Assembly (NCBI GenBank): GCA_947482115.1
Contig: CANKII010000002.1
Span: forward strand, 1 to 64,000
DNA from: Fibrobacterota bacterium
Lineage (GTDB): Bacteria > Fibrobacterota > Fibrobacteria > UBA11236
DNA length: 64,000 nucleotides
Direction of reading: 5' to 3'
Position 1 is the stretch's first letter. Each line of letters starts with the position of its first letter. The notes under the pieces are model-generated. The model ran no database searches. It saw only the letters and a program-made list of their open reading frames with translations, and was not told the origin of the DNA. A program made the translations under genes and the position numbers. Shown here one piece after another: positions 1 through 64,000 of this stretch.

Positions 1-43
1 CGCCTTATCAGAGCGATGCTCTAACCAACTGAGCTACAGACCC
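1..43 (-). tRNA. tRNA-Ile (GAT), 3' part cut off by window edge
   Basis: The reverse strand reads a seven-base acceptor strand GGGTCTG, then TA, a D-arm closed by GCTC/GAGC, and an anticodon arm TCGCT-CTGATAA-GGCG. The loop places GAT at the anticodon, giving isoleucine. The variable loop, T-arm and 3' acceptor strand lie outside the window. A tRNA-Ile(GAT) is often part of an rRNA spacer, but nothing here shows whether an rRNA operon follows. Confidence 0.9.
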
Positions 44-203
44 AAAACCTGGGGTCCATCCGATGACGATTCTCCACTTCATTGAGCAAGAAAGGCTGTT
101 TTTGAGCTCAAAGCCCAAAAAACGGAGGTGGGAATATAGGCTTGCAGGGTGCTCCTGTCAATCACGCGACCTCCCCAGTGATTGTTATTTTCGCCCTTCC
201 GCA

Positions 204-1406
204 ATGAAAACCAATCCATTTTTTCTCCGTTCCCGTTGTTTTGCGCTTTTAGCCCTGTTGTTGTCCCTCGGGACAAGCGGCAATATCTTTGCGGCAAAGC
301 CGGTTCACAAGCATCCGCCTGTCAAACACCGTGTGATTCACCCCAAACCCGTCCGTTCGGAACCCCTGATTACCGATTCCACGAGCGAAGCGGCATGGCG
401 GAAGAGGCTTCCGTGGTTTTATCGGGACACCGCATTGTCCGTTTATCGCGACACATTGATTCGTCCCTTGTTCAAAAGATACGGTTTGGGCACGGGAAAT
501 CTTTTCAAGCGTGGAGGCTTCATCGAAGCGGTGTTGCCTCATGGCCGCGCGCTTCATGAATACGCATGGGACTTTGAAGCGTTGTGTGGAGAAACAGGAA
601 TTCGCGTTCTGGAAGGCCATGAATTCGATCCTCCGGAAGAGAAGCTGGAATACCAGCTTCAGTCCGGTTCCCTGCCGCCTTTTCCCTTGCGACTGACCTT
701 GGGTAAAACCGTGCTGGCCGGATCTGCACACATGGCCTTGATCATTGTGGGTTTGGATTCCGTATCGGACAGTTCAGCCAGGAAACTGTTGGCCTTTCCG
801 TTTCCCCTCACGTTGGCTTTGAATGCGGGAGATTCCGTCACGGCTCCGGGGCGCTGGATTCCCCTTCCACCGGGCAAGGAGGCCTTGCTGGAATTGCCGA
901 TGGAGCCGACGGGTTATCCGTACATCAGGCCCGGACCGGGTGCGCTGTTCATTCATCAAAAACCTACTGAGTTGGATGCACTGATGAAGGCCCGGTTGAA
1001 AACTTATCCCACCGCCGTGGGATTTGCCACGACCTTTGGAGATCGTGCCATTGAGAACCGCCCCCTGCTTGGAAGCGTGTTGAAATTTGCGGCGGCGCAT
1101 TCCCTGATTTTTATTGACTTGACGGCATCCCCGCGCAGTTTGACTGCAACCCTTGCACAACAAACCGGCGCAACGACTCTTTCCGCGCGTGTGCGCGAAC
1201 CGGATTCCGCAGCTGATAGGTTTGAAACGGAGCTGTTGAAACGCTGTGAGCGCGCGGGTAAAACCGGTGAGGGAATTTGGGTGCTGCGTTATTTCCCGGG
1301 GCTTTCGAGCATGCTTGAGGCGGCATTGAATAAAAACCGTCCGTACTTCGACGAGATCGGACTGGATTGGGTTCCCGTGAGCTGTTTGCGGGAGAAAAAG
1401 AACTGA
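204..1406 (+). CDS. Divergent polysaccharide deacetylase family protein (YibQ-like), secreted
   Basis: A 400-residue protein. The ATG at 204 is preferred over the upstream in-frame ATG at 63 because it begins a clear signal peptide (MKTN, then a hydrophobic stretch ending in GNIFA). The C-terminal two thirds match the YibQ/DUF610 divergent polysaccharide deacetylase family. An [11 protein letters not shown] strand opens the domain, followed by the [12 protein letters not shown] segment, [20 protein letters not shown], an [16 protein letters not shown] motif and a FIDLTAS strand. The usual acidic pair in the first strand (IIDDLG in relatives) reads IVGLD here, so catalysis is uncertain. Its stop overlaps the start of pdxJ (TGATG), so the two are probably co-translated. 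The periplasmic location is inferred. Confidence 0.75.
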
Positions 1407-2122
1407 TGCCAAAGCTCGGAGTGAATATTGATCATGTCGCCACCTTGCGGGAAGCCCGCAAGGGACGCGAGCCCGATCCTCTCGCAGCAGCAGTTCTGTG
1501 TGAAGCCGCGGGAGCTGACGGGATCACCGTGCATCTCCGCGAGGATCGACGACACATTCAGGAACGGGACGTCCGTGTTTTGCGGGAGAAAATTTCGCTT
1601 CCCTTGAATCTGGAAATGGCGGCCACTCCAGCCATGATCCAATTCGCCGGCGATCTGCTCCCGCACATGGCAACCTTGGTACCTGAACGGCGTGAGGAAT
1701 TGACTACCGAAGGCGGCTTGGATGTGGCGGGGCATTTGAACGACATCACTGCTGCGGTAAGATCTCTCCGTGCGAACAAAATTGAAGTCTCCCTCTTCAT
1801 CGAACCGGATGTTCAACAAATCGAAGCGTCCCTGAAATCAGGAGCGCAATACGTGGAGTTCCATACGGGAGCTTATGCAAATGCTTTTGATTCTGGAATG
1901 GCGTGGGAGCAGGAATTGATTCGGCTTCAGAACATGTCCCGGCTTGCCCAAGAGAAGGGGCTTGTGGTGAATATGGGGCATGGATTGAACTACCAGAACA
2001 CTAGGCCTGTGGCTTCCATTGCGGGCGTTTATGAACTGAATATCGGATACTCCATTGTCGGCCGCGCTTTGATGGTAGGGTTTGAACAGGCGGTTCGGGA
2101 AATGCTGGAATTGATCCGGTAA
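1406..2122 (+). CDS. pdxJ: Pyridoxine 5'-phosphate synthase
   Basis: A 238-residue protein, the usual PdxJ length. PdxJ condenses 1-deoxy-D-xylulose 5-phosphate with 3-amino-2-oxopropyl phosphate to give pyridoxine 5'-phosphate, the last ring-forming step of DXP-dependent vitamin B6 synthesis. Visible family motifs are [11 protein letters not shown] at the N-terminus, [30 protein letters not shown] and the late GHGLNY loop with a catalytic-type histidine. The ATG at 1406 lies inside the stop of the preceding gene, and the first residues [10 protein letters not shown] fit the family start; the longer in-frame start at 1367 would add an atypical extension. A strong bidirectional terminator follows. 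Confidence 0.96.
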
Positions 2123-2143
2123 TTTTGAATCAGACTAAAAACA

Positions 2144-2171
2144 AAAAGCCCCCGCAGAAGCGGGGGCTTTT
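2144..2171. terminator. Bidirectional rho-independent terminator between pdxJ and the convergent dehydrogenase gene
   Basis: The stem is AGCCCCCGC/GCGGGGGCT with an AGAA loop, flanked by A-runs on the left and T-runs on the right, so it can end transcription from both sides. Confidence 0.9.
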
Positions 2172-2191
2172 TGTTTTGGAGAAAGAAAAGA

Positions 2192-4084
2192 TTAGGGCAG
2201 GATTTTCGCCTGCAACATGGCGTGTGCCATGTTGGCGGGCAATTGCACTTGGAACATCTCATCGGCATTCTCACGATGGTAGTTCCAAATTTGGCGGCCG
2301 GAAACGTTGTACAATTCGACGTTACGATAGCCGGCTGGCAGGGAGAGCAGGCCGTTTTCCACGACCGGAGAAATCATTTTCTTGATCTCATCACGATGAA
2401 TGGCGGTTGAGCTTTGGGTGGCGCCTGGGCCAAGCACGGTCACGTCAAAAGGATGGTAGCAAGTGTTGTCATAGGTGCCGGTGTATTCGATTCTGTACAG
2501 GCCGCCGTCTCCGCCCGAGTAACCATTGCTGGTATTGCGAAGGGCGTACAATGCTCCATCGGGACCGAATTGCATGTCGAGATAGCTGGCAGTTGAGAAA
2601 CCAGCGGGGGCGAAATTCGTCACGCCTGCTGCGCCAGCCGGAAGAGTACCGTCCGGGTTTAGAGTAATTACCCGAAAACTTCTGCGGGCCCAGTCATTAA
2701 AAATGACCTTGCCTTCGTAGAAGGGGGGGAACTTGATAGTTGATGTGGAGGATGTGTTGTAACGATACATCTGACCGCCAATGGCAGACTCCGATGCGTG
2801 CGAAATGGTGGTCAAGCTGTAAGTGGCGTTGAACCGGGGGTCATCGTCCGTGCTAGTGCCGCTGGTGTATGCGGCCAATGCGGCTTTGGGAGGAGGCATG
2901 TGATGGATGCCGGTGTTGTTAGGAGACTTGTTGATGAGAGCTGTGAGGGACGCGCTTCCTGTCGCCTTGCAATCGTAGAGGCTTCCATAGGTTGTGGAAG
3001 GGGACGTGAGCGAGCCGTACGCCACATTATAACCATTGCAGTAAGGGTGTCCGAAGAAGGCGGGTCCAGTGGCCAAATTAAATTCGTCATGTCCTGATGG
3101 ACCACGCGTGGTAAGAGCGTCTGTGTTGGCATCCGGTCCGATTTCACCCCAGAAAATCCAGCCGGAACGGGTGTCCACGCGGGGGTGGAAGGGATTGCGG
3201 CTTCCGAAGGTGTAAATCTCTTTGCGAACTTTGCTGATGGAATCCGTATTGTCCCAACCGGGGTTGAATGTAGGGTTGTTGATTTTTTCCCAAAGGTTGC
3301 CTGTCGGAATGGAATAGGTGCTGTCCATGCCTGCTGTCGGGGTTTGATTGTCGGCAAATTCAATGGGCTTGATGCGAAGAACTTTGCCGCGCAGGTCGTT
3401 GGTATTGGCGGAAGTGCCCTGTGCATCCGCGTTGGGAGTCGGATAATAGATGGGGCCATAACCATTGTTGTTGCTGTTGTGCGGATCCCGATTGTCGCCG
3501 GTTCCAATCACGAGAACTCCATTTCCATCAAAGGACATGTTGCCTGCGGCATGATGGTTGTCGTTCTTTTCACGGGGAAAGCGGAGAATGATTTTTTTGT
3601 TGGTGAGGCGACTGCCAGCGGCTTGCGTGGTGTCGTAAGTGAAACGCGCCAGCTCCATCGCACGGTTTGCACAATTGAGTCCGCAAGGATCGGAAGCAAA
3701 GGTGTAAATCCAGTGGCTGGTGGAATAGTTGGGGGCGACGGCAACACCGAGCAAGCCGTCTTCCGTATTGGCGTAATTGGGAATGGTTCCCGCAAGGGTG
3801 GTAGTGCCGGTCTGTCCTGGATTATAAACCTGAATTTGCCCCGACTGCATCTTGGCGATGAAGATCTTGCCATCAGGAGCAATGGACATACCGACGCAAC
3901 CGTAGTTGCCAGCCTCGTACAATGTACCGCTGGCGCTTCCGGCCGGAGCAACCAGAGTGGTTACGCGGAAGGAGCTGGCTGCGGGTTCCGTACAAGTTTG
4001 GGCTGACGCCGACATGGGCAGCAGCGCGGCCAAGGTCGCAGCGACAACAAAGGCACCGATACGCTGTTTGGCTGAAAAAGACAT
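2192..4084 (-). CDS. Secreted PQQ-dependent sugar dehydrogenase (GSDH family) with C-terminal sorting-like tail
   Basis: A 630-residue protein. The start at 4084 follows GGAGG by eight bases and opens a signal peptide (MSFSAKQRIGAFVVAATLAALLP, cut near ASAQ). The body is a glucose/sorbosone dehydrogenase-type beta-propeller: MSIAPDGKIFIAKMQSGQIQVY, GLLGVAVAPNY, LRGKVLRIKP, EIYTFGSRNPF, GWIFWGEIGPDA and FGPDGALYAL. Such enzymes oxidise aldoses in the periplasm using PQQ and calcium. The last ~60 residues (LPAGYRNVELYNVSGRQIWNY) form a separate beta-rich tail resembling FCB-group C-terminal sorting domains, also seen in the paralogue at 38350. No PQQ biosynthesis gene is in the window. The exact substrate is unknown. 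Confidence 0.85.
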   Translation of the reverse strand: MSFSAKQRIGAFVVAATLAALLPMSASAQTCTEPAASSFRVTTLVAPAGSASGTLYEAGNYGCVGMSIAPDGKIFIAKMQSGQIQVYNPGQTGTTTLAGTIPNYANTEDGLLGVAVAPNYSTSHWIYTFASDPCGLNCANRAMELARFTYDTTQAAGSRLTNKKIILRFPREKNDNHHAAGNMSFDGNGVLVIGTGDNRDPHNSNNNGYGPIYYPTPNADAQGTSANTNDLRGKVLRIKPIEFADNQTPTAGMDSTYSIPTGNLWEKINNPTFNPGWDNTDSISKVRKEIYTFGSRNPFHPRVDTRSGWIFWGEIGPDANTDALTTRGPSGHDEFNLATGPAFFGHPYCNGYNVAYGSLTSPSTTYGSLYDCKATGSASLTALINKSPNNTGIHHMPPPKAALAAYTSGTSTDDDPRFNATYSLTTISHASESAIGGQMYRYNTSSTSTIKFPPFYEGKVIFNDWARRSFRVITLNPDGTLPAGAAGVTNFAPAGFSTASYLDMQFGPDGALYALRNTSNGYSGGDGGLYRIEYTGTYDNTCYHPFDVTVLGPGATQSSTAIHRDEIKKMISPVVENGLLSLPAGYRNVELYNVSGRQIWNYHRENADEMFQVQLPANMAHAMLQAKILP

Positions 4085-4213
4085 GAGAAAGGCCTCCATG
4101 AAATGTTTGGGAATAAGGTTGCGTTGCCTAATATAAGGCGCAATGCGATTTTTAGGTTCCCAAATCTTGCAATAATTCATGAAAATACGGATGCTTTTTT
4201 GGCCTTTTTAAGG

Positions 4214-4405
4214 CTAAATGAGCTTGTAGGCCAAGGCCAAATCCAGCTCTTCTGGTTTCAGGTAAGGGTAGGTGCCCAGTATTTCTTCACGTGCCCAGCC
4301 GGTTGCAGCCAGGCTTTGCAAAAATTCGGCTGTAAGGCGGGTACCCTGCACATGAGGTTTTCCAGAGCAAATGAGCGGGTCTGTGATGAGTTTTGACGAT
4401 TCCAT
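4214..4405 (-). CDS. DUF433 family protein, orphan
   Basis: A 63-residue protein with the DUF433 pattern: LITDPLICSGKPHVQGTRLT, then a short helical region ending EEILGTYPYLKPEELDLALAY. The family forms a small winged-helix-like fold and often sits next to a DUF5615 PIN-like gene, where it is thought to act as the antitoxin. No such partner is adjacent: the next minus-strand gene is the sugar dehydrogenase 130 bases away, and thiL is divergent. It could be a solitary remnant or act with a distant partner. Confidence 0.75.
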   Translation of the reverse strand: MESSKLITDPLICSGKPHVQGTRLTAEFLQSLAATGWAREEILGTYPYLKPEELDLALAYKLI

Positions 4406-4452
4406 GTGGGGCTTTCAAAAGAAGAGACTTCCACAATTATAGTTTTCGCTTT

Positions 4453-5424
4453 GTGAACCGTTTTTTTGCTCCCGGCGTTGAATTTTCCCTGATCGAAAAA
4501 ATGTTCGGCCCCAATCGCTTTCGTCGCGATGCCCGTGGATTGGGGGATGACGCCTTTGTTTTTGAACCCGTCTCCGGATCGCGGTGGGTTATTACTGCCG
4601 ATGCCAGTGCTGAAGGCGTGCACTACCGTTTGGATTGGGTAAGTCCCGAAAAAGCCTTGCGTAAAGCTTTGCTGGCCAATCTTTCTGATATCAATGCCAT
4701 GGGGGGCCGCGGCCGCCACGCTTTTTTGAATCTGGGCGCGCGTCCAGAATGGAATGAAACGGTTTTCAGTGCTTTGGGCGACACTTTGAGAGAACTTGAA
4801 GAAGCGTTTGATTTCCGGATTTCGGGTGGGGACACCTTGCGAACTTCCGGACCGAGTTTTTTTGCCTTTACGGTTTTCGGTGAGGTTGTTGGACGTCCGC
4901 TTTTGCGCAGCGCCTGCAAGCCGGGACACAGGATTTATGTGAGTGGAAATCTCGGTGGTTCTGCGGCTGGACTTCGGTTATTGCAGCATGGCACTCATTC
5001 TGAAAAATCGCATGAAGCTTGGGTTGAGGTTCATCTCAATCCCAAACCTCCCTTGAATTTGGGCCCGGTTTTGGCGGCCATGGACAGGGATATTGCGGCG
5101 ATCGACATCAGCGATGGATTGTCTTCGGAGTTGGGGCATTTGTCGCGTCAATCGGCTTGTTTGTTGCGTGTGGATTTGGGGAAAATTCCCGTTCATCCGG
5201 GCCTTGTAGCTGAAGAGGCGGAATTCATCCGCGACTGTGTTTTGAATGGCGGGGAAGAATATCAGCTTTTATTTACAGGTAATTTCTCCGAAGTGGAATT
5301 GGCTCAACTTCGCGCGATCGCTCCCATTTCAGAAATCGGGGAAGTGGAGGCAGGGGAGAGTGTTTTTTTAACTGAGAATGGGAAATCGTCCGCCTTGCCA
5401 GCTGGCGGATTTTCACATGGATGA
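4453..5424 (+). CDS. thiL: Thiamine-monophosphate kinase
   Basis: A 323-residue protein from the GTG at 4453. ThiL phosphorylates thiamine monophosphate to thiamine diphosphate. Family motifs are clear: EFSLIEKMF near the N-terminus, RGLGDDAFV (Mg-ATP aspartates near 32-33), ITADASAEGVHY, KALLANLSDINAMGG, FRISGGDTL, AIDISDGLSSELGHL and GGEEYQLLFTG. The GTG start matches the usual start just before the EFxLIxxLF motif. An upstream TTG at 4393 would add 20 residues but would run into the divergent DUF433 gene. There is no strong ribosome-binding site. The last 12 bases overlap the convergent channel gene. Confidence 0.94.
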   Translation: MNRFFAPGVEFSLIEKMFGPNRFRRDARGLGDDAFVFEPVSGSRWVITADASAEGVHYRLDWVSPEKALRKALLANLSDINAMGGRGRHAFLNLGARPEWNETVFSALGDTLRELEEAFDFRISGGDTLRTSGPSFFAFTVFGEVVGRPLLRSACKPGHRIYVSGNLGGSAAGLRLLQHGTHSEKSHEAWVEVHLNPKPPLNLGPVLAAMDRDIAAIDISDGLSSELGHLSRQSACLLRVDLGKIPVHPGLVAEEAEFIRDCVLNGGEEYQLLFTGNFSEVELAQLRAIAPISEIGEVEAGESVFLTENGKSSALPAGGFSHG

Positions 5425-6366
5425 ACCCGGCAGCGGCGGGAGTGTCACACTTTCGTGTTCGCTCAAGCGGTGCAAATCCACATAGGTGATTCCGTTTTCC
5501 GCCTGACTGAAGGCGCGGGTGAATTTCGCCCCCCAAATTATTTCGTTGGACTTGTAGGAAAAGCGTGTATGCACGGTCTGGTTGAAGCTGTCGTCGTAAG
5601 CCTTGATCCAGATGAAAAACTCCGCATCCGCACGCATCAATTCATCCACTCCCATGCCAGTGAGCGGGCTCTGGTTGTCGATGGGATGAACCACCGTCCA
5701 TGTCAGTGCGAAAAAATTGATGCTGTTGCGTTCGAGGGATAACTCTTGAAAGCGGCGGCGTGCCGTTTCACCTTCACCCGCCACCCATGAAACACCCACC
5801 TGCACTTCGACTTCAATCAGGGCGTGTTTTCGGGCGTTTGCCATGCGGAACATAAACGCGCTTCCATCCTGATAAGGGGCTATCAGGGCTTCGCGACTGA
5901 ACAGAATTTTCGCCTGCGGTCGGGAAAAACGGGCGAAGAGAATTCCGGTGATGATGGCAAAACCCAGAAGTCCGCACATGGCTTCCAAGGTGGCCAATCC
6001 TCCGGCATAAACTCCCACCGGATAAACATGGCCGTAGCCCACCGTGGTCAGGGTTTGGGAACTGAAAAAGAAAGTTTCGGTGAATAGTTCCCATGACGCG
6101 GTTCCGGAAAGTCCCTGAAGATGAGAGGTTCCAATCCAGATGTAGAGCAACGAGAAGAACGCATTGACTGCCGCATACAAAGAGAGAACCAGCGAATAAA
6201 ACCCGGTCCACGACATGTTGATGACGCTGTGATAAAAACTGAAAGACTCCAGAAAGGGGAGACCCCGACGCACGACATTAAAGGAGCCATCCTGATTGAT
6301 GAGTCGCGCACCTTTGACGCCGGTTTGCGTGGAAAATCCGTAATCGTTGATCGGAGGTCGGGCCAC
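5413..6366 (-). CDS. Inward-rectifier-type potassium channel (KirBac-like)
   Basis: A 317-residue protein. It carries a slide-helix region (residues ~40-50), TM1 (~56-76), a pore helix with the selectivity filter TVGYG at 108-112, TM2 (~122-146), and an immunoglobulin-like cytoplasmic domain starting at ARFSRPQAKILFS. That linker and the following FMFRMANARKHALIEVEVQV strand are hallmarks of the Kir family. The TVGYG filter predicts K+ selectivity. The length matches bacterial KirBac channels. The gene overlaps the 3' end of thiL by 12 bases on the opposite strand and lies divergently 55 bases from uppP. The physiological role is unknown; K+ leak or membrane-potential control is the family expectation. 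Confidence 0.92.
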   Translation of the reverse strand: MARPPINDYGFSTQTGVKGARLINQDGSFNVVRRGLPFLESFSFYHSVINMSWTGFYSLVLSLYAAVNAFFSLLYIWIGTSHLQGLSGTASWELFTETFFFSSQTLTTVGYGHVYPVGVYAGGLATLEAMCGLLGFAIITGILFARFSRPQAKILFSREALIAPYQDGSAFMFRMANARKHALIEVEVQVGVSWVAGEGETARRRFQELSLERNSINFFALTWTVVHPIDNQSPLTGMGVDELMRADAEFFIWIKAYDDSFNQTVHTRFSYKSNEIIWGAKFTRAFSQAENGITYVDLHRLSEHESVTLPPLPGSSM

Positions 6367-6421
6367 GCATTAAAGGTAAATGCTGGCTTTGAGAAGGGTA
6401 CATGTAGATTATCTTAAGCCC

Positions 6422-7234
6422 ATGCTTTGGATCGCAGCCCTTATGGGCTTTGTCGAAGGATTAACGGAGTTCCTGCCCATCTCCTCCACTGGTCATCTCA
6501 TTCTCGCGGGTTCCCTTTTGGGATTCACGGGGGAGAAGATCAAGGTTTTTGAAATTGCCATTCAGACCGGTGCCATTCTTGCCATTGTCCTGTTGTATTG
6601 GAAAAAATTGCGCGATGTGACCGTGTCCTTGCCGGGCAGTCGTGTTTCCAGACGTTTTGTCTTAAATGTGGGCATCGGTTTTTTACCTGCCGCTGTGCTT
6701 GGGGTTTTGTTTTCCAAAGCCATTAAGGCGCATTTGTTCAATCCGGTCGTTGTGGCAACGACCTTTATTTTGGGCGGCATAATCATCTTATGGATGGAAA
6801 GTCGCAAATCCGTTTCTGTGCGTTTGCAAACGGTGGATGATATGACCCCTTTGGATTCGTTGAAAGTCGGTTTGTTGCAATGCTTTGCGCTCATTCCCGG
6901 CACCAGCCGTTCCGGCTCTACGATCATAGGCGGCATGTTAATGGGATTGTCACGCCAAGCTGCTACGGAGTTCAGCTTTTTCCTCGCCATTCCAACCTTG
7001 ATAGGTGCCGGAGTTTACAGCCTTTATAAAGCTCGTGCGTTATTGTCCATGTCGGATATGCCGATGTTTTTAACGGGGTTTTTATTCGCTTTTTTTTCGG
7101 CCTGGCTTTGTGTTCGCTGGTTGCTGAAGTACGTCTCCACCCACGATTTTAAGCCGTTTGCATGGTATCGTATGGGATTTGGGGTGGTCGTGCTTGTTAC
7201 TGCATGGACCGGGTGGGTTCACTGGGTGGATTAA
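6422..7234 (+). CDS. uppP: Undecaprenyl-diphosphatase (BacA/UppP)
   Basis: A 270-residue, multi-pass inner-membrane protein that recycles undecaprenyl diphosphate to the monophosphate for peptidoglycan synthesis; its overexpression is associated with bacitracin resistance. The first active-site motif is [18 protein letters not shown] (residues 9-26, with Glu12, Glu16, Ser22 and His25), and the second is [17 protein letters not shown]. The ATG at 6422 places the first motif at the usual distance from the N-terminus; the ATG at 6380 would add 14 charged residues not typical of the family. Confidence 0.95.
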
Positions 7235-7303
7235 AGCGGTTGATGAAAAAATGCTTTGCGTAGATTCCAGATTTGTCGTAAGTTAACCGCACTCTTATTT
7301 CGG

Positions 7304-7322
7304 CCTTCCCAAAGTGGGAAGG
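7304..7322 (+). terminator. Possible terminator after uppP
   Basis: A perfect 8-bp stem CCTTCCCA/TGGGAAGG with an AAG loop is followed by only three T residues. It lies 70 bases after the uppP stop and 58 bases before the transporter start. It could be a weak terminator, a leader hairpin of the next gene, or a short dispersed repeat. Confidence 0.45.
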
Positions 7323-7379
7323 TTTCGCATTTCATGCGGGAGCAAGAGGGATTTCCAGATCAAATTAAGGAGACCAGCA

Positions 7380-8930
7380 ATGTCAGCAAAAACTGAAGGT
7401 ATTGTTCCAAACTCAAGTCGGCTTCTTTGGGCCGGCTTTATTGCCATTATGGCCGCAGGCTCCGGCTTCGCTTTGCGCGGAGGCATTTTTGACAATTGGG
7501 CGAGGGAGTTTGGTTTTACCGCCACCCAACTCGGTGCCATTGGTGGCGCTGGCTTTACGGGATTCTGCTTCGGCATCATTATTACCGGCATGATTGTGGA
7601 CAAAATCGGTTACGGAAAAATGGTTGCCGTGGCATTCGCGTTACACGTCGTTTCTGCCATTGTGACTTTTATGGCGACTACGCCGGATAATGCAGCCAAA
7701 TTTCTGACTTGGGGCATGTTCATTTTTGCCTTTGCAAACGGAACTTTGGAAGGTGTTGCTAATCCCTTGGTCGCCACCATTTTCCCCAAAAATCGCACTC
7801 ACTTTTTGAACATTCTCCACGCAAGTTGGCCTGCCGGTATGGTCTTCGGTGCCATTGTCGGTTGGATTCTTGACGACAAGTTGCAAGTGGGTTGGAAAAT
7901 CCAGCTGTCGCTGTATCTCATTCCTACGTTGGGCTACGGCATAATGTTCTGGGGCCAGAAGTTTCCGAAATCTGAAGCTGCCGAGAAGGGCGCCAAGCTT
8001 GGTGAAATGTTCAAGGATGTCGGTATCTTGGGCGCTCTCGTGATTTGCTACCTGCTCGCGCTTTTCTTCGGTGGAAATTTGGGCATGCCTTCATGGGCGG
8101 CTTACGGTCTCTCCGGAGTTTTGTTGCTTGCAGTGGGTGTCATTACCAAGTTCTCCATCGGTTCCGTACTGTTGTTTTTCCTCTTCGTCGCCCACTTGCT
8201 GGTCGGTGCTGTGGAACTCGGCACGGATGGCTGGATTCAGAATATCACCGGAAACCTGTTTACTTCGGAGCAGGGTAAATTCCTCTTCATCTGGACGTCT
8301 GCAATCATGTTTGGCTTGCGTTTCTGCGCCAAGTTCATCGAGAAGAACCTCAAGCTCTCTCCTGTGGGACTTTTGGTCTTGAGCTCCATTCTCGCTGTGG
8401 TTGGTTTGCGCTTTGCCAGCGGTATGCACACGTTCGCAATCGCCTTGGTCGCACTCGGCATTTATGCTTTGGGTAAAACGTTCTTCTGGCCCACCATGCT
8501 TGCCGTTGCCTCCGATCGTTTCCCGCGCACGGGAGCCGTGGCCATTTCCATCATGGGTGGCATTGGCATGCTCTCAGCCGGTTTGCTGGGCGGTCCCGGT
8601 CTTGGTTATTCCAAGGATCGCTTCGCCAGCGAAGCCTTGAACAAAACGAATTCCGCAGTGTACGAACAAGTGAAGGTGGCAAACCCCTCCGCATTCCTCT
8701 TCTTCAGCCCTGTGAACGCCATTGATGGCAAGGTGCTGGGTGATGCCAAAGCCGTGGCGCCTGAGATGCGTACAGCCGATCAGGAAGCCATTGTCATGGC
8801 GGATCAGGCCGGGGATCGCAAGACTCTGACGGCGGATTCGTTTATTCCGTTGACGATGGCAGTGCTCTACCTTTGCATGCTTTTGTATTTCAAGAGCGTG
8901 GGTGGTTATAAGGCGGTTCGGATCGAGTAA
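7380..8930 (+). CDS. MFS transporter
   Basis: A 516-residue protein with about twelve hydrophobic segments. The ATG at 7380 is preceded by AAGGAGA at good spacing. The N-terminal half has the MFS fold and the loop 2-3 motif variant [17 protein letters not shown]. Other landmarks are [17 protein letters not shown], the [17 protein letters not shown] helix and [34 protein letters not shown]. Compared with sugar/nucleoside MFS carriers it has an extra soluble stretch of about 80 residues before the last helix ([13 protein letters not shown] to DSFIPLTM). The substrate is not predictable from sequence. A strong terminator follows. Confidence 0.85.
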
Positions 8931-8950
8931 ACTCGCTCTGATTTTAAACA

Positions 8951-8990
8951 GCAAAGGCATCCGCAAGAAGCGGGTGCCTTTGCTGTTTTT
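8951..8990 (+). terminator. Rho-independent terminator after the MFS gene
   Basis: The long stem GCAAAGGCATCCGC/GCGGGTGCCTTTGC has an AAGAA-type loop and is followed by GTTTTT-type T-rich sequence. Confidence 0.9.
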
Positions 8991-9068
8991 AGGCCAATTT
9001 CGTAATGTATCGATTAGACATGGGTGGGACCATAGGCTATCTTACGGAGCTTTCAACGACGCTATCAC

Positions 9069-9905
9069 ATGGAATGGTTCAGGAAAGCAAAATCGGGCGT
9101 AGGGACCTTCATCAAGAAGGACACTCCGGTCGATCTATGGGTTAAATGCGAAGGCTGTAAGGAAGTCCTTTACCGCAAAGAGCTGGCCCAGAATCTTCAC
9201 GTTTGTGAACATTGCGGATACCATTTTCGCATTGGCGCCGGTGAGTACATCAAGCTTTTGGTGGATGAAGGAACCTGGAAACCTATCGATACCGGTCTTC
9301 GTTCCATCGATCCGCTGAAGTTCGCCGCCAAAAAGAAATATCGCGACAGTCTTGCCGATGCCGAGAAAAACACCGGAGCCAACTCCGGTGTTGTGTCAGG
9401 CATTGGAGAAATTCAGGATCACAAGGTGGCGATGGCCGTCATGGACTTCCGTTTCATCGGTGGTTCCATGGGTTCGGTGGAAGGGGAGAAAATTTCCCGC
9501 GTTTTCCGCAAGGCTTTGGAACTCCGTGTGCCCGCCATTGTTGTCTGTGCCTCCGGTGGTGCGCGCATGCAGGAGGGCGTTCTCTCTCTGATGCAGATGG
9601 CAAATACCTCCGCCTGCATTGCCCAATTGAACGAAGCGAAACTTCCGTATATCGCCGTGCTGACCAATCCCACCATGGGTGGAGTGACCGCCAGTTTTGC
9701 CATGCTGGGAGACGTGCACATCGCCGAGCCCGGCGCCTTGATCGGTTTCGCGGGTGAACGTGTGATTAAGGAAACCATTCGACAGGCTTTGCCTCCGGGA
9801 TTCCAGCGTGCGGAATTTCTGCTCGAAAAGGGATTCGTCGACATGATCGTGGCGCGGGCTTCCCTCAAGGAAACCATTGCGCGGCTACTTTCCCACTTCG
9901 GTTAA
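9069..9905 (+). CDS. accD: Acetyl-CoA carboxylase, carboxyltransferase subunit beta
   Basis: A 278-residue protein. AccD pairs with AccA to transfer carboxyl from biotin to acetyl-CoA, making malonyl-CoA for fatty-acid synthesis. The N-terminal zinc ribbon is seen as Cys27, Cys30, Cys46 and Cys49. The crotonase-like carboxyltransferase core follows, with MDFRFIGGSMGSVEGEKI, VVCASGGARMQEG and LTNPTMGGVTASFAMLGD. The length is that of the bacterial subunit. folC starts 24 bases downstream, the same accD-folC order as in Escherichia coli. accA and accBC are not in the window. Confidence 0.97.
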   Translation: MEWFRKAKSGVGTFIKKDTPVDLWVKCEGCKEVLYRKELAQNLHVCEHCGYHFRIGAGEYIKLLVDEGTWKPIDTGLRSIDPLKFAAKKKYRDSLADAEKNTGANSGVVSGIGEIQDHKVAMAVMDFRFIGGSMGSVEGEKISRVFRKALELRVPAIVVCASGGARMQEGVLSLMQMANTSACIAQLNEAKLPYIAVLTNPTMGGVTASFAMLGDVHIAEPGALIGFAGERVIKETIRQALPPGFQRAEFLLEKGFVDMIVARASLKETIARLLSHFG

Positions 9906-9929
9906 AACTCTTCCTTCGGAAAAAATCCG

Positions 9930-11246
9930 GTGACTCGGATCGAAACCTATTCCGACGTGCTGCAATGGCTGTACGCCCGCAATCAATTCTCCATCAAGCT
10001 GGGTCTTGAAGGGCCGCGCCATTTGCTGCAGGCTTTGGGAAATCCGGAGCAAGGCGGCGTTTACCTGCATGTGGCGGGAACCAACGGCAAAGGCAGCGTC
10101 TGTGCGAATCTGGCGGCGTTGTTGCCGTCGGTTGGTTTTAAACGCGTGGGCCTTTACACCTCGCCGCATCTGGTCAGTTTTCGCGAGCGCATTCGGATTA
10201 ATGGGACACCCATTCCACCGGATTGGATTACGCAGTGGATGAAGAAGGTGCTTCCGGTTTTGGAAGAACTGAATCCCACCTACTTCGAATGCGTCACGGC
10301 CATGGCTTTCGCTTATTTCCACGAACAGAATTGCGATGCGGTTGTTTTGGAAACGGGTTTGGGCGGGCGACTGGACGCGACCAATATCGTTACACCCAAA
10401 GTGTCCGTGATTACTTCGATCTCCTACGATCATACTTCGATTTTGGGAGACACCCTGGAGAAGATTTGGGCGGAGAAACTGGGCATCGCGAAACCCGGCA
10501 TTCCCTTGATCGTTGATGAGCCCAGACCACACCTGGCGCGATTGGCGGAAGAGACGGCGAATACGCTCAACTCCCCGTTTTTTAATCTGCAGGATCGATT
10601 CAATGAAACGAATTTGCGTTTGCAGGGACAATACGGGGAATATGTACTGCCTGCGGATCTTCGTGCCGAAGTGCATCAAATGCGTAATGCGGCTTTGTCC
10701 CTATTGGTATTTGAAAGCTTTTACGGAAAAACTTTGCCTTCCTCGGAACAATGGCTCCCCGGTCTTCGCAATGCGCGCATGCCCGGCCGCACACAATGGC
10801 TGGAGGGCGACGGATTTCTCCCTGTGCTATTGGATGGCGCACATAATCCCGCTGGCGTTGAGGCATTAGCAGGACATTTGCGAAAGTTGCACAAGGGAAA
10901 ACCCCGCATCTTTTTTTCAGTCATGCGGGACAAGGATTTCGCCGCCCTTTACCGGCAATTACATTCGCTGTCGGATGACATCGTGTATCTTGACTTGAGT
11001 CGAAATTTTTCGAGGGCCCTGACGTTCACAGAGTTATGTGCCGGATTGAATCCTGAAGAGCAAAAGGGTTTGCGCGAAGCCGTTATTTCCCGGGACTCGC
11101 TGGAGCCGTTGCTGCGTCCGGAAAACGGCGCAGATTACGCGGTATTTTGTGGTTCCCTTTATTTGCTGGGGGAAATTATTCCCGTGTTGTTGTCGTATTA
11201 TCGCGGGTTGGAGGAGTTTGAAAGTATGTTGAAAGCGGAGAGTTGA
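9930..11246 (+). CDS. folC: Bifunctional folylpolyglutamate/dihydrofolate synthase
   Basis: A 438-residue Mur-ligase-fold enzyme that adds glutamate to dihydropteroate and to folates. The P-loop lies in YLHVAGTNGKGSVCANL, followed by YTSPHLVSFRERI, YFECVTAMAFAYF, VLETGLGGRLDATN, SITSISYDHTSILG and the C-terminal DGAHNPAGVEAL motif; together these are diagnostic of FolC. The start is GTG at 9930, just after the accD stop. Its stop TGA overlaps the next ATG (TGATG), coupling it to the membrane protease gene. Confidence 0.95.
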   Translation: MTRIETYSDVLQWLYARNQFSIKLGLEGPRHLLQALGNPEQGGVYLHVAGTNGKGSVCANLAALLPSVGFKRVGLYTSPHLVSFRERIRINGTPIPPDWITQWMKKVLPVLEELNPTYFECVTAMAFAYFHEQNCDAVVLETGLGGRLDATNIVTPKVSVITSISYDHTSILGDTLEKIWAEKLGIAKPGIPLIVDEPRPHLARLAEETANTLNSPFFNLQDRFNETNLRLQGQYGEYVLPADLRAEVHQMRNAALSLLVFESFYGKTLPSSEQWLPGLRNARMPGRTQWLEGDGFLPVLLDGAHNPAGVEALAGHLRKLHKGKPRIFFSVMRDKDFAALYRQLHSLSDDIVYLDLSRNFSRALTFTELCAGLNPEEQKGLREAVISRDSLEPLLRPENGADYAVFCGSLYLLGEIIPVLLSYYRGLEEFESMLKAES

Positions 11247-11884
11247 TGCAGCAGGATACAGTCGATATCATAGTGCGTTTTTTTGTGCTGACGGTGTCCC
11301 TCAGCATTCATGAGTTTTCGCACGCATGGGCGGCATTTCGTTTGGGCGATGACACGGCGGCGCGCATGGGTCGCATGACCATCAATCCACTTGTGCATCT
11401 CGATATAGTCGGTTCGATGATGATTCTTTTCGGCATGCCACTGGGATGGGCCAAACCTGTTCCGGTGGATATAATGCGCTTGCGCGATCCCCGGCGTGAT
11501 GGTTCACTGGTGGCCTTGGCGGGTCCGGTTTCCAATATCATACTCGGCGTTCTTTTTTGCGCCGCCTTTTCCTTTCTGGGCTTCCGGGGATTCGGTTGGT
11601 ATCGGCTTCTCACCTTCTTCATTCAAGTCAATTTCGGGTTGGCCATATTCAATCTGATACCCCTGTATCCGCTCGATGGCTCCAAGGTTTTGCCCTTGTT
11701 CCTGTCACGCAGAGCGGCAGATCGCTACGATGAGATGATTACGAAATGGGGCATTTGGCCGCTCGGCATTCTGTTTTTACCCGCCATCCTGGGCTTTAAA
11801 GGGCCTTTGAACTTGTGGTTCGCATTGTGGGGACCTGTTTTAAGGCCTCTTTTGAACTTATTTGGGGTCCCTGCGCTTTGGTGA
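11246..11884 (+). CDS. Site-2 protease family (M50) membrane metalloprotease
   Basis: A 212-residue integral membrane protein. The zinc site is HEFSH at residues 22-26 in the first transmembrane segment, and the second ligand motif NLIPLYPLDGSKVL occurs in the third. This small form without a PDZ domain is typical of the YwhC/Rip3-like group, which differs from RseP in length. Its substrate is unknown; the family cleaves transmembrane segments of regulators or processes membrane proteins. The ATG at 11246 overlaps the folC stop; an immediately preceding in-frame TTG at 11243 would add one residue. Confidence 0.9.
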   Translation: MQQDTVDIIVRFFVLTVSLSIHEFSHAWAAFRLGDDTAARMGRMTINPLVHLDIVGSMMILFGMPLGWAKPVPVDIMRLRDPRRDGSLVALAGPVSNIILGVLFCAAFSFLGFRGFGWYRLLTFFIQVNFGLAIFNLIPLYPLDGSKVLPLFLSRRAADRYDEMITKWGIWPLGILFLPAILGFKGPLNLWFALWGPVLRPLLNLFGVPALW

Positions 11885-11945
11885 TTGCCAGTATTAAGGG
11901 CCGTTAACTAACTTAAGCATCCCATTTTTTGAGACGGAGCAGCCT

Positions 11946-12209
11946 TTGCCCAGCCATAAATCAGCAGAAAAAAGAGTCAAGACCGCAGAAAAAGCCCGTC
12001 TTGTCAATCGTACCGTTCGTTCGGCCATTCGCACCAGCCTGAAAAAGGTTCGTGGCGCCACCACCCAGGCGGATGCGGCCAAGGAATTGCCCAACTTGTT
12101 CTCACTCCTCGACAAAGCGGCCCGCCGCAATCAGGGTGATATCACCAAGAATACCGTTGCGAACTACAAGCGCAAGGCGCACATCGCCGTGGCAACCAAA
12201 ACCAAATAG
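11946..12209 (+). CDS. rpsT: 30S ribosomal protein S20, UUG start
   Basis: An 87-residue protein with the S20 pattern: PSHKSAEKRVKTAEKARLVNRTVRSAIRTSLKK, a second Ala/Lys-rich helix, and a C-terminal KGKAHIA-like end (YKRKAHIAVATKTK). It binds 16S rRNA early in 30S assembly. The only start that gives the conserved MPSHKSA N-terminus is TTG at 11946, six bases after GGAG. Escherichia coli rpsT also begins with UUG, where the weak start takes part in autoregulation, so the same may apply here. A palindromic repeat and a terminator follow. Confidence 0.96.
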   Translation: MPSHKSAEKRVKTAEKARLVNRTVRSAIRTSLKKVRGATTQADAAKELPNLFSLLDKAARRNQGDITKNTVANYKRKAHIAVATKTK

Positions 12210-12216
12210 GATTTTG

Positions 12217-12255
12217 CCCCGGTAGGGGCGCGATTCAATCATGCCCCAACCGGGG
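12217..12255. repeat. Palindromic repeat of the GTAGGGGCG family in the rpsT 3' region
   Basis: A 39-base inverted repeat: 7-bp outer arms CCCCGGT/ACCGGGG, and inner arms of 11 bp around a single central C (GGGGCGCGATT and AATCATGCCCC) with two mismatches. The GGTAGGGGCG core matches other copies at 13660, 18461 and 41697. Confidence 0.7.
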
Positions 12256-12259
12256 TACA

Positions 12260-12290
12260 ACGGTCACCTTTGTGTGGCCGTTTTGTTTTT
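12260..12290 (+). terminator. Rho-independent terminator of rpsT
   Basis: The stem ACGGTCAC/GTGGCCGT (one G-U pair) is followed by TTTTGTTTTT, 50 bases after the rpsT stop and just before argD. Confidence 0.85.
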
Positions 12291-12307
12291 CTGGCTAATT
12301 TTCATTC

Positions 12308-13477
12308 ATGCAAAACAATCATCTTCTCGGCGTTTATGGATCGCGCGATCTGACTATTGCGCGGGGTCAGGGTTCCTACATCTGGGACACCGAAGGGCAT
12401 CGCTATCTTGATTGCGTGTCCGGTGTGGCGGTGAATGCCTTGGGACATTCCGCTTCGGTCGTGGTGGATGCCATCCGGGCCCAAACTGAGCAATTCATTC
12501 ACGCCTCCAATCTTTATGTGTTGCCTTCACAAAAGGCGCTGGCGGAAAAGCTGGCGGAGTTGTCCGGATTCGACGCCGTTTTTTTCAGCAACAGCGGAGC
12601 CGAGGCCAACGAAGGCGCGTTCAAGTTTGCGCGCCATTATTTTGTGGCAGCCGGAAATCCAGAACGGTGCGAGGTGGTGAGTTTCACCAATTCCTTCCAC
12701 GGCCGAACCTATGCGGCCATGGCAGCCACCGGTCAGGACAAAATCCGGTTGGGATTCGGTCCTTTGCCTCCGGGATTCGTTACCGTACCGGTGAATGATG
12801 CCGCAGGGTTGCGCAAGGCCATTGGGCCCAAAACCGCCGCTGTGATTTATGAGTGCGTATTGGCGGAAGGTGGCGTCATCGACTTGTCTCCGGAAATAGC
12901 GGAGGTGTTGCGGGAAGTTCAGGCCCAGGGTGTTTTGCTGATCGCGGATGAAATCCAAACCGGATTGTGGCGCACAGGAACTTTTCTGGCATCGGAAGGA
13001 TTGGGATTGAAACCCGATCTGGTGACTTTGGCAAAGCCGTTGGGTGGCGGGTTGCCGCTGGGAGCGGTGCTGGTCAGCGCAAAAATCGCTGCCGCGCTGA
13101 AGGCCGGAGATCATGGATCCACTTTTGGTGGAAACCCTGTGTCTTGCGCGGCCGGTTTGGCAGTTTTGAAAGTATTGTCGGATCCTGCCTTCATCAAGGA
13201 CATGAATGAACGGTCCGCCTTTCTGCGCAAGGAATTGCAGGCTTTGATTGAAACAAAAGCCGCTGCGGGAATAAACATCGGTCCCATGTCGGGCAAGGGT
13301 TTTCTCATCGGCATTCAATGGGGCGGGGACGTAATCGCACTGCAGAAAAAACTGCGGGACGAGGGCGTGCTGGCACACCGGGCCGGAGCCAGCGTCCTGC
13401 GCCTGCTGCCGCCGTTGAATATTTCCCGCGAGGAGATCAAGGAATTGCTTGGGGCCATGGAACGTGCGCTTGCATAG
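12308..13477 (+). CDS. argD: Acetylornithine/succinyldiaminopimelate-type aminotransferase
   Basis: A 389-residue class III PLP aminotransferase. ArgD converts N-acetylglutamate semialdehyde to N-acetylornithine and can serve in lysine synthesis. Motifs: YLDCVSGVAVNALGH, FFSNSGAEANEGAFKFAR, SFTNSFHGRTYAAMAATGQ, ADEIQTGLWRTG and the PLP lysine in LVTLAKPLGGGLPLGAV, followed by STFGGNPVSCAAGLAV. The length fits ArgD. It starts at the ATG at 12308 immediately after the rpsT terminator. argF (ornithine carbamoyltransferase) is also in this window at 50643, but not in the same operon. Other class III enzymes such as 4-aminobutyrate transaminase are longer. Confidence 0.93.
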   Translation: MQNNHLLGVYGSRDLTIARGQGSYIWDTEGHRYLDCVSGVAVNALGHSASVVVDAIRAQTEQFIHASNLYVLPSQKALAEKLAELSGFDAVFFSNSGAEANEGAFKFARHYFVAAGNPERCEVVSFTNSFHGRTYAAMAATGQDKIRLGFGPLPPGFVTVPVNDAAGLRKAIGPKTAAVIYECVLAEGGVIDLSPEIAEVLREVQAQGVLLIADEIQTGLWRTGTFLASEGLGLKPDLVTLAKPLGGGLPLGAVLVSAKIAAALKAGDHGSTFGGNPVSCAAGLAVLKVLSDPAFIKDMNERSAFLRKELQALIETKAAAGINIGPMSGKGFLIGIQWGGDVIALQKKLRDEGVLAHRAGASVLRLLPPLNISREEIKELLGAMERALA

Positions 13478-14465
13478 CCTCCGGCGTTTTGTCCCGTGGC
13501 TGGCATTTTTCGTGGTACTCGCCCTCGCATTATTTCTTCACCGCTGTTCCTCCAAACCCGCTTCCATTCCCGAACCGCCGAAATTGATTCAACCGGTTAT
13601 GAATCATTCACAACCCGAAACAACGATTGCGAAACGATTGGATACGTCCATTGTTGTTCGTAGGGGCGTCCGGCGGGACGCCCTTGTTGTTGCCCCTACA
13701 GGAAACGTTGTTGCAAATGGTCCGGACTCCATGCCCTATGTCTATGCCGATCCTTGGGGTGGGCGTCATTTTGATTCGATCACCGTGTCCTTGCATTGCC
13801 GTGAGGATTGCGTCATCCTTTACTCGTTTACGGACAGCGTGAATCTGCGCAGCTACAATGCTCCGTTGACCATTCGGCACAACACGACCTTGTGGTTCGC
13901 GGGTTTGTCAGCGCATGGAAATCGCATGCAGACCACCCGGTTGGAATATGTCATTGAGAAGAATCCCCGGAATTGTTCCGCCGGTTCGATGCCGGTGCAA
14001 GTGCAGGGCCATGCGGTGTGCGTGGATGTGTATGAATGGCCGAATCGCGAGAATGCGCAGCCGCAGGCTATGATGAATCATGATCAGGCGGAGGATTCCT
14101 GCCGCTCAGCGGGCAAACATTTGTGTTCCGAGGACGAATGGCAGGCAGCCTGTCACGGGCCCGAACAATCGCGTTATCCCTACGGCCAAAGTTATGACGA
14201 GCGCTATTGTCCGGCTCAACAGTCCGCACCTTCGCGATCAGGAAGATTCCCCGCCTGCCGTTCCTACTACGGGTTATACGATCTCACGGGAAATATGTGG
14301 GAATGGACCTCAACACCGAATCCGCAACACAGCGATTTTTATTTCGTGGCGGGCGGTGGATGGGATGCGGCGGACAATGCCACGTGCGGCATGGCGAAGT
14401 ACAGTTTCTATCCGCAGAACCGGTATCCCACGGTGGGAGCCCGATGCTGTGTGGAGGCGAAGTAG
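13464..14465 (+). CDS. Membrane-anchored protein with chitobiase-C-like and SUMF1/FGE-like domains
   Basis: About 333 residues. It has an N-terminal signal anchor (RFVPWLAFFVVLALALFLHRC), then a linker containing a palindromic repeat. A beta-domain around residues 95-165 (SITVSLHCREDCVILYSFTDS to APLTIRHNTTLWFAGL) resembles the CHB_HEX_C_1 fold. A C-terminal formylglycine-generating-enzyme-like domain follows (CRSAGKHLCSEDEWQAACHG, YGLYDLTGNMWEWT, VAGGGWDAADNATC, PTVGARCCVEAK). Such SUMF1-like domains in lipoproteins are usually non-catalytic. The start is uncertain: GTG at 13464 overlaps argD by 14 bases, and a TTG lies at 13449. It may be translationally coupled to argD; no functional link is evident. 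Confidence 0.7.
   Translation: MRLHSLRRFVPWLAFFVVLALALFLHRCSSKPASIPEPPKLIQPVMNHSQPETTIAKRLDTSIVVRRGVRRDALVVAPTGNVVANGPDSMPYVYADPWGGRHFDSITVSLHCREDCVILYSFTDSVNLRSYNAPLTIRHNTTLWFAGLSAHGNRMQTTRLEYVIEKNPRNCSAGSMPVQVQGHAVCVDVYEWPNRENAQPQAMMNHDQAEDSCRSAGKHLCSEDEWQAACHGPEQSRYPYGQSYDERYCPAQQSAPSRSGRFPACRSYYGLYDLTGNMWEWTSTPNPQHSDFYFVAGGGWDAADNATCGMAKYSFYPQNRYPTVGARCCVEAK
13660..13699. repeat. Palindromic repeat copy inside the SUMF1-like gene
   Basis: It reads GTAGGGGCGTCC...GGACGCCC, then a 3' GCCCCTAC arm. The outer arms GTAGGGGC/GCCCCTAC are perfect, and the inner arms GGGCGTCC/GGACGCCC form a second, alternative hairpin. It is translated in frame within a linker (approximately RRGVRRDALVVAPT). 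Confidence 0.85.
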
Positions 14466-14474
14466 CGCGGGATT

Positions 14475-15512
14475 TTATTCCCCATCCGGAAGCATATCCG
14501 GTTTTGGTACTTCTTCCTTCTTCCCGATTTTCATGAAGAAATAAGCTGGCGCGCAGAGGAGCGAAGTCAGCAGCACAATGGAATGAAACAGCGCGGGGAT
14601 TTCCGTGTGACCGTGCGTCGTCATGCCTCTCGCCTTGTCAATCACATGGTAGAGAACCTTGCCGCCTTGTTCTCCAAAACCCAGCCCGGCAGGGGAAATG
14701 GGAATGCCGTTGATCATAGTCAACGCCGGGACCACATAGGCATGAATCTTGAAAGGGATGTCCACCTCCAACATCTCGGCGCACAATGCATAAACACCAA
14801 CGATGGATAAGTGGACGCACATGGCGAGCAGAAGCACTCCAAGGAAGATCCACGGAGAGCTCCGGAAGGCAGCGAGCGATATCCACAAACCTTTCCAGAA
14901 GCCGTGTTCGGGATTCGATTCAATGGTGAGAGATTCAATGGACTTTCGGGATTTCCACGGCGCGAGATAAGTGAAGATTAAAATCAGGGAGGCAACCGAG
15001 GCGCCCAGGAACACAAATGCCTGCGCTCCGAGAATGGGGGAGTCTTCCCAGAGCTTGTAGTTCCAGATATTGGTCAAGGTTCCCAACCAAATCAAACCCA
15101 GTGTTCCGGCCACCCGATCCACCACCATGGTGCCGATGGCTGCGGCACCCTCCGCCTTGTCGCGACCGCGCAGGAGGTAGAAGCCCTTGACGAAATCTCC
15201 ACCTGTTCCGCCAGGAAGAATGCTGCTGAAGAAAAGTCCAATCAGGTGAAGACGAAGCACGAAACCTGCGGATACGTTTACCTTGGCCGCGCGAAGCAGC
15301 CAATACCAGCGTATGTAAGCGATGCCTTCGAGAACGATGGCATAGAGGAGAAAGGCTTCCACATACCATAGTGGATGGGCGCGCATGGCCTGTTTCAACA
15401 AATGCGGATTGAGAGCGCCGGTGTGGATCAGCAGAAAAATCGCCAAAACACCCAGGCTGATGCGAAGGATGTTTCCCAACCAAGGGGAGGATTGTTTCGT
15501 GTCAGAATCCAT
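14475..15512 (-). CDS. Flippase-like / lysylphosphatidylglycerol-synthase transmembrane-region family protein (YbhN-like)
   Basis: A 345-residue protein with about eight hydrophobic segments, of the UPF0104/AglD-like membrane family. Typical features are GGTGGDFVKGFYLLRGRDKAEGAAAIGTMVVDRVAGTLGL in the middle and a late INGIPISPAGLGFGEQGGKVLY motif. Relatives are the membrane domain of MprF and proteins thought to move lipid-linked substrates. It lacks the soluble aminoacyl-transferase domain of MprF. It converges with the SUMF1-like gene with 9 bases between stops and is probably monocistronic. The substrate is unknown. Confidence 0.85.
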   Translation of the reverse strand: MDSDTKQSSPWLGNILRISLGVLAIFLLIHTGALNPHLLKQAMRAHPLWYVEAFLLYAIVLEGIAYIRWYWLLRAAKVNVSAGFVLRLHLIGLFFSSILPGGTGGDFVKGFYLLRGRDKAEGAAAIGTMVVDRVAGTLGLIWLGTLTNIWNYKLWEDSPILGAQAFVFLGASVASLILIFTYLAPWKSRKSIESLTIESNPEHGFWKGLWISLAAFRSSPWIFLGVLLLAMCVHLSIVGVYALCAEMLEVDIPFKIHAYVVPALTMINGIPISPAGLGFGEQGGKVLYHVIDKARGMTTHGHTEIPALFHSIVLLTSLLCAPAYFFMKIGKKEEVPKPDMLPDGE

Positions 15513-15590
15513 TGTGCTTTTCGTCAGGGAAAAGAATTGGTGTAGTGAATCTTAGAAATCGAACCTGTTTCACGAATGAGTGTACGATGT

Positions 15591-16508
15591 TTACGGCATC
15601 CCGGCCAGCTTCCAGTCGCGATGGGAATCGTCCACCGGATCCAGATGAATGTTCACCGACCATTTGGACTTTTCCAGGGAACGGATGCGCATTTCGATTT
15701 CATCCGCAATTCGGTGAGCTGCACCGAGGGTGATATCTTCGTCAAAGACCAGATGTAGCTCCACGAAATTGATGTCCCCAGCCCGCCGCGTTTTTAATTC
15801 ATGTGCGCCGTTGATGCGGGTCGAATGGGTCGTTGCTATTTGGCGAATTTGTTCCACGATATTTTCCGGAAGCGCCCGATCCAGCAGCATGTCCAACCCC
15901 TGGCGAATCAGCGGCAGGGATTCCTTGGCGATGTACACCGCGATACCAAGCCCGAGCAGGGGATCGGCCATTTGCCATCCCGTGAAACGGATGAGAAGCA
16001 TGGCGATGAGGATGGCGCTGTTGGAAAAAACATCGGTACGATAATGCAATGAGTCCGCTTTGACGACCAAGCTGCGGGTGTTCCGGGACGCGCGCTGGAG
16101 GTACACAGTGAGACCCAGCGCGGCCAAAACAGAGAACACCATGGTTCCGGCCGCCAGATCCAGTTGCAAGGTGGAGATGCTTTGAGGATGGATCAGTTTG
16201 CCCACTGCCTGTCGTACGATGAAGCCCGCCGATCCAAGAATGAAAAGTCCTTCGGCCGTTGCGGCGATTCCCTCCATTTTGCCACGACCATAGTTGTAAA
16301 ATTCGTCCCGAGGCTTCTCGGTGCTGTGCACGGCGAATGCGTTGAATCCGGATACGAGAAAGTCGAAGAAGGAATCGACAGCCGAGGCCAACACGGCAAC
16401 CGAACCGGTGTAAATCCCGGCTGCCAACTTCAAAATGGCGAGACACAGGGATGCAATTGTTGTGAGTCGCATGGCACGACGGGGAATGGGTTGAGTCTTG
16501 GAAGTCAT
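15591..16508 (-). CDS. Cation diffusion facilitator (CDF) family metal/proton antiporter, FieF-like
   Basis: A 305-residue protein with six transmembrane helices and a C-terminal ferredoxin-like domain. The transport-site residues of FieF/YiiP are visible: Asp pairs in VLASAVDSFFDFLVSG (TM2) and the His/Asp pair in VVKADSLHYRTDVFSNSA (TM5). The linker YNYGRGKMEGIAA is typical. The cytoplasmic end has VELHLVFDEDITLGAAHRIADEIE and a late HLDP motif for metal binding. The family exports Zn2+, Fe2+, Cd2+ or Mn2+ in exchange for protons; the DxxxD/HxxxD set points to Zn/Fe/Cd rather than Mn. Confidence 0.93.
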   Translation of the reverse strand: MTSKTQPIPRRAMRLTTIASLCLAILKLAAGIYTGSVAVLASAVDSFFDFLVSGFNAFAVHSTEKPRDEFYNYGRGKMEGIAATAEGLFILGSAGFIVRQAVGKLIHPQSISTLQLDLAAGTMVFSVLAALGLTVYLQRASRNTRSLVVKADSLHYRTDVFSNSAILIAMLLIRFTGWQMADPLLGLGIAVYIAKESLPLIRQGLDMLLDRALPENIVEQIRQIATTHSTRINGAHELKTRRAGDINFVELHLVFDEDITLGAAHRIADEIEMRIRSLEKSKWSVNIHLDPVDDSHRDWKLAGMP

Positions 16509-16666
16509 TGATAAGAAAGAAACTAGAAATGAAAAGTTTTGTCATACCCCGCATTGCCAAAATCTATTGCGGTTTTAAACCCCTTTTAGTTTGACAGGTA
16601 AAGGTTGTTTTGCAACACTTTAGCAATACGGGCGAGGTCTCGCCTGCAATTAAAAGGGGAATCAGA

Positions 16667-17356
16667 ATGAGAATACAGACAGTTGCACTGTTATCGCTTG
16701 GATTGGTGAGCGCTGGATTTTGTCTTGATGAGTACATGCCGATGGTAAAGGGAAAGACAGAAATTGACGTGGGAGTCAACTTCGCCTCTCCCGAAGTCGG
16801 GGATGCGGCGACGAAGGTCCCTCTGCAGGTGAAGTACGGGCTTATGAAAAATCTGGATCTGGAGCTTGGAGCGCAATATTCCACAGTCGACAAGGCTAGC
16901 GGTTTGGAGCAGCCCGCTATTGCAGCCAAATACGCCATCGGCGACAATGGAATTGGCGTGCTGGTGAACTTGGTTCTGCCTTTCGCCAGCGGCGACTTGT
17001 CGAATGGTTACAAGGGCATGGGCATCGCACCGGGCGTCGTATATGGCAAGAACTACGACAAGATTCAGGCTGTGGCTTTGGCGACGTTTCAGATCAACAT
17101 GGAAGATAAGGGCTTTACGCCGGACAACATCCTGACCGTGTATTTGAAACCCGGTTATATGGTGAACGATAAGCTCGCGGGTTATCTCGGCGTGAATTAT
17201 ATGTCGCAGGGCAGCGCCAACGCTACCACGGTTCAACCCGGACTGACCTACACGATTTCGGACATGCTGGCGGTTGAGGCCAATATTCCCTATGTGGTTT
17301 CGACGACCGGGACTAAATACTGGGGCGTCTGGGCGTCTCTCTACGTCACCCTTTAA
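16667..17356 (+). CDS. Putative outer-membrane beta-barrel protein
   Basis: A 229-residue secreted protein. The start at 16667 follows AAAAGGGG and opens a signal peptide (MRIQTVALLSLGLVSAGFC). The mature part alternates polar and hydrophobic residues with many Gly/Tyr/aromatic turns (VKYGLMKNLDLELGAQYS, YAIGDNGIGVLVNLVLPFASGD, YLKPGYMVNDKLAGYLGVNY). It ends WGVWASLYVTL, consistent with a 10- to 12-strand transporter-like barrel such as the MetA-pathway or DUF3187-like barrels. No enzymatic motif is seen. A TTGACA-like hexamer lies at 16591, but the matching -10 is poor. A strong terminator follows. Confidence 0.65.
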   Translation: MRIQTVALLSLGLVSAGFCLDEYMPMVKGKTEIDVGVNFASPEVGDAATKVPLQVKYGLMKNLDLELGAQYSTVDKASGLEQPAIAAKYAIGDNGIGVLVNLVLPFASGDLSNGYKGMGIAPGVVYGKNYDKIQAVALATFQINMEDKGFTPDNILTVYLKPGYMVNDKLAGYLGVNYMSQGSANATTVQPGLTYTISDMLAVEANIPYVVSTTGTKYWGVWASLYVTL

Positions 17357-17373
17357 TCAATTTTTCTGAAATT

Positions 17374-17406
17374 AAAAAGCCACGGGATTTTTCCCGTGGC
17401 TTTTTT
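17374..17406. terminator. Bidirectional terminator between the barrel gene and the TonB-system operon
   Basis: A perfect stem AGCCACGGGA/TCCCGTGGCT with a TTTT loop is flanked by A5 and T6. It ends the plus-strand gene at 17356 and the minus-strand operon finishing at 17417. Confidence 0.93.
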
Positions 17407-17416
17407 GTTTCCAAAT

Positions 17417-18547
17417 TTATTTCCGCGAATTTTTATGGCCGTTTGAAAGTTCCCGATACTGCGCCGCTTCATCCTTCAAATCCGCATCCTTGGGTTGCAG
17501 AGTCAATCCACGTTCCAGAATCGCCGCGGCATCCTCATCGCGACTCTGCCGATGGAATTCGCTGGCGATGTTGCGCAGCCCTTCAATGCCTTCACGGTTT
17601 CCGTGTTGAAGAGCCTGACGGTAACTTTCTTCGCTGCGATCCCACCACTTCGAGTCGAAAGCAAGATTTCCCAGAAACACCGCCGCGTCGGAGAAATCCG
17701 GTTTAATGGACAGGGCTTTCTGAAGATAATCCATGGCTAGAAACGGTTTGCCATCCTGTGCCAGCACGTCGGCGAGTTTATAGAGGGCGTCGGCGTCATT
17801 TTCCCTGAGGGTTAATCCTTCGCGATATGCGGCGGCGGCATCCGCAAGCCGTCCCTGTGCCCGCTGTAAATCTCCGATGTAAAACAGAAAATCGACCTCG
17901 GAAGGCTTTCGTGAAAAAGCTTCCCTCACGAGGGTAATGGCCGGATCGTATTCCTTGAGAGCCGCGTGAATTTCGGCTTCCTGATACACAAGGCTGATAT
18001 CGTCGGGATCGAGACGCCGCGCCGCTTCCAAAGCCTGCAAGGCTCCCACATAATCCCGGACACGTATATAGGCATCAGCCAGATACAACCACGCGCTCAA
18101 ATTTTCCGGATCGGCTGCCAGCACTCTGCGATACGCGGCGATGGCTTCCCCGTATTGTTCCAGTCGAAAGAGCACGGCGGCGAGATTGATCTGCGCGGCC
18201 TGCAACTTTCCGTCGCTGAGCCGCACGGCCTTGTGGAACATCGCCGCCGCCGGAGCCAGCCGGTTCAGATGGAAAAGACAATTGCCTTTGTTAAAAGCCA
18301 CGGTGGCGGGATCCGCACCACGGCTTTCCGCCCGCTGGTATAGCAACAGGGCTTTGGCGAACTGGCCGCGGTTGTAAAGATCATTTCCGCGTTGCACCAG
18401 ATTGGATGCGGTGATGGATACAGGTATAGAAACCGAATCATTCGTTATTGTGTCGTTCCCGTAGGGGCGTCCTGCGGGACGCCCTGACAATGTGGCTACA
18501 ATGGAAGCCATTATCCAAAATCGCATTTTGAAATTCATATCATGCAT
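17417..18547 (-). CDS. Tetratricopeptide-repeat protein, last gene of the TonB-system operon
   Basis: A 376-residue exported protein. The ATG at 18547 overlaps the stop of the tonB-like gene. A hydrophobic leader (MRFWIMASIVATL) is followed directly by GRPAGRPYGN, the translation of a palindromic repeat. The rest is about eight TPR units, for example ALLLYQRAESRGADPATVAFNKGNCL, AIAAYRRVLAADPENLSAWLYLADAYI and AMDYLQKALSIKPDFSDAAVFLGNLAF. A TPR gene closes the Vibrio TonB2/TtpC clusters in the same way. Such a protein probably assists the energy-transducing complex at the periplasmic side; its partner is not known. Confidence 0.85.
   Translation of the reverse strand: MHDMNFKMRFWIMASIVATLSGRPAGRPYGNDTITNDSVSIPVSITASNLVQRGNDLYNRGQFAKALLLYQRAESRGADPATVAFNKGNCLFHLNRLAPAAAMFHKAVRLSDGKLQAAQINLAAVLFRLEQYGEAIAAYRRVLAADPENLSAWLYLADAYIRVRDYVGALQALEAARRLDPDDISLVYQEAEIHAALKEYDPAITLVREAFSRKPSEVDFLFYIGDLQRAQGRLADAAAAYREGLTLRENDADALYKLADVLAQDGKPFLAMDYLQKALSIKPDFSDAAVFLGNLAFDSKWWDRSEESYRQALQHGNREGIEGLRNIASEFHRQSRDEDAAAILERGLTLQPKDADLKDEAAQYRELSNGHKNSRK
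18461..18488. repeat. Palindromic repeat copy in the TPR gene
   Basis: A short copy with GTAGGGGCGTCC and GGACGCCCTGAC arms around TGCG. On the coding strand it is read in frame as GRPAGRPYG directly after the signal peptide. It shares GTAGGGGCGTCC exactly with the copy at 13660. Confidence 0.85.
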
Positions 18548-19182
18548 CAATTCGAAAAACGGATTTCAAAAGGTTGTTCCAGACCGCAGAAGGGAACGGC
18601 CATGCCGCCTTTTTTCGCGGGAGTGAAACGGGTTTGCTGCAAAGCCTCCCGGCCTGCAGCCGCCATTCCCAATCCCGCAGGTTTTTCCTCGGTGACATGA
18701 ATGTCATAAGGGTGACCGGACACATCGACGCAAAAAGAAAGCGCGAGATAGGCGTCCTTTTCCTGGGACTTCACTTCCGAAGGCATGCGGAAGGGCGGGG
18801 GAAAGGTGGGGGCGGGGCGTTCATCCACGCCTTCATCGCCTGCTCCCGTGGAGCGACCCCCACCGCCGCTTTTCTTGTTCGCCAGTTCCGACGGAGCGGC
18901 AACACCTCCGCCCATCACTCCCAGTTCCATCGCGAACCGGGGGCCACCTTTCATCAAGCTGGGTGCGGGCCGCGCATGCCGGGGTTGTTGCAGGGCGCGC
19001 AAGGGTTTGATTTCCGGACGCGGAGCCTCCATCGACTTCAGGCTGACTTGAGCCACCACGCGAACCTTCTTCGCAGCCGGCGGGTTCAGGGCATAGTGAA
19101 GTAAAGGCAGCGTCACTGTGGCCAACCCTGCGAACAATGCGGCGAGCAGGCCGATTGCGAGATTGCGGAGAAAAGTTTTCAC
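18547..19182 (-). CDS. TonB-family energy transducer
   Basis: A 211-residue protein with an N-terminal membrane anchor (LAIGLLAALFAGLATVTLPLL), a Pro/Gly/Ala-rich periplasmic spacer, and a C-terminal TonB-like domain (SFCVDVSGHPYDIHVTEEKPAGLGMAAAGREALQQTRFTPAKKGGMAVPF). It couples the proton-driven ExbB/ExbD motor to the outer-membrane receptor. The spacer is shorter and poorer in Pro-Lys/Pro-Glu than in classical TonB, as seen for TonB2-type proteins, which depend on TtpC. Two Cys residues in the C-terminal domain could form a disulfide. It lies 16 bases after exbD and overlaps the TPR gene. Confidence 0.85.
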   Translation of the reverse strand: MKTFLRNLAIGLLAALFAGLATVTLPLLHYALNPPAAKKVRVVAQVSLKSMEAPRPEIKPLRALQQPRHARPAPSLMKGGPRFAMELGVMGGGVAAPSELANKKSGGGGRSTGAGDEGVDERPAPTFPPPFRMPSEVKSQEKDAYLALSFCVDVSGHPYDIHVTEEKPAGLGMAAAGREALQQTRFTPAKKGGMAVPFCGLEQPFEIRFSN

Positions 19183-19198
19183 GGTGATTCTTCAGATC

Positions 19199-19606
19199 CT
19201 ATTTGGATAATGCGGCCACGGAGATTTTTTTGGCTCCGGCCAGATTACAGGCATCCATCACATTGATGAGCAGGCCCGTGTTGGATTCCTTGTCTGCAAT
19301 CAGGATGATTTCACCCGTGACATTCTGCGCCAGCAATCGTTTGAGCACATCCTGCAAGCCTTCCATGTCGACCTGGCGTTCGTTGACATGAATGGTTCCA
19401 TCGCGGGTGATGGCCACGAGAATGCTTTGACGGTTTAACTCCGCTGCGGACTGGGCGTGCGGCTTGTCCACATCCACACCGGTTTGCTGGGTCAAAGTGG
19501 AGCTGAGAATGGTGAAAATAAGGATGACGAACACGACGTCAATGAGCGGAACCACGTCGATGTGGAATGAGCTTTTGCGTCGTGCGGGTATGAGAAATGG
19601 ATCCAT
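19199..19606 (-). CDS. exbD: ExbD/TolR family biopolymer transport protein
   Basis: A 135-residue protein with a single N-terminal transmembrane helix bearing the essential aspartate (VVPLIDVVFVILIFTIL), then a periplasmic domain with VAITRDGTIHVNERQVD and EIILIADKESNTGLLINVMDACNLAGAKKISVA. It forms the proton channel with ExbB-type subunits. It is one base from the upstream exbB and 16 bases before tonB in a continuous operon. Confidence 0.95.
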   Translation of the reverse strand: MDPFLIPARRKSSFHIDVVPLIDVVFVILIFTILSSTLTQQTGVDVDKPHAQSAAELNRQSILVAITRDGTIHVNERQVDMEGLQDVLKRLLAQNVTGEIILIADKESNTGLLINVMDACNLAGAKKISVAALSK

Positions 19607-19607
19607 T

Positions 19608-20240
19608 TTAAATCCGCCTTTCCGGGGCGTAGAAAACGTTGAGCAGTAAAGTGAGACCGTATTCCACCTGATTTTTCAGCCACGTGACGCGGCCTTCCAG
19701 CCTTTGTCCGAGAAGAATGAGTGCGATGGCCACGAGTAAACCGGTTTGGGTTGCGATGAGCGCTTCGGAAATTCCCCGTGCGAGCAGTTGGGAATTCCCA
19801 CTGCCGTATTCCGTCATGGTTTTGAAAGTGTGGATGAGTCCGCTCACAGTTCCGAGCAGGCCGAGCAGGGGAGCGGCGGCGGCGAGGGATTTGATCAGGG
19901 GAATATGACGCTCTATCTGAAAAAGCCGATGGGCCAGTTTTTCCGCAAGAAGATGGCGTAATGCAGGTTCCGGGAGATGACGATTCTCCAGCGCCAACAG
20001 GGCTCCGAAACGTGCCAGCCGCGGAAATTTTTGTGCTGCGGCCCGCGCCTCAGCGTCTTTTCCCGATGCCGCGAGATCCCGCAACTCTTCAAAGCGCCGG
20101 TTGAGCTTCACCTTCCACAATCCACTTGCGATGCCCGCATAGGTTTGCAGGACGAGAAAAAATCCCCAAAACCCCGCGATGAAGATCGCGGCGAGAACGA
20201 TTCCGCCCCGGGACCAGGTTTCAAAAATAACGGCTAACAT
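19608..20240 (-). CDS. exbB: MotA/TolQ/ExbB proton channel family protein (ExbB2-like)
   Basis: A 210-residue protein with a short N-terminal segment, a TM helix near residues 12-35, a cytoplasmic region, and the two conserved C-terminal helices IPLIKSLAAAAPLLGLLGTVSGLIHTFK and ISEALIATQTGLLVAIALILL, which match the ExbB consensus. It is the second, short ExbB-type gene in this operon, directly after the long TtpC-like one, as in TonB2 systems. Confidence 0.93.
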   Translation of the reverse strand: MLAVIFETWSRGGIVLAAIFIAGFWGFFLVLQTYAGIASGLWKVKLNRRFEELRDLAASGKDAEARAAAQKFPRLARFGALLALENRHLPEPALRHLLAEKLAHRLFQIERHIPLIKSLAAAAPLLGLLGTVSGLIHTFKTMTEYGSGNSQLLARGISEALIATQTGLLVAIALILLGQRLEGRVTWLKNQVEYGLTLLLNVFYAPERRI

Positions 20241-20258
20241 CGCAATTCGATCTCAGGT

Positions 20259-21749
20259 TCAGGTTTGCGGCCAGTTTTTGTTCAGGACTTCGAGACTCTT
20301 CGCGGACAAATCGGCATTGAGCGTATCCACCCGTTCCTGCAGCCAGCCATGAATGAGTAGGACGGGAATGGCGATGACAAGACCGGTTTCGGTATTGACC
20401 AGGGCCTCTGAAATTCCTCCCGCCAATATTTTCGGATCGTTTGTGCCCAGTTGGTTGAGGATCTTGAAAAGCGTAACCAGACCCGACACGGTGCCGAGCA
20501 AACCCATGAGTGGAGCCGCCGTGCCAAATGCGGCCAGCAGCGAAAGGCGCTTTTCGTGTCCGGGAATTTCCTTCAGCATCACTTCCCGCACTGCCTTCTC
20601 TGCGGTTTCACGCGAGGCATTTGCATTTTCAGCCACGGCTTGCAGAACTTTGGCCAAACTGCTGCGCGAATTCCGGCACAACTCCATGGCGCCACTCCAG
20701 TCTTTGCGCTCGATGAACGGACGGAATTTTTTCATGAACGCCTCTGCATCTGCGGAGCGGCGCGCGAAGAAAATCAGCCTTTCGATGATCATGAACAACG
20801 CGAGCAAGCCGACCGCAAAAAGGGGGTAGAGGACAACGCCTCCGGCCTCAAACCAGGCGAGGAAGCGTACCCAGATATTTTTATCCTCGCCGCGCACAAA
20901 GCCAGAACCCGTGCTTTTGAATTGCAAGACGTCAAAAGGAATGACCGCGCGATCCTGTCCGCGTGTTGCCGCTTCAATGGCAGCACGCAGACGCGGGTTG
21001 TAGTCGCGCGTCAGATTTTGTCGCCAGATAAAGGTGCGTCCCTGCAGGCTTCCCGTGCGCAACAAAATTTGGGATGCTCCCGCGCCATCCTTTTCCAGTT
21101 CACCCACAAACAACGTTCCCAATCGCAATTGCCATGCGCTGCCTGTGTGTCCATCTTCAAAAACCGCCTGTTTGGTTTCCAACGATTGGGTCAAAGTGAG
21201 ATCGAGTCGATTCAGGTGTGCGCGGAAGAAATCGCCGAGTCCCGCACCCAGTTCCGGATTTTTTTCGGACAAGGCCTGCGAGGCCTTCGAATACGCCAGC
21301 GTTCGGTTTTCCAATCCCACGGGAAAGTCGGAAGAAATTGTCCCTGCAGCTTCATCCACCTTCCGTTTTACCTGATTGAGGAATGCGACATGCGTATCCT
21401 GTGTCGTGACAAGCGCTTCCTTTTTTTCGTCAGCATCATTACGGGCTTTGACCAGTTCTTCTTCAAGACGGCTGGCGTCCCCGGAGAGACGGCTGAAAGC
21501 CTCTTCCATTCCGCGCGACTGTTCCTCGGCCTCCTTGGCTCTGGCGGCGGCTTTGTAACGCGAGTCCCAGCGCACAGCCTCCTTTTGTTCCAGCGAATCC
21601 AGCTTGGCGGCTTTTATGGACTCCAAAGAAGTCTGTTCGCGTTTGAGTCCTTCGATCTCACGCAAGAGCGCAACATTTGGATCCTCTTTGGAGAGGGCAA
21701 CGCCGGACAATAAAAGAAGAGCCAGCAGGGAATTTTTAACCGGAGACAT
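20259..21749 (-). CDS. ttpC: TtpC-like MotA/TolQ/ExbB protein with long periplasmic coiled-coil extension
   Basis: A 496-residue protein with a signal peptide (residues 1-20). A charged coiled coil follows (~25-125) and then a domain of ~200 residues that parallels the DUF3450 protein upstream. From ~305 onward it has the ExbB-type membrane domain (WFEAGGVVLYPLFAVGLLALFMIIERLIFF, LLAAFGTAAPLMGLLGTVSGLVTLF and ISEALVNTETGLVIAIPVLLIH). This extended form is the hallmark of TtpC, needed for TonB2-dependent iron-complex uptake in Vibrio. The start overlaps the DUF3450 stop (TAATG). The symbol is given by family architecture; orthology was not tested. Confidence 0.88.
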   Translation of the reverse strand: MSPVKNSLLALLLLSGVALSKEDPNVALLREIEGLKREQTSLESIKAAKLDSLEQKEAVRWDSRYKAAARAKEAEEQSRGMEEAFSRLSGDASRLEEELVKARNDADEKKEALVTTQDTHVAFLNQVKRKVDEAAGTISSDFPVGLENRTLAYSKASQALSEKNPELGAGLGDFFRAHLNRLDLTLTQSLETKQAVFEDGHTGSAWQLRLGTLFVGELEKDGAGASQILLRTGSLQGRTFIWRQNLTRDYNPRLRAAIEAATRGQDRAVIPFDVLQFKSTGSGFVRGEDKNIWVRFLAWFEAGGVVLYPLFAVGLLALFMIIERLIFFARRSADAEAFMKKFRPFIERKDWSGAMELCRNSRSSLAKVLQAVAENANASRETAEKAVREVMLKEIPGHEKRLSLLAAFGTAAPLMGLLGTVSGLVTLFKILNQLGTNDPKILAGGISEALVNTETGLVIAIPVLLIHGWLQERVDTLNADLSAKSLEVLNKNWPQT

Positions 21750-22609
21750 TAGCGGCCTCCTTTTTCAGTTGAAGCCGCATCGAGGGAAAGAGCGAGTGAA
21801 AGCGGCACAAGCTGCGGAGCCTCCCGGCCGGCCTTCACGGTCAATGCTAGTTTGACGGCATTCTTTTCTTCGAAGCTGAGGTCTTCGCGCCAGGCATAGG
21901 CGGACTTTCTATTTTCAACATGCTTTTCCAATACGCCGAATCTCTTTCCTTCTTCGTCCATGTAGATCATGGCCTGATTTCCGAGTTTGAGGATTTGAGC
22001 ATTGACCACTTCACCATTCTGACGTGTTAATGGACGACTGAATAGCGCGATTTCGTCGCCGTTCTTGATCTCTTCCTTGAGAAGGGCTGTCAATCTTCCG
22101 AAGGCCTCCTCTGGCGTCGAAGTGCCGGCCTCCAAATCGCGTTTCAATGACAGGATTCGATCCCGTCGAATTTCGACATCCCATGGTGGCGCGGCTTCGA
22201 CGCGGACCAGCAGGGAATCCGCGAGTCCGGTGAACGTTTTGAGCAGGGATTTGTCCCGGGACTTCAACTCCTCAACATTGTTCAAGTAACCCCGCATGCG
22301 GGATTGTTCGGCGTTGATCTTGGAGCGGGTTTCCTGAATACGCAAATTCAGAGCCTGATTTTCCTTGTCACGGCGTTCCTTGTCCCGTTTCCAGCGATCC
22401 AGATTTTGCGCCGCAGCGGCGTTTTCCTCGCGAGTCAGGGAATCCGTGCGTTGAAGATCCGCTGCCGCATGTTGAACATCCTTTTTCAACCGGGCGATGT
22501 CGGCTTTGAGTCGCGCCGCTTCCTCAGCAGGGTCCTGTGTTTGGGCTGTTGTCAGTCCCATAAACAAAGCCAGTGCCATGAAAGCTTGTCTTGTGTGGTT
22601 GTGTTTCAT
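21749..22609 (-). CDS. DUF3450-like periplasmic coiled-coil protein of the TonB2/TtpC system
   Basis: A 286-residue protein. The start at 22609 follows AAAGGACC and gives a signal peptide (MKHNHTRQAFMALALFMGLTTAQ). A long coiled coil spans residues ~25-115, then a globular domain: PPWDVEIRRDRILSLKRDLEAGTSTPEEAFGRLTALLKEEIKNG, a Gly-rich beta region, and a GVLEKHVENRKSAYAWREDLSFEEKNAV segment. The arrangement matches the DUF3450 proteins always found next to ttpC. In this operon it precedes the TtpC-like gene with overlapping stop and start, implying a stoichiometric complex. Confidence 0.8.
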   Translation of the reverse strand: MKHNHTRQAFMALALFMGLTTAQTQDPAEEAARLKADIARLKKDVQHAAADLQRTDSLTREENAAAAQNLDRWKRDKERRDKENQALNLRIQETRSKINAEQSRMRGYLNNVEELKSRDKSLLKTFTGLADSLLVRVEAAPPWDVEIRRDRILSLKRDLEAGTSTPEEAFGRLTALLKEEIKNGDEIALFSRPLTRQNGEVVNAQILKLGNQAMIYMDEEGKRFGVLEKHVENRKSAYAWREDLSFEEKNAVKLALTVKAGREAPQLVPLSLALSLDAASTEKGGR

Positions 22610-22641
22610 CTCAGGTCCTTTCAGACTTTCCCATGTCCATT

Positions 22642-24162
22642 TTAGTTTACACCCCTGCACAATTCCTTCTGTACGTCTCCGTTTTCACGGCAGTAAGACT
22701 TGCGCCCTTCGATGCAGGGAGCGGGTTTCCAGTATTTCAACTCGCAATTTTTCCAAAGAATGAGCTGGCAGCCGTTTCCGGATTTCCCCTGTTCACACTC
22801 CTGCCGCATTTCCGTGCAGCCGGGAAAGGTTGCGGGGTAATTGTGGTCGATGCAATATCGCGCCAATGCTTCAACGGACAAAAGCGTATCGCGAGTTTGA
22901 TAAGCGGTGACCGAGTCGCACATTCCCACCGGAGCGGAGATGCGTAATACCGGATCATTGCAAACGGGACCCCAGGTGTAGATGGCGTCCAACCGGCAAT
23001 CTTCGCGTTTCCATTCGTTGCTCGTGCAGAAATCATCATACCATCCTGCGCAGTCGCGACTGTTAAACCAGCCTTGTTTCCGGCAGGTCCATGCCCGGGT
23101 GGCGGGGTAGGAGTATACCTGGGTCAGTGAATCGGTTTTGATGAACACATCAAAGGAATCCACGATCATACCTGCGAAGAATCCACGACCGCCGGAAACA
23201 TTGGTTAGAGCCTGAATCTTCGGATTTTGATCCACAGGGCCCCCCCCGGCTTCGCTGACATTCGTGAAGTTGTAATCGGTGTAAGCCTTTTCCACGCCGT
23301 AAAAATACAGCCGGTTCAAACCGGACCAAAACCACGCGTTCACGACTCCGATGGAATCGAGGACGTTATAACCGCTCTGGCTGATGGTGCTGGGATCCAG
23401 AATCAGACGGCGATGATTGCCGGGGTAATAAAACTCGCCCGAATCCGGTTTGATGCCCAATATGAAATCAAAGGTGGTTACGGGGCGTCCAGCCGTGGTG
23501 TCATAACGCTGGGACACGAGTACACCGTTCACATCGGGACTGCGTTGCGAATGGAAGTAGTGGGAAAGATTGTTCAATTTCGAATTGCCTCCGATATAGA
23601 ATAGGCTGTCAGCGCGCCGGTAATAGATCACATCCTTTTTATAAACCTCGATGTTCGTGTCGCTTCGCTGTGCGACGGCCAATCCCACCTTGGCTATACG
23701 AGGGGCAACCGCCGTATCCGTGATCCGAAAGGTTTTTGGGACGCTCGCCTTGGCGCTTAACACCGAGACGACACGGGTTCCCGAACTGTCCCATACAAAG
23801 CGGGCGGTCAACGTGTAGGCTTGATTGCGCAGGAAATGTGCGGAACTGGATCCGGAAAAACAATTGGGCGTATTGAACAACGGTTGCAGGATTAAAGTTT
23901 GTCCACCGTTTGAAAAAACACCTGAGATGCCCACAGAGGCACTGTCATAAAAGGCAAAGGCATCTGTATGGCCTTCGTCGAGAAACAGCAGCCGTTCGAA
24001 GCACACGTTTTCCACCGGGCGATCCGCCACGGCATAGGCGGAAGCATAAATACCACGGAAGACGGGTTTGCTTTGCGGTGTATAATCCCACGGCCCGGGT
24101 AAAATACACCCCGCCAGCAACAGTACTCCGGCCGCACCTATGATCTGGTTTCTAGAAATCAT
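22642..24162 (-). CDS. Surface or periplasmic lipoprotein with Cys-rich C-terminus, receptor partner
   Basis: A 506-residue protein. A lipobox LLLAGC at residues 14-19 marks a lipoprotein. Residues ~20-340 form a beta-rich domain resembling the DUF4249-type proteins that accompany TonB-dependent receptors in the FCB group. The last ~150 residues contain 14 cysteines in an unusual Trp-rich pattern (TRAWTCRKQGW, SRDCAGWYDDFC, KREDCRLDAIYTWGPVC). The even Cys number suggests disulfides. A run of eight G occurs in the coding strand (around 23232-23248), near the residues EAGGGPVD. The start overlaps the receptor 3' end by 11 bases. It may help bind or capture the receptor's ligand; this is an inference from gene order. 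Confidence 0.7.
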   Translation of the reverse strand: MISRNQIIGAAGVLLLAGCILPGPWDYTPQSKPVFRGIYASAYAVADRPVENVCFERLLFLDEGHTDAFAFYDSASVGISGVFSNGGQTLILQPLFNTPNCFSGSSSAHFLRNQAYTLTARFVWDSSGTRVVSVLSAKASVPKTFRITDTAVAPRIAKVGLAVAQRSDTNIEVYKKDVIYYRRADSLFYIGGNSKLNNLSHYFHSQRSPDVNGVLVSQRYDTTAGRPVTTFDFILGIKPDSGEFYYPGNHRRLILDPSTISQSGYNVLDSIGVVNAWFWSGLNRLYFYGVEKAYTDYNFTNVSEAGGGPVDQNPKIQALTNVSGGRGFFAGMIVDSFDVFIKTDSLTQVYSYPATRAWTCRKQGWFNSRDCAGWYDDFCTSNEWKREDCRLDAIYTWGPVCNDPVLRISAPVGMCDSVTAYQTRDTLLSVEALARYCIDHNYPATFPGCTEMRQECEQGKSGNGCQLILWKNCELKYWKPAPCIEGRKSYCRENGDVQKELCRGVN

Positions 24163-26575
24163 ATTCGTAGCTCAACAGGAAAGGGAAAAATGGGAATTGT
24201 GTAATCGTGATTCGTTCCGGAGGGTTCTGTTCGCGATCATAAGTGTAAAAGAAGACGTTGTTGTGATTGGTAACGTTTAAGAGCGTGAAGGAAAAATTCC
24301 ATTTTCCTTCACGCCCCCAGTCGATGGGCTTGATATCCCAGCGAAAATATGGCGGCACCAGGTTTTGGTTGTAAGCGCCCCGCGTTACAGCCAAATTATT
24401 CTCGAATTCCGGATTCGGTCCCCCCGCCGGGCGTCCCTGATTTTGATCGACAAGATGTCCCGGAGCGTAACCGGAATATTCCGTGTAGGGCAGACCCGTG
24501 GCGTATTTGATTTGAGTGGAAGAGCGAAAGTAGCGTCCCTTGCCTTTACCCGCCCAGATTCCATCAGCGCCCTTCCAGTTTATGGCGAGATCGGCTTTGA
24601 AGCTGTGCGGTTGATGCCATTTGGGATAATACGCGTCGTGAAAAACCTTCTCCCGAATCACGGAGTATCCGTGGGAATAGCTCAGCCCCCCGGATAACGC
24701 CTCGCTCGGCCGTCGCAACGAAGCTTCGAAGCCATACGAGTAGCCTTCCGCCTCGTCGAACAGATCTCCGAGTCCATGATCCGTGTCGAATAAAATGGAA
24801 TCCGGTTTTTCGTTGGGAGCGAAGATGAGCAGGTGGTACAGGGTTTTGTAATAACCTTCCAGGGAAAAATCGTACTGGGTGAAGATTCCCTCTTTCGAAT
24901 ATCCCGCAGCAAACAACACCGATGAAGTGGGCTCCACGGTCCGGTATTTCACCTTCTTGGCCGGATAATAAAACTCGTTGATGCTTTCCTGATCTCCGAA
25001 CAAAATGGAGTTGATGTATTGCAGATAGTAACCCGTGTGAAAATCCAATGCCTGATGTGCCGGCAGGGAGTATTTCGCCGAGAAGCGTGGTTCGGCCTGC
25101 GGTGTGGAAAGTGTGGACATGTAGTTGAGGCGTAATCCCGGGGAAAGTTCCCAGCGATCATGAGACCATTTGTCCTGGGCGAAGAGGCTGGTGAGCGCAA
25201 AATCTGTCTTGTCCTGAAAGGTTATTTTCGCCACGTATTCATCGTTTCTAAATACCGTGTGCATCCAGTTGGCTTCTGTTCCAAAGGTGACATGGTGGTT
25301 GTCAATCCCCGAGTACTCGAAAACTTGCTTGGCCTGATAGGTGGCGATGTTGTTGTAAAATCCAAAGATGCTGGTGAGTCCGAAACTCTGGCTGAACAGA
25401 CTGTAGGACAAGGTGGATCGCGCCAGCCAATCTTCCGACGGTTTCCATTTGAAGTTGAATGGAATGGCGGTGTTTCCCCAATCCACTTTGAAGGGATCGA
25501 AGTTGAGACGGTCTCGTCCCTGATAAACCGACAACATGGCTTCGGCATCTTTGCCTGTTTTATAAGCCAAGCTCCCTTGAATATCATAGAAGTAATAGTC
25601 CAGCACGAGATCTGTTGCGCCCTGATGGCGTAGAAAATCCACCACCTGTTTGATATAGGTGCTTCTTCCGGCCAGCAGCCAGCGCAGCGGGCCTTCGTGC
25701 CCTTCCGTATGAGCCTGTGTGGCGAAGGTGGTGATCTGAACCGAGGAACCCGTGAACAGGGAATAGGAACTATCCTTTCCGCCCCGCCGGGATTTGATGT
25801 CCAGCACGGATGAAAGCCGGTCTCCATATTCGGGGGAGAAGCCGCCCTTGTAAAAAGTCACATCCTCGATTCCATCCACGAGGAAGGTTGAAAATAGGCC
25901 AAAGAAATGAACCGGGGAATAAACGGCGGCGTTGTCGAAGAGAATCAGGTTTTGATCACTGCCTCCGCCTCGCACATAGATCTTGGTGGAGAAATCCGAA
26001 CTCGATACCACACCCGGCAGTCCCTGAATGGATCGAATCACATCCGCCTCGGCAAGCCCCGGCATACGTTTGATCAATTTCGCGGAAACAGTTTGGCGTC
26101 CCATGGCGCGTTTGGGAATGCGCTGGGCGCGCAGCACTACTTTTTGCAACCTGACCGATTCGATTTCCGCACCGCCCGCCTGTCCGCCGGAAATTCCACT
26201 GGAACTGTCTGCCGGTGTGAAATGCTCGACAGAGGTGGACAGGGATTCCGGTTCTGCTAGGGCAATTCCGATTCCTTCCAATTCGACATTTATGATCGAG
26301 TCAGAGCTCCGGTTCCGCACTTCGAAACATCTCTCGAATGCGTCAGCGGAGTCTCCGCGTTTTACGCAGAGGGTCCACAAAGTATCCGGGGCAAGGTGGA
26401 TGGAAAATTTTGTGCGCGGTTGAATGCGGAGTGTGTCCCCGGTTTCAAGCACTTCCAAACGATAAGGGCCGGGTGGGGGAAAGGCCGTGTCGGTAAGCAC
26501 GGCGTGGAGATGTAATCCTCCCGCGAGCACATTTCCAAAAACGGCCAATATTGCAAAACTCCAGCGCAATCTCAT
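24152..26575 (-). CDS. TonB-dependent outer-membrane receptor
   Basis: An 807-residue protein with a signal peptide (residues 1-18). A small beta domain (~19-125) is followed by a TonB-box/plug region (VVLRAQRIPKRAMGRQTVSAKLIKRMPGLAEADVIRSIQGLPGV, IYVRGGGSDQNLILFDNAAVY, VDGIEDVTFYKGGFSPEYGDRLSSVLDIKSR). A 22-strand-type barrel then ends in LSYEYDF with a C-terminal aromatic. The absence of a SusC-like signature and the presence of a lipoprotein partner place it among FCB receptor/lipoprotein pairs. It is the first gene of the operon that also encodes its own TonB motor. The ligand is unknown. Confidence 0.9.
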   Translation of the reverse strand: MRLRWSFAILAVFGNVLAGGLHLHAVLTDTAFPPPGPYRLEVLETGDTLRIQPRTKFSIHLAPDTLWTLCVKRGDSADAFERCFEVRNRSSDSIINVELEGIGIALAEPESLSTSVEHFTPADSSSGISGGQAGGAEIESVRLQKVVLRAQRIPKRAMGRQTVSAKLIKRMPGLAEADVIRSIQGLPGVVSSSDFSTKIYVRGGGSDQNLILFDNAAVYSPVHFFGLFSTFLVDGIEDVTFYKGGFSPEYGDRLSSVLDIKSRRGGKDSSYSLFTGSSVQITTFATQAHTEGHEGPLRWLLAGRSTYIKQVVDFLRHQGATDLVLDYYFYDIQGSLAYKTGKDAEAMLSVYQGRDRLNFDPFKVDWGNTAIPFNFKWKPSEDWLARSTLSYSLFSQSFGLTSIFGFYNNIATYQAKQVFEYSGIDNHHVTFGTEANWMHTVFRNDEYVAKITFQDKTDFALTSLFAQDKWSHDRWELSPGLRLNYMSTLSTPQAEPRFSAKYSLPAHQALDFHTGYYLQYINSILFGDQESINEFYYPAKKVKYRTVEPTSSVLFAAGYSKEGIFTQYDFSLEGYYKTLYHLLIFAPNEKPDSILFDTDHGLGDLFDEAEGYSYGFEASLRRPSEALSGGLSYSHGYSVIREKVFHDAYYPKWHQPHSFKADLAINWKGADGIWAGKGKGRYFRSSTQIKYATGLPYTEYSGYAPGHLVDQNQGRPAGGPNPEFENNLAVTRGAYNQNLVPPYFRWDIKPIDWGREGKWNFSFTLLNVTNHNNVFFYTYDREQNPPERITITQFPFFPFLLSYEYDF

Positions 26576-26634
26576 CCCCGGTTTTTTCAGTCTTCAATCA
26601 GCTGCGGGCGTCAGCAAATTTACATTGAGGATTC

Positions 26635-27336
26635 ATGGCCTTGCGCGTCCAAGTATTTCAACATGTGCCTTTCGAAGGGCTTGGTTCCATGGAATCCGTT
26701 CTCTCGAGTTTTGGTGCCAGCATTGCTTATACCCGCTTTTTTGAGGGGGATTTATCTCCCGCGATCGACGCCTTTGATTTTCTCATTGTCATGGGTGGTC
26801 CGATGGGAGTCTATGACGAGGCTGAATTTTCGTGGCTCAGGGAGGAAAAGCGGGCTTTGAAGGAAGCCTTGGTTTCCGGGAAACCGGTGCTTGGCATTTG
26901 CCTCGGCTCGCAACTCATGGCGGAAGTTTTGGGCGGGGTTGTCACCAAAAATCCCTCCAAGGAAATCGGCTGGCTTCCCGTGGAGCGATTGCCCGAAGCG
27001 TCATCTTCTTGGGTGACCGGAATTTTTCCCGAACGATTCACAACCTTTCACTGGCATGGAGACACTTTTTCCATCCCACCCGAAGCCACATCGTTATTCC
27101 GCTCGGAAGGTTGTGCCCATCAAGGTTTTGTTTGGGGCGAAAAGGCCGTCGCTTTGCAATTTCATCCGGAAATTACACCGGAGACGACGGTGAGTTGGGT
27201 GAAGCATGGGGCCGAAGAGTTAACACCGGGGCCTTATGTTCAAACCCCGGAAGAAATTCGCGGAAAGCCTGAAGACTTCGAGGCCAATAATATATGGATT
27301 GCAAGATTATGCGATGAGTTGATCCGCAGGGTTTAA
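26635..27336 (+). CDS. Class I glutamine amidotransferase (GMP-synthase-like GATase)
   Basis: A 233-residue stand-alone GATase1 domain. It has the oxyanion strand FDFLIVMGGPMGVYDE, the nucleophile Cys in VLGICLGSQLMAEVLGG, the HWHGDTF segment and the catalytic His/Glu in ALQFHPEITPE. Stand-alone members hydrolyse gamma-glutamyl compounds or have unassigned roles, and the sequence does not say which. It is divergent from the receptor gene with a 59-base gap and is followed by a bidirectional terminator. Confidence 0.9.
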   Translation: MALRVQVFQHVPFEGLGSMESVLSSFGASIAYTRFFEGDLSPAIDAFDFLIVMGGPMGVYDEAEFSWLREEKRALKEALVSGKPVLGICLGSQLMAEVLGGVVTKNPSKEIGWLPVERLPEASSSWVTGIFPERFTTFHWHGDTFSIPPEATSLFRSEGCAHQGFVWGEKAVALQFHPEITPETTVSWVKHGAEELTPGPYVQTPEEIRGKPEDFEANNIWIARLCDELIRRV

Positions 27337-27350
27337 TAAATCCCCAACAA

Positions 27351-27382
27351 AAAAAAGGCCGGTAGTTTCCCACCGGCCTTCG
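27351..27382. terminator. Bidirectional terminator between the GATase gene and the first modular-protein gene
   Basis: A perfect 9-bp stem AAGGCCGGT/ACCGGCCTT with loop AGTTTCCC is flanked by an A-run. The loop and stem resemble the terminators at 29572, 31074 and 32291. Confidence 0.9.
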
Positions 27383-27403
27383 GAAGTTTTTAGAACAAGT
27401 TCT

Positions 27404-29323
27404 TTATTTCACTTGAAACAAGAAGCCATTGCTCGGAGCAAAGGCTGTCGGGATTTCCACATGCGACTCGCCGGCAATGACGGAAATCCGGTTCCGCAAT
27501 GTTCCGCTCATATCATAAATCCGCACCATTCGCGCCGTATTGGAAGGGTCCAAGTTCAGCAAAAGGCGGTTTCCCGTCCGCATGAACTGGAAGCCGTGGG
27601 TGTTATTGGCAGAAACCGAACGCACGGAAACAGGGATTAGCGTCAGGGCGAAATTACGCGTTGCAGTTCCACCATTGGCGACAGCCACATTTGCGGCGGT
27701 GGAATCGGTATAGATTCCGTTACCAGATGCGGTAACCCAGTAATTGGGCGTACCCGGAGCCACATTGCTGAACGTGTAAAGGCCTGTCGCATCCGTCGTC
27801 GTACTGTCGATAATGGCTGACGTTGCCGAGCTGCGACGCAAGTACATGCGGATGCCGGTAAGGGGCGTGCTATCGACAGCATTTCTCACGGTACCGGTGA
27901 TGTTGCCGGGAACGGCTGCAGTGAGATAGAAGTTGCGGGTAACGGTCGCGCCATTGCCCACGGCGATGTTGTTGCCGGCACCGGCGACATATCCCGTTGC
28001 CGTCACAGCGATGTAATAGTTCGGGGTTCCGGGAACGAGGTTGATGAAGGCATAGGCACCCGCTCCATCGGTGACAGCGCTATCGATAATCGCGGAGGTT
28101 GCCGAGGTGCGCCGTAGATAGACGAGGGCACCGGCAATGGCTGTGCTGTCCGTGGCCTTGTATACATTGCCGTTGATGGTCCCCGGAACCGTAGCGGCCA
28201 GATAGAAGTTGGAAACCAGGTTTCCACCGTTCGGGACAACCTGATTGGCGTTGGTACCGGTCTGAAATCCCGTGGCACTTGCGCTGATCCAGTAGTTCGG
28301 GGTTCCGGGAGCGAGGTTGATGAAGGCATAGGCCCCCGCCGCATCCGTGACGGCGCTGTCAATGATGGCGGAGGTTGCGGAGGTACGCCGCAGATAGACG
28401 AGGGCACCGGCAATGGCCGTGCTGTCCGCCGCGTCTCTTACGTTGCCTGAGATGCTGCCGGGAAGGGTGGCGATCATGTAAAAGTTGACAATCAAAGTGC
28501 CGCCGCTCGGAACAACCTGATTAGCGCTCGTAATACTGTTAAATCCGTCGGCACTCGCAGTAATCCAGTAGTTGGGTGCCCCTGGAGCCACATTATTGAA
28601 TTCGTAATATCCCATGGAGTCCGTGCGTATGCTGTCCACAATCGCCCCGTTGGCTGAATGCCGGTAAACCACCAATGCATTGATGAGCGGAGTGGCACTG
28701 TCCGATGCATTACGAACAAAACCCGCTAGATTTCCCGGTACGGCCAGATAAAAGTTGCGGGTCACAGTAGCACCATTGCCCACCGCAACATTATTGCTCG
28801 CACCGCTGACATATCCAGTGGCTACGACGCTAACCCAGTAATTGGGCGCTCCCGTGGCCAGATTGCTGAAGGTATACAACCCCGCTGTATCAGTGATTGC
28901 ACTGTCAATAATGGCCGAGGTTGCTGAAGTGCGCCGCAGATAAACTTTGGCGCCGGCAATGGCCGTGCTGTCCGCAGATGTGCGAACGTTGCCGGTGATG
29001 GTTCCGGGAACGGCGGCGGTGAGATAGACATTTACAGAATCAAATGCCACAGTTGTATCTACCGTGGTATTCGACGTGGCGGTGACAAAACCCGTTGCGC
29101 TGGTTTGGAGTTGCTTGGTGCCATTGGTGACGTTGAGGAGGGTATACTGTCCCAAACTATCCGTGGTCGTGGAGTCGAGACGGGTGGCACCCTGGAGTAA
29201 GACAACTTTGGCGCCCCCCACCACGGTACTATCGGAAGCCTTCTTCACGGTACCGGTGATGCTGGTGGCCCCGATTGAAATGGGTAGCAAGAACATTGCA
29301 GCATATATCCAGATGTTTTTCAT
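27404..29323 (-). CDS. Secreted modular protein with six carboxypeptidase-regulatory-like domains and C-terminal tail
   Basis: A 639-residue protein. The start at 29323 follows AAGGGGAAG and opens a signal peptide (MKNIWIYAAMFLLPISIGA). Six consecutive modules of ~85-95 residues share the CarboxypepD_reg-like pattern GxIxGxVRxAxDSTAIAGAxVYLRR...DSxxTDxxGxYxFxNxAPGTPNYWxxxxATGF. Modules three and four are almost identical at both protein and DNA level. The last ~65 residues form the shared tail (GFQFMRTGNRLLLNLDPSN then VRIYDMSGTLRN, ending GFLFQVK). These beta-sandwich arrays usually serve as surface stalks or adhesive spacers. It is the first of four tandem paralogues. Confidence 0.85.
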   Translation of the reverse strand: MKNIWIYAAMFLLPISIGATSITGTVKKASDSTVVGGAKVVLLQGATRLDSTTTDSLGQYTLLNVTNGTKQLQTSATGFVTATSNTTVDTTVAFDSVNVYLTAAVPGTITGNVRTSADSTAIAGAKVYLRRTSATSAIIDSAITDTAGLYTFSNLATGAPNYWVSVVATGYVSGASNNVAVGNGATVTRNFYLAVPGNLAGFVRNASDSATPLINALVVYRHSANGAIVDSIRTDSMGYYEFNNVAPGAPNYWITASADGFNSITSANQVVPSGGTLIVNFYMIATLPGSISGNVRDAADSTAIAGALVYLRRTSATSAIIDSAVTDAAGAYAFINLAPGTPNYWISASATGFQTGTNANQVVPNGGNLVSNFYLAATVPGTINGNVYKATDSTAIAGALVYLRRTSATSAIIDSAVTDGAGAYAFINLVPGTPNYYIAVTATGYVAGAGNNIAVGNGATVTRNFYLTAAVPGNITGTVRNAVDSTPLTGIRMYLRRSSATSAIIDSTTTDATGLYTFSNVAPGTPNYWVTASGNGIYTDSTAANVAVANGGTATRNFALTLIPVSVRSVSANNTHGFQFMRTGNRLLLNLDPSNTARMVRIYDMSGTLRNRISVIAGESHVEIPTAFAPSNGFLFQVK

Positions 29324-29623
29324 GATTCTTCCCCTTGTGTTGGATTAAAAACTTCACGTTGAGAATACGCAGCCATCAAACTAATGTCTATGCCTTAAAA
29401 TTGTTCCCGGAAGGTGCAATTACACTTCGATAAAAATCAAAATTGATAACGAATTTTTAACAACTTTGCCTATAAATTTGATGTTTTTTGGTTAAAATGT
29501 TCATTTTTAAAATCATTAGTAATTATATAAGATAACGGATTTGCGCCCTTTTTAACCGTTCCGGAGAGCACAAAAAAAGCCGGCGGTTTCCCGCCGGCGT
29601 TTGGATTATTGAAAAAGCGTTGT
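29324..29623. other. AT-rich intergenic region between modular-protein genes one and two
   Basis: About 300 bases with long A/T runs and no credible coding frame. It must hold the promoter of the gene starting at 29323, but no clear -35/-10 pair stands out. The only defined element is the terminator at 29572-29600 belonging to the next gene. Confidence 0.6.
29572..29600 (-). terminator. Terminator of modular-protein gene two
   Basis: A perfect stem GCCGGCGG/CCGCCGGC with TTTC loop; on the minus strand it is followed by T7. It lies 24 bases beyond the gene's stop. Confidence 0.92.
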
Positions 29624-30964
29624 TTAATGAATCTGGAACAGGTAACCGTTTGAGGGGGCGTAGTTTGCGGGGAGAATGACCCGGGAAACACCAGCCGGAA
29701 CAGCAACTTGTTGTTGGATGGAACCCTTCAGATTGAAGGCTTCAACCGTGCGGGAAACTTTGGAAATTCCCAAATCCAGAATCAATCTGTCCCCGGACTG
29801 GGTGAAATGAATCTGCCGAGAATCTGAAAGTGCTGAGTAGATGGCTGTGCTTTGAGTAAAGGTGAAATTGGATGTCAGTGTAGCACCGGAGGTGAGTCGG
29901 AGACTGTCGCTGCTTTGCGTTCCAATGGTGGACAGCGCCGTGACATAGTATTTTCCCGGATTCGCATTGAAGGTGTAATTTCCCGACGCATTCGTACGGT
30001 TGCTGTCAATGATGGCTGTGTTCAGCGAATCCCTGCGCAGAACCACAAGAACATTGGTCATGGCCAGCGGAATACCCTGAACTACATTGCTCAAGGAGCC
30101 TTTGATAACTCCCGGAGATTGCAGGGAGAGATTGGAAGTGACAGTCAACCCGTTGCCAATGGCCACGTTGTTATTGGTGAGGGTGATGAACCCGGTGGCA
30201 CTGGCGGTGATCCATGCATTGGGTGTTCCTGGAGCCACACCGGTGAAGGTATAGACGCCGGAACCATTGGTTGTGGTGCTGTCGGAAATGGCCGCAGTTG
30301 CCGACCCGCGGCGGAGATAAACCTTGGCACCGCTGATGGGATTGGTGTTAATTGCATTGCGCACGGTTCCTGTGACGGTTGCAGGCTGGGTCAGGGCCAG
30401 AAAAATATTCAAGGTGATGGTTGCATTTGCCGTAACAGCCAAATTGGTGGTGGAAAGGAAAAACGTCGCTGCGGTGGTGGTAATCGTGTAGTTGGTTGCC
30501 GCAGCAAGACCCGTAAAGGAATAATTTCCGGAGCCGTCGGACAATAAGCTGTCAACCAAAGTGTTTCCACGACGCAACACGAGCTTGGCGCCCACGACCG
30601 CAGTGCTATCCGATGCTTTTTTGACAATACCCGCAATATTTCCGCCGGCAACAAGTGCGAAATTGGAGGTGAGCGGTGTGCCCGCAACCACGGTGACGTT
30701 ATTGGTGACGGTGGCATAGCCACTTCGGATGGCCCGAACCTGTTTGGCACCTGCGCCGACAGTCAAACTGTCAAAACTATAATGGCCTACGGTGTCTGTT
30801 TGAATGGAGTCCACATGAACCCCTGCGGAGATCAAAATGACCCAGGATCCGGCCAGGGGTGTTGGGCCTGTGACATTACCGCTGATTGCGACAGGATTTG
30901 CGGCTTTGGCTGCAAGCGGCAGGAATACAGCTGCAAATAAAAATGCGCGAATAAGGTTTTTCAT
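29624..30964 (-). CDS. Secreted modular protein with four carboxypeptidase-regulatory-like domains and C-terminal tail
   Basis: A 446-residue protein. The start at 30964 follows GGGGAGGA and begins a signal peptide (MKNLIRAFLFAAVFLPLAAKA); an in-frame start further upstream would bury it. Four modules occur, such as GIVKKASDSTAVVGAKLVLRRGNTLVDS and GTVRNAINTNPISGAKVYLRRGSA. The tail is the same kind as in the neighbours (QIHFTQSGDRLILDLGISKV, then VEAFNLKGSIQQQVAVPAG, ending GYLFQIH). It is probably exported and surface-attached or released. It has its own terminator and presumably its own promoter, with a GGGTTATAACCC palindrome 86 bases upstream. Confidence 0.85.
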   Translation of the reverse strand: MKNLIRAFLFAAVFLPLAAKAANPVAISGNVTGPTPLAGSWVILISAGVHVDSIQTDTVGHYSFDSLTVGAGAKQVRAIRSGYATVTNNVTVVAGTPLTSNFALVAGGNIAGIVKKASDSTAVVGAKLVLRRGNTLVDSLLSDGSGNYSFTGLAAATNYTITTTAATFFLSTTNLAVTANATITLNIFLALTQPATVTGTVRNAINTNPISGAKVYLRRGSATAAISDSTTTNGSGVYTFTGVAPGTPNAWITASATGFITLTNNNVAIGNGLTVTSNLSLQSPGVIKGSLSNVVQGIPLAMTNVLVVLRRDSLNTAIIDSNRTNASGNYTFNANPGKYYVTALSTIGTQSSDSLRLTSGATLTSNFTFTQSTAIYSALSDSRQIHFTQSGDRLILDLGISKVSRTVEAFNLKGSIQQQVAVPAGVSRVILPANYAPSNGYLFQIH

Positions 30965-31049
30965 GAGTCCTCCCCAGAGTTGGTTAAGTAACAATTCCCC
31001 ATACAAATTAATTCTCAAATCAAAGTTTTAACGCAAAACCTTAAAATTC

Positions 31050-31061
31050 GGGTTATAACCC
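31050..31061. promoter_or_regulatory. Palindrome GGGTTATAACCC upstream of modular-protein gene two
   Basis: A perfect 12-base palindrome about 86 bases upstream of the start at 30964. A related 14-base palindrome is at the same kind of position upstream of gene four (33920). It could be an operator; no regulator is identified. Confidence 0.35.
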
Positions 31062-31073
31062 CTTTTTTTAAAC

Positions 31074-31105
31074 AAAAAAAGCCGGTGGTTTCCCACCGGC
31101 TTTTT
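31074..31105. terminator. Terminator of modular-protein gene three
   Basis: A perfect stem GCCGGTGG/CCACCGGC with loop TTTC, flanked by A7 on the left and T5 on the right. It terminates the minus-strand gene ending at 31128. Confidence 0.93.
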
Positions 31106-31127
31106 AATTCATGTTTTGAGCCTCGGT

Positions 31128-32009
31128 TTATTTGACCTGGAACAGGTAGCCATTGGCGAAGGTGGCCGGAACGATGGCACGGGATTCCCCGGCGGCTACG
31201 TAAACCTGACGCTTGAGCGAACCATCAAATCCGAAGATCTGAACGGTACGGGCTACGTTGGATACCGAAAGGTTCAACGAAAGGCGATCGCCCATTACTG
31301 AGAGCCGAATGCTCTGAGTGCGGGTGGAAGCCAACTGTTGGATTCCAGTGGTGGTCAGGGCCACATTCGCCGCAGTTGTCGCTCCAGCAGCCACTGTAAT
31401 GGCAGTGGTTGAAGTCAATGTTGCATATCCGGGCTGGGACACGATGAGGGAATATGCATTTGAAGGAGTCCCTGTTCCGGCAGCGAGAATATTCGCGAAC
31501 TGGTAGGTTCCATTGGCATCGGTCGTTGTAGAATCCACAAGTACCCAGGCACCGGTGGCCGTTGCGCGACGGCGAAGAACAACTTTAGCCCCCACAACCT
31601 TGACGTTGGTACGTGTGACAAGTCCCGCAATGGTGGAAGTGCCTGGAGCGTTGGCTCCCGTCGAACCAGTGAGAACTGCATTACAGGTGACTGTGGCAGT
31701 GGTTGAATTAACCGCCAGTCCCGTGTCTTTTGGGTTGGGGGTATAGCCTGAGGCAGCTATGGAAACAGCTGCAAAGCCAGTAGGAACATTGGCAATGGCA
31801 TAATTGCCATTGATGTCCGTGGTTGCTGTACCCACAAGAGTAGCCGAACTGCCGGATCCGCTTGTCACTGTCACAACTGCTCCCGAAACGCCTGAAGTGG
31901 TGGTGGCACCTGGAATGGCTGAGGACACAACACCGCTGATGGTGGCGGCAAAGCCCATGACAGGCAATGCAACCAACGCTGTAAGTAAATATCCAAGATT
32001 CTTTTTCAT
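31128..32009 (-). CDS. Secreted modular protein with two carboxypeptidase-regulatory-like domains and C-terminal tail
   Basis: A 293-residue protein, the shortest of the four paralogues. The signal peptide MKKNLGYLLTALVALPVMGFA begins at 32009 after AAAAGGGG. Module one (ISGVVSSAIPGATTTSGVSGAVVTV) and module two (IAGLVTRTNVKVVGAKVVLRRRA) are followed by the shared tail (IRLSVMGDRLSLNLSVSNVARTVQIFGFDGSLKRQVYVAAG, ending GYLFQVK, split here for length reasons). The tail is closest to that of gene four. It is bounded by a terminator on its 3' side and a long intergenic region upstream, so it is likely an independent transcription unit. Confidence 0.85.
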   Translation of the reverse strand: MKKNLGYLLTALVALPVMGFAATISGVVSSAIPGATTTSGVSGAVVTVTSGSGSSATLVGTATTDINGNYAIANVPTGFAAVSIAASGYTPNPKDTGLAVNSTTATVTCNAVLTGSTGANAPGTSTIAGLVTRTNVKVVGAKVVLRRRATATGAWVLVDSTTTDANGTYQFANILAAGTGTPSNAYSLIVSQPGYATLTSTTAITVAAGATTAANVALTTTGIQQLASTRTQSIRLSVMGDRLSLNLSVSNVARTVQIFGFDGSLKRQVYVAAGESRAIVPATFANGYLFQVK

Positions 32010-32344
32010 TTGATTCCCCTTTTCTCGGTTGTTTTTTGTTTTAAGACACCTCTCAATCGCAAATTTAAATGCAACATCCCATATGTGGAATATCTGTGTG
32101 GAAAATTCGTTGTGAAAACGTGAAAAATCAATAACGCTTCATTTTCAATAAATCCAGAGAGGTATGATATTTGGATAAAAAAGACCCATTTTAAATTCAA
32201 TTGGCAGTACCAGAAACAAAGATGACCTGAATAGTGTTATCGATTGAATATCACTGTGCTTGAAATCGGTAACTGTGAAATAGGGAAATAAAAAAGGCCG
32301 ATGGGATTTCCCACCGGCCTTTAAAGCGCGTTAGCGCCTAAGAC
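32010..32344. other. Intergenic region between modular-protein genes three and four
   Basis: About 335 AT-rich bases. No coding frame is supported. It contains the terminator at 32291-32323 and the presumed promoter of gene three; I see no confident promoter hexamers, RNA gene or repeat. Confidence 0.6.
32291..32323 (-). terminator. Terminator of modular-protein gene four
   Basis: The stem AAAGGCCGATGGG/CCCACCGGCCTTT with one A-C mismatch and loop ATTT lies 22 bases past the stop at 32345. The stem sequence is a near copy of those at 27351 and 31074. Confidence 0.9.
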
Positions 32345-33817
32345 TTACTTGACCTGGAACAGATAACCGGCTGCGAAGGTGGCCGGCACAATGGCACGGG
32401 TCGCACCGGCAGGTACGGAAACCTGATGGGCAAGAGAACCATTCAAGCTGAAGATTTGAACCGTGCGGGCGACATTGGAAACATCCAAGTCGAGAGCCAA
32501 GTTCGAACCCATCAACGAGAGGCGGATGTTCAACGACTGGTCATGAGAATAGGACACAATGCCGACCACACAACCCGCTGCAGTCGGAGCAGCAGTGCAG
32601 AGTGTCATAGCAATGTTCGGGGTCACAATGTATGTGGCACCGTAAGCAACTTGATAAACATCAGCAGTGTTTTCCGCACCCGTAGTAAGCGGATAGTTGC
32701 GATAGGCATTGGCGGTAACCAATACGCGATAGCTTCCGTTTGCGGCACTAGCCGGAGTCGGAGCGGCAATCAGGTTGGAGAACGAGAAGATTCCGTTCGC
32801 ATCCGAGAACGTGGAATCAAGTGTATACCAGACATTGGCAGCACCAGTACTGCCCATACGGCGTTGCAACACAACCTTCGCACCCGAGATAATCGGGCCG
32901 GTGGTGGCGTTGGTGCCATGCAAGGTTCCACCAATGGTGGAAAGCGCAGGGGTCAAGCCGGTGTTCATGACGGTGTTGCTGCCGAAGACAACGATAGCCG
33001 TGGTATCCTTGGTGGCAAGACCGCGGTTGCTCTTCATTCCTGCAGCGCTGACCGAGATATTGTAAGTCGCGGCATTCAGAACCTTGGAATAGTTTCCGTT
33101 GGCATCTGTCGTGGTGCTGTCCACCTTGGCAGTTCCGACGGAGAACACAACCTTGGCGCCGACAATCACAACCGTCGCGCTATCGTTGCGACGGATGGTT
33201 CCGGAAATGCTTCCGAGGTTGCTGGTCAGGTACTGGGTACCCACGGTGGTGCTGGCGTTCCAAGCAACGGCTACGTTACCGGTGCTGGTGCCCTGAAAGC
33301 CGGACTTGGCCACGGCAACGTTGTAACCGGTTCCGGTCGAAACGCTATCGAACTTGTAGTTACCCAAGCTATCCGTGGTGGCATTTCTGGGGTTGTCACC
33401 GGCGGTTCCACCGGAAAGAGTCACCGTTGCCGCAACGGCAGGGGTGGAATCCACGGCTTTTTTGACCGTACCTTGGATGACCGAGGTCTTGTTGTTGATG
33501 CTGATGCTGAGGTTCACACCGGTGATAACCTGACCGGCACTGCTCACACCTTGCAACGTGACCGCGGAGTTGTAACCAGACAAGCTGGCTTGAACAACCT
33601 TGGTACCCGTTGTGGCAGCAGTAAGGGTATAGGTACCCGCGCCGTTGGTTGTCGTCGAATCCACGTGGGGACCCGCGCTATTGTTATCGATCAGCACGAC
33701 CTTGACGCCGCCGACCGGAGTACCGGGAGCAGGAGCACCTACAGTACCGCTGATGGTGGCTGCCCAAAGCGTGGCAGGCAGCAAAGCTGCAGTTAACGCA
33801 TATTTCCATGATTTCAT
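32345..33817 (-). CDS. Secreted modular protein with four carboxypeptidase-regulatory-like domains and C-terminal tail
   Basis: A 490-residue protein. The ATG at 33817 follows AAGGAG and opens a signal peptide (MKSWKYALTAALLPATLWA); the in-frame ATG at 33835 is an alternative that adds six residues. Four modules occur (ISGTVGAPAPGTPVGGVKVVL, IQGTVKKAVDSTPAVAATVTL, ISGTIRRNDSATVVIVGAKVVF and IGGTLHGTNATTGPIISGAKVVL). The shared C-terminal tail (LNIRLSLMGSNLALDLDVSN, VQIFSLNGSLAHQVSVPAG, ending GYLFQVK) follows. The modules are more diverged from one another than in the first paralogue. A GGTTATGCATAACC palindrome lies about 103 bases upstream. Confidence 0.85.
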   Translation of the reverse strand: MKSWKYALTAALLPATLWAATISGTVGAPAPGTPVGGVKVVLIDNNSAGPHVDSTTTNGAGTYTLTAATTGTKVVQASLSGYNSAVTLQGVSSAGQVITGVNLSISINNKTSVIQGTVKKAVDSTPAVAATVTLSGGTAGDNPRNATTDSLGNYKFDSVSTGTGYNVAVAKSGFQGTSTGNVAVAWNASTTVGTQYLTSNLGSISGTIRRNDSATVVIVGAKVVFSVGTAKVDSTTTDANGNYSKVLNAATYNISVSAAGMKSNRGLATKDTTAIVVFGSNTVMNTGLTPALSTIGGTLHGTNATTGPIISGAKVVLQRRMGSTGAANVWYTLDSTFSDANGIFSFSNLIAAPTPASAANGSYRVLVTANAYRNYPLTTGAENTADVYQVAYGATYIVTPNIAMTLCTAAPTAAGCVVGIVSYSHDQSLNIRLSLMGSNLALDLDVSNVARTVQIFSLNGSLAHQVSVPAGATRAIVPATFAAGYLFQVK

Positions 33818-33919
33818 GATGTTTTTCTCCTTCATGGTGTTCTCTCTCTCCCTACGGGGAAATGTTAGTCCCGCATGAAACTTATACAACAGGGGTATAA
33901 ATGTAAAGCCGTTTTTAAA

Positions 33920-33933
33920 GGTTATGCATAACC
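33920..33933. promoter_or_regulatory. Palindrome GGTTATGCATAACC upstream of modular-protein gene four
   Basis: A perfect 14-base palindrome in the gap between the ABC-transporter operon and the modular-protein gene. It resembles GGGTTATAACCC at 31050. Possible operator. Confidence 0.35.
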
Positions 33934-34086
33934 CGCCCAATATCCATTGCGTTAGACGAACTCGTTACACAGTTGTTTCAAAAGGCAAGTTTGGAAGTGA
34001 AGCAATGAAAAACACAATAATTCATACAAAAATAGAATTAATTTACCTTTAATTTACTAATTTCCGTTCTGTTCAATTGAGGGGAT

Positions 34087-35187
34087 CTATTTGTCACCCA
34101 CATTATGAATAGGCAGTAAAAATCCCCCTTTTGTGTTGAAGAACACAATTTCCCTTGGAGAGAAGTCGAACTTCAGGGTTTCATCGACCTTTGTAACGGG
34201 CTCGGTAATGGTTTTCACGGAAAAAGAGGTCGCGTCATTTTGCAGATAAATGCCAGTTTGACCCGCCTGTTTTTCAACGGCGGTGACTTTGCCCGATAAT
34301 TTCCCCCCGGATTCAACCGAGTGCAAATGTTCGGGACGAATTCCCGCGATGATTTCAGCATGGTCACGCAGTTTTTCGGCCTGTTCAGCAGAAAGCAAAA
34401 AATTCAGCGCGGAAGAGGCGAAATGCGTTCCTGCCGCCGACGTTTGCAAACTCCCGTGGAAAAGATTCATGCCCGGAGATCCGATGAATGATGCGGTGAA
34501 AGTATTGGCGGGACGGAGATAAAGTTCTTCCGGAGTTGCGATTTGCTGAATGCTTCCCTGATTGAGAACCACCACGCGATCTCCCAGTGTCAGTGCCTCA
34601 CTTTGATCATGTGTCACAAAAATCATGGGAACTTTCAGGCGCTGGTGCAGCCGCTGGATTTCCACGCGCAGTTGCAAACGCATTTGTGCATCGAGACTTG
34701 AAAGCGGTTCGTCGAAAAGAAAAACTTTCGGCTCGCGCAAAATGGCGCGACCCAGCGCAACGCGCTGCCGTTCTCCGCCGCTGATCTCGGAGGGATACCG
34801 TTGCAGCAACCCTTCGATGTTCAATAATTTCGCAGCCTCAAGAATCTTTGCTTCGCGCATGGATTTTTTTTCGCCGCGCAGTTTGAGGCCGAAGCCGAGA
34901 TTGTCCGCCACGGAAAGATGCGGCATTAATGTGTAGCTCTGGAACACGACGGCGATATCGCGATCTTTCGGCGGAATGCCGTTAAGAACTCGGCTGCCAA
35001 GACGCACCGTTCCCGTGTTTTCTTCTTCAAGTCCCGCGAGGATGCGGAGCAAGGTGGACTTGCCGCATCCCGAAGGACCTACAATGGCCACGAGTTCGCC
35101 TTCTCCGATCTCGAGCGAGAAATCCTTCAGCGCATGCACATTGCCCGGAAAGGTTTTGGAGAGATTCTGGATGGAAAGAGAAGTCAT
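34087..35187 (-). CDS. Sugar ABC transporter ATP-binding protein (MalK/UgpC-type)
   Basis: A 366-residue protein. Walker A is GPSGCGKST (residues ~37-45), the Q-loop is VVFQSYTLMPHLSV, the signature is ISGGERQRVALGRA, Walker B is VFLFDEPLSSLD, and the H-loop is FVTHDQSEAL. A C-terminal TOBE-type regulatory domain (~240-366) carries GIRPEHL, as in MalK and UgpC. The signature reads SGGER instead of SGGQQ. It is the last gene of the binding-protein - permease - permease - ATPase operon, 14 bases after the second permease. It powers uptake of a sugar or glycerol-phosphate-type solute. Confidence 0.94.
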   Translation of the reverse strand: MTSLSIQNLSKTFPGNVHALKDFSLEIGEGELVAIVGPSGCGKSTLLRILAGLEEENTGTVRLGSRVLNGIPPKDRDIAVVFQSYTLMPHLSVADNLGFGLKLRGEKKSMREAKILEAAKLLNIEGLLQRYPSEISGGERQRVALGRAILREPKVFLFDEPLSSLDAQMRLQLRVEIQRLHQRLKVPMIFVTHDQSEALTLGDRVVVLNQGSIQQIATPEELYLRPANTFTASFIGSPGMNLFHGSLQTSAAGTHFASSALNFLLSAEQAEKLRDHAEIIAGIRPEHLHSVESGGKLSGKVTAVEKQAGQTGIYLQNDATSFSVKTITEPVTKVDETLKFDFSPREIVFFNTKGGFLLPIHNVGDK

Positions 35188-35201
35188 TTCGGATTCCGGT
35201 T

Positions 35202-36032
35202 TTATGCTTCAGTGAGGCGGCCCAAGGCGGTTCGAAAGTGGCGGTAAGCCAGTGCGAAGAACAGCGCTGTGGGCAACAGAGTCAAAGTACAACCGGCGAG
35301 GAGAAGTCCGTAAGGCACGCGAGTATTGCCGGCGTTCAGGCTCGAAAGACCGATCGAAACGGTAAGACGTGAACCGGTGGAGAGCATGACGAGCGGTATG
35401 AGATGATCCTGCCAGCACAATACGAATTGAATCAACGCGAAGGCGATGACGGCGGGTTTCACAAGTGGCAATGCGGCAAAAAAGACCCGGTATTCATTGG
35501 CTCCTTCACAGCGCGCCATATCCAGCAGGGCGTCGGGCATGCGCCGGAAGATGGCGGTGAAGTACAGAATCCCGATGCCGCTGGCTGCTCCCGGAAGAAT
35601 GACGGACCACGGAGTATCCAATAGCGAAAGTTTGTTCATCCAGATGAACAAAGGAAGGACTAGAACCTGCCGGGGAATAAGCACAACGAGTACGGCCAGG
35701 ATGAACAGAATTTTTTTGAATCGAAAATCGAATTTGGCAAAGACATATCCCGCACTGCAGGCGAATGCCGTGGCGAGCGCCGTTTCGACGGCGGAGATGA
35801 ACAGGGAATTCAAAAATTGACGTGGATAAGGAATCCATTTTCCGGTGAGCAGGTCGCGATAATAGCTGAAATCGAAATGTTCCGGAAACATGGGGAAGGG
35901 GATGAGAATGGCGGCGTCGGGTTTGAAGCTGGCGAAGAACATCCACAGGAATGGAAATGCGAAAATCCAGCACAATAATGCCAGCAGGAGTGTCGCCGAA
36001 AAAAGCGGAAGGCGTTTACGAAATCGCAACAT
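35202..36032 (-). CDS. Carbohydrate ABC transporter permease (MalG-type)
   Basis: A 276-residue protein with six transmembrane segments. The inner-membrane coupling (EAA) loop reads EYRVFFAALPLVKPAVIAFALIQFV, preceded by DMARCEGANE, the usual MalG pattern. Other family features are FPFLWMFFASFKPDAAI near the N-terminus and LPGAASGIGILYFTAIFRRMP. Its start overlaps the other permease gene by 17 bases, so the two are probably co-translated and form a heterodimer. Confidence 0.93.
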   Translation of the reverse strand: MLRFRKRLPLFSATLLLALLCWIFAFPFLWMFFASFKPDAAILIPFPMFPEHFDFSYYRDLLTGKWIPYPRQFLNSLFISAVETALATAFACSAGYVFAKFDFRFKKILFILAVLVVLIPRQVLVLPLFIWMNKLSLLDTPWSVILPGAASGIGILYFTAIFRRMPDALLDMARCEGANEYRVFFAALPLVKPAVIAFALIQFVLCWQDHLIPLVMLSTGSRLTVSIGLSSLNAGNTRVPYGLLLAGCTLTLLPTALFFALAYRHFRTALGRLTEA

Positions 36033-36915
36033 GACGCCTCTTGAAACGGCCCTGGGCGAGAATGAACCACAACGTCAGCATCAACATGGGCAGGGATGTG
36101 AAAGCCATGGCCGCAGCCGATCCGAAATTTCCCAAAGTGAACGCGGTGAGATAGGAATAGGAAACCAAAAGCAGGCCTGCATCCAGGGTTCCACCGGAAC
36201 CTCCGAGCAGAACATAGGCTCCTTCAAACAAGGCGAACGCATCGAGGAAAAGGAAGGCGGCGATGAAGACCGTGACGGGACGCAGTAAAGGCAATGTCAC
36301 ATGACGAAACAATTGCCACGCAGAGGCTCCTTCGGATCGTGCCGAGTCATAATACGATCCGGGAATGCCCTCGAGTCCGGAAAGAAAAATCAAGGTGATG
36401 AAACCCGTCCAACGCCACACGGCCAGAAGGGCGAGGCTGAATTTAATGAAGCGCGGGTCGCGAATCCAGTCCACATTGGGAAGTCCGAATGGAATGAGAA
36501 ATGTTTTGTTGAGCAGGCCGTGAGGTCCGTTGAATACCATGAGATAAAGAATCGCCAGCACGAGAGGCGGCGTCAGGCCGGGCAGTAAAAGACAGAATTG
36601 CATGGGACTGCGAAAACGGGGATGAACCCGGCGTAGCAAGTGCGCCAACAATAACGCGAAAGGAAGTACGAGCAACACGACGAGTCCGCAATACACGAAT
36701 GTGTTTCGCATTGCGTGCCAGAAGCGTTGATCATGAAGAAGATCCTGGTAATGCAAAGAACCCACAAAAGAGGTTTCCCCGAAGAGGTCATCGCTTTCGA
36801 GGCTTAAACCAAATCCGCCAGCAAGGGGAACGAGCCAGAAAATGAAAAGCGCCGTGAAGAACGGCGCCAAAAGAAAAACGGGAAGCGGACGGATTTTACG
36901 AAGCGGACGGGGCAT
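36016..36915 (-). CDS. Sugar ABC transporter permease (MalF-type)
   Basis: A 299-residue protein with six transmembrane helices. It shows LAPFFTALFIFWLVPLAGGFGLSL at the N-terminus and the EAA coupling loop YYDSARSEGASAWQLFRHVTLPLLRPVTVFIAAF. It partners the MalG-type permease. The gene follows the binding-protein gene after 12 bases. The short N-terminus without the extra periplasmic domain of Escherichia coli MalF is typical of most sugar importers of this type. Confidence 0.93.
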   Translation of the reverse strand: MPRPLRKIRPLPVFLLAPFFTALFIFWLVPLAGGFGLSLESDDLFGETSFVGSLHYQDLLHDQRFWHAMRNTFVYCGLVVLLVLPFALLLAHLLRRVHPRFRSPMQFCLLLPGLTPPLVLAILYLMVFNGPHGLLNKTFLIPFGLPNVDWIRDPRFIKFSLALLAVWRWTGFITLIFLSGLEGIPGSYYDSARSEGASAWQLFRHVTLPLLRPVTVFIAAFLFLDAFALFEGAYVLLGGSGGTLDAGLLLVSYSYLTAFTLGNFGSAAAMAFTSLPMLMLTLWFILAQGRFKRRHVAIS

Positions 36916-36927
36916 GAAACTCCCCGT

Positions 36928-38226
36928 TCAGGGCTTGGAATCCGGTTTCTTTCCGGAGGTCATGTTCTTGATTTGTTGTTGAATTCCGCTCATGGCCTGT
37001 TCCACCGTGGTGCCGCTGCCGCCGCGTACGACATCGTTGAAATACTGCTCCCGGAGAAAGTTGACGACCATGGCGTGCAACGGAGACTGGGTGGTGAACG
37101 GCATTCCTGGCGCTCCGTCGGTGAGCAATTGCGCGAGGTTCTGATTCCCAAAGTAAGGTTCGGGACGTGCAAAACGCATGTCGGTCCATGCCGGACGATA
37201 GCAGGGGAAGCTGTTGCCCTGCAAATAGCGTTGCACGTTGGCATCCACGTCTGTCATGACCCAATCGATAAATTTCCAGCAGCGATCGACTTGTTGGCTT
37301 TTTTTGAAGATGACCAGACCTTGACCCGAGAAGCTGGAGGTATTTCTGCGACCACGGGAAAGGGAATCCGTCCACACCGGTAGCGGCATAGCGCGCCATT
37401 TCCCCTTGTGCGAGGGGTCCATGTTCTGGATGATGTCCAAACCGTACCAATCCGCCCCGATAATGCTGAGGATGCCGTTGCTGGCGACGGAATTCGCAAA
37501 GAAATCCGGGCTGAAAATACCTCCTTGTCCGGGAAGCATTCCGATGTCATTCTTCGACCAGTTCACGATGCGCTGCCAAGTTTGCGCCACGATGGCGGAA
37601 TCCGGGAAAAGTTTTCCGTCTGAACCGAAAAAATCATACCCGCGCTGGCGCAGGAGGATATCGAGGTAGGACCAATCCAGAACGATCATGCGCCGACTGT
37701 CGGTTTTGATCCTTTTGGACACGGCTTCGAATTTATCCCAGGTATTGATGTCGTTGGGTGAAATACCCAAGTCCTGAAAAACGTCGGCGCGGTACCACAA
37801 AACCACTTCGCTAAGGCTTTGTGGGATTCCATAAGTCCGGCCTTTCCAGGTGAACAATCCCTTGCGTTGTGGCAGTAAACCGGTGGATAGATGGCTGGCG
37901 GCCAATCGGTCGGTCAAATCCACAAAGGGAACATTGCCTTTGAGGTACAGGCTGAAGAAAATTTCATCGAATTGCACGATGTCCGGGGTGTTGATGCCGC
38001 TTTTGACAGCGATGGACAGCTTGTCCGGCATTTCGGTGAAGCCATAGGACTTGATTTCGGCTTGAAAGTCCTTGTCCACCTTTTGCCGGTAGACCTCGAT
38101 CATGTTCTGGTAATATTTCTGGTCCGCATCCGAACTGACCCAGATCTGTACGGGAGCGGCGGCTTGAACGAGACTGGCTGAGGCAGTCATTAAAACAGTT
38201 GCGAGAAAAAGGCTTTTTAGGTTCAT
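36928..38226 (-). CDS. Extracellular solute-binding protein of the sugar ABC transporter
   Basis: A 432-residue protein. The start at 38226 opens a signal peptide (MNLKSLFLATVLMTASASLVQA). The body is a family-1 (MalE/UgpB-type) binding protein: VQIWVSSDADQKYYQNMIEVYRQ, TPDIVQFDEIFFSLY, TYGIPQSLSEVVLWYRADVF, GQGLVIFKKSQQVDRCWKFIDWVM and a late MVVNFLREQYFNDVVRGG. It delivers a saccharide or polyol to the permeases; the ligand is not predictable by eye. It is the first gene of its operon and is divergent from a sugar dehydrogenase. Confidence 0.92.
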   Translation of the reverse strand: MNLKSLFLATVLMTASASLVQAAAPVQIWVSSDADQKYYQNMIEVYRQKVDKDFQAEIKSYGFTEMPDKLSIAVKSGINTPDIVQFDEIFFSLYLKGNVPFVDLTDRLAASHLSTGLLPQRKGLFTWKGRTYGIPQSLSEVVLWYRADVFQDLGISPNDINTWDKFEAVSKRIKTDSRRMIVLDWSYLDILLRQRGYDFFGSDGKLFPDSAIVAQTWQRIVNWSKNDIGMLPGQGGIFSPDFFANSVASNGILSIIGADWYGLDIIQNMDPSHKGKWRAMPLPVWTDSLSRGRRNTSSFSGQGLVIFKKSQQVDRCWKFIDWVMTDVDANVQRYLQGNSFPCYRPAWTDMRFARPEPYFGNQNLAQLLTDGAPGMPFTTQSPLHAMVVNFLREQYFNDVVRGGSGTTVEQAMSGIQQQIKNMTSGKKPDSKP

Positions 38227-38256
38227 AGTGGCGATAATATAAACGATTTTAAGGTT

Positions 38257-38268
38257 CCACATTTGTGG
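38257..38268. promoter_or_regulatory. Interrupted palindrome CCACATTTGTGG in the divergent control region
   Basis: CCACA and TGTGG arms around TT lie between the ABC operon start at 38226 and the dehydrogenase start at 38350. AT-rich -10-like hexamers flank it on both strands (for example TATATT on the minus strand near 38235). It may be a shared operator; no regulator is encoded nearby. Confidence 0.4.
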
Positions 38269-38349
38269 TATATTTTTTTACCCCTGTCATTATATTACCC
38301 CTTCATTGGGATGATATTCCCAGGGTTGGTTAATAAAAGGAGCTGGATC

Positions 38350-39852
38350 ATGAAATCTTCAACTTGTCTTGCTGTTACACTGGGTTTTGCCGCTTTGTTC
38401 GTGCAGGCCGCGGGTGCAGCCACCTATCCTCCAAATTTTGTCGAGAAAATGATTGATTCCAGTTTGATCAGCCCTGCCGGGATGGACTTCGCTCCAGATG
38501 GCCGGCTTTTCATTGGTCAGCAAAAGGGACAGATTCGGCTCGTCAAAAATGACACGATGCGCACGACCAATGTTTTGAACATTCAGGCCAAAGTGGATTA
38601 TAACACGGAACGTGGACTGATGGGCATCGCCTTGGATCCCAATTTCGCTACGAACGGATACCTCTACATCTACTATACCGCCAAACTTCCCACCAGTCAT
38701 AACCGCTTGAGCCGCTTTACCATCTCTGGGGATGTGGCGGACACTACGGAAACCATTTTGTTTGAACTCCCCACTTTGCCAGTGCGCGACGGGGGTAATT
38801 TTAGTGGCTTTAACGTAGCACCTAATACGACTAATCTTTCCGTTTGGCACATGGGTGGCGGCCTGATCTTCGGGAATGACGGTAAGATTTACATCGCTGT
38901 GGGAGAGCATGAAGTCACCAATACCCAAGCAGCTCAAAGATTGAATGTTCTTTGGGGCAAGGTTTTGCGATTGAACCCGGATGGAAGCATTCCCACGGAC
39001 AATCCCTTTTATACTCGGGATACGGTTGCGGGACAAAACAAGGCCATCTGGGCTTACGGTTTGCGGAATCCATTCACCATGGGTGTACAGCGCACTACTG
39101 GCAAGCTGTTCGTCAACAATGTCGGTGAGGGAACGTGGGAAGACGTGGACACCATGAGCGCCGGGAAGAATTATGGATGGCCCGTGTGCGAAGGCAGCCA
39201 TACCAAAGGTGGAGCCGCAACAAGTTTTTGCCCGACTTCCAACAATTTTGTCATTCCCCTGATCACTTACCGGCATGGTACCACGACTTCCACTGGCAAT
39301 TGTGCCATTGGCGGCGGGTTTACTTATGGCTTTCGCGCCCAAGACACGGGGATGTATTTCTTCGGTGATTTCACGAACGGGACGGCCGCACAGTCGTGGA
39401 TTAAGCGCGTGAATCCTCGTAACGGCGGAGACACTGCCACTTTCGCCACAGGCTTGACGGATCTCACCAATTTGGGGTTCAGTCCCAGTGGAGACTTGTA
39501 TTATACCCAAAGAGGTTATGCCACAGGAACCATTGATACAGGAGCTCCTTATTCAGGCTCTTATACGCGGCGCGGGTTCGGCAAGGTTGTCAAGGTTCAC
39601 TATACCCTGTCAACGGGAATTCGCGCTCCGGCTGCAAGACTTCCGGAGAGGCGTTCAAACGGGTTGATGGTGAATATGGGTGGAAACCGTTCCATCCGGA
39701 TTCCCGAGGGAATGGCGGGCTTTCAACTCTTTGATTTATCGGGACGTAAGGTATGGGAGGCCCGACAATTAAAGAGCGGAGAATCACTGGCTCTGCCTTC
39801 CGTCGTGGGACAGGGCATGTTAAAGTACCGGTGGATTTCAACGACCCGCTGA
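38350..39852 (+). CDS. Secreted PQQ-dependent sugar dehydrogenase (GSDH family), second copy
   Basis: A 500-residue protein. The ATG at 38350 follows AAAAGGAG and begins a signal peptide (MKSSTCLAVTLGFAALFVQAAGA). The propeller motifs are PAGMDFAPDGRLFIGQQKGQIRLV, RGLMGIALDPNFATNGYLYIYY, LIFGNDGKIYIAVGE, WGKVLRLNPDGSIP, AIWAYGLRNPFTMGV and AGKNYGWPVCEG, as in aldose and sorbosone dehydrogenases. The last ~60 residues form a sorting-like tail (FQLFDLSGRKVWEARQL). It is divergent from a sugar ABC transporter, which hints at use of the same or related sugars. It is shorter than the copy at 2192. Confidence 0.87.
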   Translation: MKSSTCLAVTLGFAALFVQAAGAATYPPNFVEKMIDSSLISPAGMDFAPDGRLFIGQQKGQIRLVKNDTMRTTNVLNIQAKVDYNTERGLMGIALDPNFATNGYLYIYYTAKLPTSHNRLSRFTISGDVADTTETILFELPTLPVRDGGNFSGFNVAPNTTNLSVWHMGGGLIFGNDGKIYIAVGEHEVTNTQAAQRLNVLWGKVLRLNPDGSIPTDNPFYTRDTVAGQNKAIWAYGLRNPFTMGVQRTTGKLFVNNVGEGTWEDVDTMSAGKNYGWPVCEGSHTKGGAATSFCPTSNNFVIPLITYRHGTTTSTGNCAIGGGFTYGFRAQDTGMYFFGDFTNGTAAQSWIKRVNPRNGGDTATFATGLTDLTNLGFSPSGDLYYTQRGYATGTIDTGAPYSGSYTRRGFGKVVKVHYTLSTGIRAPAARLPERRSNGLMVNMGGNRSIRIPEGMAGFQLFDLSGRKVWEARQLKSGESLALPSVVGQGMLKYRWISTTR

Positions 39853-39883
39853 TTTTCACTCGCCATTTTTCAGGCAAGTTATA

Positions 39884-39916
39884 GGGGACGGCAAACGCCG
39901 TCCCTTTTCATTTTTT
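39884..39916 (+). terminator. Terminator of the second sugar dehydrogenase gene
   Basis: A perfect 8-bp stem GGGACGGC/GCCGTCCC with AAAC loop is followed by TTTTCATTTTTT. The 5' flank TAGGGGACGG resembles the palindromic repeats elsewhere, so it may derive from one. Confidence 0.9.
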
Positions 39917-39962
39917 CCCTGCGCGGCAACGCCTGGTGAAACTTAACTTTCACTAAAACCAT

Positions 39963-42900
39963 ATGTATCTCTCAAAACTTCGCATACTCGGCTTCAAATC
40001 CTTCGCCAATCGCGTTGAGGTCAATTTTCCCGGAGAAGGGATCACCTCGGTGGTGGGACCCAACGGTTGCGGCAAGTCCAACATCATCGACGCCATTCGT
40101 TGGGTGCTGGGCGAACAGCGCGCACGCGCGCTGCGTTCGAGCAAAATGGAGGATGTGATTTTTTCCGGCACGGCGGATCGTCCCGCCATGGGCATGGCCG
40201 AAGTCAGTCTTCTGATCAATAACGACAGCGGAGTTCTCCCGTCAGATTATACGCAGGTGATGATCACACGCCGCACCTACCGCAACGGCGAAAGCGAATA
40301 CTTGATCAACAACCAGCCCTGCCGCCTCAAGGACATTCACAACCTCTTCTACGACACCGGCATGGGCGCGGCCTCCTACAGTCTCATCGAAGCGAAGATG
40401 ATCGACAGCATTCTTTCGGACAAGGCCGAGGAACGGCGCGTGATGTTCGAGGAAGCTGCGGGCATTTCCAAATACAAGCAGCAGCGCAAGGAAACGTTGC
40501 GTCAACTGGATCGGACCGCGCAGGATTTGACACGGGTGGAGGACAGTCTCCGCCATGTGCAGCAGAATGTCAACATGTTCGAACGTCAGGCCAAGAAGGC
40601 CGAGAAGTGGCGTGAGATTCATTCCGCCCATCGTTCGCTGGAATTGAGTTACCAGTATGACTCCTATGTTCAATTTGCGGAAGAGCTGGAGTTGCTGCAA
40701 TTGGCGAAGGCCAAGGATGAAAATCAGCAGGCTTTGTTGGATGCCCGTCGCGCCACAGAGGAAGCTTCCTTAGAAGAGGAAAAGCTGGGGTTGGTGGATG
40801 AAGAACGTCAGTTGATGGCATTGAGCCAGAAGGCTGCTGGAACACAGGCCGAGTCCATTCGGCTTGAGACGGAAGCCCTGCGCAACAAGGATCGCGTGGA
40901 GCATCTGGAAGAATCGTTGCAACGTTTGCAAACTGAGGCGGCAGAGTCGCGAACGCGGTTGGTGGACATGGAACGTCAACGTGTGGAGGCATTGCAAGAG
41001 GCCGAAAAGCTGGAGAGTTTTCTAGGCGGAGCGTCTGACAAGTCATTGGAAGCCCGCACGAGAGTGGATGCCGCTTCCGCGCGGGTCCGGGAAGCCCGCC
41101 TTGAAGTGGACGCCTTGAATGAAGAACGCATGAACGCCTTGCAGGAAATGTCGGGATTGAAACAGCGTTTAAGCGCGGTGGAAGCTGAACTTCAGCATTT
41201 GCAGGACAATGAGGAAGAATGGAGCGGCGAGCGCGAGTCGCGCGAGGAACGTTTGCAGGAAACACGGCGTGAACGCGAAACGGTGGCGCTCTCCCTGGTC
41301 GAAGCGGAGAATGAAACGCAGGCCGCAACTCTCAGTTTGGAATTGGCTGTGAGAGCGGCGGACGAAGCCGGTCGTGCGCTCGAACGCGAACAATTGCGCG
41401 AGCAGGAACTGCAGCGCAACAAGGTGGCTCTGGACACGCAGAGGACTTTGCTTCTGGGGCTTGAGGCCGGTGGCGAAGGCATGGATGCCGGGGTGAAATA
41501 TTTGCTGAGTGAAGCGAAGGATCGACTGCAATCCCTGTTGATCGACGTGCTTCAGGTTCCTGCGGAATTTCTGGTATCGGTGGAGCGTGCCTTGGGAAAA
41601 TCCCTGCAAGTGGTGCTGGTCCACGATAAACAGCGCGGTGTGGAATTGCTGAATGCCTTGAAGCAGACAAAAAAGGGTGATGCGGTTTTTGGTTTTCCCG
41701 TTGATGGTAGGGGCGACTCGCAAGTCGCCCCTACCATCAACGGGCGGGAACGTCCGAATCTTTCGGGACAATCCGGTTTTCGCGGCTGGTTGATCGATCA
41801 AATCAAATACCCCGCCGAGTGGAAGGGAATTCTGGAATGGTCTCTGGGTCATCACGCTTTGGTGGATTCCTTGGACAGTGCGTTCGCTTTGGCTCCCGCT
41901 TTGGGTGAGAAGGATATCTGGCTTTGGACGCCGGATGGATCGGCGTTGCATTCTGGCGGCATTTTATACGGCGGTTCCCCGGTGTCGGATCAAACCGGAT
42001 TGCTTCAGCGCAAAGCCCAGCTTGCCGATGTTCAGGTGCGTTTGGGGGGGCTTGAAAAGGAATTACAATCCGCCGCAACCCAAATCAAATCGCTGGAAGA
42101 ACAGAAGACGGGATTGCTTCGCGAGATCGAATCCCAGCGCACACGCGGTCGTGATGCGGAGCGGAAGGTGCATGAATTGCGGGCGCGAACGCAGCTCACG
42201 GAGAGTCAGGCGGAGACTCTGGACAGGGAAGTGGTTCAATACCGTCTCAAGCTGGAATCCACCGGCGGCCGCAAATCGGATTTGCTGCGTGAAATCGAAA
42301 CGCTGCGATCCACATGGAATCAGGCCGAAGAGGAACGCCGCACTTTGGAAAACCGGTTTCAGGCCATGCAGGAAAAACTCCAGTCGCAAAACCTGGAGCT
42401 GGTCGAACTGGAAAACGCCTGGCGTCAACTGGAGCAGGAACGGACCGAGTCCGAAGCGCGTGTGCAAACTGCGAAAGCCAAGGCGGAATATTTGCAGCGT
42501 GGAGAGTCCGAAGTCCAGGCTGCGCTGGAAAAATCCGGACTTCAGCGCGAAGACTGGGAATCGCAAATCAAACTTCTCCGCGAAAAAAATCTTTCATTGG
42601 CCGGAGAAATCGATTTGGTCCATGTCCGCCTCTCGGGCGACGAAAAAGAACGCGATGCGGTGAAGTCGGCGTATGATGCCAAGTCGGGACACCTCGAGGA
42701 GCGCAGGATTACACTGCGCCGTTTGCAGGACGAGTTGCGCGGGCTTACCGAGGAGGTGCATCGCCGTTCCCTGAAGATGGAACAACTGCGATCCACCGCC
42801 CTGTCCATTCAACAGCGCATGTTCGAAAGACATGAAGTGGATTTCAATGTCTCCGAAGTCGTTTTCGATCGGGTCGAATACGATTCCGAAACCGCACCGG

Positions 42901-43550
42901 ATCAAATCGCGGAGTTGCACGAGAAATTGAAGTCCCTCGGCAACATCAATGCGGGCGCCTTGGAGGATTACGAGGCCGAAAAGGCGCGTCTCGATGAAGT
43001 GCGCAGGCAATTCGACGATCTTGAAAAGGCGCGGAAGGGATTGGATCAGGCCATCAAGAAACTCGACAAGGCCGCGCGCGAGCAGTTTCAAGCGACCTTC
43101 GCCACCGTGCAAAAGAATTTTCAGGAGGTGTTCTCCTCGTTGTTTGAAGGCGGTGAGGCCCAACTCTCCCTTGAAGAGGGCATTGATCCGCTGGATTCCA
43201 AAATCGAAATCAACGCCCGCCCCACCGGCAAAAAGATGCGCGGTGTTTCATTGCTCTCGGGCGGTGAACGCGCCTTGACCGCCATTTCACTTTTGTTTGC
43301 GTTGTATCTCGTGCGTCCTTCGCCCTATTGCATCATGGACGAAGTGGACGGCCCCTTGGACGACGCCAATATCGGCCGCTTCGTCAATCTGCTGCGCCGT
43401 TTCAGCCATCAGACACAGTTTATCGTGGTGACGCATAACAAACGCACCATGGCCGCTTCCGACATGCTTTACGGAGTAACGCAGGAAGTGAAGGGTGTGT
43501 CGAAACTTGTGGCCGTGCAACTGGACGAGGCCGCACGCATTGCAGCCTGA
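39963..43550 (+). CDS. smc: Chromosome segregation ATPase SMC
   Basis: A 1195-residue protein, the usual SMC length. The N-terminal Walker A is VGPNGCGKSN (residues ~31-40), with LGEQRARALRSSKMEDVIFSGT close by. Long coiled coils surround the hinge (~510-680: AEFLVSVERALGKSLQVVLV to GGILYGGSPV). The C-terminal signature is LLSGGERALTAISLLFA and Walker B is YCIMDEVDGPLDDANIGRF. SMC with ScpAB organises and segregates the chromosome; scpA and scpB are not in this window. Oddly, the hinge contains 16 codons derived from a perfect palindromic repeat at 41697-41744, which keeps the reading frame. The Walker B motif has DGP where most SMCs have DAP. Confidence 0.97.
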   Translation: MYLSKLRILGFKSFANRVEVNFPGEGITSVVGPNGCGKSNIIDAIRWVLGEQRARALRSSKMEDVIFSGTADRPAMGMAEVSLLINNDSGVLPSDYTQVMITRRTYRNGESEYLINNQPCRLKDIHNLFYDTGMGAASYSLIEAKMIDSILSDKAEERRVMFEEAAGISKYKQQRKETLRQLDRTAQDLTRVEDSLRHVQQNVNMFERQAKKAEKWREIHSAHRSLELSYQYDSYVQFAEELELLQLAKAKDENQQALLDARRATEEASLEEEKLGLVDEERQLMALSQKAAGTQAESIRLETEALRNKDRVEHLEESLQRLQTEAAESRTRLVDMERQRVEALQEAEKLESFLGGASDKSLEARTRVDAASARVREARLEVDALNEERMNALQEMSGLKQRLSAVEAELQHLQDNEEEWSGERESREERLQETRRERETVALSLVEAENETQAATLSLELAVRAADEAGRALEREQLREQELQRNKVALDTQRTLLLGLEAGGEGMDAGVKYLLSEAKDRLQSLLIDVLQVPAEFLVSVERALGKSLQVVLVHDKQRGVELLNALKQTKKGDAVFGFPVDGRGDSQVAPTINGRERPNLSGQSGFRGWLIDQIKYPAEWKGILEWSLGHHALVDSLDSAFALAPALGEKDIWLWTPDGSALHSGGILYGGSPVSDQTGLLQRKAQLADVQVRLGGLEKELQSAATQIKSLEEQKTGLLREIESQRTRGRDAERKVHELRARTQLTESQAETLDREVVQYRLKLESTGGRKSDLLREIETLRSTWNQAEEERRTLENRFQAMQEKLQSQNLELVELENAWRQLEQERTESEARVQTAKAKAEYLQRGESEVQAALEKSGLQREDWESQIKLLREKNLSLAGEIDLVHVRLSGDEKERDAVKSAYDAKSGHLEERRITLRRLQDELRGLTEEVHRRSLKMEQLRSTALSIQQRMFERHEVDFNVSEVVFDRVEYDSETAPDQIAELHEKLKSLGNINAGALEDYEAEKARLDEVRRQFDDLEKARKGLDQAIKKLDKAAREQFQATFATVQKNFQEVFSSLFEGGEAQLSLEEGIDPLDSKIEINARPTGKKMRGVSLLSGGERALTAISLLFALYLVRPSPYCIMDEVDGPLDDANIGRFVNLLRRFSHQTQFIVVTHNKRTMAASDMLYGVTQEVKGVSKLVAVQLDEAARIAA
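41697..41744. repeat. Perfect palindromic repeat inside the SMC hinge
   Basis: A 48-base perfect inverted repeat. Each arm is 22 bp (starting CCCGTTGATGGTAGGGGCGA on the left) and the loop is CGCA. The length is 16 codons, so the frame is intact; it encodes roughly PVDGRGDSQVAPTINGRE. The core GTAGGGGCG is shared with the copies at 12217, 13660 and 18461. Confidence 0.95.
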
Positions 43551-43579
43551 TGGCCGCATGATGGTCGTATGACAGCGCC

Positions 43580-44899
43580 ATGATCTCCGCGTTGTACCAC
43601 CGCCTCCTTCGGGCTCACCCCGGTGAGCTGGGCCATAACATCGGCTTTCAGGAAGAGGCGCGGGCGGAGCGGCTTTCCAATTTCATCCGCATCATTTACG
43701 TCCTGACATGGATGGTTTTTACCGGTTTGCATGCCCATGAAAACGTGCATTGGGCGAACATCACCAATCTGGGATGGGGTGCAGTGTGGTTTGTCTGGGC
43801 ATTCGGTGTTCAGATGTGGTTGCGTCGAAATCCCTACCGGCCACATTACAAGTTCGTCACCACGGCCGCAGACATCTTCATCGTCAGCGCCATGCTATGG
43901 ACCTATCAATTCGTCAGTCCCTCATTCGCATTCAAGACGCCGACTTTTCTCAACTACTTCTGTTGCATGGGTCTCGTGTCGCTCCGGTTTAACCGCCGAC
44001 TCGCAGTGTTTGGAGGTTTGTTGACTTTGATCCTGTACTTGGTTGTCGTGGTTTACATCGAGACGCTGTACTCCGTTCCTCACGGCACGAACGTCGACCA
44101 TATCAATACCGCCAAAATCAACCTGCATTACATCGGGTTTCAGTTCGCCTATTTGTCCATGTTTGGTTTCCTCACCTACGTGGCCGCTGTGAATGTGGGA
44201 CGCTTGGTGGAGCTACGGGCCGGAGAAAGTGAAATCGCCGTTCAAGCCCGGGAGCATTCCAAGATGGCAAAGGGTGTTGCACATGAGATCAAAAATCCGC
44301 TTGAAGGGATTTACGGAGCGGCGCAACTGTTGCGGGACGAGGGCAAAGGGAATTCCCGTTTCATCGAAATGATTCTCAAAGATGCCCTGCGCCTGAATGA
44401 GACCGTGCAACAGTTTCTGAGTTTTTCACGGCCACCTCCCGTTAAAAACCGGGCTTTTAATTTGGTGGAGATGGTGGAAAATTTTTGCCTGGAACAAACG
44501 GATTTGAAGCCGGATAGCCCCGTGAATTTTTCCTCCGGCTCACCGGTGTTTCCTGTGGTGTCAGACTCCGAGGCCATCCGTCAGATTTTACTCAACCTTG
44601 TTCAGAATGCCCGGCGTTTTCAAATTGCCGGGAAACCGGTGCGCATCTCTTTTGAAGCTCATGGTGAGGCTGCTGAAGTGAGAGTGGAGGATGACGGTGC
44701 GGGTGTTTCCGAAGATAAACGGCACCGGTTATTCGAACCGTTCTTTACGACTTCGACCAAGGGCACGGGTTTGGGGCTGGCCATATCGAGAAAGATCGCA
44801 CGCGAACTGGGCGGGGAACTGTATCACGAGGCGCTGCAACCGGGCTCGAGATTTGTGTTGGTGGTGAAAACCAGCGCCGCACAGGAAGCTTCAGTATGA
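43580..44899 (+). CDS. Sensor histidine kinase (NtrB-like), membrane-bound
   Basis: A 439-residue protein. Its N-terminal half has about six hydrophobic helices (LTWMVFTGLHA, AVWFVWAFGVQMWL, FVTTAADIFIVSAMLWTYQF, LAVFGGLLTLILYLVVVVYIE, GFQFAYLSMFGFLTYVAAV). The HisKA phosphorylation site is in MAKGVAHEIKNPLEGIYGAAQLL, and the HATPase domain carries QILLNLVQNARR, VEDDGAGVSEDKRHRLFEPFFTT and GTGLGLAISRKIA. No PAS domain is seen, so the membrane helices may sense the signal. The stop overlaps the response-regulator start by 4 bases, marking them as a cognate pair. Confidence 0.94.
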   Translation: MISALYHRLLRAHPGELGHNIGFQEEARAERLSNFIRIIYVLTWMVFTGLHAHENVHWANITNLGWGAVWFVWAFGVQMWLRRNPYRPHYKFVTTAADIFIVSAMLWTYQFVSPSFAFKTPTFLNYFCCMGLVSLRFNRRLAVFGGLLTLILYLVVVVYIETLYSVPHGTNVDHINTAKINLHYIGFQFAYLSMFGFLTYVAAVNVGRLVELRAGESEIAVQAREHSKMAKGVAHEIKNPLEGIYGAAQLLRDEGKGNSRFIEMILKDALRLNETVQQFLSFSRPPPVKNRAFNLVEMVENFCLEQTDLKPDSPVNFSSGSPVFPVVSDSEAIRQILLNLVQNARRFQIAGKPVRISFEAHGEAAEVRVEDDGAGVSEDKRHRLFEPFFTTSTKGTGLGLAISRKIARELGGELYHEALQPGSRFVLVVKTSAAQEASV

Positions 44900-46248
44900 T
44901 GGAAATGGATCCAAAAGCGGATAAGCGCGGATGTGTGCTGGTGGTGGACGACGAAGAGCACATTCGGGAGATCGTCGCCGCATCTTTGGAGTCGGTTGCC
45001 GGAAAAATTTTGACTGCGGGCTCCGCCGAGGAAGCCCTGGAAATTCTTCGCGACGAAAATGTGGATGTGGTGGTGAGCGATATTCGCATGCCCGGCATGG
45101 ATGGTTTGCAATTTCTGCGTCAGGTGAAACAGGAGCAACCGGGCGTACTCTTTCTGATGATCACGGCGCATGGCACGATGGATACGGCCGTGAAGGCGCT
45201 GCGTCACGGTGCATCCGACTTTCTTACCAAGCCTTTTGAAAATTCCGAATTGCGCCAAATCGTGGAGCGTCTGCTGAAAACTCCCGAGCCATCTTCCGGC
45301 CCGGCGGTGTATCCCGCAGAAGGAAACCGCGAAGGTTTCGGTGGAGCTGTCGGAGCCAGTCCGGTTTTCAAAGCCTGTTTTGAAAAGGCGGGCAAGGCGG
45401 CGCAAAGCGATTCCACCGTGTTGTTGCTGGGTGAAAGCGGCACGGGCAAGGAAGTTGCGGCCCGTCTCATTCACGATTTATCTCCGCGCCGCGATCTACC
45501 GTTCATCACCGTGAATTGCGGGGCCATTCCCGAAAACCTGATCGAGTCCGAACTGTTTGGCCACGAAAAAGGGGCTTTTACCGGCGCGACCATGTCCAAG
45601 CCCGGAAGATTTGTGCTTGCCGGGGACGGCACCATTTTTCTGGATGAAATCGGGGAGCTACCGCTTTCCATGCAGGTGAAATTGTTGCGTGTCTTGCAGG
45701 AGCATGTGGTGGATCCCGTGGGCGGTCGCAATCCCATTCGTGTGGGTTTTCGGTTGATCGCGGCCACCAATCGCAATTTGCGTGAAGAAGTAAAGCAGGG
45801 GCGGTTTCGCGAGGATCTTTATTTCCGGTTGAACATCATTCCCGTCGAGATGCCCCCTCTTCGCGAACGGGGAAATGACGTGTTGCTGCTGGCTCGACAT
45901 TTCCTCGATCATTTCAACCGGCGTTATGGAACATCGCATGTACTGTCCTCCGATCAGGAGCGCCGCCTGCTGGATTATCATTGGCCCGGAAATGTGCGTG
46001 AACTGGCAAATGCCATGGAACGCGCGGTGGTGCTGGCGTCCGGAACGGAGCTGTTCTTTCAACTGGAAGGGGAGGAGGAATCGCCCCGATCCCAAAACGC
46101 CATCAAGGAACGAAAGCAAATTGTGGAGCGCGAGGAAATTCTGAAGGCTTTGGAATTAAACCGGTGGAACAAAACCAAGGCCGCTGAAAGCCTGGGTATT
46201 TCCCGTCGTGGGTTGCTTTACAAGATCAAGGAATATGGAATTCGTTAA
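44896..46248 (+). CDS. Sigma-54-dependent response regulator (NtrC family)
   Basis: A 450-residue protein. The receiver domain phosphoacceptor is Asp62 in VVVSDIRMPGMDG, after the acidic pair VVDDEEH. The AAA+ domain has Walker A GESGTGKE, the sigma-54 contact loop GAFTGA, Walker B-type LDEIGELPLSMQVKLLRVLQE and RLIAATNRNLREEV. The C-terminal FIS-type helix-turn-helix is LNRWNKTKAAESLGISRRGLLYKIKEYGI. It activates sigma-54 promoters in response to the adjacent kinase. Targets are unknown, and I found no convincing -24/-12 promoter in this window. It overlaps the convergent zinc-ribbon gene by 4 bases. Confidence 0.95.
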   Translation: MMEMDPKADKRGCVLVVDDEEHIREIVAASLESVAGKILTAGSAEEALEILRDENVDVVVSDIRMPGMDGLQFLRQVKQEQPGVLFLMITAHGTMDTAVKALRHGASDFLTKPFENSELRQIVERLLKTPEPSSGPAVYPAEGNREGFGGAVGASPVFKACFEKAGKAAQSDSTVLLLGESGTGKEVAARLIHDLSPRRDLPFITVNCGAIPENLIESELFGHEKGAFTGATMSKPGRFVLAGDGTIFLDEIGELPLSMQVKLLRVLQEHVVDPVGGRNPIRVGFRLIAATNRNLREEVKQGRFREDLYFRLNIIPVEMPPLRERGNDVLLLARHFLDHFNRRYGTSHVLSSDQERRLLDYHWPGNVRELANAMERAVVLASGTELFFQLEGEEESPRSQNAIKERKQIVEREEILKALELNRWNKTKAAESLGISRRGLLYKIKEYGIR

Positions 46249-46961
46249 TCTTCGCGCCAGACCAGAAGGCTGCCACAGCTTTCGCAGGTTAGCAGGGATA
46301 TTTTTTTACCGACCTCGATGATGCGCTGCGGTGTCTGGCTTCGGCTGCACACATCGCAAAATTTGTGGTGGTGATTGACGGCGGCGATGATATAAGGCGT
46401 ATTCCGGCGTTGTACGATCCGGTCGTACAACGTCAATACTTTCTTGCTGATTTTGCTGCGCGGTTCCCCTGCGAGTTTCGCTTCGTCGGCAATGCGATCT
46501 TCGATTCCGTTGAGTTCCTCGGTGAGGGTCTTCAGTTCCGGTTCGTTGGCGTCCCGCACGGTTTGATAGTCGGTTTCAACCTGGGTCAAATCCTTTTGCA
46601 GGTTTTCCAGAATTTGCTGGAAATGGAGAACGCTGGCATTGGCTGTGTCGATATTTTTCTTGTGGGCGGCAATTTCAAGATGAACCGCATCGTATTCCCG
46701 GTTGGTGCTGATGTTGTCCAAGCGCTTGCTGCTTTCCTGCAGCAATTGCGTTTCAGTGGCAACGGCATCCTGATTATCGCGGATTTTCGTCTGGGTATCG
46801 GTGATTTCCGCCATAAGATTGTCGAGACGGGCTTTTTCGGAACCGATGGCGTTTTTCAAGGTTTGGATGCGAACCGGCAAATCCCTGCGAGTTTGCTTGA
46901 GTTCGTGAACCTTCTTATCCACCGACGACAGTTCGAGAAGGTATTTCAGATCCTCTTGCAT
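46245..46961 (-). CDS. C4-type zinc-ribbon coiled-coil protein (DUF164/CT398-like)
   Basis: A 238-residue protein. Residues ~1-170 are a long helical hairpin (DLKYLLELSSVDKKVHELKQTRR then repeated Leu/Glu/Lys heptads), and the C-terminus is a zinc ribbon with Cys pairs in FCDVCSRSQTP and LTCESCGSLLVW. This is the DUF164/CT398 family, found widely and often next to pth or nucleic-acid genes; the Chlamydia member binds RpoN and flagellar-type export components. The start at 46961 gives MQEDLKYLLELSSVD, the family N-terminus. Its neighbour encodes a sigma-54 activator, a suggestive pairing given the reported RpoN link. Confidence 0.85.
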   Translation of the reverse strand: MQEDLKYLLELSSVDKKVHELKQTRRDLPVRIQTLKNAIGSEKARLDNLMAEITDTQTKIRDNQDAVATETQLLQESSKRLDNISTNREYDAVHLEIAAHKKNIDTANASVLHFQQILENLQKDLTQVETDYQTVRDANEPELKTLTEELNGIEDRIADEAKLAGEPRSKISKKVLTLYDRIVQRRNTPYIIAAVNHHHKFCDVCSRSQTPQRIIEVGKKISLLTCESCGSLLVWRED

Positions 46962-47040
46962 TGGGCACCTTGGGGTTCGGTTCCCAAAAACCAATCCTCT
47001 GCCCGAAAGGGGCAAGCAGAACGAATTTTAGGGCACCATG

Positions 47041-47092
47041 AAAAAAAACAGCCCAAGCCCATGAGACCTGGAACTGGGGCTTAAAATAGCTA
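47041..47092. terminator. Possible terminator after the esterase gene
   Basis: AAGCCC and GGGGCTT arms are separated by ~16 bases, next to an A8 run that reads as T8 on the minus strand. The stem is not directly against the T-run, so the call is weak. The remaining gap (46962-47150) shows no gene. Confidence 0.4.
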
Positions 47093-47150
47093 GAAATCGA
47101 AGGGGATTCAACGAAGATGAATTCAACCTTCAATTTCCGGCTTCAATTTG

Positions 47151-48170
47151 TCATTTATTCCCGATTTTAAAAGTTTTGAGGCTAGGAGATTTGTCATCCT
47201 GCCGCCCCAAACCATCCACTTTCTTGACCGTCGAAAGGTGCCCGGAAGTATTCACAGGTTTTCGGAAATTATGATGGATTGCTACCGAATTTGTGGTGAC
47301 TGACTTGGAGACCGTCCAAGGCATCACTTTAGGATCCCGGGAAGCGTTTTCCCATGAATTATGTTGCACTCCGGCGTACTCCGAGTATCTCAGCGTGTTG
47401 GTCGTGTCTTTGCTGGCGGCGGCATAGGCGCGACGAAGGGATGCAATCATTTGGCGGCCACAGTTTACGTTGACCGTGGGATCCGCCGAACCGTGAAAGA
47501 TCCAGATCGGGGTGGCCAAGAAGGTGTTGACGACGGCCTGGTTCGTGTCCGCACAGGCGGCGTCCGGCAATGCTGCAGCCCACCTTTTCGGATACCGTGC
47601 CATCAAATACCATGTGCCATAACCACCGGATGATTCGCCGCTGAGATACAACCGATTTGTGTCGATTTTGTAAGCGACCAAAAGGCTGTCCAGAAGTTGT
47701 ACCGCAGCCGACAAGCCTGGATTGATGGTTTGTGTCGCGTAACTTACCGGTGTCGTAGTGCTAGCTACCAGCGTCCAAGTCGTCGAGCTATTGACGTTTT
47801 GGGGTGCGAGGACAAACATCTTTTGCTTGGCCTGCATGGTGTCGTCCGCCCACATGCGGTTAAAGCGGTATTTTAATTGCAACCTGTTGTCGGTTCCTCC
47901 CTCTCCAACCCCGTGCAGGGTAAAAACCAACGGGTAAGTTGCAGCCGCGCTGGGGTCATAACCCTTGGGAACATAAAGACGCCAGCGAATGGTGGTGGAT
48001 GCAACGCTTCTACCGAACGCATCCGTGGTTGGCTTTCCCGTGTATGTGGATGCCACTTTAAAACTATCGACGGTGGCGGTATCGCCCGCCTTAACGGAAA
48101 GGGGCAGGCAGATGACACATCCAACGAAAACAAACGATTTCCAATTGCACCACAGTTGCTTTAGGTTCAT
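47151..48170 (-). CDS. Secreted alpha/beta-hydrolase esterase (PHB-depolymerase/feruloyl-esterase-like)
   Basis: A 339-residue protein with signal peptide MNLKQLWCNWKSFVFVGCVICLPLSVKA; the start at 48170 follows AAAGGATCC. The fold motifs are RWRLYVPKGYDPS, YPLVFTLHGVGEGGTDN (oxyanion loop), the nucleophile Ser in LYLSGESSGGYGTWYLMARYP, the acid in IWIFHGSADPTVNV and the His in YAGVQHNSWENA. This matches the prolyl-oligopeptidase/PHB-depolymerase-like esterases common in plant cell-wall degraders (acetyl-xylan or feruloyl esterase activity). The upstream region has promoter-like hexamers separated by a run of ten C, suggesting phase-variable expression. The precise substrate is unknown. Confidence 0.85.
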   Translation of the reverse strand: MNLKQLWCNWKSFVFVGCVICLPLSVKAGDTATVDSFKVASTYTGKPTTDAFGRSVASTTIRWRLYVPKGYDPSAAATYPLVFTLHGVGEGGTDNRLQLKYRFNRMWADDTMQAKQKMFVLAPQNVNSSTTWTLVASTTTPVSYATQTINPGLSAAVQLLDSLLVAYKIDTNRLYLSGESSGGYGTWYLMARYPKRWAAALPDAACADTNQAVVNTFLATPIWIFHGSADPTVNVNCGRQMIASLRRAYAAASKDTTNTLRYSEYAGVQHNSWENASRDPKVMPWTVSKSVTTNSVAIHHNFRKPVNTSGHLSTVKKVDGLGRQDDKSPSLKTFKIGNK

Positions 48171-48243
48171 GACAGGATCCTTTCAAAATTTTTTAAGTAA
48201 AGAGTATTTCTGGAGGTTGCAAACAGAATATTATGCACCCATA

Positions 48244-48270
48244 AATATATGGGGGGGGGGATAAATACAA
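48244..48270 (-). promoter_or_regulatory. Candidate esterase promoter with a poly-C10 spacer
   Basis: On the minus strand TTGTAT (48270-48265) and TATATT (48249-48244) are separated by 15 bases, of which ten are an uninterrupted C run (48251-48260). The start codon is 74 bases downstream. Gain of two C would give the 17-base optimum spacing. Confidence 0.5.
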
Positions 48271-48290
48271 GCCGTATTTTGTTTTTCAAT

Positions 48291-48848
48291 CTAGAGGGAT
48301 GTGTGGTTGAAGCGCGAAGCGGCGAGATCCCATCCCTTTGCAAACCCGATTTCCACCAAATCACGAAATCCCGTAAATGCGGGCTTGAGGGCGGCTTTTT
48401 CCAAGGCATCCATTTTCCCCAGTACGAAGCCGGAAAGGTCGCGGTTGGGCGGGCAAAGTCCCACGCCAATGCGAATACGGGGAAATTGTTCGCCGATTTT
48501 TTCGATGATGTCCCGGAGACCGTTGTGTCCGCCATGGCCTCCGTGCGGTCGAATGCGAATCGAACCCACGGGTAATGTGACGTCATCTGCAACGACCACC
48601 ATTTCGGAGGGGGGGATTTTGTAGAAGGTCATGAGTGCTTGAACGGCTCCACCGCTCAGGTTCATGAAGGTTTGAGGCTTGGCAACGTGAAGAACGATGG
48701 GACCGAGGGTAACCTTGCAAAGCAAGGATTTCCCCCAGACCTTCCAATCCGAATTCTTGTCAAGAGAATCCAGCAAGGCAAAACCCACATTATGCCGCGT
48801 CTCGTCGTATTTGGAACCGGGGTTCCCCAAGCCAACGAGCAGCGGCAT
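48291..48848 (-). CDS. pth: Peptidyl-tRNA hydrolase
   Basis: A 185-residue protein. Pth frees tRNA from stalled peptidyl-tRNAs. The motifs are LLVGLGNPGSKYDETRHNVGF with the catalytic His at residue ~19, VAKPQTFMNLSGGAVQALMTF, VVADDVTLPVGSIRIRPHGGHGGHNGLRDI and RIRIGVGLCPP. The length is typical. It starts 9 bases after the rplY stop, the widespread rplY-pth arrangement. It has a run of seven C in the coding strand near 48609. Confidence 0.96.
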   Translation of the reverse strand: MPLLVGLGNPGSKYDETRHNVGFALLDSLDKNSDWKVWGKSLLCKVTLGPIVLHVAKPQTFMNLSGGAVQALMTFYKIPPSEMVVVADDVTLPVGSIRIRPHGGHGGHNGLRDIIEKIGEQFPRIRIGVGLCPPNRDLSGFVLGKMDALEKAALKPAFTGFRDLVEIGFAKGWDLAASRFNHTSL

Positions 48849-48857
48849 AATCGCGTA

Positions 48858-49535
48858 TTACTTCTTTGGCTTGGCAGGCTTGGCGGCGGGCGCTGCGGCT
48901 TTACCCTTGTCACCAGCTGCTGCGGCTGCAGGTGTAGCTGCTGCGGCTGCAGGTGTAGCTGCTGCTGCGGCTGCAGCGGCTTCATCTTCCTTGCGACCCG
49001 AACCCACACCAAAGAGGAAAGTGCGAAGCGGTGTCACAAAAACACCCTTGTCGAATTTGAGATCGCGGACATAAAAGCTTTTGCCGGATTCCATGTCGGA
49101 AGTGTCGATGGTAAAATTTTCTGGAATATCCTGCATTTTGGCCTTGAGCTTGACGCTTTTTTTGGCCACGGCAAAAACGCCACCCTGCGTTCTGACTCCG
49201 ATGGGAATACCGTGCGTAATGACGGGAACGGATACGATCACCGGATGGATGTCGTCCACGCGCAAAAAGTCGATGTGCAATACATCGCGACGGATGGGAT
49301 CGCGATCCACCTGCTTTGCCATCACATTGATGGTTTCGCCGTCCAGATTCATTTCGATCACGTGATTGCGCTTGGGAAGAAGGGTGCGCAAATCGGCGGC
49401 TTTCACTTCAAGCAGACGGGGTTCGCTCTTCGGGCCGTAGACGATGCCGGGGACGTTTCCCGCGCGACGCATGTCGGCAAGTTTTCCTTTGGTTCCAATG
49501 TCGCGTTTTTTGGCGTTGAGTACAAGATGTTCCAT
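48858..49535 (-). CDS. rplY: 50S ribosomal protein L25 (CTC/TL5 form) with Ala-rich tail
   Basis: A 225-residue protein. It has an N-terminal L25 domain (LNAKKRDIGTKGKLADMRRAGNVPGIVYGPKSEPRLLEV) that binds 5S rRNA and a second beta domain (PIRRDVLHIDFLRVD, IPIGVRTQGGVFAVAKKSVKLKA) as in general-stress CTC proteins. The final ~45 residues are a low-complexity Ala/Pro/Lys tail encoded partly by a 21-base tandem repeat. Such tails are common in this family and probably disordered. It lies just upstream of pth and downstream of a tRNA-Gln gene on the same strand. Confidence 0.95.
   Translation of the reverse strand: MEHLVLNAKKRDIGTKGKLADMRRAGNVPGIVYGPKSEPRLLEVKAADLRTLLPKRNHVIEMNLDGETINVMAKQVDRDPIRRDVLHIDFLRVDDIHPVIVSVPVITHGIPIGVRTQGGVFAVAKKSVKLKAKMQDIPENFTIDTSDMESGKSFYVRDLKFDKGVFVTPLRTFLFGVGSGRKEDEAAAAAAAATPAAAAATPAAAAAGDKGKAAAPAAKPAKPKK
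48915..48979. repeat. Tandem 21-base repeat in rplY
   Basis: Two exact 21-base units (48915-48935, 48936-48956, starting AGCTGCTGCGG) and a third partial unit with one extra codon. It encodes Ala-Ala-Thr-Pro-Ala type residues; unit gain or loss keeps the frame. Confidence 0.9.
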
Positions 49536-49640
49536 GATGTCATTCCTTCGCTCGGTACAATCCGCCGGTCACGGACCTTCCCGAAGTGTTTATTTGTCAG
49601 GCCCCAGGAAATTTTCCGAAGGCCGCCGGTTGGATTCGGT

Positions 49641-49715
49641 TGGCTGGGGCGGCAGGATTCGAACCTACGAATGGTGGATCCAAAAACCACAGTCTTACCA
49701 CTTGACGACGCCCCA
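49641..49715 (-). tRNA. tRNA-Gln (TTG)
   Basis: The reverse strand gives acceptor TGGGGCG/CGCCCCA with discriminator G and an encoded CCA end, D-arm GTC...GAC, anticodon loop TTTTGGA with TTG at positions 34-36, and T-loop GGTTCGAATCC. The closing pair next to the anticodon loop is T-T. The 75 bases include CCA. Confidence 0.93.
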
Positions 49716-49754
49716 ACGTAACCGAGGGGGCAAAATTAGCAAAACTCGCCGGCT

Positions 49755-50621
49755 TTAAAGTGAATAATTAAAGTGAGTTAGGGCGGAAAAACGACATAAA
49801 GGAGCAACGGTGTCCAGGCAATTTCGGGCTTTTTGCTCCTCTTGGAACAAGGCAAACAAGCTGGCGCCGCTTCCGGTGAGCAGGGTTTTTACAGGGCCAC
49901 ATGAATTCAAAACCTTGTGAACTTCACGGATTTCAGCAAAATGAGCCAATATGGGTGATTCAAAATCATTGTGCAATCCTGAATAAAAAGCAGGATCGGC
50001 AGCCTTGGAAGCATAGCCCGACTTGAAATTTTCCCAATGGGATCCGAATTCTTTCCCCTGTAATTCATGATAGGCCCAGGCCGTTTCCACATGACATTGG
50101 GGTGTTGCAATGACAACATGGAAAGGAAAGGGTGGGGGAGCCGGGGATAAAACATCGCCGCGGCCTTCGGCGAAAGCGGTAGGCGTGGAAAGAAAGAAAG
50201 CCACATCCGCGCCCAACTCGGGTGCGAGTGAAAGCAATTCCGAATCCGTGAGTTTCAAATTCCAAATCTCATTGGCCAGTCGCAATGCGGTGGCGGCGTC
50301 AGAACTTCCACCGCCCAATCCCGCTCCGGTGGGAATGCGCTTCGTCAGGGAGAATCGAATTCCGCGACCTTTTACTTTTTCTGCATAACGAGTTTGGACT
50401 AAAACTGCAGCCTTGTAAACGAGATTGTCTTCCGGCCTTCCGGGAATATCCCTGTCACAAATCACCTCAATGCGATCCCAAGGCTCTGCGCTTAAAGTGT
50501 CTCCAAACTCCAGAGCTTGAAACAAAGTCCCCAATTCGTGATAGCCATCCGGGCGTTTCCCGCGTATTTCAAGAAACAGATTCAGCTTGGCGGGGCAGGA
50601 AAGGACGGTTGGGGATGGCAT
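49755..50621 (-). CDS. ispE: 4-diphosphocytidyl-2-C-methyl-D-erythritol kinase
   Basis: A 288-residue GHMP kinase of the MEP isoprenoid pathway. It phosphorylates CDP-methylerythritol at the 2-hydroxyl. Motifs: SCPAKLNLFLEIRGKRPDGYHELGTLFQALEFGD, KRIPTGAGLGGGSSDAATALRLAN (ATP-binding loop) and VKTLLTGSGASLFALF near the C-terminus. The order tRNA-Gln, ispE and the L25/pth genes on one strand is a common arrangement. Only 21 bases separate its ATG from the divergent argF start, so its promoter must overlap argF coding sequence or lie upstream in the same strand. Confidence 0.96.
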   Translation of the reverse strand: MPSPTVLSCPAKLNLFLEIRGKRPDGYHELGTLFQALEFGDTLSAEPWDRIEVICDRDIPGRPEDNLVYKAAVLVQTRYAEKVKGRGIRFSLTKRIPTGAGLGGGSSDAATALRLANEIWNLKLTDSELLSLAPELGADVAFFLSTPTAFAEGRGDVLSPAPPPFPFHVVIATPQCHVETAWAYHELQGKEFGSHWENFKSGYASKAADPAFYSGLHNDFESPILAHFAEIREVHKVLNSCGPVKTLLTGSGASLFALFQEEQKARNCLDTVAPLCRFSALTHFNYSL

Positions 50622-50642
50622 GGAGTTAATAATTTAAATCAG

Positions 50643-51572
50643 ATGAAGCCTTGCCATCTTTTAAACCTGATTGACGAACCCACGGAACGTGTGGAAGCAT
50701 TGGTGCGTGCCGCTGCCGACATCAAGGCCGAGTTTCGCGCCCACGGTCCTTCGAATGAACTCAAGGGTCGTACAGCCGCTTTGTTTTTTGAAAAGCCCAG
50801 TTTGCGCACGCGCGTCACCTTTGAAGTGGCCATGACTCAAACGGGCGGCTCTTCAGTGATTCTCGATCCATCGTCGATATCGCTGGGCAAACGCGAGTCC
50901 GTTCATGATGCCGCGAAGAGTCTTTCCCGCTGGGTGGATTGCATCGTGGCCCGCACTTTCTCCCAAAGCCTTGTGGAAGAATTGGCGCATTATGCCTCGG
51001 TTCCCGTGATCAATGCGCTGACTGACGAGGAACATCCCTGTCAGGCGCTGGCCTTTGGTGAGATGCTATTGGAGAAGCGCGGTTCCCTGCGCGGAGCCAC
51101 GGTGGCGTTCATCGGCGATGGGAACAATGTGGCCAACAGCCTCGCGGCCCTTGCAGGCCATTGTGGCATGCATTTCGTGCTGGCATGTCCCGAGGGTTTT
51201 GAGCAGCCTGCGGCATTTCTTTCCAAGGTGAATGCACTGTGTAAAATTTCAGGTGGAAGTTATCGTCAGGTGCGTGATCCATTTGAGGCCGTGAAGAATG
51301 CAGACGTGATTTACACCGATGTCTGGATCAGCATGGGTGAGGAAGCTCAAGCTGCGGAAAAGAAAAAGAAGTTCAACGGTTACCAGGTCAATTCCGCTTT
51401 GCTCGCCGCCGCGCCGGGTTCTTGTCTGGTGACGCATTGCCTTCCGGCGCATGTGGATGAGGAGATCACCGCTGAAGTGATGGCCTCACCGCGCTATGTG
51501 TGTTTCGACGAGGCGGAAAACCGTCTGCACGCCCAAAAGGCCGTGCTGTTAAGCCTGATCAATGGTCGCTAA
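50643..51572 (+). CDS. argF: Ornithine carbamoyltransferase
   Basis: A 309-residue protein, typical for the enzyme that makes citrulline from ornithine and carbamoyl phosphate. The carbamoyl-phosphate loop is FEKPSLRTRVTFEVA (STRTR in many enzymes), with VARTF, the EEHPCQALAFGEML motif, FIGDGNNVANSLA and the ornithine-binding HCLPAHVDEEI. The start at 50643 gives MKPCHLLNLIDEPTERVEALV, the family N-terminus. The ribosome-binding site is weak. Its 3' end overlaps a convergent unknown gene by 24 bases. Confidence 0.95.
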   Translation: MKPCHLLNLIDEPTERVEALVRAAADIKAEFRAHGPSNELKGRTAALFFEKPSLRTRVTFEVAMTQTGGSSVILDPSSISLGKRESVHDAAKSLSRWVDCIVARTFSQSLVEELAHYASVPVINALTDEEHPCQALAFGEMLLEKRGSLRGATVAFIGDGNNVANSLAALAGHCGMHFVLACPEGFEQPAAFLSKVNALCKISGGSYRQVRDPFEAVKNADVIYTDVWISMGEEAQAAEKKKKFNGYQVNSALLAAAPGSCLVTHCLPAHVDEEITAEVMASPRYVCFDEAENRLHAQKAVLLSLINGR

Positions 51573-52157
51573 GCCGGCCTGATATTCCCCGTTGCAGGGC
51601 GTTTTGCCTTTGAAATGATCGAGGACTTTGCCAAGCTTGTCCTCGGTAAAAGTCAATTTCATTTGCTTGGTGATCTTCCCTTTGTAGCCCCACTTCTTCA
51701 TCAATTCCTCGGTGAGTTCAAAGGCGTCCGCAGGGGTGTAGAAATTCATTTCATTGGATTGGAAGGCCTGACAGGATTCCATGTCCATGCATTCCGGGGA
51801 AGCGCTGGCGTTGTTTTCCATCCATTTGTGAACATGGCGCTTGCGCACTTCCATCGTCCTGTCCAAACGCATGTAACCGATGATGAGAAAGCGTCCCTGA
51901 AAGTCCTTGAGCAAACCCTGATAACGGATGCCGAAAAGGAAGTAGCGGCGGCGCGCCTTCAGCGCAGCCAACCGGGTTCGGGCTTCCAGACATTGGAGCA
52001 GGCCGAAGGTGCCGGTTTCATAATTGGGTTCAAGGACGGGCTCTCCGTTGGCATCTGCTGCTTCCCGGACGGGTAATTCATGAAGCCGCGACGTGGAAAG
52101 ATGAATGAGCACGCCTTCATCCTTGCCGCGATAGTCCTGCCAATTTCCAAGGGTCAT
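51549..52157 (-). CDS. Conserved-looking protein of unknown function
   Basis: A 202-residue soluble protein that I do not recognise. No signal peptide or membrane segment is seen. It has a central beta-rich portion (RRRYFLFGIRYQGLLKDFQGRFLIIGYMRLDRTMEV), a cluster of Cys/Met (SPECMDMESCQAF), and a C-terminal helical part (PADAFELTEELMKKWGYKGKITKQMKLTFTEDKLGKVLDHF). The layout could be a nucleotide- or nucleic-acid-related fold, but nothing is diagnostic. It is 32 bases downstream of murI on the same strand and so may be co-transcribed with it. It overlaps the argF 3' end by 24 bases in the convergent direction. Confidence 0.6.
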   Translation of the reverse strand: MTLGNWQDYRGKDEGVLIHLSTSRLHELPVREAADANGEPVLEPNYETGTFGLLQCLEARTRLAALKARRRYFLFGIRYQGLLKDFQGRFLIIGYMRLDRTMEVRKRHVHKWMENNASASPECMDMESCQAFQSNEMNFYTPADAFELTEELMKKWGYKGKITKQMKLTFTEDKLGKVLDHFKGKTPCNGEYQAGLATIDQA

Positions 52158-52189
52158 GGGAATCTCTGGTTTTTGAAAACTTTTAAAAC

Positions 52190-53002
52190 CTAAATCTGAA
52201 CCTGTCCTGCGGTCACGTTTCTTCCCAGGAACAGGGAAGCCAGACGTCCGAAACCTTCGGTCTGGTCGGTGGTCAGAAAGTTTTCTGCCATGTTTTGGGA
52301 AAGGCGGGCTTTCATTTCAGGATGACGGCGGAGGTAATTTTCCAGACTGGGCCCGACGATTTCCCCCTGAACCAGAATTTCAGTTTCCACAGGAATGATC
52401 CGGCGGATGGCGGGGTACAGCAGGGGATAATGTGTACAGGCCAGCAGGAGCGCATTCACGTTGGGACTCAAGGACAGGGTTTCATGCCAGTAGCGTTTCA
52501 GGAAGTAGTCCAAACCTTCCCCGGAAATTTCTCCGGACTCCACCAAGGGTACAAGCATGGGACAGATGATTTGGGTGAGTTGAATGCCGGGAGCCAACTT
52601 GGCAAGTTCCATCGCATAGCTGTCGGATCGTACCGTGCCTTCCGTGGCCCACAAGGCTACGCGACTTCCGGCGGGATAATGGGACAAGGCTTCCGCGGAG
52701 GGGCGGATGACTCCCAACACGCGGCGATCCGGATATTTTTCAGGCAGCAGTTTTTGCTGGATGGTGCGCAAAGCTTTGGCGGAAGCCGTGTTGCAAGCGA
52801 TGACGACGAGCGCGCAATCCTGATCGAACAGATATTCGACGCATTCGGTGGTGAAGCGGAGGATGGCTTCAAAGGAGCGGCTGCCATAAGGCGTGCGGGC
52901 ATTGTCTCCGAGATAGAGATAATCGTATTGCGGCAATCGCTGCCTTATGGCGCTGTACACAGTCAGGCCACCGAAGCCAGAATCGAAGATGCCAATGCGC
53001 AT
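52190..53002 (-). CDS. murI: Glutamate racemase
   Basis: A 270-residue protein that supplies D-glutamate for peptidoglycan. The two catalytic cysteines are visible in VVIACNTASAKAL and ALLLACTHYPLLYP. Other motifs are IGIFDSGFGGLTVYSAI at the N-terminus and YLGDNARTPYGSRS. The start at 53002 (MRIGIFDSG) fits the family; an upstream in-frame start at 53044 would add 14 residues and is unlikely. It is divergent from the cytochrome c gene. Confidence 0.96.
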   Translation of the reverse strand: MRIGIFDSGFGGLTVYSAIRQRLPQYDYLYLGDNARTPYGSRSFEAILRFTTECVEYLFDQDCALVVIACNTASAKALRTIQQKLLPEKYPDRRVLGVIRPSAEALSHYPAGSRVALWATEGTVRSDSYAMELAKLAPGIQLTQIICPMLVPLVESGEISGEGLDYFLKRYWHETLSLSPNVNALLLACTHYPLLYPAIRRIIPVETEILVQGEIVGPSLENYLRRHPEMKARLSQNMAENFLTTDQTEGFGRLASLFLGRNVTAGQVQI

Positions 53003-53099
53003 GACAGGGAAAAGATGCGATTTTTTCCGCCATCCTGCCTGCATTCATCCGCTTACTTCTTGGTAAGTTGTACTTGATTCCGTATAAAGAGGTTCGATT

Positions 53100-53768
53100 A
53101 TGAGATTCTTGTTGAGATTGGTGATTCTTCTTTTGGTATTGGCCGCCGCTGGGTGGGCCTTTGCTTTTTCCGGATTTTACAACGTTGCCGCCACCGAACC
53201 CCATTGGAAACCTGTTCAGAAATTCCTGATGTTCGGCATGGATCAATCCGTGGAGCATCATGCCAAGGGGATTGTCGCACCGGATAATTTGCAGGACACC
53301 GTTGTGATTCACAAGGGTTTCGAACATTTTAAGGAAATGTGCGTTCAATGCCACGGTGCGCCGGGGGTGGAGCGTTCCGAAATGGCAAAGGGTTTGAACC
53401 CGCGCGCGCCAAAGTTGATTTGGGCGGCAAAAGAAGACGGTCCGGCAGAGCTGTTCTGGATCACCAAGAACGGAGTCAAGATGTCGGGCATGCCTGGATT
53501 CGGTCCTACGCATGACGATGAAGAAATCTGGGCCATTGTGGCTTTCATGAAACAGCTTCCGAATCTGGATTCTGCAGGCTATGCGGCTTTGCAGGAGAAA
53601 TGGTGTGACAAAGGCGAAATGGATGGCATGGATATTCAATGCCATAAGATGATGATGGGCATGGATTGTGAAAAGATGAAAATGGATTGCAAGCGCAAGC
53701 ACATGGATTGTGAACGGCAAAGCGATGGCACCAGCCATCATCCGGGTCCGCCTCAGGCGATAAAATGA
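53100..53768 (+). CDS. Cytochrome c family protein with Met/Cys/His-rich metal-binding-like tail
   Basis: A 222-residue protein. The N-terminal hydrophobic segment (residues 3-23) is a signal anchor. One haem site is CVQCH at 81-85, with a probable axial Met131 in KMSGMPGFGP and the typical DDEEIWAIVAFMKQLP helix, as in small class-I cytochromes used in electron transfer. Residues 169-214 then hold five Cys, nine Met and several His. The MDC motif repeats at 188-190, 195-197 and 202-204, exactly seven residues apart. This looks like a copper- or other soft-metal-binding extension; that is inference. Its stop overlaps the next start (ATGA). Confidence 0.82.
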   Translation: MRFLLRLVILLLVLAAAGWAFAFSGFYNVAATEPHWKPVQKFLMFGMDQSVEHHAKGIVAPDNLQDTVVIHKGFEHFKEMCVQCHGAPGVERSEMAKGLNPRAPKLIWAAKEDGPAELFWITKNGVKMSGMPGFGPTHDDEEIWAIVAFMKQLPNLDSAGYAALQEKWCDKGEMDGMDIQCHKMMMGMDCEKMKMDCKRKHMDCERQSDGTSHHPGPPQAIK

Positions 53769-54178
53769 GCAACGGGGATTGGGTCAAGCTTGAAAATTAT
53801 CCCACGCTGATTGCGGGGGAGCTGGCCAAATCCACTCTGGCGTTGAGCGGAATTGAAGCCGAGATATTCGACGGAGAAATTGCGAACTTGTACACGACGG
53901 CTCTTGGCGGCGTGAACCTGATGGTGAAGCCGGAAAATCTGGAAGCCGCACGCGAAATTTTGCAATCGGAACATGATGTTGAGGACTACGTGGTGCCGGA
54001 GGCGGAAATCATCACCGCCACTTCCACCTATTGTTCCAAATGCCATTCCAAGGATGTCGAGACCCGGAAAATCGCGCGCAAACCCAGTCCGATTTTCATC
54101 GTGAACTTGTTGGGGAAATGGTTCGGGGATAAAAAAACCATGCATTGCCGCCATTGCGGAAACACATGGAGTAGCTGA
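53765..54178 (+). CDS. DUF2007-type protein with C-terminal zinc ribbon
   Basis: A 137-residue protein. Residues 1-75 match the DUF2007 'putative signal transducing protein' pattern (WVKLENYPTLIAGELAKSTLALSGIEAEIFDGE, GGVNLMVKPENLEAAREIL). The C-terminus carries two Cys pairs, YCSKCHSKDV and HCRHCGNTW, forming a zinc ribbon separated by a hydrophobic stretch (PIFIVNLLGKWF). The family role is not established. It overlaps the cytochrome c gene by 4 bases, so the two are co-expressed. Confidence 0.8.
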   Translation: MSNGDWVKLENYPTLIAGELAKSTLALSGIEAEIFDGEIANLYTTALGGVNLMVKPENLEAAREILQSEHDVEDYVVPEAEIITATSTYCSKCHSKDVETRKIARKPSPIFIVNLLGKWFGDKKTMHCRHCGNTWSS

Positions 54179-54185
54179 CCCCCAA

Positions 54186-54202
54186 CCCTTCGACAGGCTC
54201 AG
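54186..54202. repeat. Dispersed repeat CCCTTCGACAGGCTCAG, copy one
   Basis: An exact 17-base match to the copy at 57845. It lies directly after the DUF2007 gene and before the hairpin at 54215. Confidence 0.8.
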
Positions 54203-54214
54203 TGCATCGCCCTG

Positions 54215-54241
54215 CCCTTCCCCCTTGTTGAGGGGGAAGGG
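54215..54241. repeat. Hairpin repeat flanking the DUF559 gene, 3' side
   Basis: A perfect 11-bp stem CCCTTCCCCCT/AGGGGGAAGGG with loop TGTTG, ending three bases before the DUF559 stop. With TTTTATG after it, it could also terminate the plus-strand operon. Confidence 0.85.
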
Positions 54242-54243
54242 TT

Positions 54244-54648
54244 TTATGTGTTGCTTTCCGTCTCGTACAGAATCTTTAGCTGAGCGAGAGAGGCTTTTTC
54301 GATTTCTGTGATGACATCCTGAGGATTTGAAAACACGGCTTCGTTCGGAAATCGAATCACACGAATGCGCAATGTTTCCAGCCATTGAGTTCGCGCTTGA
54401 TCTTCAAGGATCTGGTGTAAATGTATGCCACCATCTACTTCAATAGCCAACCGGCATTTGACGCAGAAAAAATCCACTACAAATTTTCCGATCTTATGCT
54501 GGCGTCTGAAATGAAGACCGTGAAGTTGATCCCTGCGGAGCAAATTCCACAACTCCATTTCTGCTGCCGTAGAACACTTTCTGAGAATTGAAGAGATTTC
54601 TTTATCTCTTTCCGTAAGTCGGCGAAATCTTCCAATCGGCGTACTCAT
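54244..54648 (-). CDS. DUF559 endonuclease-like protein
   Basis: A 134-residue protein. The start at 54648 follows GAGGAATT. The DUF559/Vsr-like restriction fold is recognisable: CSTAAEMELWNLLRRDQLHGLHFRRQHKIGKFVVDFFCVKCRLAIEVDGGIH, with the catalytic-type Asp/Glu/Asp set in VVDFFC and AIEVDG, then RTQWLETLRIRVIRFPNEAVF. The family is abundant in bacterial genomes, and its role is unclear (putative nicking or repair endonuclease). It is transcribed against its neighbours, sits between two similar hairpins (54215 and 54697), and looks like a small insertion between the DUF2007 and SEC-C genes. Longer in-frame starts up to 54750 exist but would run through the hairpin. Confidence 0.85.
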   Translation of the reverse strand: MSTPIGRFRRLTERDKEISSILRKCSTAAEMELWNLLRRDQLHGLHFRRQHKIGKFVVDFFCVKCRLAIEVDGGIHLHQILEDQARTQWLETLRIRVIRFPNEAVFSNPQDVITEIEKASLAQLKILYETESNT

Positions 54649-54696
54649 GCTAATTCCTCGTGATAAGCGGATTTTTTCTTTTGGACCCATGTGAAA

Positions 54697-54724
54697 GCCC
54701 TTCCCCTCAATATAGGGGAAGGGC
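54697..54724. repeat. Hairpin repeat flanking the DUF559 gene, 5' side
   Basis: A perfect 11-bp stem GCCCTTCCCCT/AGGGGAAGGGC with a six-base loop, nearly the same stem as at 54215. It is followed by the palindrome GGTGACACGCGTCACC at 54736-54751. Confidence 0.85.
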
Positions 54725-54735
54725 CAAACGGATAG

Positions 54736-54751
54736 GGTGACACGCGTCACC
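54736..54751. repeat. Short palindrome GGTGACACGCGTCACC
   Basis: GGTGAC and GTCACC arms around ACGC, 12 bases after the 54697 hairpin. It may be the outer end of the inserted element or an operator for the downstream gene. Confidence 0.5.
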
Positions 54752-54821
54752 TGTAAAATGAAGGACAGGCCGCTAAATAATCAAACCAAACCGAATGCAA
54801 CTTTTATCTTATCGGTGTCTC

Positions 54822-56033
54822 ATGGACGCCATCCAGCTCAAAACCTCCTGCATTTGTGGAAATGCGCGCCCCTATCAGGATTGTTGCGGGCTTTTTGCCG
54901 CTGTTCCGGACTCTTCCAAGGGGAACGAAGTCAGTCGCAAATGGGCGGCATTCCGCCACGCTTTGCATGAGCTGTACATGTATTCCGTTCCGTTGCGAAA
55001 TCTCTATGAGGCTTATTGGGAAAAACTGGGTCAGGAAAGCTATCCACACCATTTGCTCATGGCCGACTCGGAATACGGTCGCGCAGTGACCGCCAATTTT
55101 TTCTGGGATTATTCGGTGCAGTTTTCCGATGCACGTCCCATCCTGCGGGCCGCGCGGGATGTGGAAGTCAAAAATGTGCGCATGGCAAATGATTTCCGGG
55201 AATGGAGTTTGTCTTCATTTTCATTGGGGATTGTCGTGGGAGTGGATGCGAGGCATGGACATCTGCGTATGTTGGGATCGGAAAAAATTCATCAAGTGGT
55301 GCATGGGGGCGATTTGCCTGAACCGGGAACATGTGTTGCGGTCCGGCTTTTGTCTTATCGCGGCGAGGAATATATACACCCGGCAATGCTGGTTTTCCCC
55401 CGGGAGTCTTTTTCCGAGGCAGAGGCGGATTCGGGTTTTCACAGAATCTGCAAAGCGTTGGGAATGAAATCCATTGCGGGATTGCGGCCCGACGTTCAGT
55501 GTGATGAGTGGCGGCGGCACGGTGCATTGTTCCTGTCGCTGTGGCGGGAGCAGGTGTATGACGCGATAATTGGAACTCCCTCCCGAAATGCGGGAATGGT
55601 GGCACATCCATTCAATCTGCCGGACTCCATTTCGGTAACTGCAAAACAAATATTATCCGGTGGTGCATTTCAAACCGGCAAGAACAACTTTGAAATTCGT
55701 TATCGCGACGTGCCGCTGGCGCAACTGAACATGCGCAAGTCTGGAATTCAAGGCGTGCTTGTGGATGAGGCCTTCCGTCCGCATGTCTTTTCCTGGTTGG
55801 CGGAACATTTGGATTCTCCGGATTCCATTCCCAAATCGACGCATGAAAACAATGCCCCACCCGCTGCGGACATGGAGCACTGGATTCGACGCCCACTCTC
55901 CTTCCTCAATGAAGAGTCACCCTTGCAGGCCTCTTCGCATGATTTTGGGAAAAGAAAGTTGCGGGATTTGATCGACGGCATGTTGAAACAGGGGAGTGAT
56001 GTTGAAATGCTGCGGCAGAGGCTGGGGCTATAA
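54822..56033 (+). CDS. SEC-C motif protein of unknown function
   Basis: About 403 residues. The N-terminus carries a SEC-C zinc motif (SCICGNARPYQDCCG), as in SecA C-terminal tails and many accessory proteins. The remaining ~370 residues are soluble and not recognised. They include a helical N-terminal part (KWAAFRHALHELYMYSVPLRNLYEAYWEKLG), a beta-rich middle (FSLGIVVGVDARHGHLRMLGSEKIHQVVHGGDLPEPGTCVAVRLLSYRGEEYIHPAM), and a C-terminal helical tail ending MLRQRLGL. The start is uncertain: the ATG at 54822 puts the zinc motif near the N-terminus, while 54795 would add nine residues; neither has a good ribosome-binding site. It is one base from the beta-solenoid gene. Confidence 0.6.
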   Translation: MDAIQLKTSCICGNARPYQDCCGLFAAVPDSSKGNEVSRKWAAFRHALHELYMYSVPLRNLYEAYWEKLGQESYPHHLLMADSEYGRAVTANFFWDYSVQFSDARPILRAARDVEVKNVRMANDFREWSLSSFSLGIVVGVDARHGHLRMLGSEKIHQVVHGGDLPEPGTCVAVRLLSYRGEEYIHPAMLVFPRESFSEAEADSGFHRICKALGMKSIAGLRPDVQCDEWRRHGALFLSLWREQVYDAIIGTPSRNAGMVAHPFNLPDSISVTAKQILSGGAFQTGKNNFEIRYRDVPLAQLNMRKSGIQGVLVDEAFRPHVFSWLAEHLDSPDSIPKSTHENNAPPAADMEHWIRRPLSFLNEESPLQASSHDFGKRKLRDLIDGMLKQGSDVEMLRQRLGL

Positions 56034-56034
56034 C

Positions 56035-57834
56035 ATGTTTGCGTTGCTGGCTCTTGCCATTTCCATTTTCGCCGTGGAAAGTGTCGCGGAAAATTCCGCA
56101 TTCCCCGCTCCAATGGATTCCGTGTGGCAACGGCTTGCGCAACCGAACGGGTTCCAGAATGCCGATTTGGACTTGATGATCAATTATCGCACAGCAGGGT
56201 TGAAACCCTTGTCCTCCGTGGATCGCTTGCTTCGCGCCCCGCGTTCGGTGGATTCCCTTGTTCCACTGGTCCGCCGGGATTTGAGCGACACGGTTTCCGG
56301 CGGCATGATGCGTAGTGATTCGCTGTGGAAATGGCTGGATGTTTCCCTGTCCATGGCATCGGAGAAAGAAACAAGTCTGTTGGATGATTTGGTGGCTGCA
56401 AATCGACACTTGAAATCCTATTTGCAACCCTTGACTCCGAAGGATATCCGGTTTCTGCAACGCGAGGTTCCTCCATTGCAACGACAGACTCCGGAGGACA
56501 CCGTCTTGAATGCAATTCAATCCGAGAGGTTGCGGTTGCGGCAAGATGCCATCACGGACGAGGTGATGAAATTGTGCGCGAAGCTGGACAAGGAAAAACT
56601 GGCCGAGTCTGCGTTGGATCTGGATGCGGCGTTGTACTCCCTGCTTGCAGACGTCCGTTCCGGCGGATGGAAGATTGCTGCAAAACATTTGCGCGCCTTG
56701 TCCAAAAAAGGAATTTCGATTGAGATTGGAACGGAAGGGCCCGATGTTCACCGATTAAATCGCGGCATCGTTTTCGATCCCGGCGGGGAGGATCGCTACG
56801 AATTCCTGGACTCCACAAGACCCGGAAGCTGGTTGCTGGTGATCGACCTTGGCGGTAATGATGAATATCATGCTACGGACACGGCGGGTGGAGCGGCCGG
56901 ATTTCTTTCACTGCAAGTCATCGCGGATTTGGGCGGTAGCGATCGCTATCTCGGCAGGGATTTGGCCTTTGGTTCTGCGGTGATGGGTTACAGCCGTCTC
57001 TACGATGCTTCGGGAGATGATCTTTATGATGCGCGCTGTTCCTCGTTGGGCTTTGCCTTTCAAGGCATCGGCATTCTTCAGGACGTTTCCGGCAACGATG
57101 TGTATTCGTCCAGCTATATGTCGCAGGGAGCTTCCTCGACTTATGGCTTGGGAATTTTGTTGGATCAAAGCGGCAACGATCGGTATTTGTCGCGACCCGA
57201 CTTCGTGGATGATCTGCGCTATCGTGATCATTTCCTGAATCTGAGTCAGGGATTTTCCAGCGGGTTCTCTCCGAAATATCCGGGTGGCATTGGTGTGCTG
57301 TGGGATCGCACCGGCGAGGATTTGTATTCCGCCGATATTTTTGGACAGGGGGCAGGCTACTGGTTTTCCTGGGGCCTGTTGATGGATGATGCAGGCAATG
57401 ACAAATACATGGCCCACCAATATGCCCAAGGCGCGGGGGTGCATTTCGCCGTCGGGACGTTGTGGGATCGGAGCGGTGACGATTTGCGCATCAGCAAGGG
57501 TGTGAGTCAGGGGTGCGGACACGATGGTGGCTTTGGAATGTTGGTGGATGAAAGCGGGAACGATCACACGGTGGGTGTGGACATGAGCATGGGTGCGGGG
57601 AGTGCGAACGGGTTGGGAGTGTATCTGGATTTGGCAGGAGACGATATTTATGATGTGCAGAATCCGCGAATGACTTTGGGCCACGGAGACTTGCGCCGCG
57701 ATCGCGGGAGCATGGGTTTCTTTTTGGATTTGCACGGGAAGGATCATTATCCATTGGAATTCAAGAATGATTCGTCATGGCGGGTGTATGATGCGAAGCG
57801 CAGGGGATACGGGTATGGACTCGATGCGGAATAA
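56035..57834 (+). CDS. Exported GxDxY-repeat beta-solenoid protein, unknown function
   Basis: A 599-residue protein with signal peptide MFALLALAISIFAVESVA. Residues ~20-240 are helical with Leu/Arg/Asp-rich segments. From ~250 onward it carries about nine repeats of ~30-37 residues with the pattern G(I/L/V)xxLxDxxGxDxYxxxxxxQGxG. Examples are LLVIDLGGNDEYHATD, LYDASGDDLYDAR, ILQDVSGNDVYSSSYMSQGA, ILLDQSGNDRYLSR, VLWDRTGEDLYSADIFGQGAG and LLMDDAGNDKYMAHQYAQGAG. The Gly-Asn-Asp turns resemble calcium-binding solenoid repeats, but the exact sequence is distinct from RTX. No catalytic site is seen. It overlaps the next gene by 20 bases. Confidence 0.7.
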   Translation: MFALLALAISIFAVESVAENSAFPAPMDSVWQRLAQPNGFQNADLDLMINYRTAGLKPLSSVDRLLRAPRSVDSLVPLVRRDLSDTVSGGMMRSDSLWKWLDVSLSMASEKETSLLDDLVAANRHLKSYLQPLTPKDIRFLQREVPPLQRQTPEDTVLNAIQSERLRLRQDAITDEVMKLCAKLDKEKLAESALDLDAALYSLLADVRSGGWKIAAKHLRALSKKGISIEIGTEGPDVHRLNRGIVFDPGGEDRYEFLDSTRPGSWLLVIDLGGNDEYHATDTAGGAAGFLSLQVIADLGGSDRYLGRDLAFGSAVMGYSRLYDASGDDLYDARCSSLGFAFQGIGILQDVSGNDVYSSSYMSQGASSTYGLGILLDQSGNDRYLSRPDFVDDLRYRDHFLNLSQGFSSGFSPKYPGGIGVLWDRTGEDLYSADIFGQGAGYWFSWGLLMDDAGNDKYMAHQYAQGAGVHFAVGTLWDRSGDDLRISKGVSQGCGHDGGFGMLVDESGNDHTVGVDMSMGAGSANGLGVYLDLAGDDIYDVQNPRMTLGHGDLRRDRGSMGFFLDLHGKDHYPLEFKNDSSWRVYDAKRRGYGYGLDAE

Positions 57835-58639
57835 ACACACCGCGCCCTTCGACAGGCTCAGGGAGCGGTGTGTCCCGGTCTCAAAAGCGGTTGTTATCTC
57901 GCTCTTGGGAATAGGAATCATACACGCTGCGTCCGATGCCACATTCTGGAAACCACCCGTGTTTTCCCGCATGGACAGTCTTTTCATCGTGGCGGCAACG
58001 GGTGAGCCGAAGTATCAACCACAACGAGATTCTTGTCAGAAGGCTTTGCTGGCATTGGACACAATGGCATTCCGTTATTTGCTCGACCATCGTTTGACGG
58101 GGCAAACGCCGCGTCAACGGCATTATGTGGAAACCTTCTTTATGCTTGCAAGTGATTCGGGTCGCAACATCCGGCCTCGTCAATTTTTGATGCAGGCATT
58201 AACGGTTAGTCCCGACACAATCCGCGGTCAGTTGTTGTATATCGGGTCGCAGATGAATGACACGGCGTTTCGGCGCGTGGCCATTCCATATTTGCATTCC
58301 GATTCCGAAGCCGTGCGGCGCATGGCTGTGCGTTGTCTGGGTTCTTATCCCAACCCCGAAAATATTTCGTTGTTGTGGGATGGGTTGGAGAAGACTCGAA
58401 GTCTTGAATTGCAGCAGCGGTTGTGGGCATTGGATGCGCAAGGACCCATTGCGGATTGGAAGCGGTTGATTCCGCTGTTGAACGACTCGCTGTTCTTCAA
58501 CCGGCAAAAAGTTCGGGATTTGTTGTTGAAAGCGGTCGACAGTTCCTCAAGCAGGCTGGAAGCCGCAATGCCTGCCAAAATGGACTCTGGCGAAGCGCTG
58601 GAATGGCGATTATTGAAATTGGATGCCAAAAAACCATAA
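57815..58639 (+). CDS. Exported HEAT-like repeat protein, third gene of the unknown operon
   Basis: About 274 residues. The ATG at 57815 is preceded by AGGGG. The N-terminus MDSMRNKHTAPFDRLRERC includes FDRLRE, which is translated from the CCCTTCGACAGGCTCAG repeat, and is followed by a signal segment (AVVISLLGIGIIHAASDA). The mature part is a helical array with HEAT/armadillo-like units (RRVAIPYLHSDSEAVRRMAVRCLGSYPNPENISLLWDGLEKTRSLELQQRLWALDAQG). The short overlap with the solenoid gene suggests coupling. The start is uncertain, and 57824 is possible. Confidence 0.65.
   Translation: MDSMRNKHTAPFDRLRERCVPVSKAVVISLLGIGIIHAASDATFWKPPVFSRMDSLFIVAATGEPKYQPQRDSCQKALLALDTMAFRYLLDHRLTGQTPRQRHYVETFFMLASDSGRNIRPRQFLMQALTVSPDTIRGQLLYIGSQMNDTAFRRVAIPYLHSDSEAVRRMAVRCLGSYPNPENISLLWDGLEKTRSLELQQRLWALDAQGPIADWKRLIPLLNDSLFFNRQKVRDLLLKAVDSSSSRLEAAMPAKMDSGEALEWRLLKLDAKKP
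57845..57863. repeat. Dispersed repeat CCCTTCGACAGGCTCAGGG, copy two, inside a signal peptide region
   Basis: An exact match over 17 bases to the copy at 54186, read in frame as FDRLRE in the HEAT-like gene upstream of its hydrophobic segment. Confidence 0.85.
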
Positions 58640-58721
58640 GCTTTTTCAATCCGGCTCTTGTGAGTTTAATTAATTTGCCAGCACTGTCCCTAAATCACGC
58701 GCTCTGGCGCCAGGAGAATTC

Positions 58722-59804
58722 ATGAAGCAGTACAATTTTGCAAACATCCCCGGTGACGGCGTCGGCACGGAAGTGGCCCGAGAAGCGGTCAAGGTTCTGG
58801 ATGCCGCAGCAAAAAAATTCGATTTCAAAGTCAGTTACGAGAATTTTGACTGGGGCTGTGACTATTTCCTGAAGCATGGCGAAATGAATCCCTCCAACAT
58901 GCTGGAGACTCTGCGGGGATCCGACGCCATATTCCTGGGTTGCATCGGCGATGCGAGCAAAGTGCCGGATCATGTATCCCTGACTCTGTTGCTTCAGATC
59001 CGAAAAGGATTCGATCAATACGTCAACCTGCGCCCCATCCAGCTTTACCCCGGAGTGAACTCGCCGATCCGTACGGCCACCCCCGAGTCGGTGGACATGA
59101 TCGTGGTGCGCGAGAATACCGAGGGCGAGTATTCCTCCATGGGCGGTATTTTCAAACCCGGTTCACCCGATGGCTTTGCCATTCAAAATGCGATCTTCAC
59201 ACATAAGGGTTGTGAGCGCGTGATGCGCTATGCTTTCGAGCTGGCGCGCAAGCGCAAGGCGCAGGGCAAGGCCGGCCAGGTCACGAACTGCACCAAGTCC
59301 AATGCCCTCAACTATTCGATGGTCTACTGGGATTCCGTATACGCCGAGGTGGCGGCGAAGTATCCCGAGATCAAGACCGACATGGCCTTGGTGGACGCCA
59401 TCTGCATGTGGTTCGTGAAGAACCCGAACTTCTTCGACGTCATCGTGGCGTCCAATCTGTTCGGGGACATCATCACCGACCTCGGCGCCATGTTGCAGGG
59501 CGGCATGGGCTTCGCGGCGGGCGGCAACATCAATCCCGAGCGCATCTATCCTTCCATGTTCGAACCCATCCACGGCTCCGCGCCCAAGTATGCAGGCAAG
59601 AATGTCATCAACCCGGTGGCCTCCATCGAAACGGCCCGCATGATGCTGGATCATATCGGTGAAGCAGATGCGGCGGATCATGTTCAGAAGGCTGTCAAAA
59701 ATGTGCTGGCTGCTGGAAAAATCCGCACGAGAGACATGGGTGGCAGTAACACGACGTCGGAAATCGGCGATGCCATTACCGCAGAGTTTCTTACGGTGAA
59801 GTAA
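58722..59804 (+). CDS. Isopropylmalate/D-malate/tartrate dehydrogenase family protein
   Basis: A 360-residue NAD-dependent beta-decarboxylating dehydrogenase. The N-terminus NIPGDGVGTEVAREAVKVL, substrate-loop DWGCDYFLKHGEMNPSNM, FLGCIGDASKVPDHVSLTLLLQIRKGFDQYVNLRPIQLYPGV and VRENTEGEYSSMGG place it nearest the tartrate/D-malate dehydrogenase (TtuC/DmlA) branch, which shares the PDHVSL motif. The NAD region has SNLFGDIITDLGAMLQGGMGFA and FEPIHGSAPKYAGKNVINP. It could act in D-malate use or, in organisms lacking a classical LeuB, in leucine synthesis. No leu genes are adjacent. A terminator follows. Confidence 0.88.
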   Translation: MKQYNFANIPGDGVGTEVAREAVKVLDAAAKKFDFKVSYENFDWGCDYFLKHGEMNPSNMLETLRGSDAIFLGCIGDASKVPDHVSLTLLLQIRKGFDQYVNLRPIQLYPGVNSPIRTATPESVDMIVVRENTEGEYSSMGGIFKPGSPDGFAIQNAIFTHKGCERVMRYAFELARKRKAQGKAGQVTNCTKSNALNYSMVYWDSVYAEVAAKYPEIKTDMALVDAICMWFVKNPNFFDVIVASNLFGDIITDLGAMLQGGMGFAAGGNINPERIYPSMFEPIHGSAPKYAGKNVINPVASIETARMMLDHIGEADAADHVQKAVKNVLAAGKIRTRDMGGSNTTSEIGDAITAEFLTVK

Positions 59805-59832
59805 GTCGAAATAAAACTCAGGCTTCAAATCG

Positions 59833-59861
59833 AGCCGCTTCCTAACGGGGGCGGCTTTTTT
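59833..59861 (+). terminator. Terminator after the dehydrogenase gene
   Basis: The stem AGCCGC/GCGGCT with a twelve-base loop is followed by T5, 29 bases beyond the stop. Confidence 0.75.
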
Positions 59862-59905
59862 CGTAAATTTTTTTCAAGTCCTATGCCATCACTGGAAGAA
59901 CTTGG

Positions 59906-61057
59906 ATGAAAGAAATTAAGACCCAGCTGGGTGAGCGGCACCGGCCTTCGGGAGTGAACACGCGGTTCACCGGCGGAGATTTGCCGTTCCCGGAATATGT
60001 GCGATGCACGATTGAAATGCTCCGCAGCTTCCATGCCGGAAAAGACGATGCGGAAACAATTGTAGCCGGCAACGCCCCCTTTGAGCTTCTTCCCTCCGGC
60101 GATTTTCAAAAGGGGCGTACCAAGCCTTTTCGGCGCGGAGTGCTTCTTACGCACGGCCTGTTGGATTCCCCCTATCACATGCGCCATCTGGCGGCTTGTT
60201 TTCAGCGCCAGGGTTTTCGCGTGATGGTGGTGCTGTTGCCCGGACACGGCACCCGGCCGGGAGATTTACTCGGCGTGGATCGGCGGGAATGGGCAAAGGC
60301 CGTGGCCTATGGAGCCGAGTGCGTGGCGGCAGAGGCGGAGGAAGTGTACCTGGCGGGCTTCTCGATCGGCGCCACACTGAGCGTGCTTCATGGAGCATTG
60401 GACTCGCGTGTGCGCGGCTTGTTTCTGTTTTCCCCGGCCCTCGAAATCGATCCGCATGCGGCGTGGGCCTATTTGTACCATGGGTATAGTTGGCTGATTC
60501 CGAAAGCGGCGTGGCTGAAGATACTGCCGGATCGCGATCCTTATAAATATGAATCCCTGTGCAAGAATGCCGTAACGCAGGTATACGCATTGACACAAGC
60601 CCTGCCGAAGGAGGGAGCGGGCATCCCGGTGTTCGCCGCCGCCAGCGCGGACGATGCCACAGTGCGCGCGGAAGGGACGTTGCGTTTCATGCGTCAGGCG
60701 CGGCATCCCCGGAACCAACTGGTGTGGTACGCGATGGAAAGGATGGAGGAACCCGGCCTCGAGTGGGTGAACAGCGTCTTGCCTTCGCGGCGTATCTTGA
60801 GCAGTGCGCATACCGCCATCGTGATTCCTCCGGAGGATCCCCATTATGGTGAGAACGGTGTCTATGCGAATTGCCTGCATTACTATCCACAGGATGCGGA
60901 AACCTATGCTGCCTGTCAGGGGGGTCCGGATGAAATGTGGAAAGGTGAAATCACCCCCCGCAATCTTGAACGGGGCCTGTTGCGGCGGCTGACGTACAAT
61001 CCACACTTTGCGGCGATGGAAGAATCCATGGCAAAATTCATCCGGGGATTACCGTGA
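59906..61057 (+). CDS. Alpha/beta-hydrolase (lysophospholipase/esterase-like)
   Basis: A 383-residue protein without an obvious signal peptide. Its alpha/beta-hydrolase core starts at RRGVLLTHGLLDSPYHMRHLAACFQRQGFRVMVVLLPGHGTRPGDLL, with the nucleophile Ser in VYLAGFSIGATLSVLHGAL (GxSxG, residues ~149-153), a probable acid in PVFAAASADDATV, and a late His in SSAHTAIV. This layout is shared by monoacylglycerol and lysophospholipases (S33-like). It overlaps the next gene by 4 bases (GTGA), placing it first in an operon with GDPD and GlpD and supporting a lipid substrate. Confidence 0.8.
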   Translation: MKEIKTQLGERHRPSGVNTRFTGGDLPFPEYVRCTIEMLRSFHAGKDDAETIVAGNAPFELLPSGDFQKGRTKPFRRGVLLTHGLLDSPYHMRHLAACFQRQGFRVMVVLLPGHGTRPGDLLGVDRREWAKAVAYGAECVAAEAEEVYLAGFSIGATLSVLHGALDSRVRGLFLFSPALEIDPHAAWAYLYHGYSWLIPKAAWLKILPDRDPYKYESLCKNAVTQVYALTQALPKEGAGIPVFAAASADDATVRAEGTLRFMRQARHPRNQLVWYAMERMEEPGLEWVNSVLPSRRILSSAHTAIVIPPEDPHYGENGVYANCLHYYPQDAETYAACQGGPDEMWKGEITPRNLERGLLRRLTYNPHFAAMEESMAKFIRGLP

Positions 61058-61779
61058 ACCGGACTTTGATATTCGCCCATCGCGGCGCAAACCGGGAGGC
61101 GACGGAGAATACACGCGAGGCATTCGACAAGGCACTCATCCATCCGATCGACGGCATTGAAACGGACATCCAGCTTTCCCGTGATGAAATCGCGGTGCTG
61201 TGGCACGACGATGATTTGGGCAAGTTGGGAATGCCTACAAAGCGCATGGATGATTTCGACCATGTTCAGTTGGACGCCCGGCTGGGCGTGATGACCTTGG
61301 CGGATTTCGTCGCCGCTTATGGTTCCCGCTGCCATCTGCTGTTGGAGATCAAAAAATATCCCGGTGAACTCGACGCACGGCAACGGATCAAAGTTTCGCG
61401 AACTCTGAAATTGGCTGACGTAGCGGAGAAGGATCGAATTCTTGTCTCCTCATTTGATCTGGACAGCCTTGTCCATGCCCACAGTTTGGATCCCCGGCGG
61501 GCGCTGGTGCTCAATCTGGATGTGGAGCATGACGCGGATTTCGCCCGCCGCGTCTTGTCCGCGAATCCCTTTCTGCTCGGAGTGTGCGTGCACGTCTCGA
61601 CGCTGAATCAAGGGATGAGCGATGCCGCGCGCGAAGGTGGAAAATTCCTGGGAGTCTATACCTGCAACAGCGACGAGGAGATCCACCGTGCGCTGACATT
61701 TTCCACGGATGTCCTCATCACCGATCTGCCGCAAAAAGCGTTGCGCCTGAGAGACGGATGGGACGGTGGGGACGAATGA
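61054..61779 (+). CDS. Glycerophosphodiester phosphodiesterase
   Basis: A 241-residue protein starting at GTG 61054, inside the stop of the hydrolase gene. The GDPD TIM barrel is clear: LIFAHRGANREATENTREAFDKAL (HRG and ENT metal/substrate motifs), DGIETDIQLSRDEIAVLWHDDDLGK (ETD and HDD), LLLEIKKYP and later GVYTCNSDEEI. It hydrolyses deacylated phospholipids to glycerol-3-phosphate and an alcohol. No signal peptide, so it is cytoplasmic. It overlaps glpD by 4 bases. Confidence 0.94.
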   Translation: MNRTLIFAHRGANREATENTREAFDKALIHPIDGIETDIQLSRDEIAVLWHDDDLGKLGMPTKRMDDFDHVQLDARLGVMTLADFVAAYGSRCHLLLEIKKYPGELDARQRIKVSRTLKLADVAEKDRILVSSFDLDSLVHAHSLDPRRALVLNLDVEHDADFARRVLSANPFLLGVCVHVSTLNQGMSDAAREGGKFLGVYTCNSDEEIHRALTFSTDVLITDLPQKALRLRDGWDGGDE

Positions 61780-63347
61780 AGCGCGATTTTTCGGGGCTGG
61801 AGAGTCCATTCGATCTCCTGATCTGCGGCGGCGGCATTCATGGCGCGTGGACGGCTTATGATGCAGCATTGCGCGGGCTGAAAGTTGCGCTGGTCGAACG
61901 GGGAGACTGGGGAAGCGCGACTTCTTCCGCGTCCAGCAAGTTGATTCACGGCGGGCTGCGCTATCTGGAAGCCTTCGATTTCAGGATGGTGAGAAAATCG
62001 CTCGGGGAACGCAGGATGTTGTCACGGGTCGCTCCGCATTGCGTTTGGCCTCTGCGCTTCGGTCTGCCGGTGTACGCCCATGCCAGACACGGGACGTGGA
62101 AGTTGAAGGCAGGATTGACGCTTTACGATCTGTTGGCCGGATTACCGGACGAAAGGATGCGGCACCATCATCTCAATGTCGTCGACTTTTCGGAACGCTT
62201 TCCTTTTCTCAATGGAAATGGATTGAAGGGTGGTTTTACCTATGGCGATTCGCAAACGGACGACGCGCGGCTGGTGCTAGAACTGGTGGCGGGCGCGATG
62301 GAACATGGCGCAACATGCGTCAACCACGCGGAGATTACTGAATGGATTGAGGAGAATGGTCGCGTGCGCGGGGCGACGGTGCAGGACAAGATGAGCGGTG
62401 CTGTGTTGCGGGTCCTTGCGAAGGAATGCGTCAGCGCTTCCGGTCAATGGGCTGCCGCCACTTCACAGAGCCGTCACTGGTGCCGTTTGACGAAGGGCGT
62501 TCATCTGGTGTTGCCCGCTCTGCCTGTAAAGGATGTAAACGAAGCCCTCCTGCTCACCGCAGAACGGGACGGGCGCGTATTCTTTATGCTCCCTTGGTAT
62601 GGGCGCACTTTACTCGGAACCACCGACACCGACTATCGCGGCGACGTTAATGATCGCCTGGAAGTGGGGGACGACGATGCGGACTATCTGCTCTCCGCCG
62701 CCAATCATTTCCTCCGAACGCCGTGGACACGCCGGGATGTCATCGCAAGTTTTGCGGGATTGCGGGTGTTGAAGCAGAGTGAAAAATCCGCGCCCTCTGC
62801 GGTCAGCCGGGATTGGGAATTGCGCACGGCGGACAACGGGTTGCATTATTCCATCGGCGGCAAACTCACCACGGCGCGCGAGGATGCGGCATTCATTGTG
62901 GACGCGGTTTGCGCGGGGCTGGGTCGGAAGGATCGCTGTTCGACTTGGGGCCGGGATTTTCCGTGGAAGCCGTCAGGGGATTTCGCAGCATGGTCGGAGG
63001 AGGCATGCACGCAGGCGCGGCGTCTCGGAGTCGACGCCGAGAGCGCGGAATGGCTGATGCGCCGTCACGGCTCGCGCGTCGCGCAGGTGTTTTCCATCCT
63101 CGAGGAAACGCCGGGGCTGGCGGAACGCATTGTGCCGGATGTGCCGCTCATCCACGCGGATTTGATCTTGTGCGCCCGTGAAGAGATGGTCCAGCATCTT
63201 TCCGATCTGCTGCGCCGCCGCATGCCGCTGCTCATTCTGGCGAAGCTGGATGAGAAGGATATCCGCCGTCTCGCCGAGCAGGTCGCTCCGGAGATGGGTT
63301 GGGACACGGCCCGGATTTCACAAGAGGTGAAGGATTGTTGCGGCTGA
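61776..63347 (+). CDS. glpD: FAD-dependent glycerol-3-phosphate dehydrogenase
   Basis: A 523-residue protein. The ATG at 61776 overlaps the GDPD stop (ATGA) and gives MKRDFSGLESPFDLLICGGG. The FAD-binding GGGIHGAWTAYDAALRGLKVALVERGDWGSATSS and the SSKLIHGGLRYLEAFDFRMV segment are GlpD hallmarks. The DAO core (KGVHLVLPALPV, FFMLPWYGRTLLGTTDTDYRGD, SYAGLRVLKQS-like FAGLRVLKQS) and the C-terminal domain (TWGRDFPW to LLRRRMPLLILAKLDEKDIRRLAEQVAPEMGWD) complete the length. It oxidises glycerol-3-phosphate to DHAP and feeds electrons to quinone. It is last in the operon. Confidence 0.95.
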   Translation: MKRDFSGLESPFDLLICGGGIHGAWTAYDAALRGLKVALVERGDWGSATSSASSKLIHGGLRYLEAFDFRMVRKSLGERRMLSRVAPHCVWPLRFGLPVYAHARHGTWKLKAGLTLYDLLAGLPDERMRHHHLNVVDFSERFPFLNGNGLKGGFTYGDSQTDDARLVLELVAGAMEHGATCVNHAEITEWIEENGRVRGATVQDKMSGAVLRVLAKECVSASGQWAAATSQSRHWCRLTKGVHLVLPALPVKDVNEALLLTAERDGRVFFMLPWYGRTLLGTTDTDYRGDVNDRLEVGDDDADYLLSAANHFLRTPWTRRDVIASFAGLRVLKQSEKSAPSAVSRDWELRTADNGLHYSIGGKLTTAREDAAFIVDAVCAGLGRKDRCSTWGRDFPWKPSGDFAAWSEEACTQARRLGVDAESAEWLMRRHGSRVAQVFSILEETPGLAERIVPDVPLIHADLILCAREEMVQHLSDLLRRRMPLLILAKLDEKDIRRLAEQVAPEMGWDTARISQEVKDCCG

Positions 63348-63499
63348 TTGTGTTTCAAGAGCTGTCGCGATACAATTAGTTACCATGGAATCGATATCAT
63401 GGTGCGCTTCCACACAAAAGCGAATTTTTCCCGCTTCCCTGAGAAGTATGGCTTTATATTATTTCTAAAGGAAACCGAATTCTTTTTAAGGGGGGAGCT

Positions 63500-64000
63500 A
63501 TGAGACTCAATAAGAAATTACCGACCGCTTTGAGTGTTTTGTCCACAGTCCTGTTGACTTTCACTTTTTCGCACGCCGCGCAGGACACGGCTCGCGTCAA
63601 CTGCGGAGGCTCCGCCTACACCGATGTTGCAGGCCACGCCTGGGCCGCCGATTCGGGCTTCACTGGGGGCCAGACCTATTCCGAGGCCGGCACCACCATC
63701 AACAACACGGCCGACCAGACGCTTTACCAATATGAGCGGTGGGACTCGCAACCGTTTTCCTACAACTTCAATGTGACCCCGGGCAGCTACCGTGTCAGCC
63801 TGTACGAGGCGAGCCTCTATTCCGCCGTTTGCAACTCCGGCGGCCGCGTCTTCAACGTATCCATCAACGGTACCCAGGTGCTCACCAACTACGACATGTA
63901 CAACGAGGTCGGCTGTCTCACCGCCCAGATCAAGCAGTTTGTGGTCGTGACGACGGACGGGAAGATCAACATCACCTTCACCCTCGGCACCGCCTCAAAC
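63500..64000 (+). CDS. Secreted malectin-domain protein, 3' end beyond the window
   Basis: The first 167 codons are visible. The ATG at 63500 is preceded by AAGGGGGGAG. A signal peptide (MRLNKKLPTALSVLSTVLLTFTFSHAA) is followed by a malectin-like carbohydrate-binding domain: ARVNCGGSAYTDVAGHAWAADSGFTGG, TYSEAGTTINNTADQTLYQYERW, FSYNFNVTPGSYRVSLYEASLYS and GRVFNVSINGTQVLTNYDMYNEVG. Malectin domains bind di- or oligosaccharides and often sit on secreted glycan-active or adhesive proteins. The rest of the protein is not visible, so its enzymatic role cannot be stated. AT-rich sequence with a TATATT-like hexamer (about 63452-63460) lies upstream. Confidence 0.85.
   Translation, partial: MRLNKKLPTALSVLSTVLLTFTFSHAAQDTARVNCGGSAYTDVAGHAWAADSGFTGGQTYSEAGTTINNTADQTLYQYERWDSQPFSYNFNVTPGSYRVSLYEASLYSAVCNSGGRVFNVSINGTQVLTNYDMYNEVGCLTAQIKQFVVVTTDGKINITFTLGTASN

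Follow-up and report, generated by a model that had tools for sequence, protein, structure and literature searches.

Described palindromic elements

Intragenic REPs are already known. GTAG REPs (Di Nocera et al. 2013, PMC3733652) are palindromes of 20-40 bp that start from GTAG, some of them inside ORFs, in genomes that also carry RAYT genes. They are found downstream of genes or between convergent genes, where TAG acts as the stop codon, and the tag of the superfamily is unpaired and present at one end only. Fibrobacterota are not among the phyla listed for GTAG repeats in that survey (PMC3733652). REPtrons and RAYTs are treated in the available part of Nunvar et al. 2010 (PMC2817692), while REPINs, according to the accessible portion of Bertels and Rainey 2011 (PMC3116915), are RAYT-associated REP doublets made of two inverted REPs and a spacer. 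Among the Rickettsia palindromic elements (RPEs), RPE-4 and RPE-6 have been placed in a superfamily that bears a CGTC tag and has no dedicated transposase; RPE-1, which is longer, is of a different kind (PMC3733652). Perfect inverted repeats also arise outside mobile families: template switching makes and homogenises them, in coding genes as well (available sections of PMC8794818, PMC8604942 and PMC7202029), and Nematomorpha mitochondria carry repeats of up to 284 bp with both arms coding (available section of PMC6649704).

The element analysed here belongs to an uncultured member of the Fibrobacteria (genome G000), which was compared with three relatives of the same genus (G001, G002 and G003). 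It resembles GTAG REPs as a repeated stem-loop of 20-40 bp (a core of 27-29 nt, 40 full copies) with GTAG at the stem base, located mainly at gene 3' ends with TAG as stop, sometimes intragenic, in a genome possessing RAYT genes (four in this case). Unlike in GTAG REPs, the tag is paired with CTAC and hence present at both ends and on both strands, the core is found inside the RAYT ORF, and the dispersed copies, about 40 in number, carry locus-specific inverted flanks. Because the tag is not an unpaired one-end tag, the element may best be regarded as a symmetric variant with GTAG-REP-like behaviour, and not as a proven member of the superfamily. The preliminary description of this DNA had drawn a parallel with RPEs. 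Both kinds place palindromes in frame in unrelated protein genes (about 11 other genes here), but they share no sequence tag, GTAG with a 28-bp core in our case and CGTC in RPE-4 and RPE-6; RPEs are thus only an analogy, and the GTAG REP/RAYT system is the closest kind. The element is, like REPINs, a palindromic RAYT-associated miniature element, but it consists of one symmetric hairpin of 27-29 nt, with no inverted doublet or spacer. The Nematomorpha palindromes, which also have both arms coding, are longer, and the available section of that report mentions no shared mobile core.

The palindrome in the SMC hinge

SMC is an essential chromosome-organising protein, and its gene lies in the 64-kb window, the whole stretch of DNA that was analysed (Table 1). 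Within it, CCCGTTGATGGTAGGGGCGACT-CGCA-AGTCGCCCCTACCATCAACGGG forms a perfect 48-nt palindrome, whose position, loop CGCA and 22-bp arms, exact reverse complements of each other, were re-found as first described. No other perfect inverted repeat in the window is as long, terminator-like hairpins coming next in length, and the predicted fold of the palindrome is very stable (z of -6.35 as DNA and -5.2 as RNA). The smc reading frame runs uninterrupted through it, and the encoded residues fall within the Pfam SMC_hinge match (53.9 bits), in agreement with the initial view of a palindrome in the hinge of an otherwise normal smc gene.

Table 1. Positions of the smc palindrome, its parts and host gene, and of related copies in the 64-kb window
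Feature	Position	Strand	Basis or remark
smc gene (1195-aa product), which hosts the insertion	39963..43550	+	ORF; Pfam SMC_N and SMC_hinge; orthologs in 40/40 relatives
SMC hinge domain; the insertion probably lengthens a surface loop	41535..41891	+	Pfam match, residues 525-643; AlphaFold2 model
Whole 48-nt perfect palindrome, 22-bp arms and loop CGCA	41697..41744	.	SMC residues 579-594
Repeated, putatively mobile core GTAGGGGCG-ACTCGCAAGT-CGCCCCTAC, GTAG-REP-like, encoding GRGDSQVAPT	41707..41734	.	40 full palindromes of the same design in the genome, 38 read with flanks
Left outer arm CCCGTTGATG, unique to the smc locus	41697..41706	.	Outer arms vary between loci
Right outer arm CATCAACGGG, exact inverse of the left outer arm	41735..41744	.	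Palindrome and flank comparison
Decayed copy CCCCG-GTAGGGGCGCGATTCAATCATGCCCCAAC-CGGGG with outer arms	12217..12255	+	Inverted-repeat reading of the window
Decayed copy or other subtype, GTAGGGGCGTCCGGCGGGACGCCC...GCCCCTAC	13660..13699	+	Inverted-repeat reading of the window
Partial copy or other subtype, GTAGGGGCGTCCTGCGGGACGCCC	18461..18484	+	Inverted-repeat reading of the window

An alignment of SMC proteins from close relatives, as the preliminary description had proposed, reveals that the segment is absent from all three same-genus SMCs. It is thus not ordinary hinge sequence carried by every relative, the case that would have spoken against an insertion, and by this alignment the palindrome is a real in-frame insertion. 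The linker between FGF/FGL and R-x-RP counts 16 residues here and 7, 10 and 7 in the same-genus proteins, with FGF-PVDGRGDSQVAPTING-RERP facing FGF-SGAGSFR-RERP in G002. These proteins are shorter at the insertion by 9 codons in two cases and by 6 in the third. The net gain over two of the three relatives is 9 codons and not the 16 first reported. At smc, neither side can be proven to be the ancestral flank, as the same-genus proteins are 68-73% identical and the linker varies in length.

Modelling of the hinge loop, also proposed at the outset, yielded an AlphaFold2 model of 186 residues (25 sequences) with a mean pLDDT of 90.4. Confidence is lowest, 73 and 63, in two 10-residue blocks, model residues 71-90, which correspond to the insertion and its edges and are predicted as coil between two short strands. 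The model suggests that the insertion lengthens a surface loop, and hinge function is presumably preserved. An essential SMC hinge would thus accommodate a net insertion of 9 codons.

A dispersed family of cores

The repeated unit at smc is limited to the inner 28 bp, GTAGGGGCG-N10-CGCCCCTAC, the outer 10-bp arms being specific to this site. The idea that the 48-bp palindrome is mobile is thus right as to the insertion of a repeated palindrome, but only the core recurs. The window contains GTAGGGGCG 5 times (0.26 expected) and the genome 109 times, versus 38 for the reversed control. The core had been said to be common to three other loci of the window; the five occurrences bear out its repetition there, while those three loci are decayed copies or another subtype. 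Full GTAGGGGCG-N-CGCCCCTAC palindromes number 40 in the own genome, 14 in G002, 21 in G003 (an assembly 87% complete) and 2 in G001, and the reversed control gives 0. The counts covered the genomes of the phylum and viral contigs: core palindromes are present in 31 of the 168 genomes. To note, viral contigs harbor them in at least 120 stretches (L185-L304). A text search of papers for GTAGGGGCG or VGAGLKPAPT returned nothing relevant.

The 38 own-genome copies read with their flanks define a core of 27-29 nt, composed of a fixed 9-bp outer box and an inner part of 9-11 nt that varies between copies and is largely self-complementary. GTAG heads the stem in every copy read, which follows by construction from their retrieval with the GTAG motif; one G002 copy has a compensated ATAG/CTAT variant. 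According to gene calls made with a simple codon-usage script, most copies are located at gene 3' ends, where the TAG of GTAG often terminates the reading frame of one convergent gene or of both. At L155/L109, L150 and L112, convergent gene pairs end in the two TAG stops of a single palindrome and share their last codons. Three strong terminator-like hairpins of the window with A/T-rich ends (2138-2177, 17374-17405 and 31076-31105) contain no element.

About 11-12 other copies lie deep inside ORFs, in frame; the count of intragenic copies called for in the preliminary description thus comes to about 11 other genes. Their Pfam-assigned hosts include AroA, DprA, HrpB, GlgE, a FadB-like enzyme, a cytidylyltransferase, a NosL-domain protein and a PEGA-domain protein, and one copy sits in an ORF with the motif MPNHVHG, identifying a RAYT. 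In AroA, FP-GRGDSRVAPT-GEL replaces the YP-E-GEL of G002, a net gain of 9 codons. HrpB displays the same net gain of 9 codons versus G002, but the G002 gene holds an apparent element remnant (GCCCCTAC), making AroA the cleaner case of the two. The net 27 nt gained in both genes rule out a net insertion equal to the core plus one arm. Reading-frame arithmetic applied to the lengths of cores and arms within genes does not separate the models. The G002 cytidylyltransferase gene (L336) carries the palindrome GGACGGCCGTCC without a core where the own genome has ACGGTTT-core-AAACCGT; it is perhaps a relic of core loss.

RAYT genes with a palindrome inside the ORF

A search of the own genome with Pfam Y1_Tnp produced no transposase match, but the conclusion that the genome lacks a transposase is ruled out by a search with a RAYT-like ORF, which retrieved four RAYT genes in the own genome, two in G002 and others in G003, G010, G012 and G014. 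The Pfam model probably missed them because the palindrome within the ORF weakens the match. This palindrome directly follows the HUH motif (MPNHxH) in all four own RAYTs, in both G002 RAYTs and in one full-length G003 RAYT, with one altered form, and the HxH motif is retained, as is the Y of IRxYI. Palindromes with other stems, such as GTAGGGGTTCAAAATTTTGAACCCCTAC, occupy the same place in RAYTs of several other Fibrobacterota families. GTAG-type palindromes within the ORF, with differing stems, are seen in L305, L312, L317 and L320 (own genome) and in L306, L313, L307, L455, L456, L471 and L472. None was found in RAYT relatives of Leptolinea and Spirosoma, of one viral contig, in a G014 gene and in one G085 gene. 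A RAYT-like ORF of G053 (L358, about position 1182, minus strand) exhibits a repeated core-encoded peptide, VGAGSARPV, and three core matches. The literature searched contained no report of a hairpin inside a RAYT ORF.

The core types inside RAYTs and those of dispersed copies match in part. GATTTTAAATC is exact in G002 only, in 3 of 12 dispersed copies, and ACCCGGCGGGT matches dispersed copies in the own genome only, 2 of 36 being exact. For the remaining types the match is weak or absent. A REPtron has repeats flanking its RAYT; here, the 1.5-kb flanks of the four own RAYTs have no full core directly adjoining the gene, one being located ~1.3 kb away and a single arm ~1 kb away. The partial match of core types, together with the known REP/RAYT link, suggests that RAYT moves the core. 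REP mobilisation thereby becomes testable, as the hairpin sits at one conserved position of the RAYT ORF in several Fibrobacterota families and core types match in some genomes.

Outer arms and the making of a perfect palindrome

Beyond the core, all 36 dispersed own-genome copies possess a perfect inverted flank of 3-12 bp. These outer arms differ between loci, save a few alike such as CCCCG, and their mean length across G000, G002 and G003 is 5.2 bp, versus 0.6 with shuffled partners. The three RAYT-internal copies of G000 and G002 in the flank set have outer arms of 0, 1 and 2 bp. In the closest relative nearly all copies have outer arms, while nearly all of 20 copies in G003 have 0-3 bp and one has 5 bp, with the same cores. 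Arms are of 0 or 1 bp in 117 of 129 viral copies and of 6-11 bp in four, and are mixed in other genomes of the phylum.

Several sites are empty in G002, with no palindrome there (L148:3009, L156:15285, L164:16763, L151:4669, L150 and L153), and some allow one arm to be traced, by eye and on diverged sequences. At L148:3009 the left arm corresponds to the homologous CDS end (CCTGCC here, CTTGCC in G002), and G002 has no counterpart of the right arm. At L151:4669 homology lies with the right arm, L164:16763 favors the left, and in AroA one arm is homologous coding sequence. Such one-sided ancestry, the other arm being an inverted copy, is like the outcome of quasipalindrome template switching. 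Those events are known as sporadic ones; here, nearly every dispersed copy in two species bears the signature. Where both species carry the element at a site, with one and the same core type, the symmetric arms are particular to each species (L145/L438, L160/L428 and L167/L117), and at L155/L109 each right arm mirrors the diverged left flank of its own species, some core differences there being too large for simple arm correction. This concerted change of outer arms between species points to copying by template switching. The preliminary description had taken the perfect arms to mean either a recent insertion or a selected hairpin; neither is required, given this concerted change at shared sites.

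The smc palindrome is probably a GTAG-REP-type element, mobilised by RAYT, that entered the hinge loop in frame and whose flanks were made symmetric by template switching. The RAYT single-strand (HUH/Y1) transposases of the own genome would mobilise the core, and 28 nt would have entered the variable hinge loop and been kept because the net change is in frame (+9 codons versus two of three relatives) and affects a surface loop. The flanking 10-bp arms would not belong to the incoming element: during or after insertion, DNA polymerase would switch template at the hairpin and copy one flank, inverted, onto the other side, so that a perfect palindrome of 28 nt would grow to 48 nt, and the same switching would keep the arms identical as they mutate. 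This copying is not automatic, since G003 has the same cores almost without outer arms.

More speculatively, the RAYT gene may host its cognate hairpin in its own ORF as a master copy, with insertions making an inverted duplication of the target flank. To our knowledge, such a duplication has not been described as a target-site signature for any known transposon. An inverted target duplication coupled to the insertion itself, in which RAYT joins the single-stranded hairpin to a broken target strand and synthesis is primed on the flank by the 3' end of the hairpin, leaving 4-12 nt of inverted flank, appears unlikely. It would fit the presence of arms in 36 of 36 dispersed own copies, within the narrow range of 3-12 bp, versus 0-2 bp in RAYT-internal copies, as well as the derivation of arms by inverted copying of one flank where the G002 site is empty. 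However, the 27 nt gained in AroA and HrpB are not the 35-40 of core plus arm, meaning that flank was replaced and not added; furthermore, species that share a site and a core type there have different arms, and most G003 copies have none.

That the element targets the middle of palindromes or terminator hairpins already in place, with arms older than the insertion, is quite improbable. T. roseum GTAG-23 REPs have been reported within small palindromes (PMC3733652), and a coreless GGACGG-CCGTCC is present at the corresponding position of the G002 cytidylyltransferase gene. Nonetheless, the six empty G002 sites hold no palindrome, which together with the template-switch pattern argues against such targets, several arms are AT-rich and weak (ATTTC), and the long stable terminator-like hairpins of the window are unoccupied. 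We give still less credit to a hairpin selected as RNA or DNA (for termination, mRNA stability or protein binding), its arms being kept perfect by compensatory mutations: many copies are indeed found where genes end and provide the TAG stop codon, as REPs generally do, and the RNA fold is very stable, but perfect unique arms also occur deep in unrelated conserved coding regions, where they would hardly serve termination, and in G003 the copies manage without outer arms. Ordinary hinge sequence or an assembly artefact is hardly credible: the linker length varies among relatives, but there are 40 separate copies on many contigs, the segment is found in no relative and the frame is intact.

Two sister species with arms and a third with hardly any offer a natural comparison for the origin and upkeep of long perfect coding palindromes. 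Loss of SbcCD or of exonuclease VII is ruled out as the cause of the arm difference between G000/G002 and G003: SbcD (TIGR00619) was not detected in any of G000-G003, nor in G069 and G085, and exonuclease VII is present in all four genus members. The non-detection of SbcD may help long palindromes to persist.
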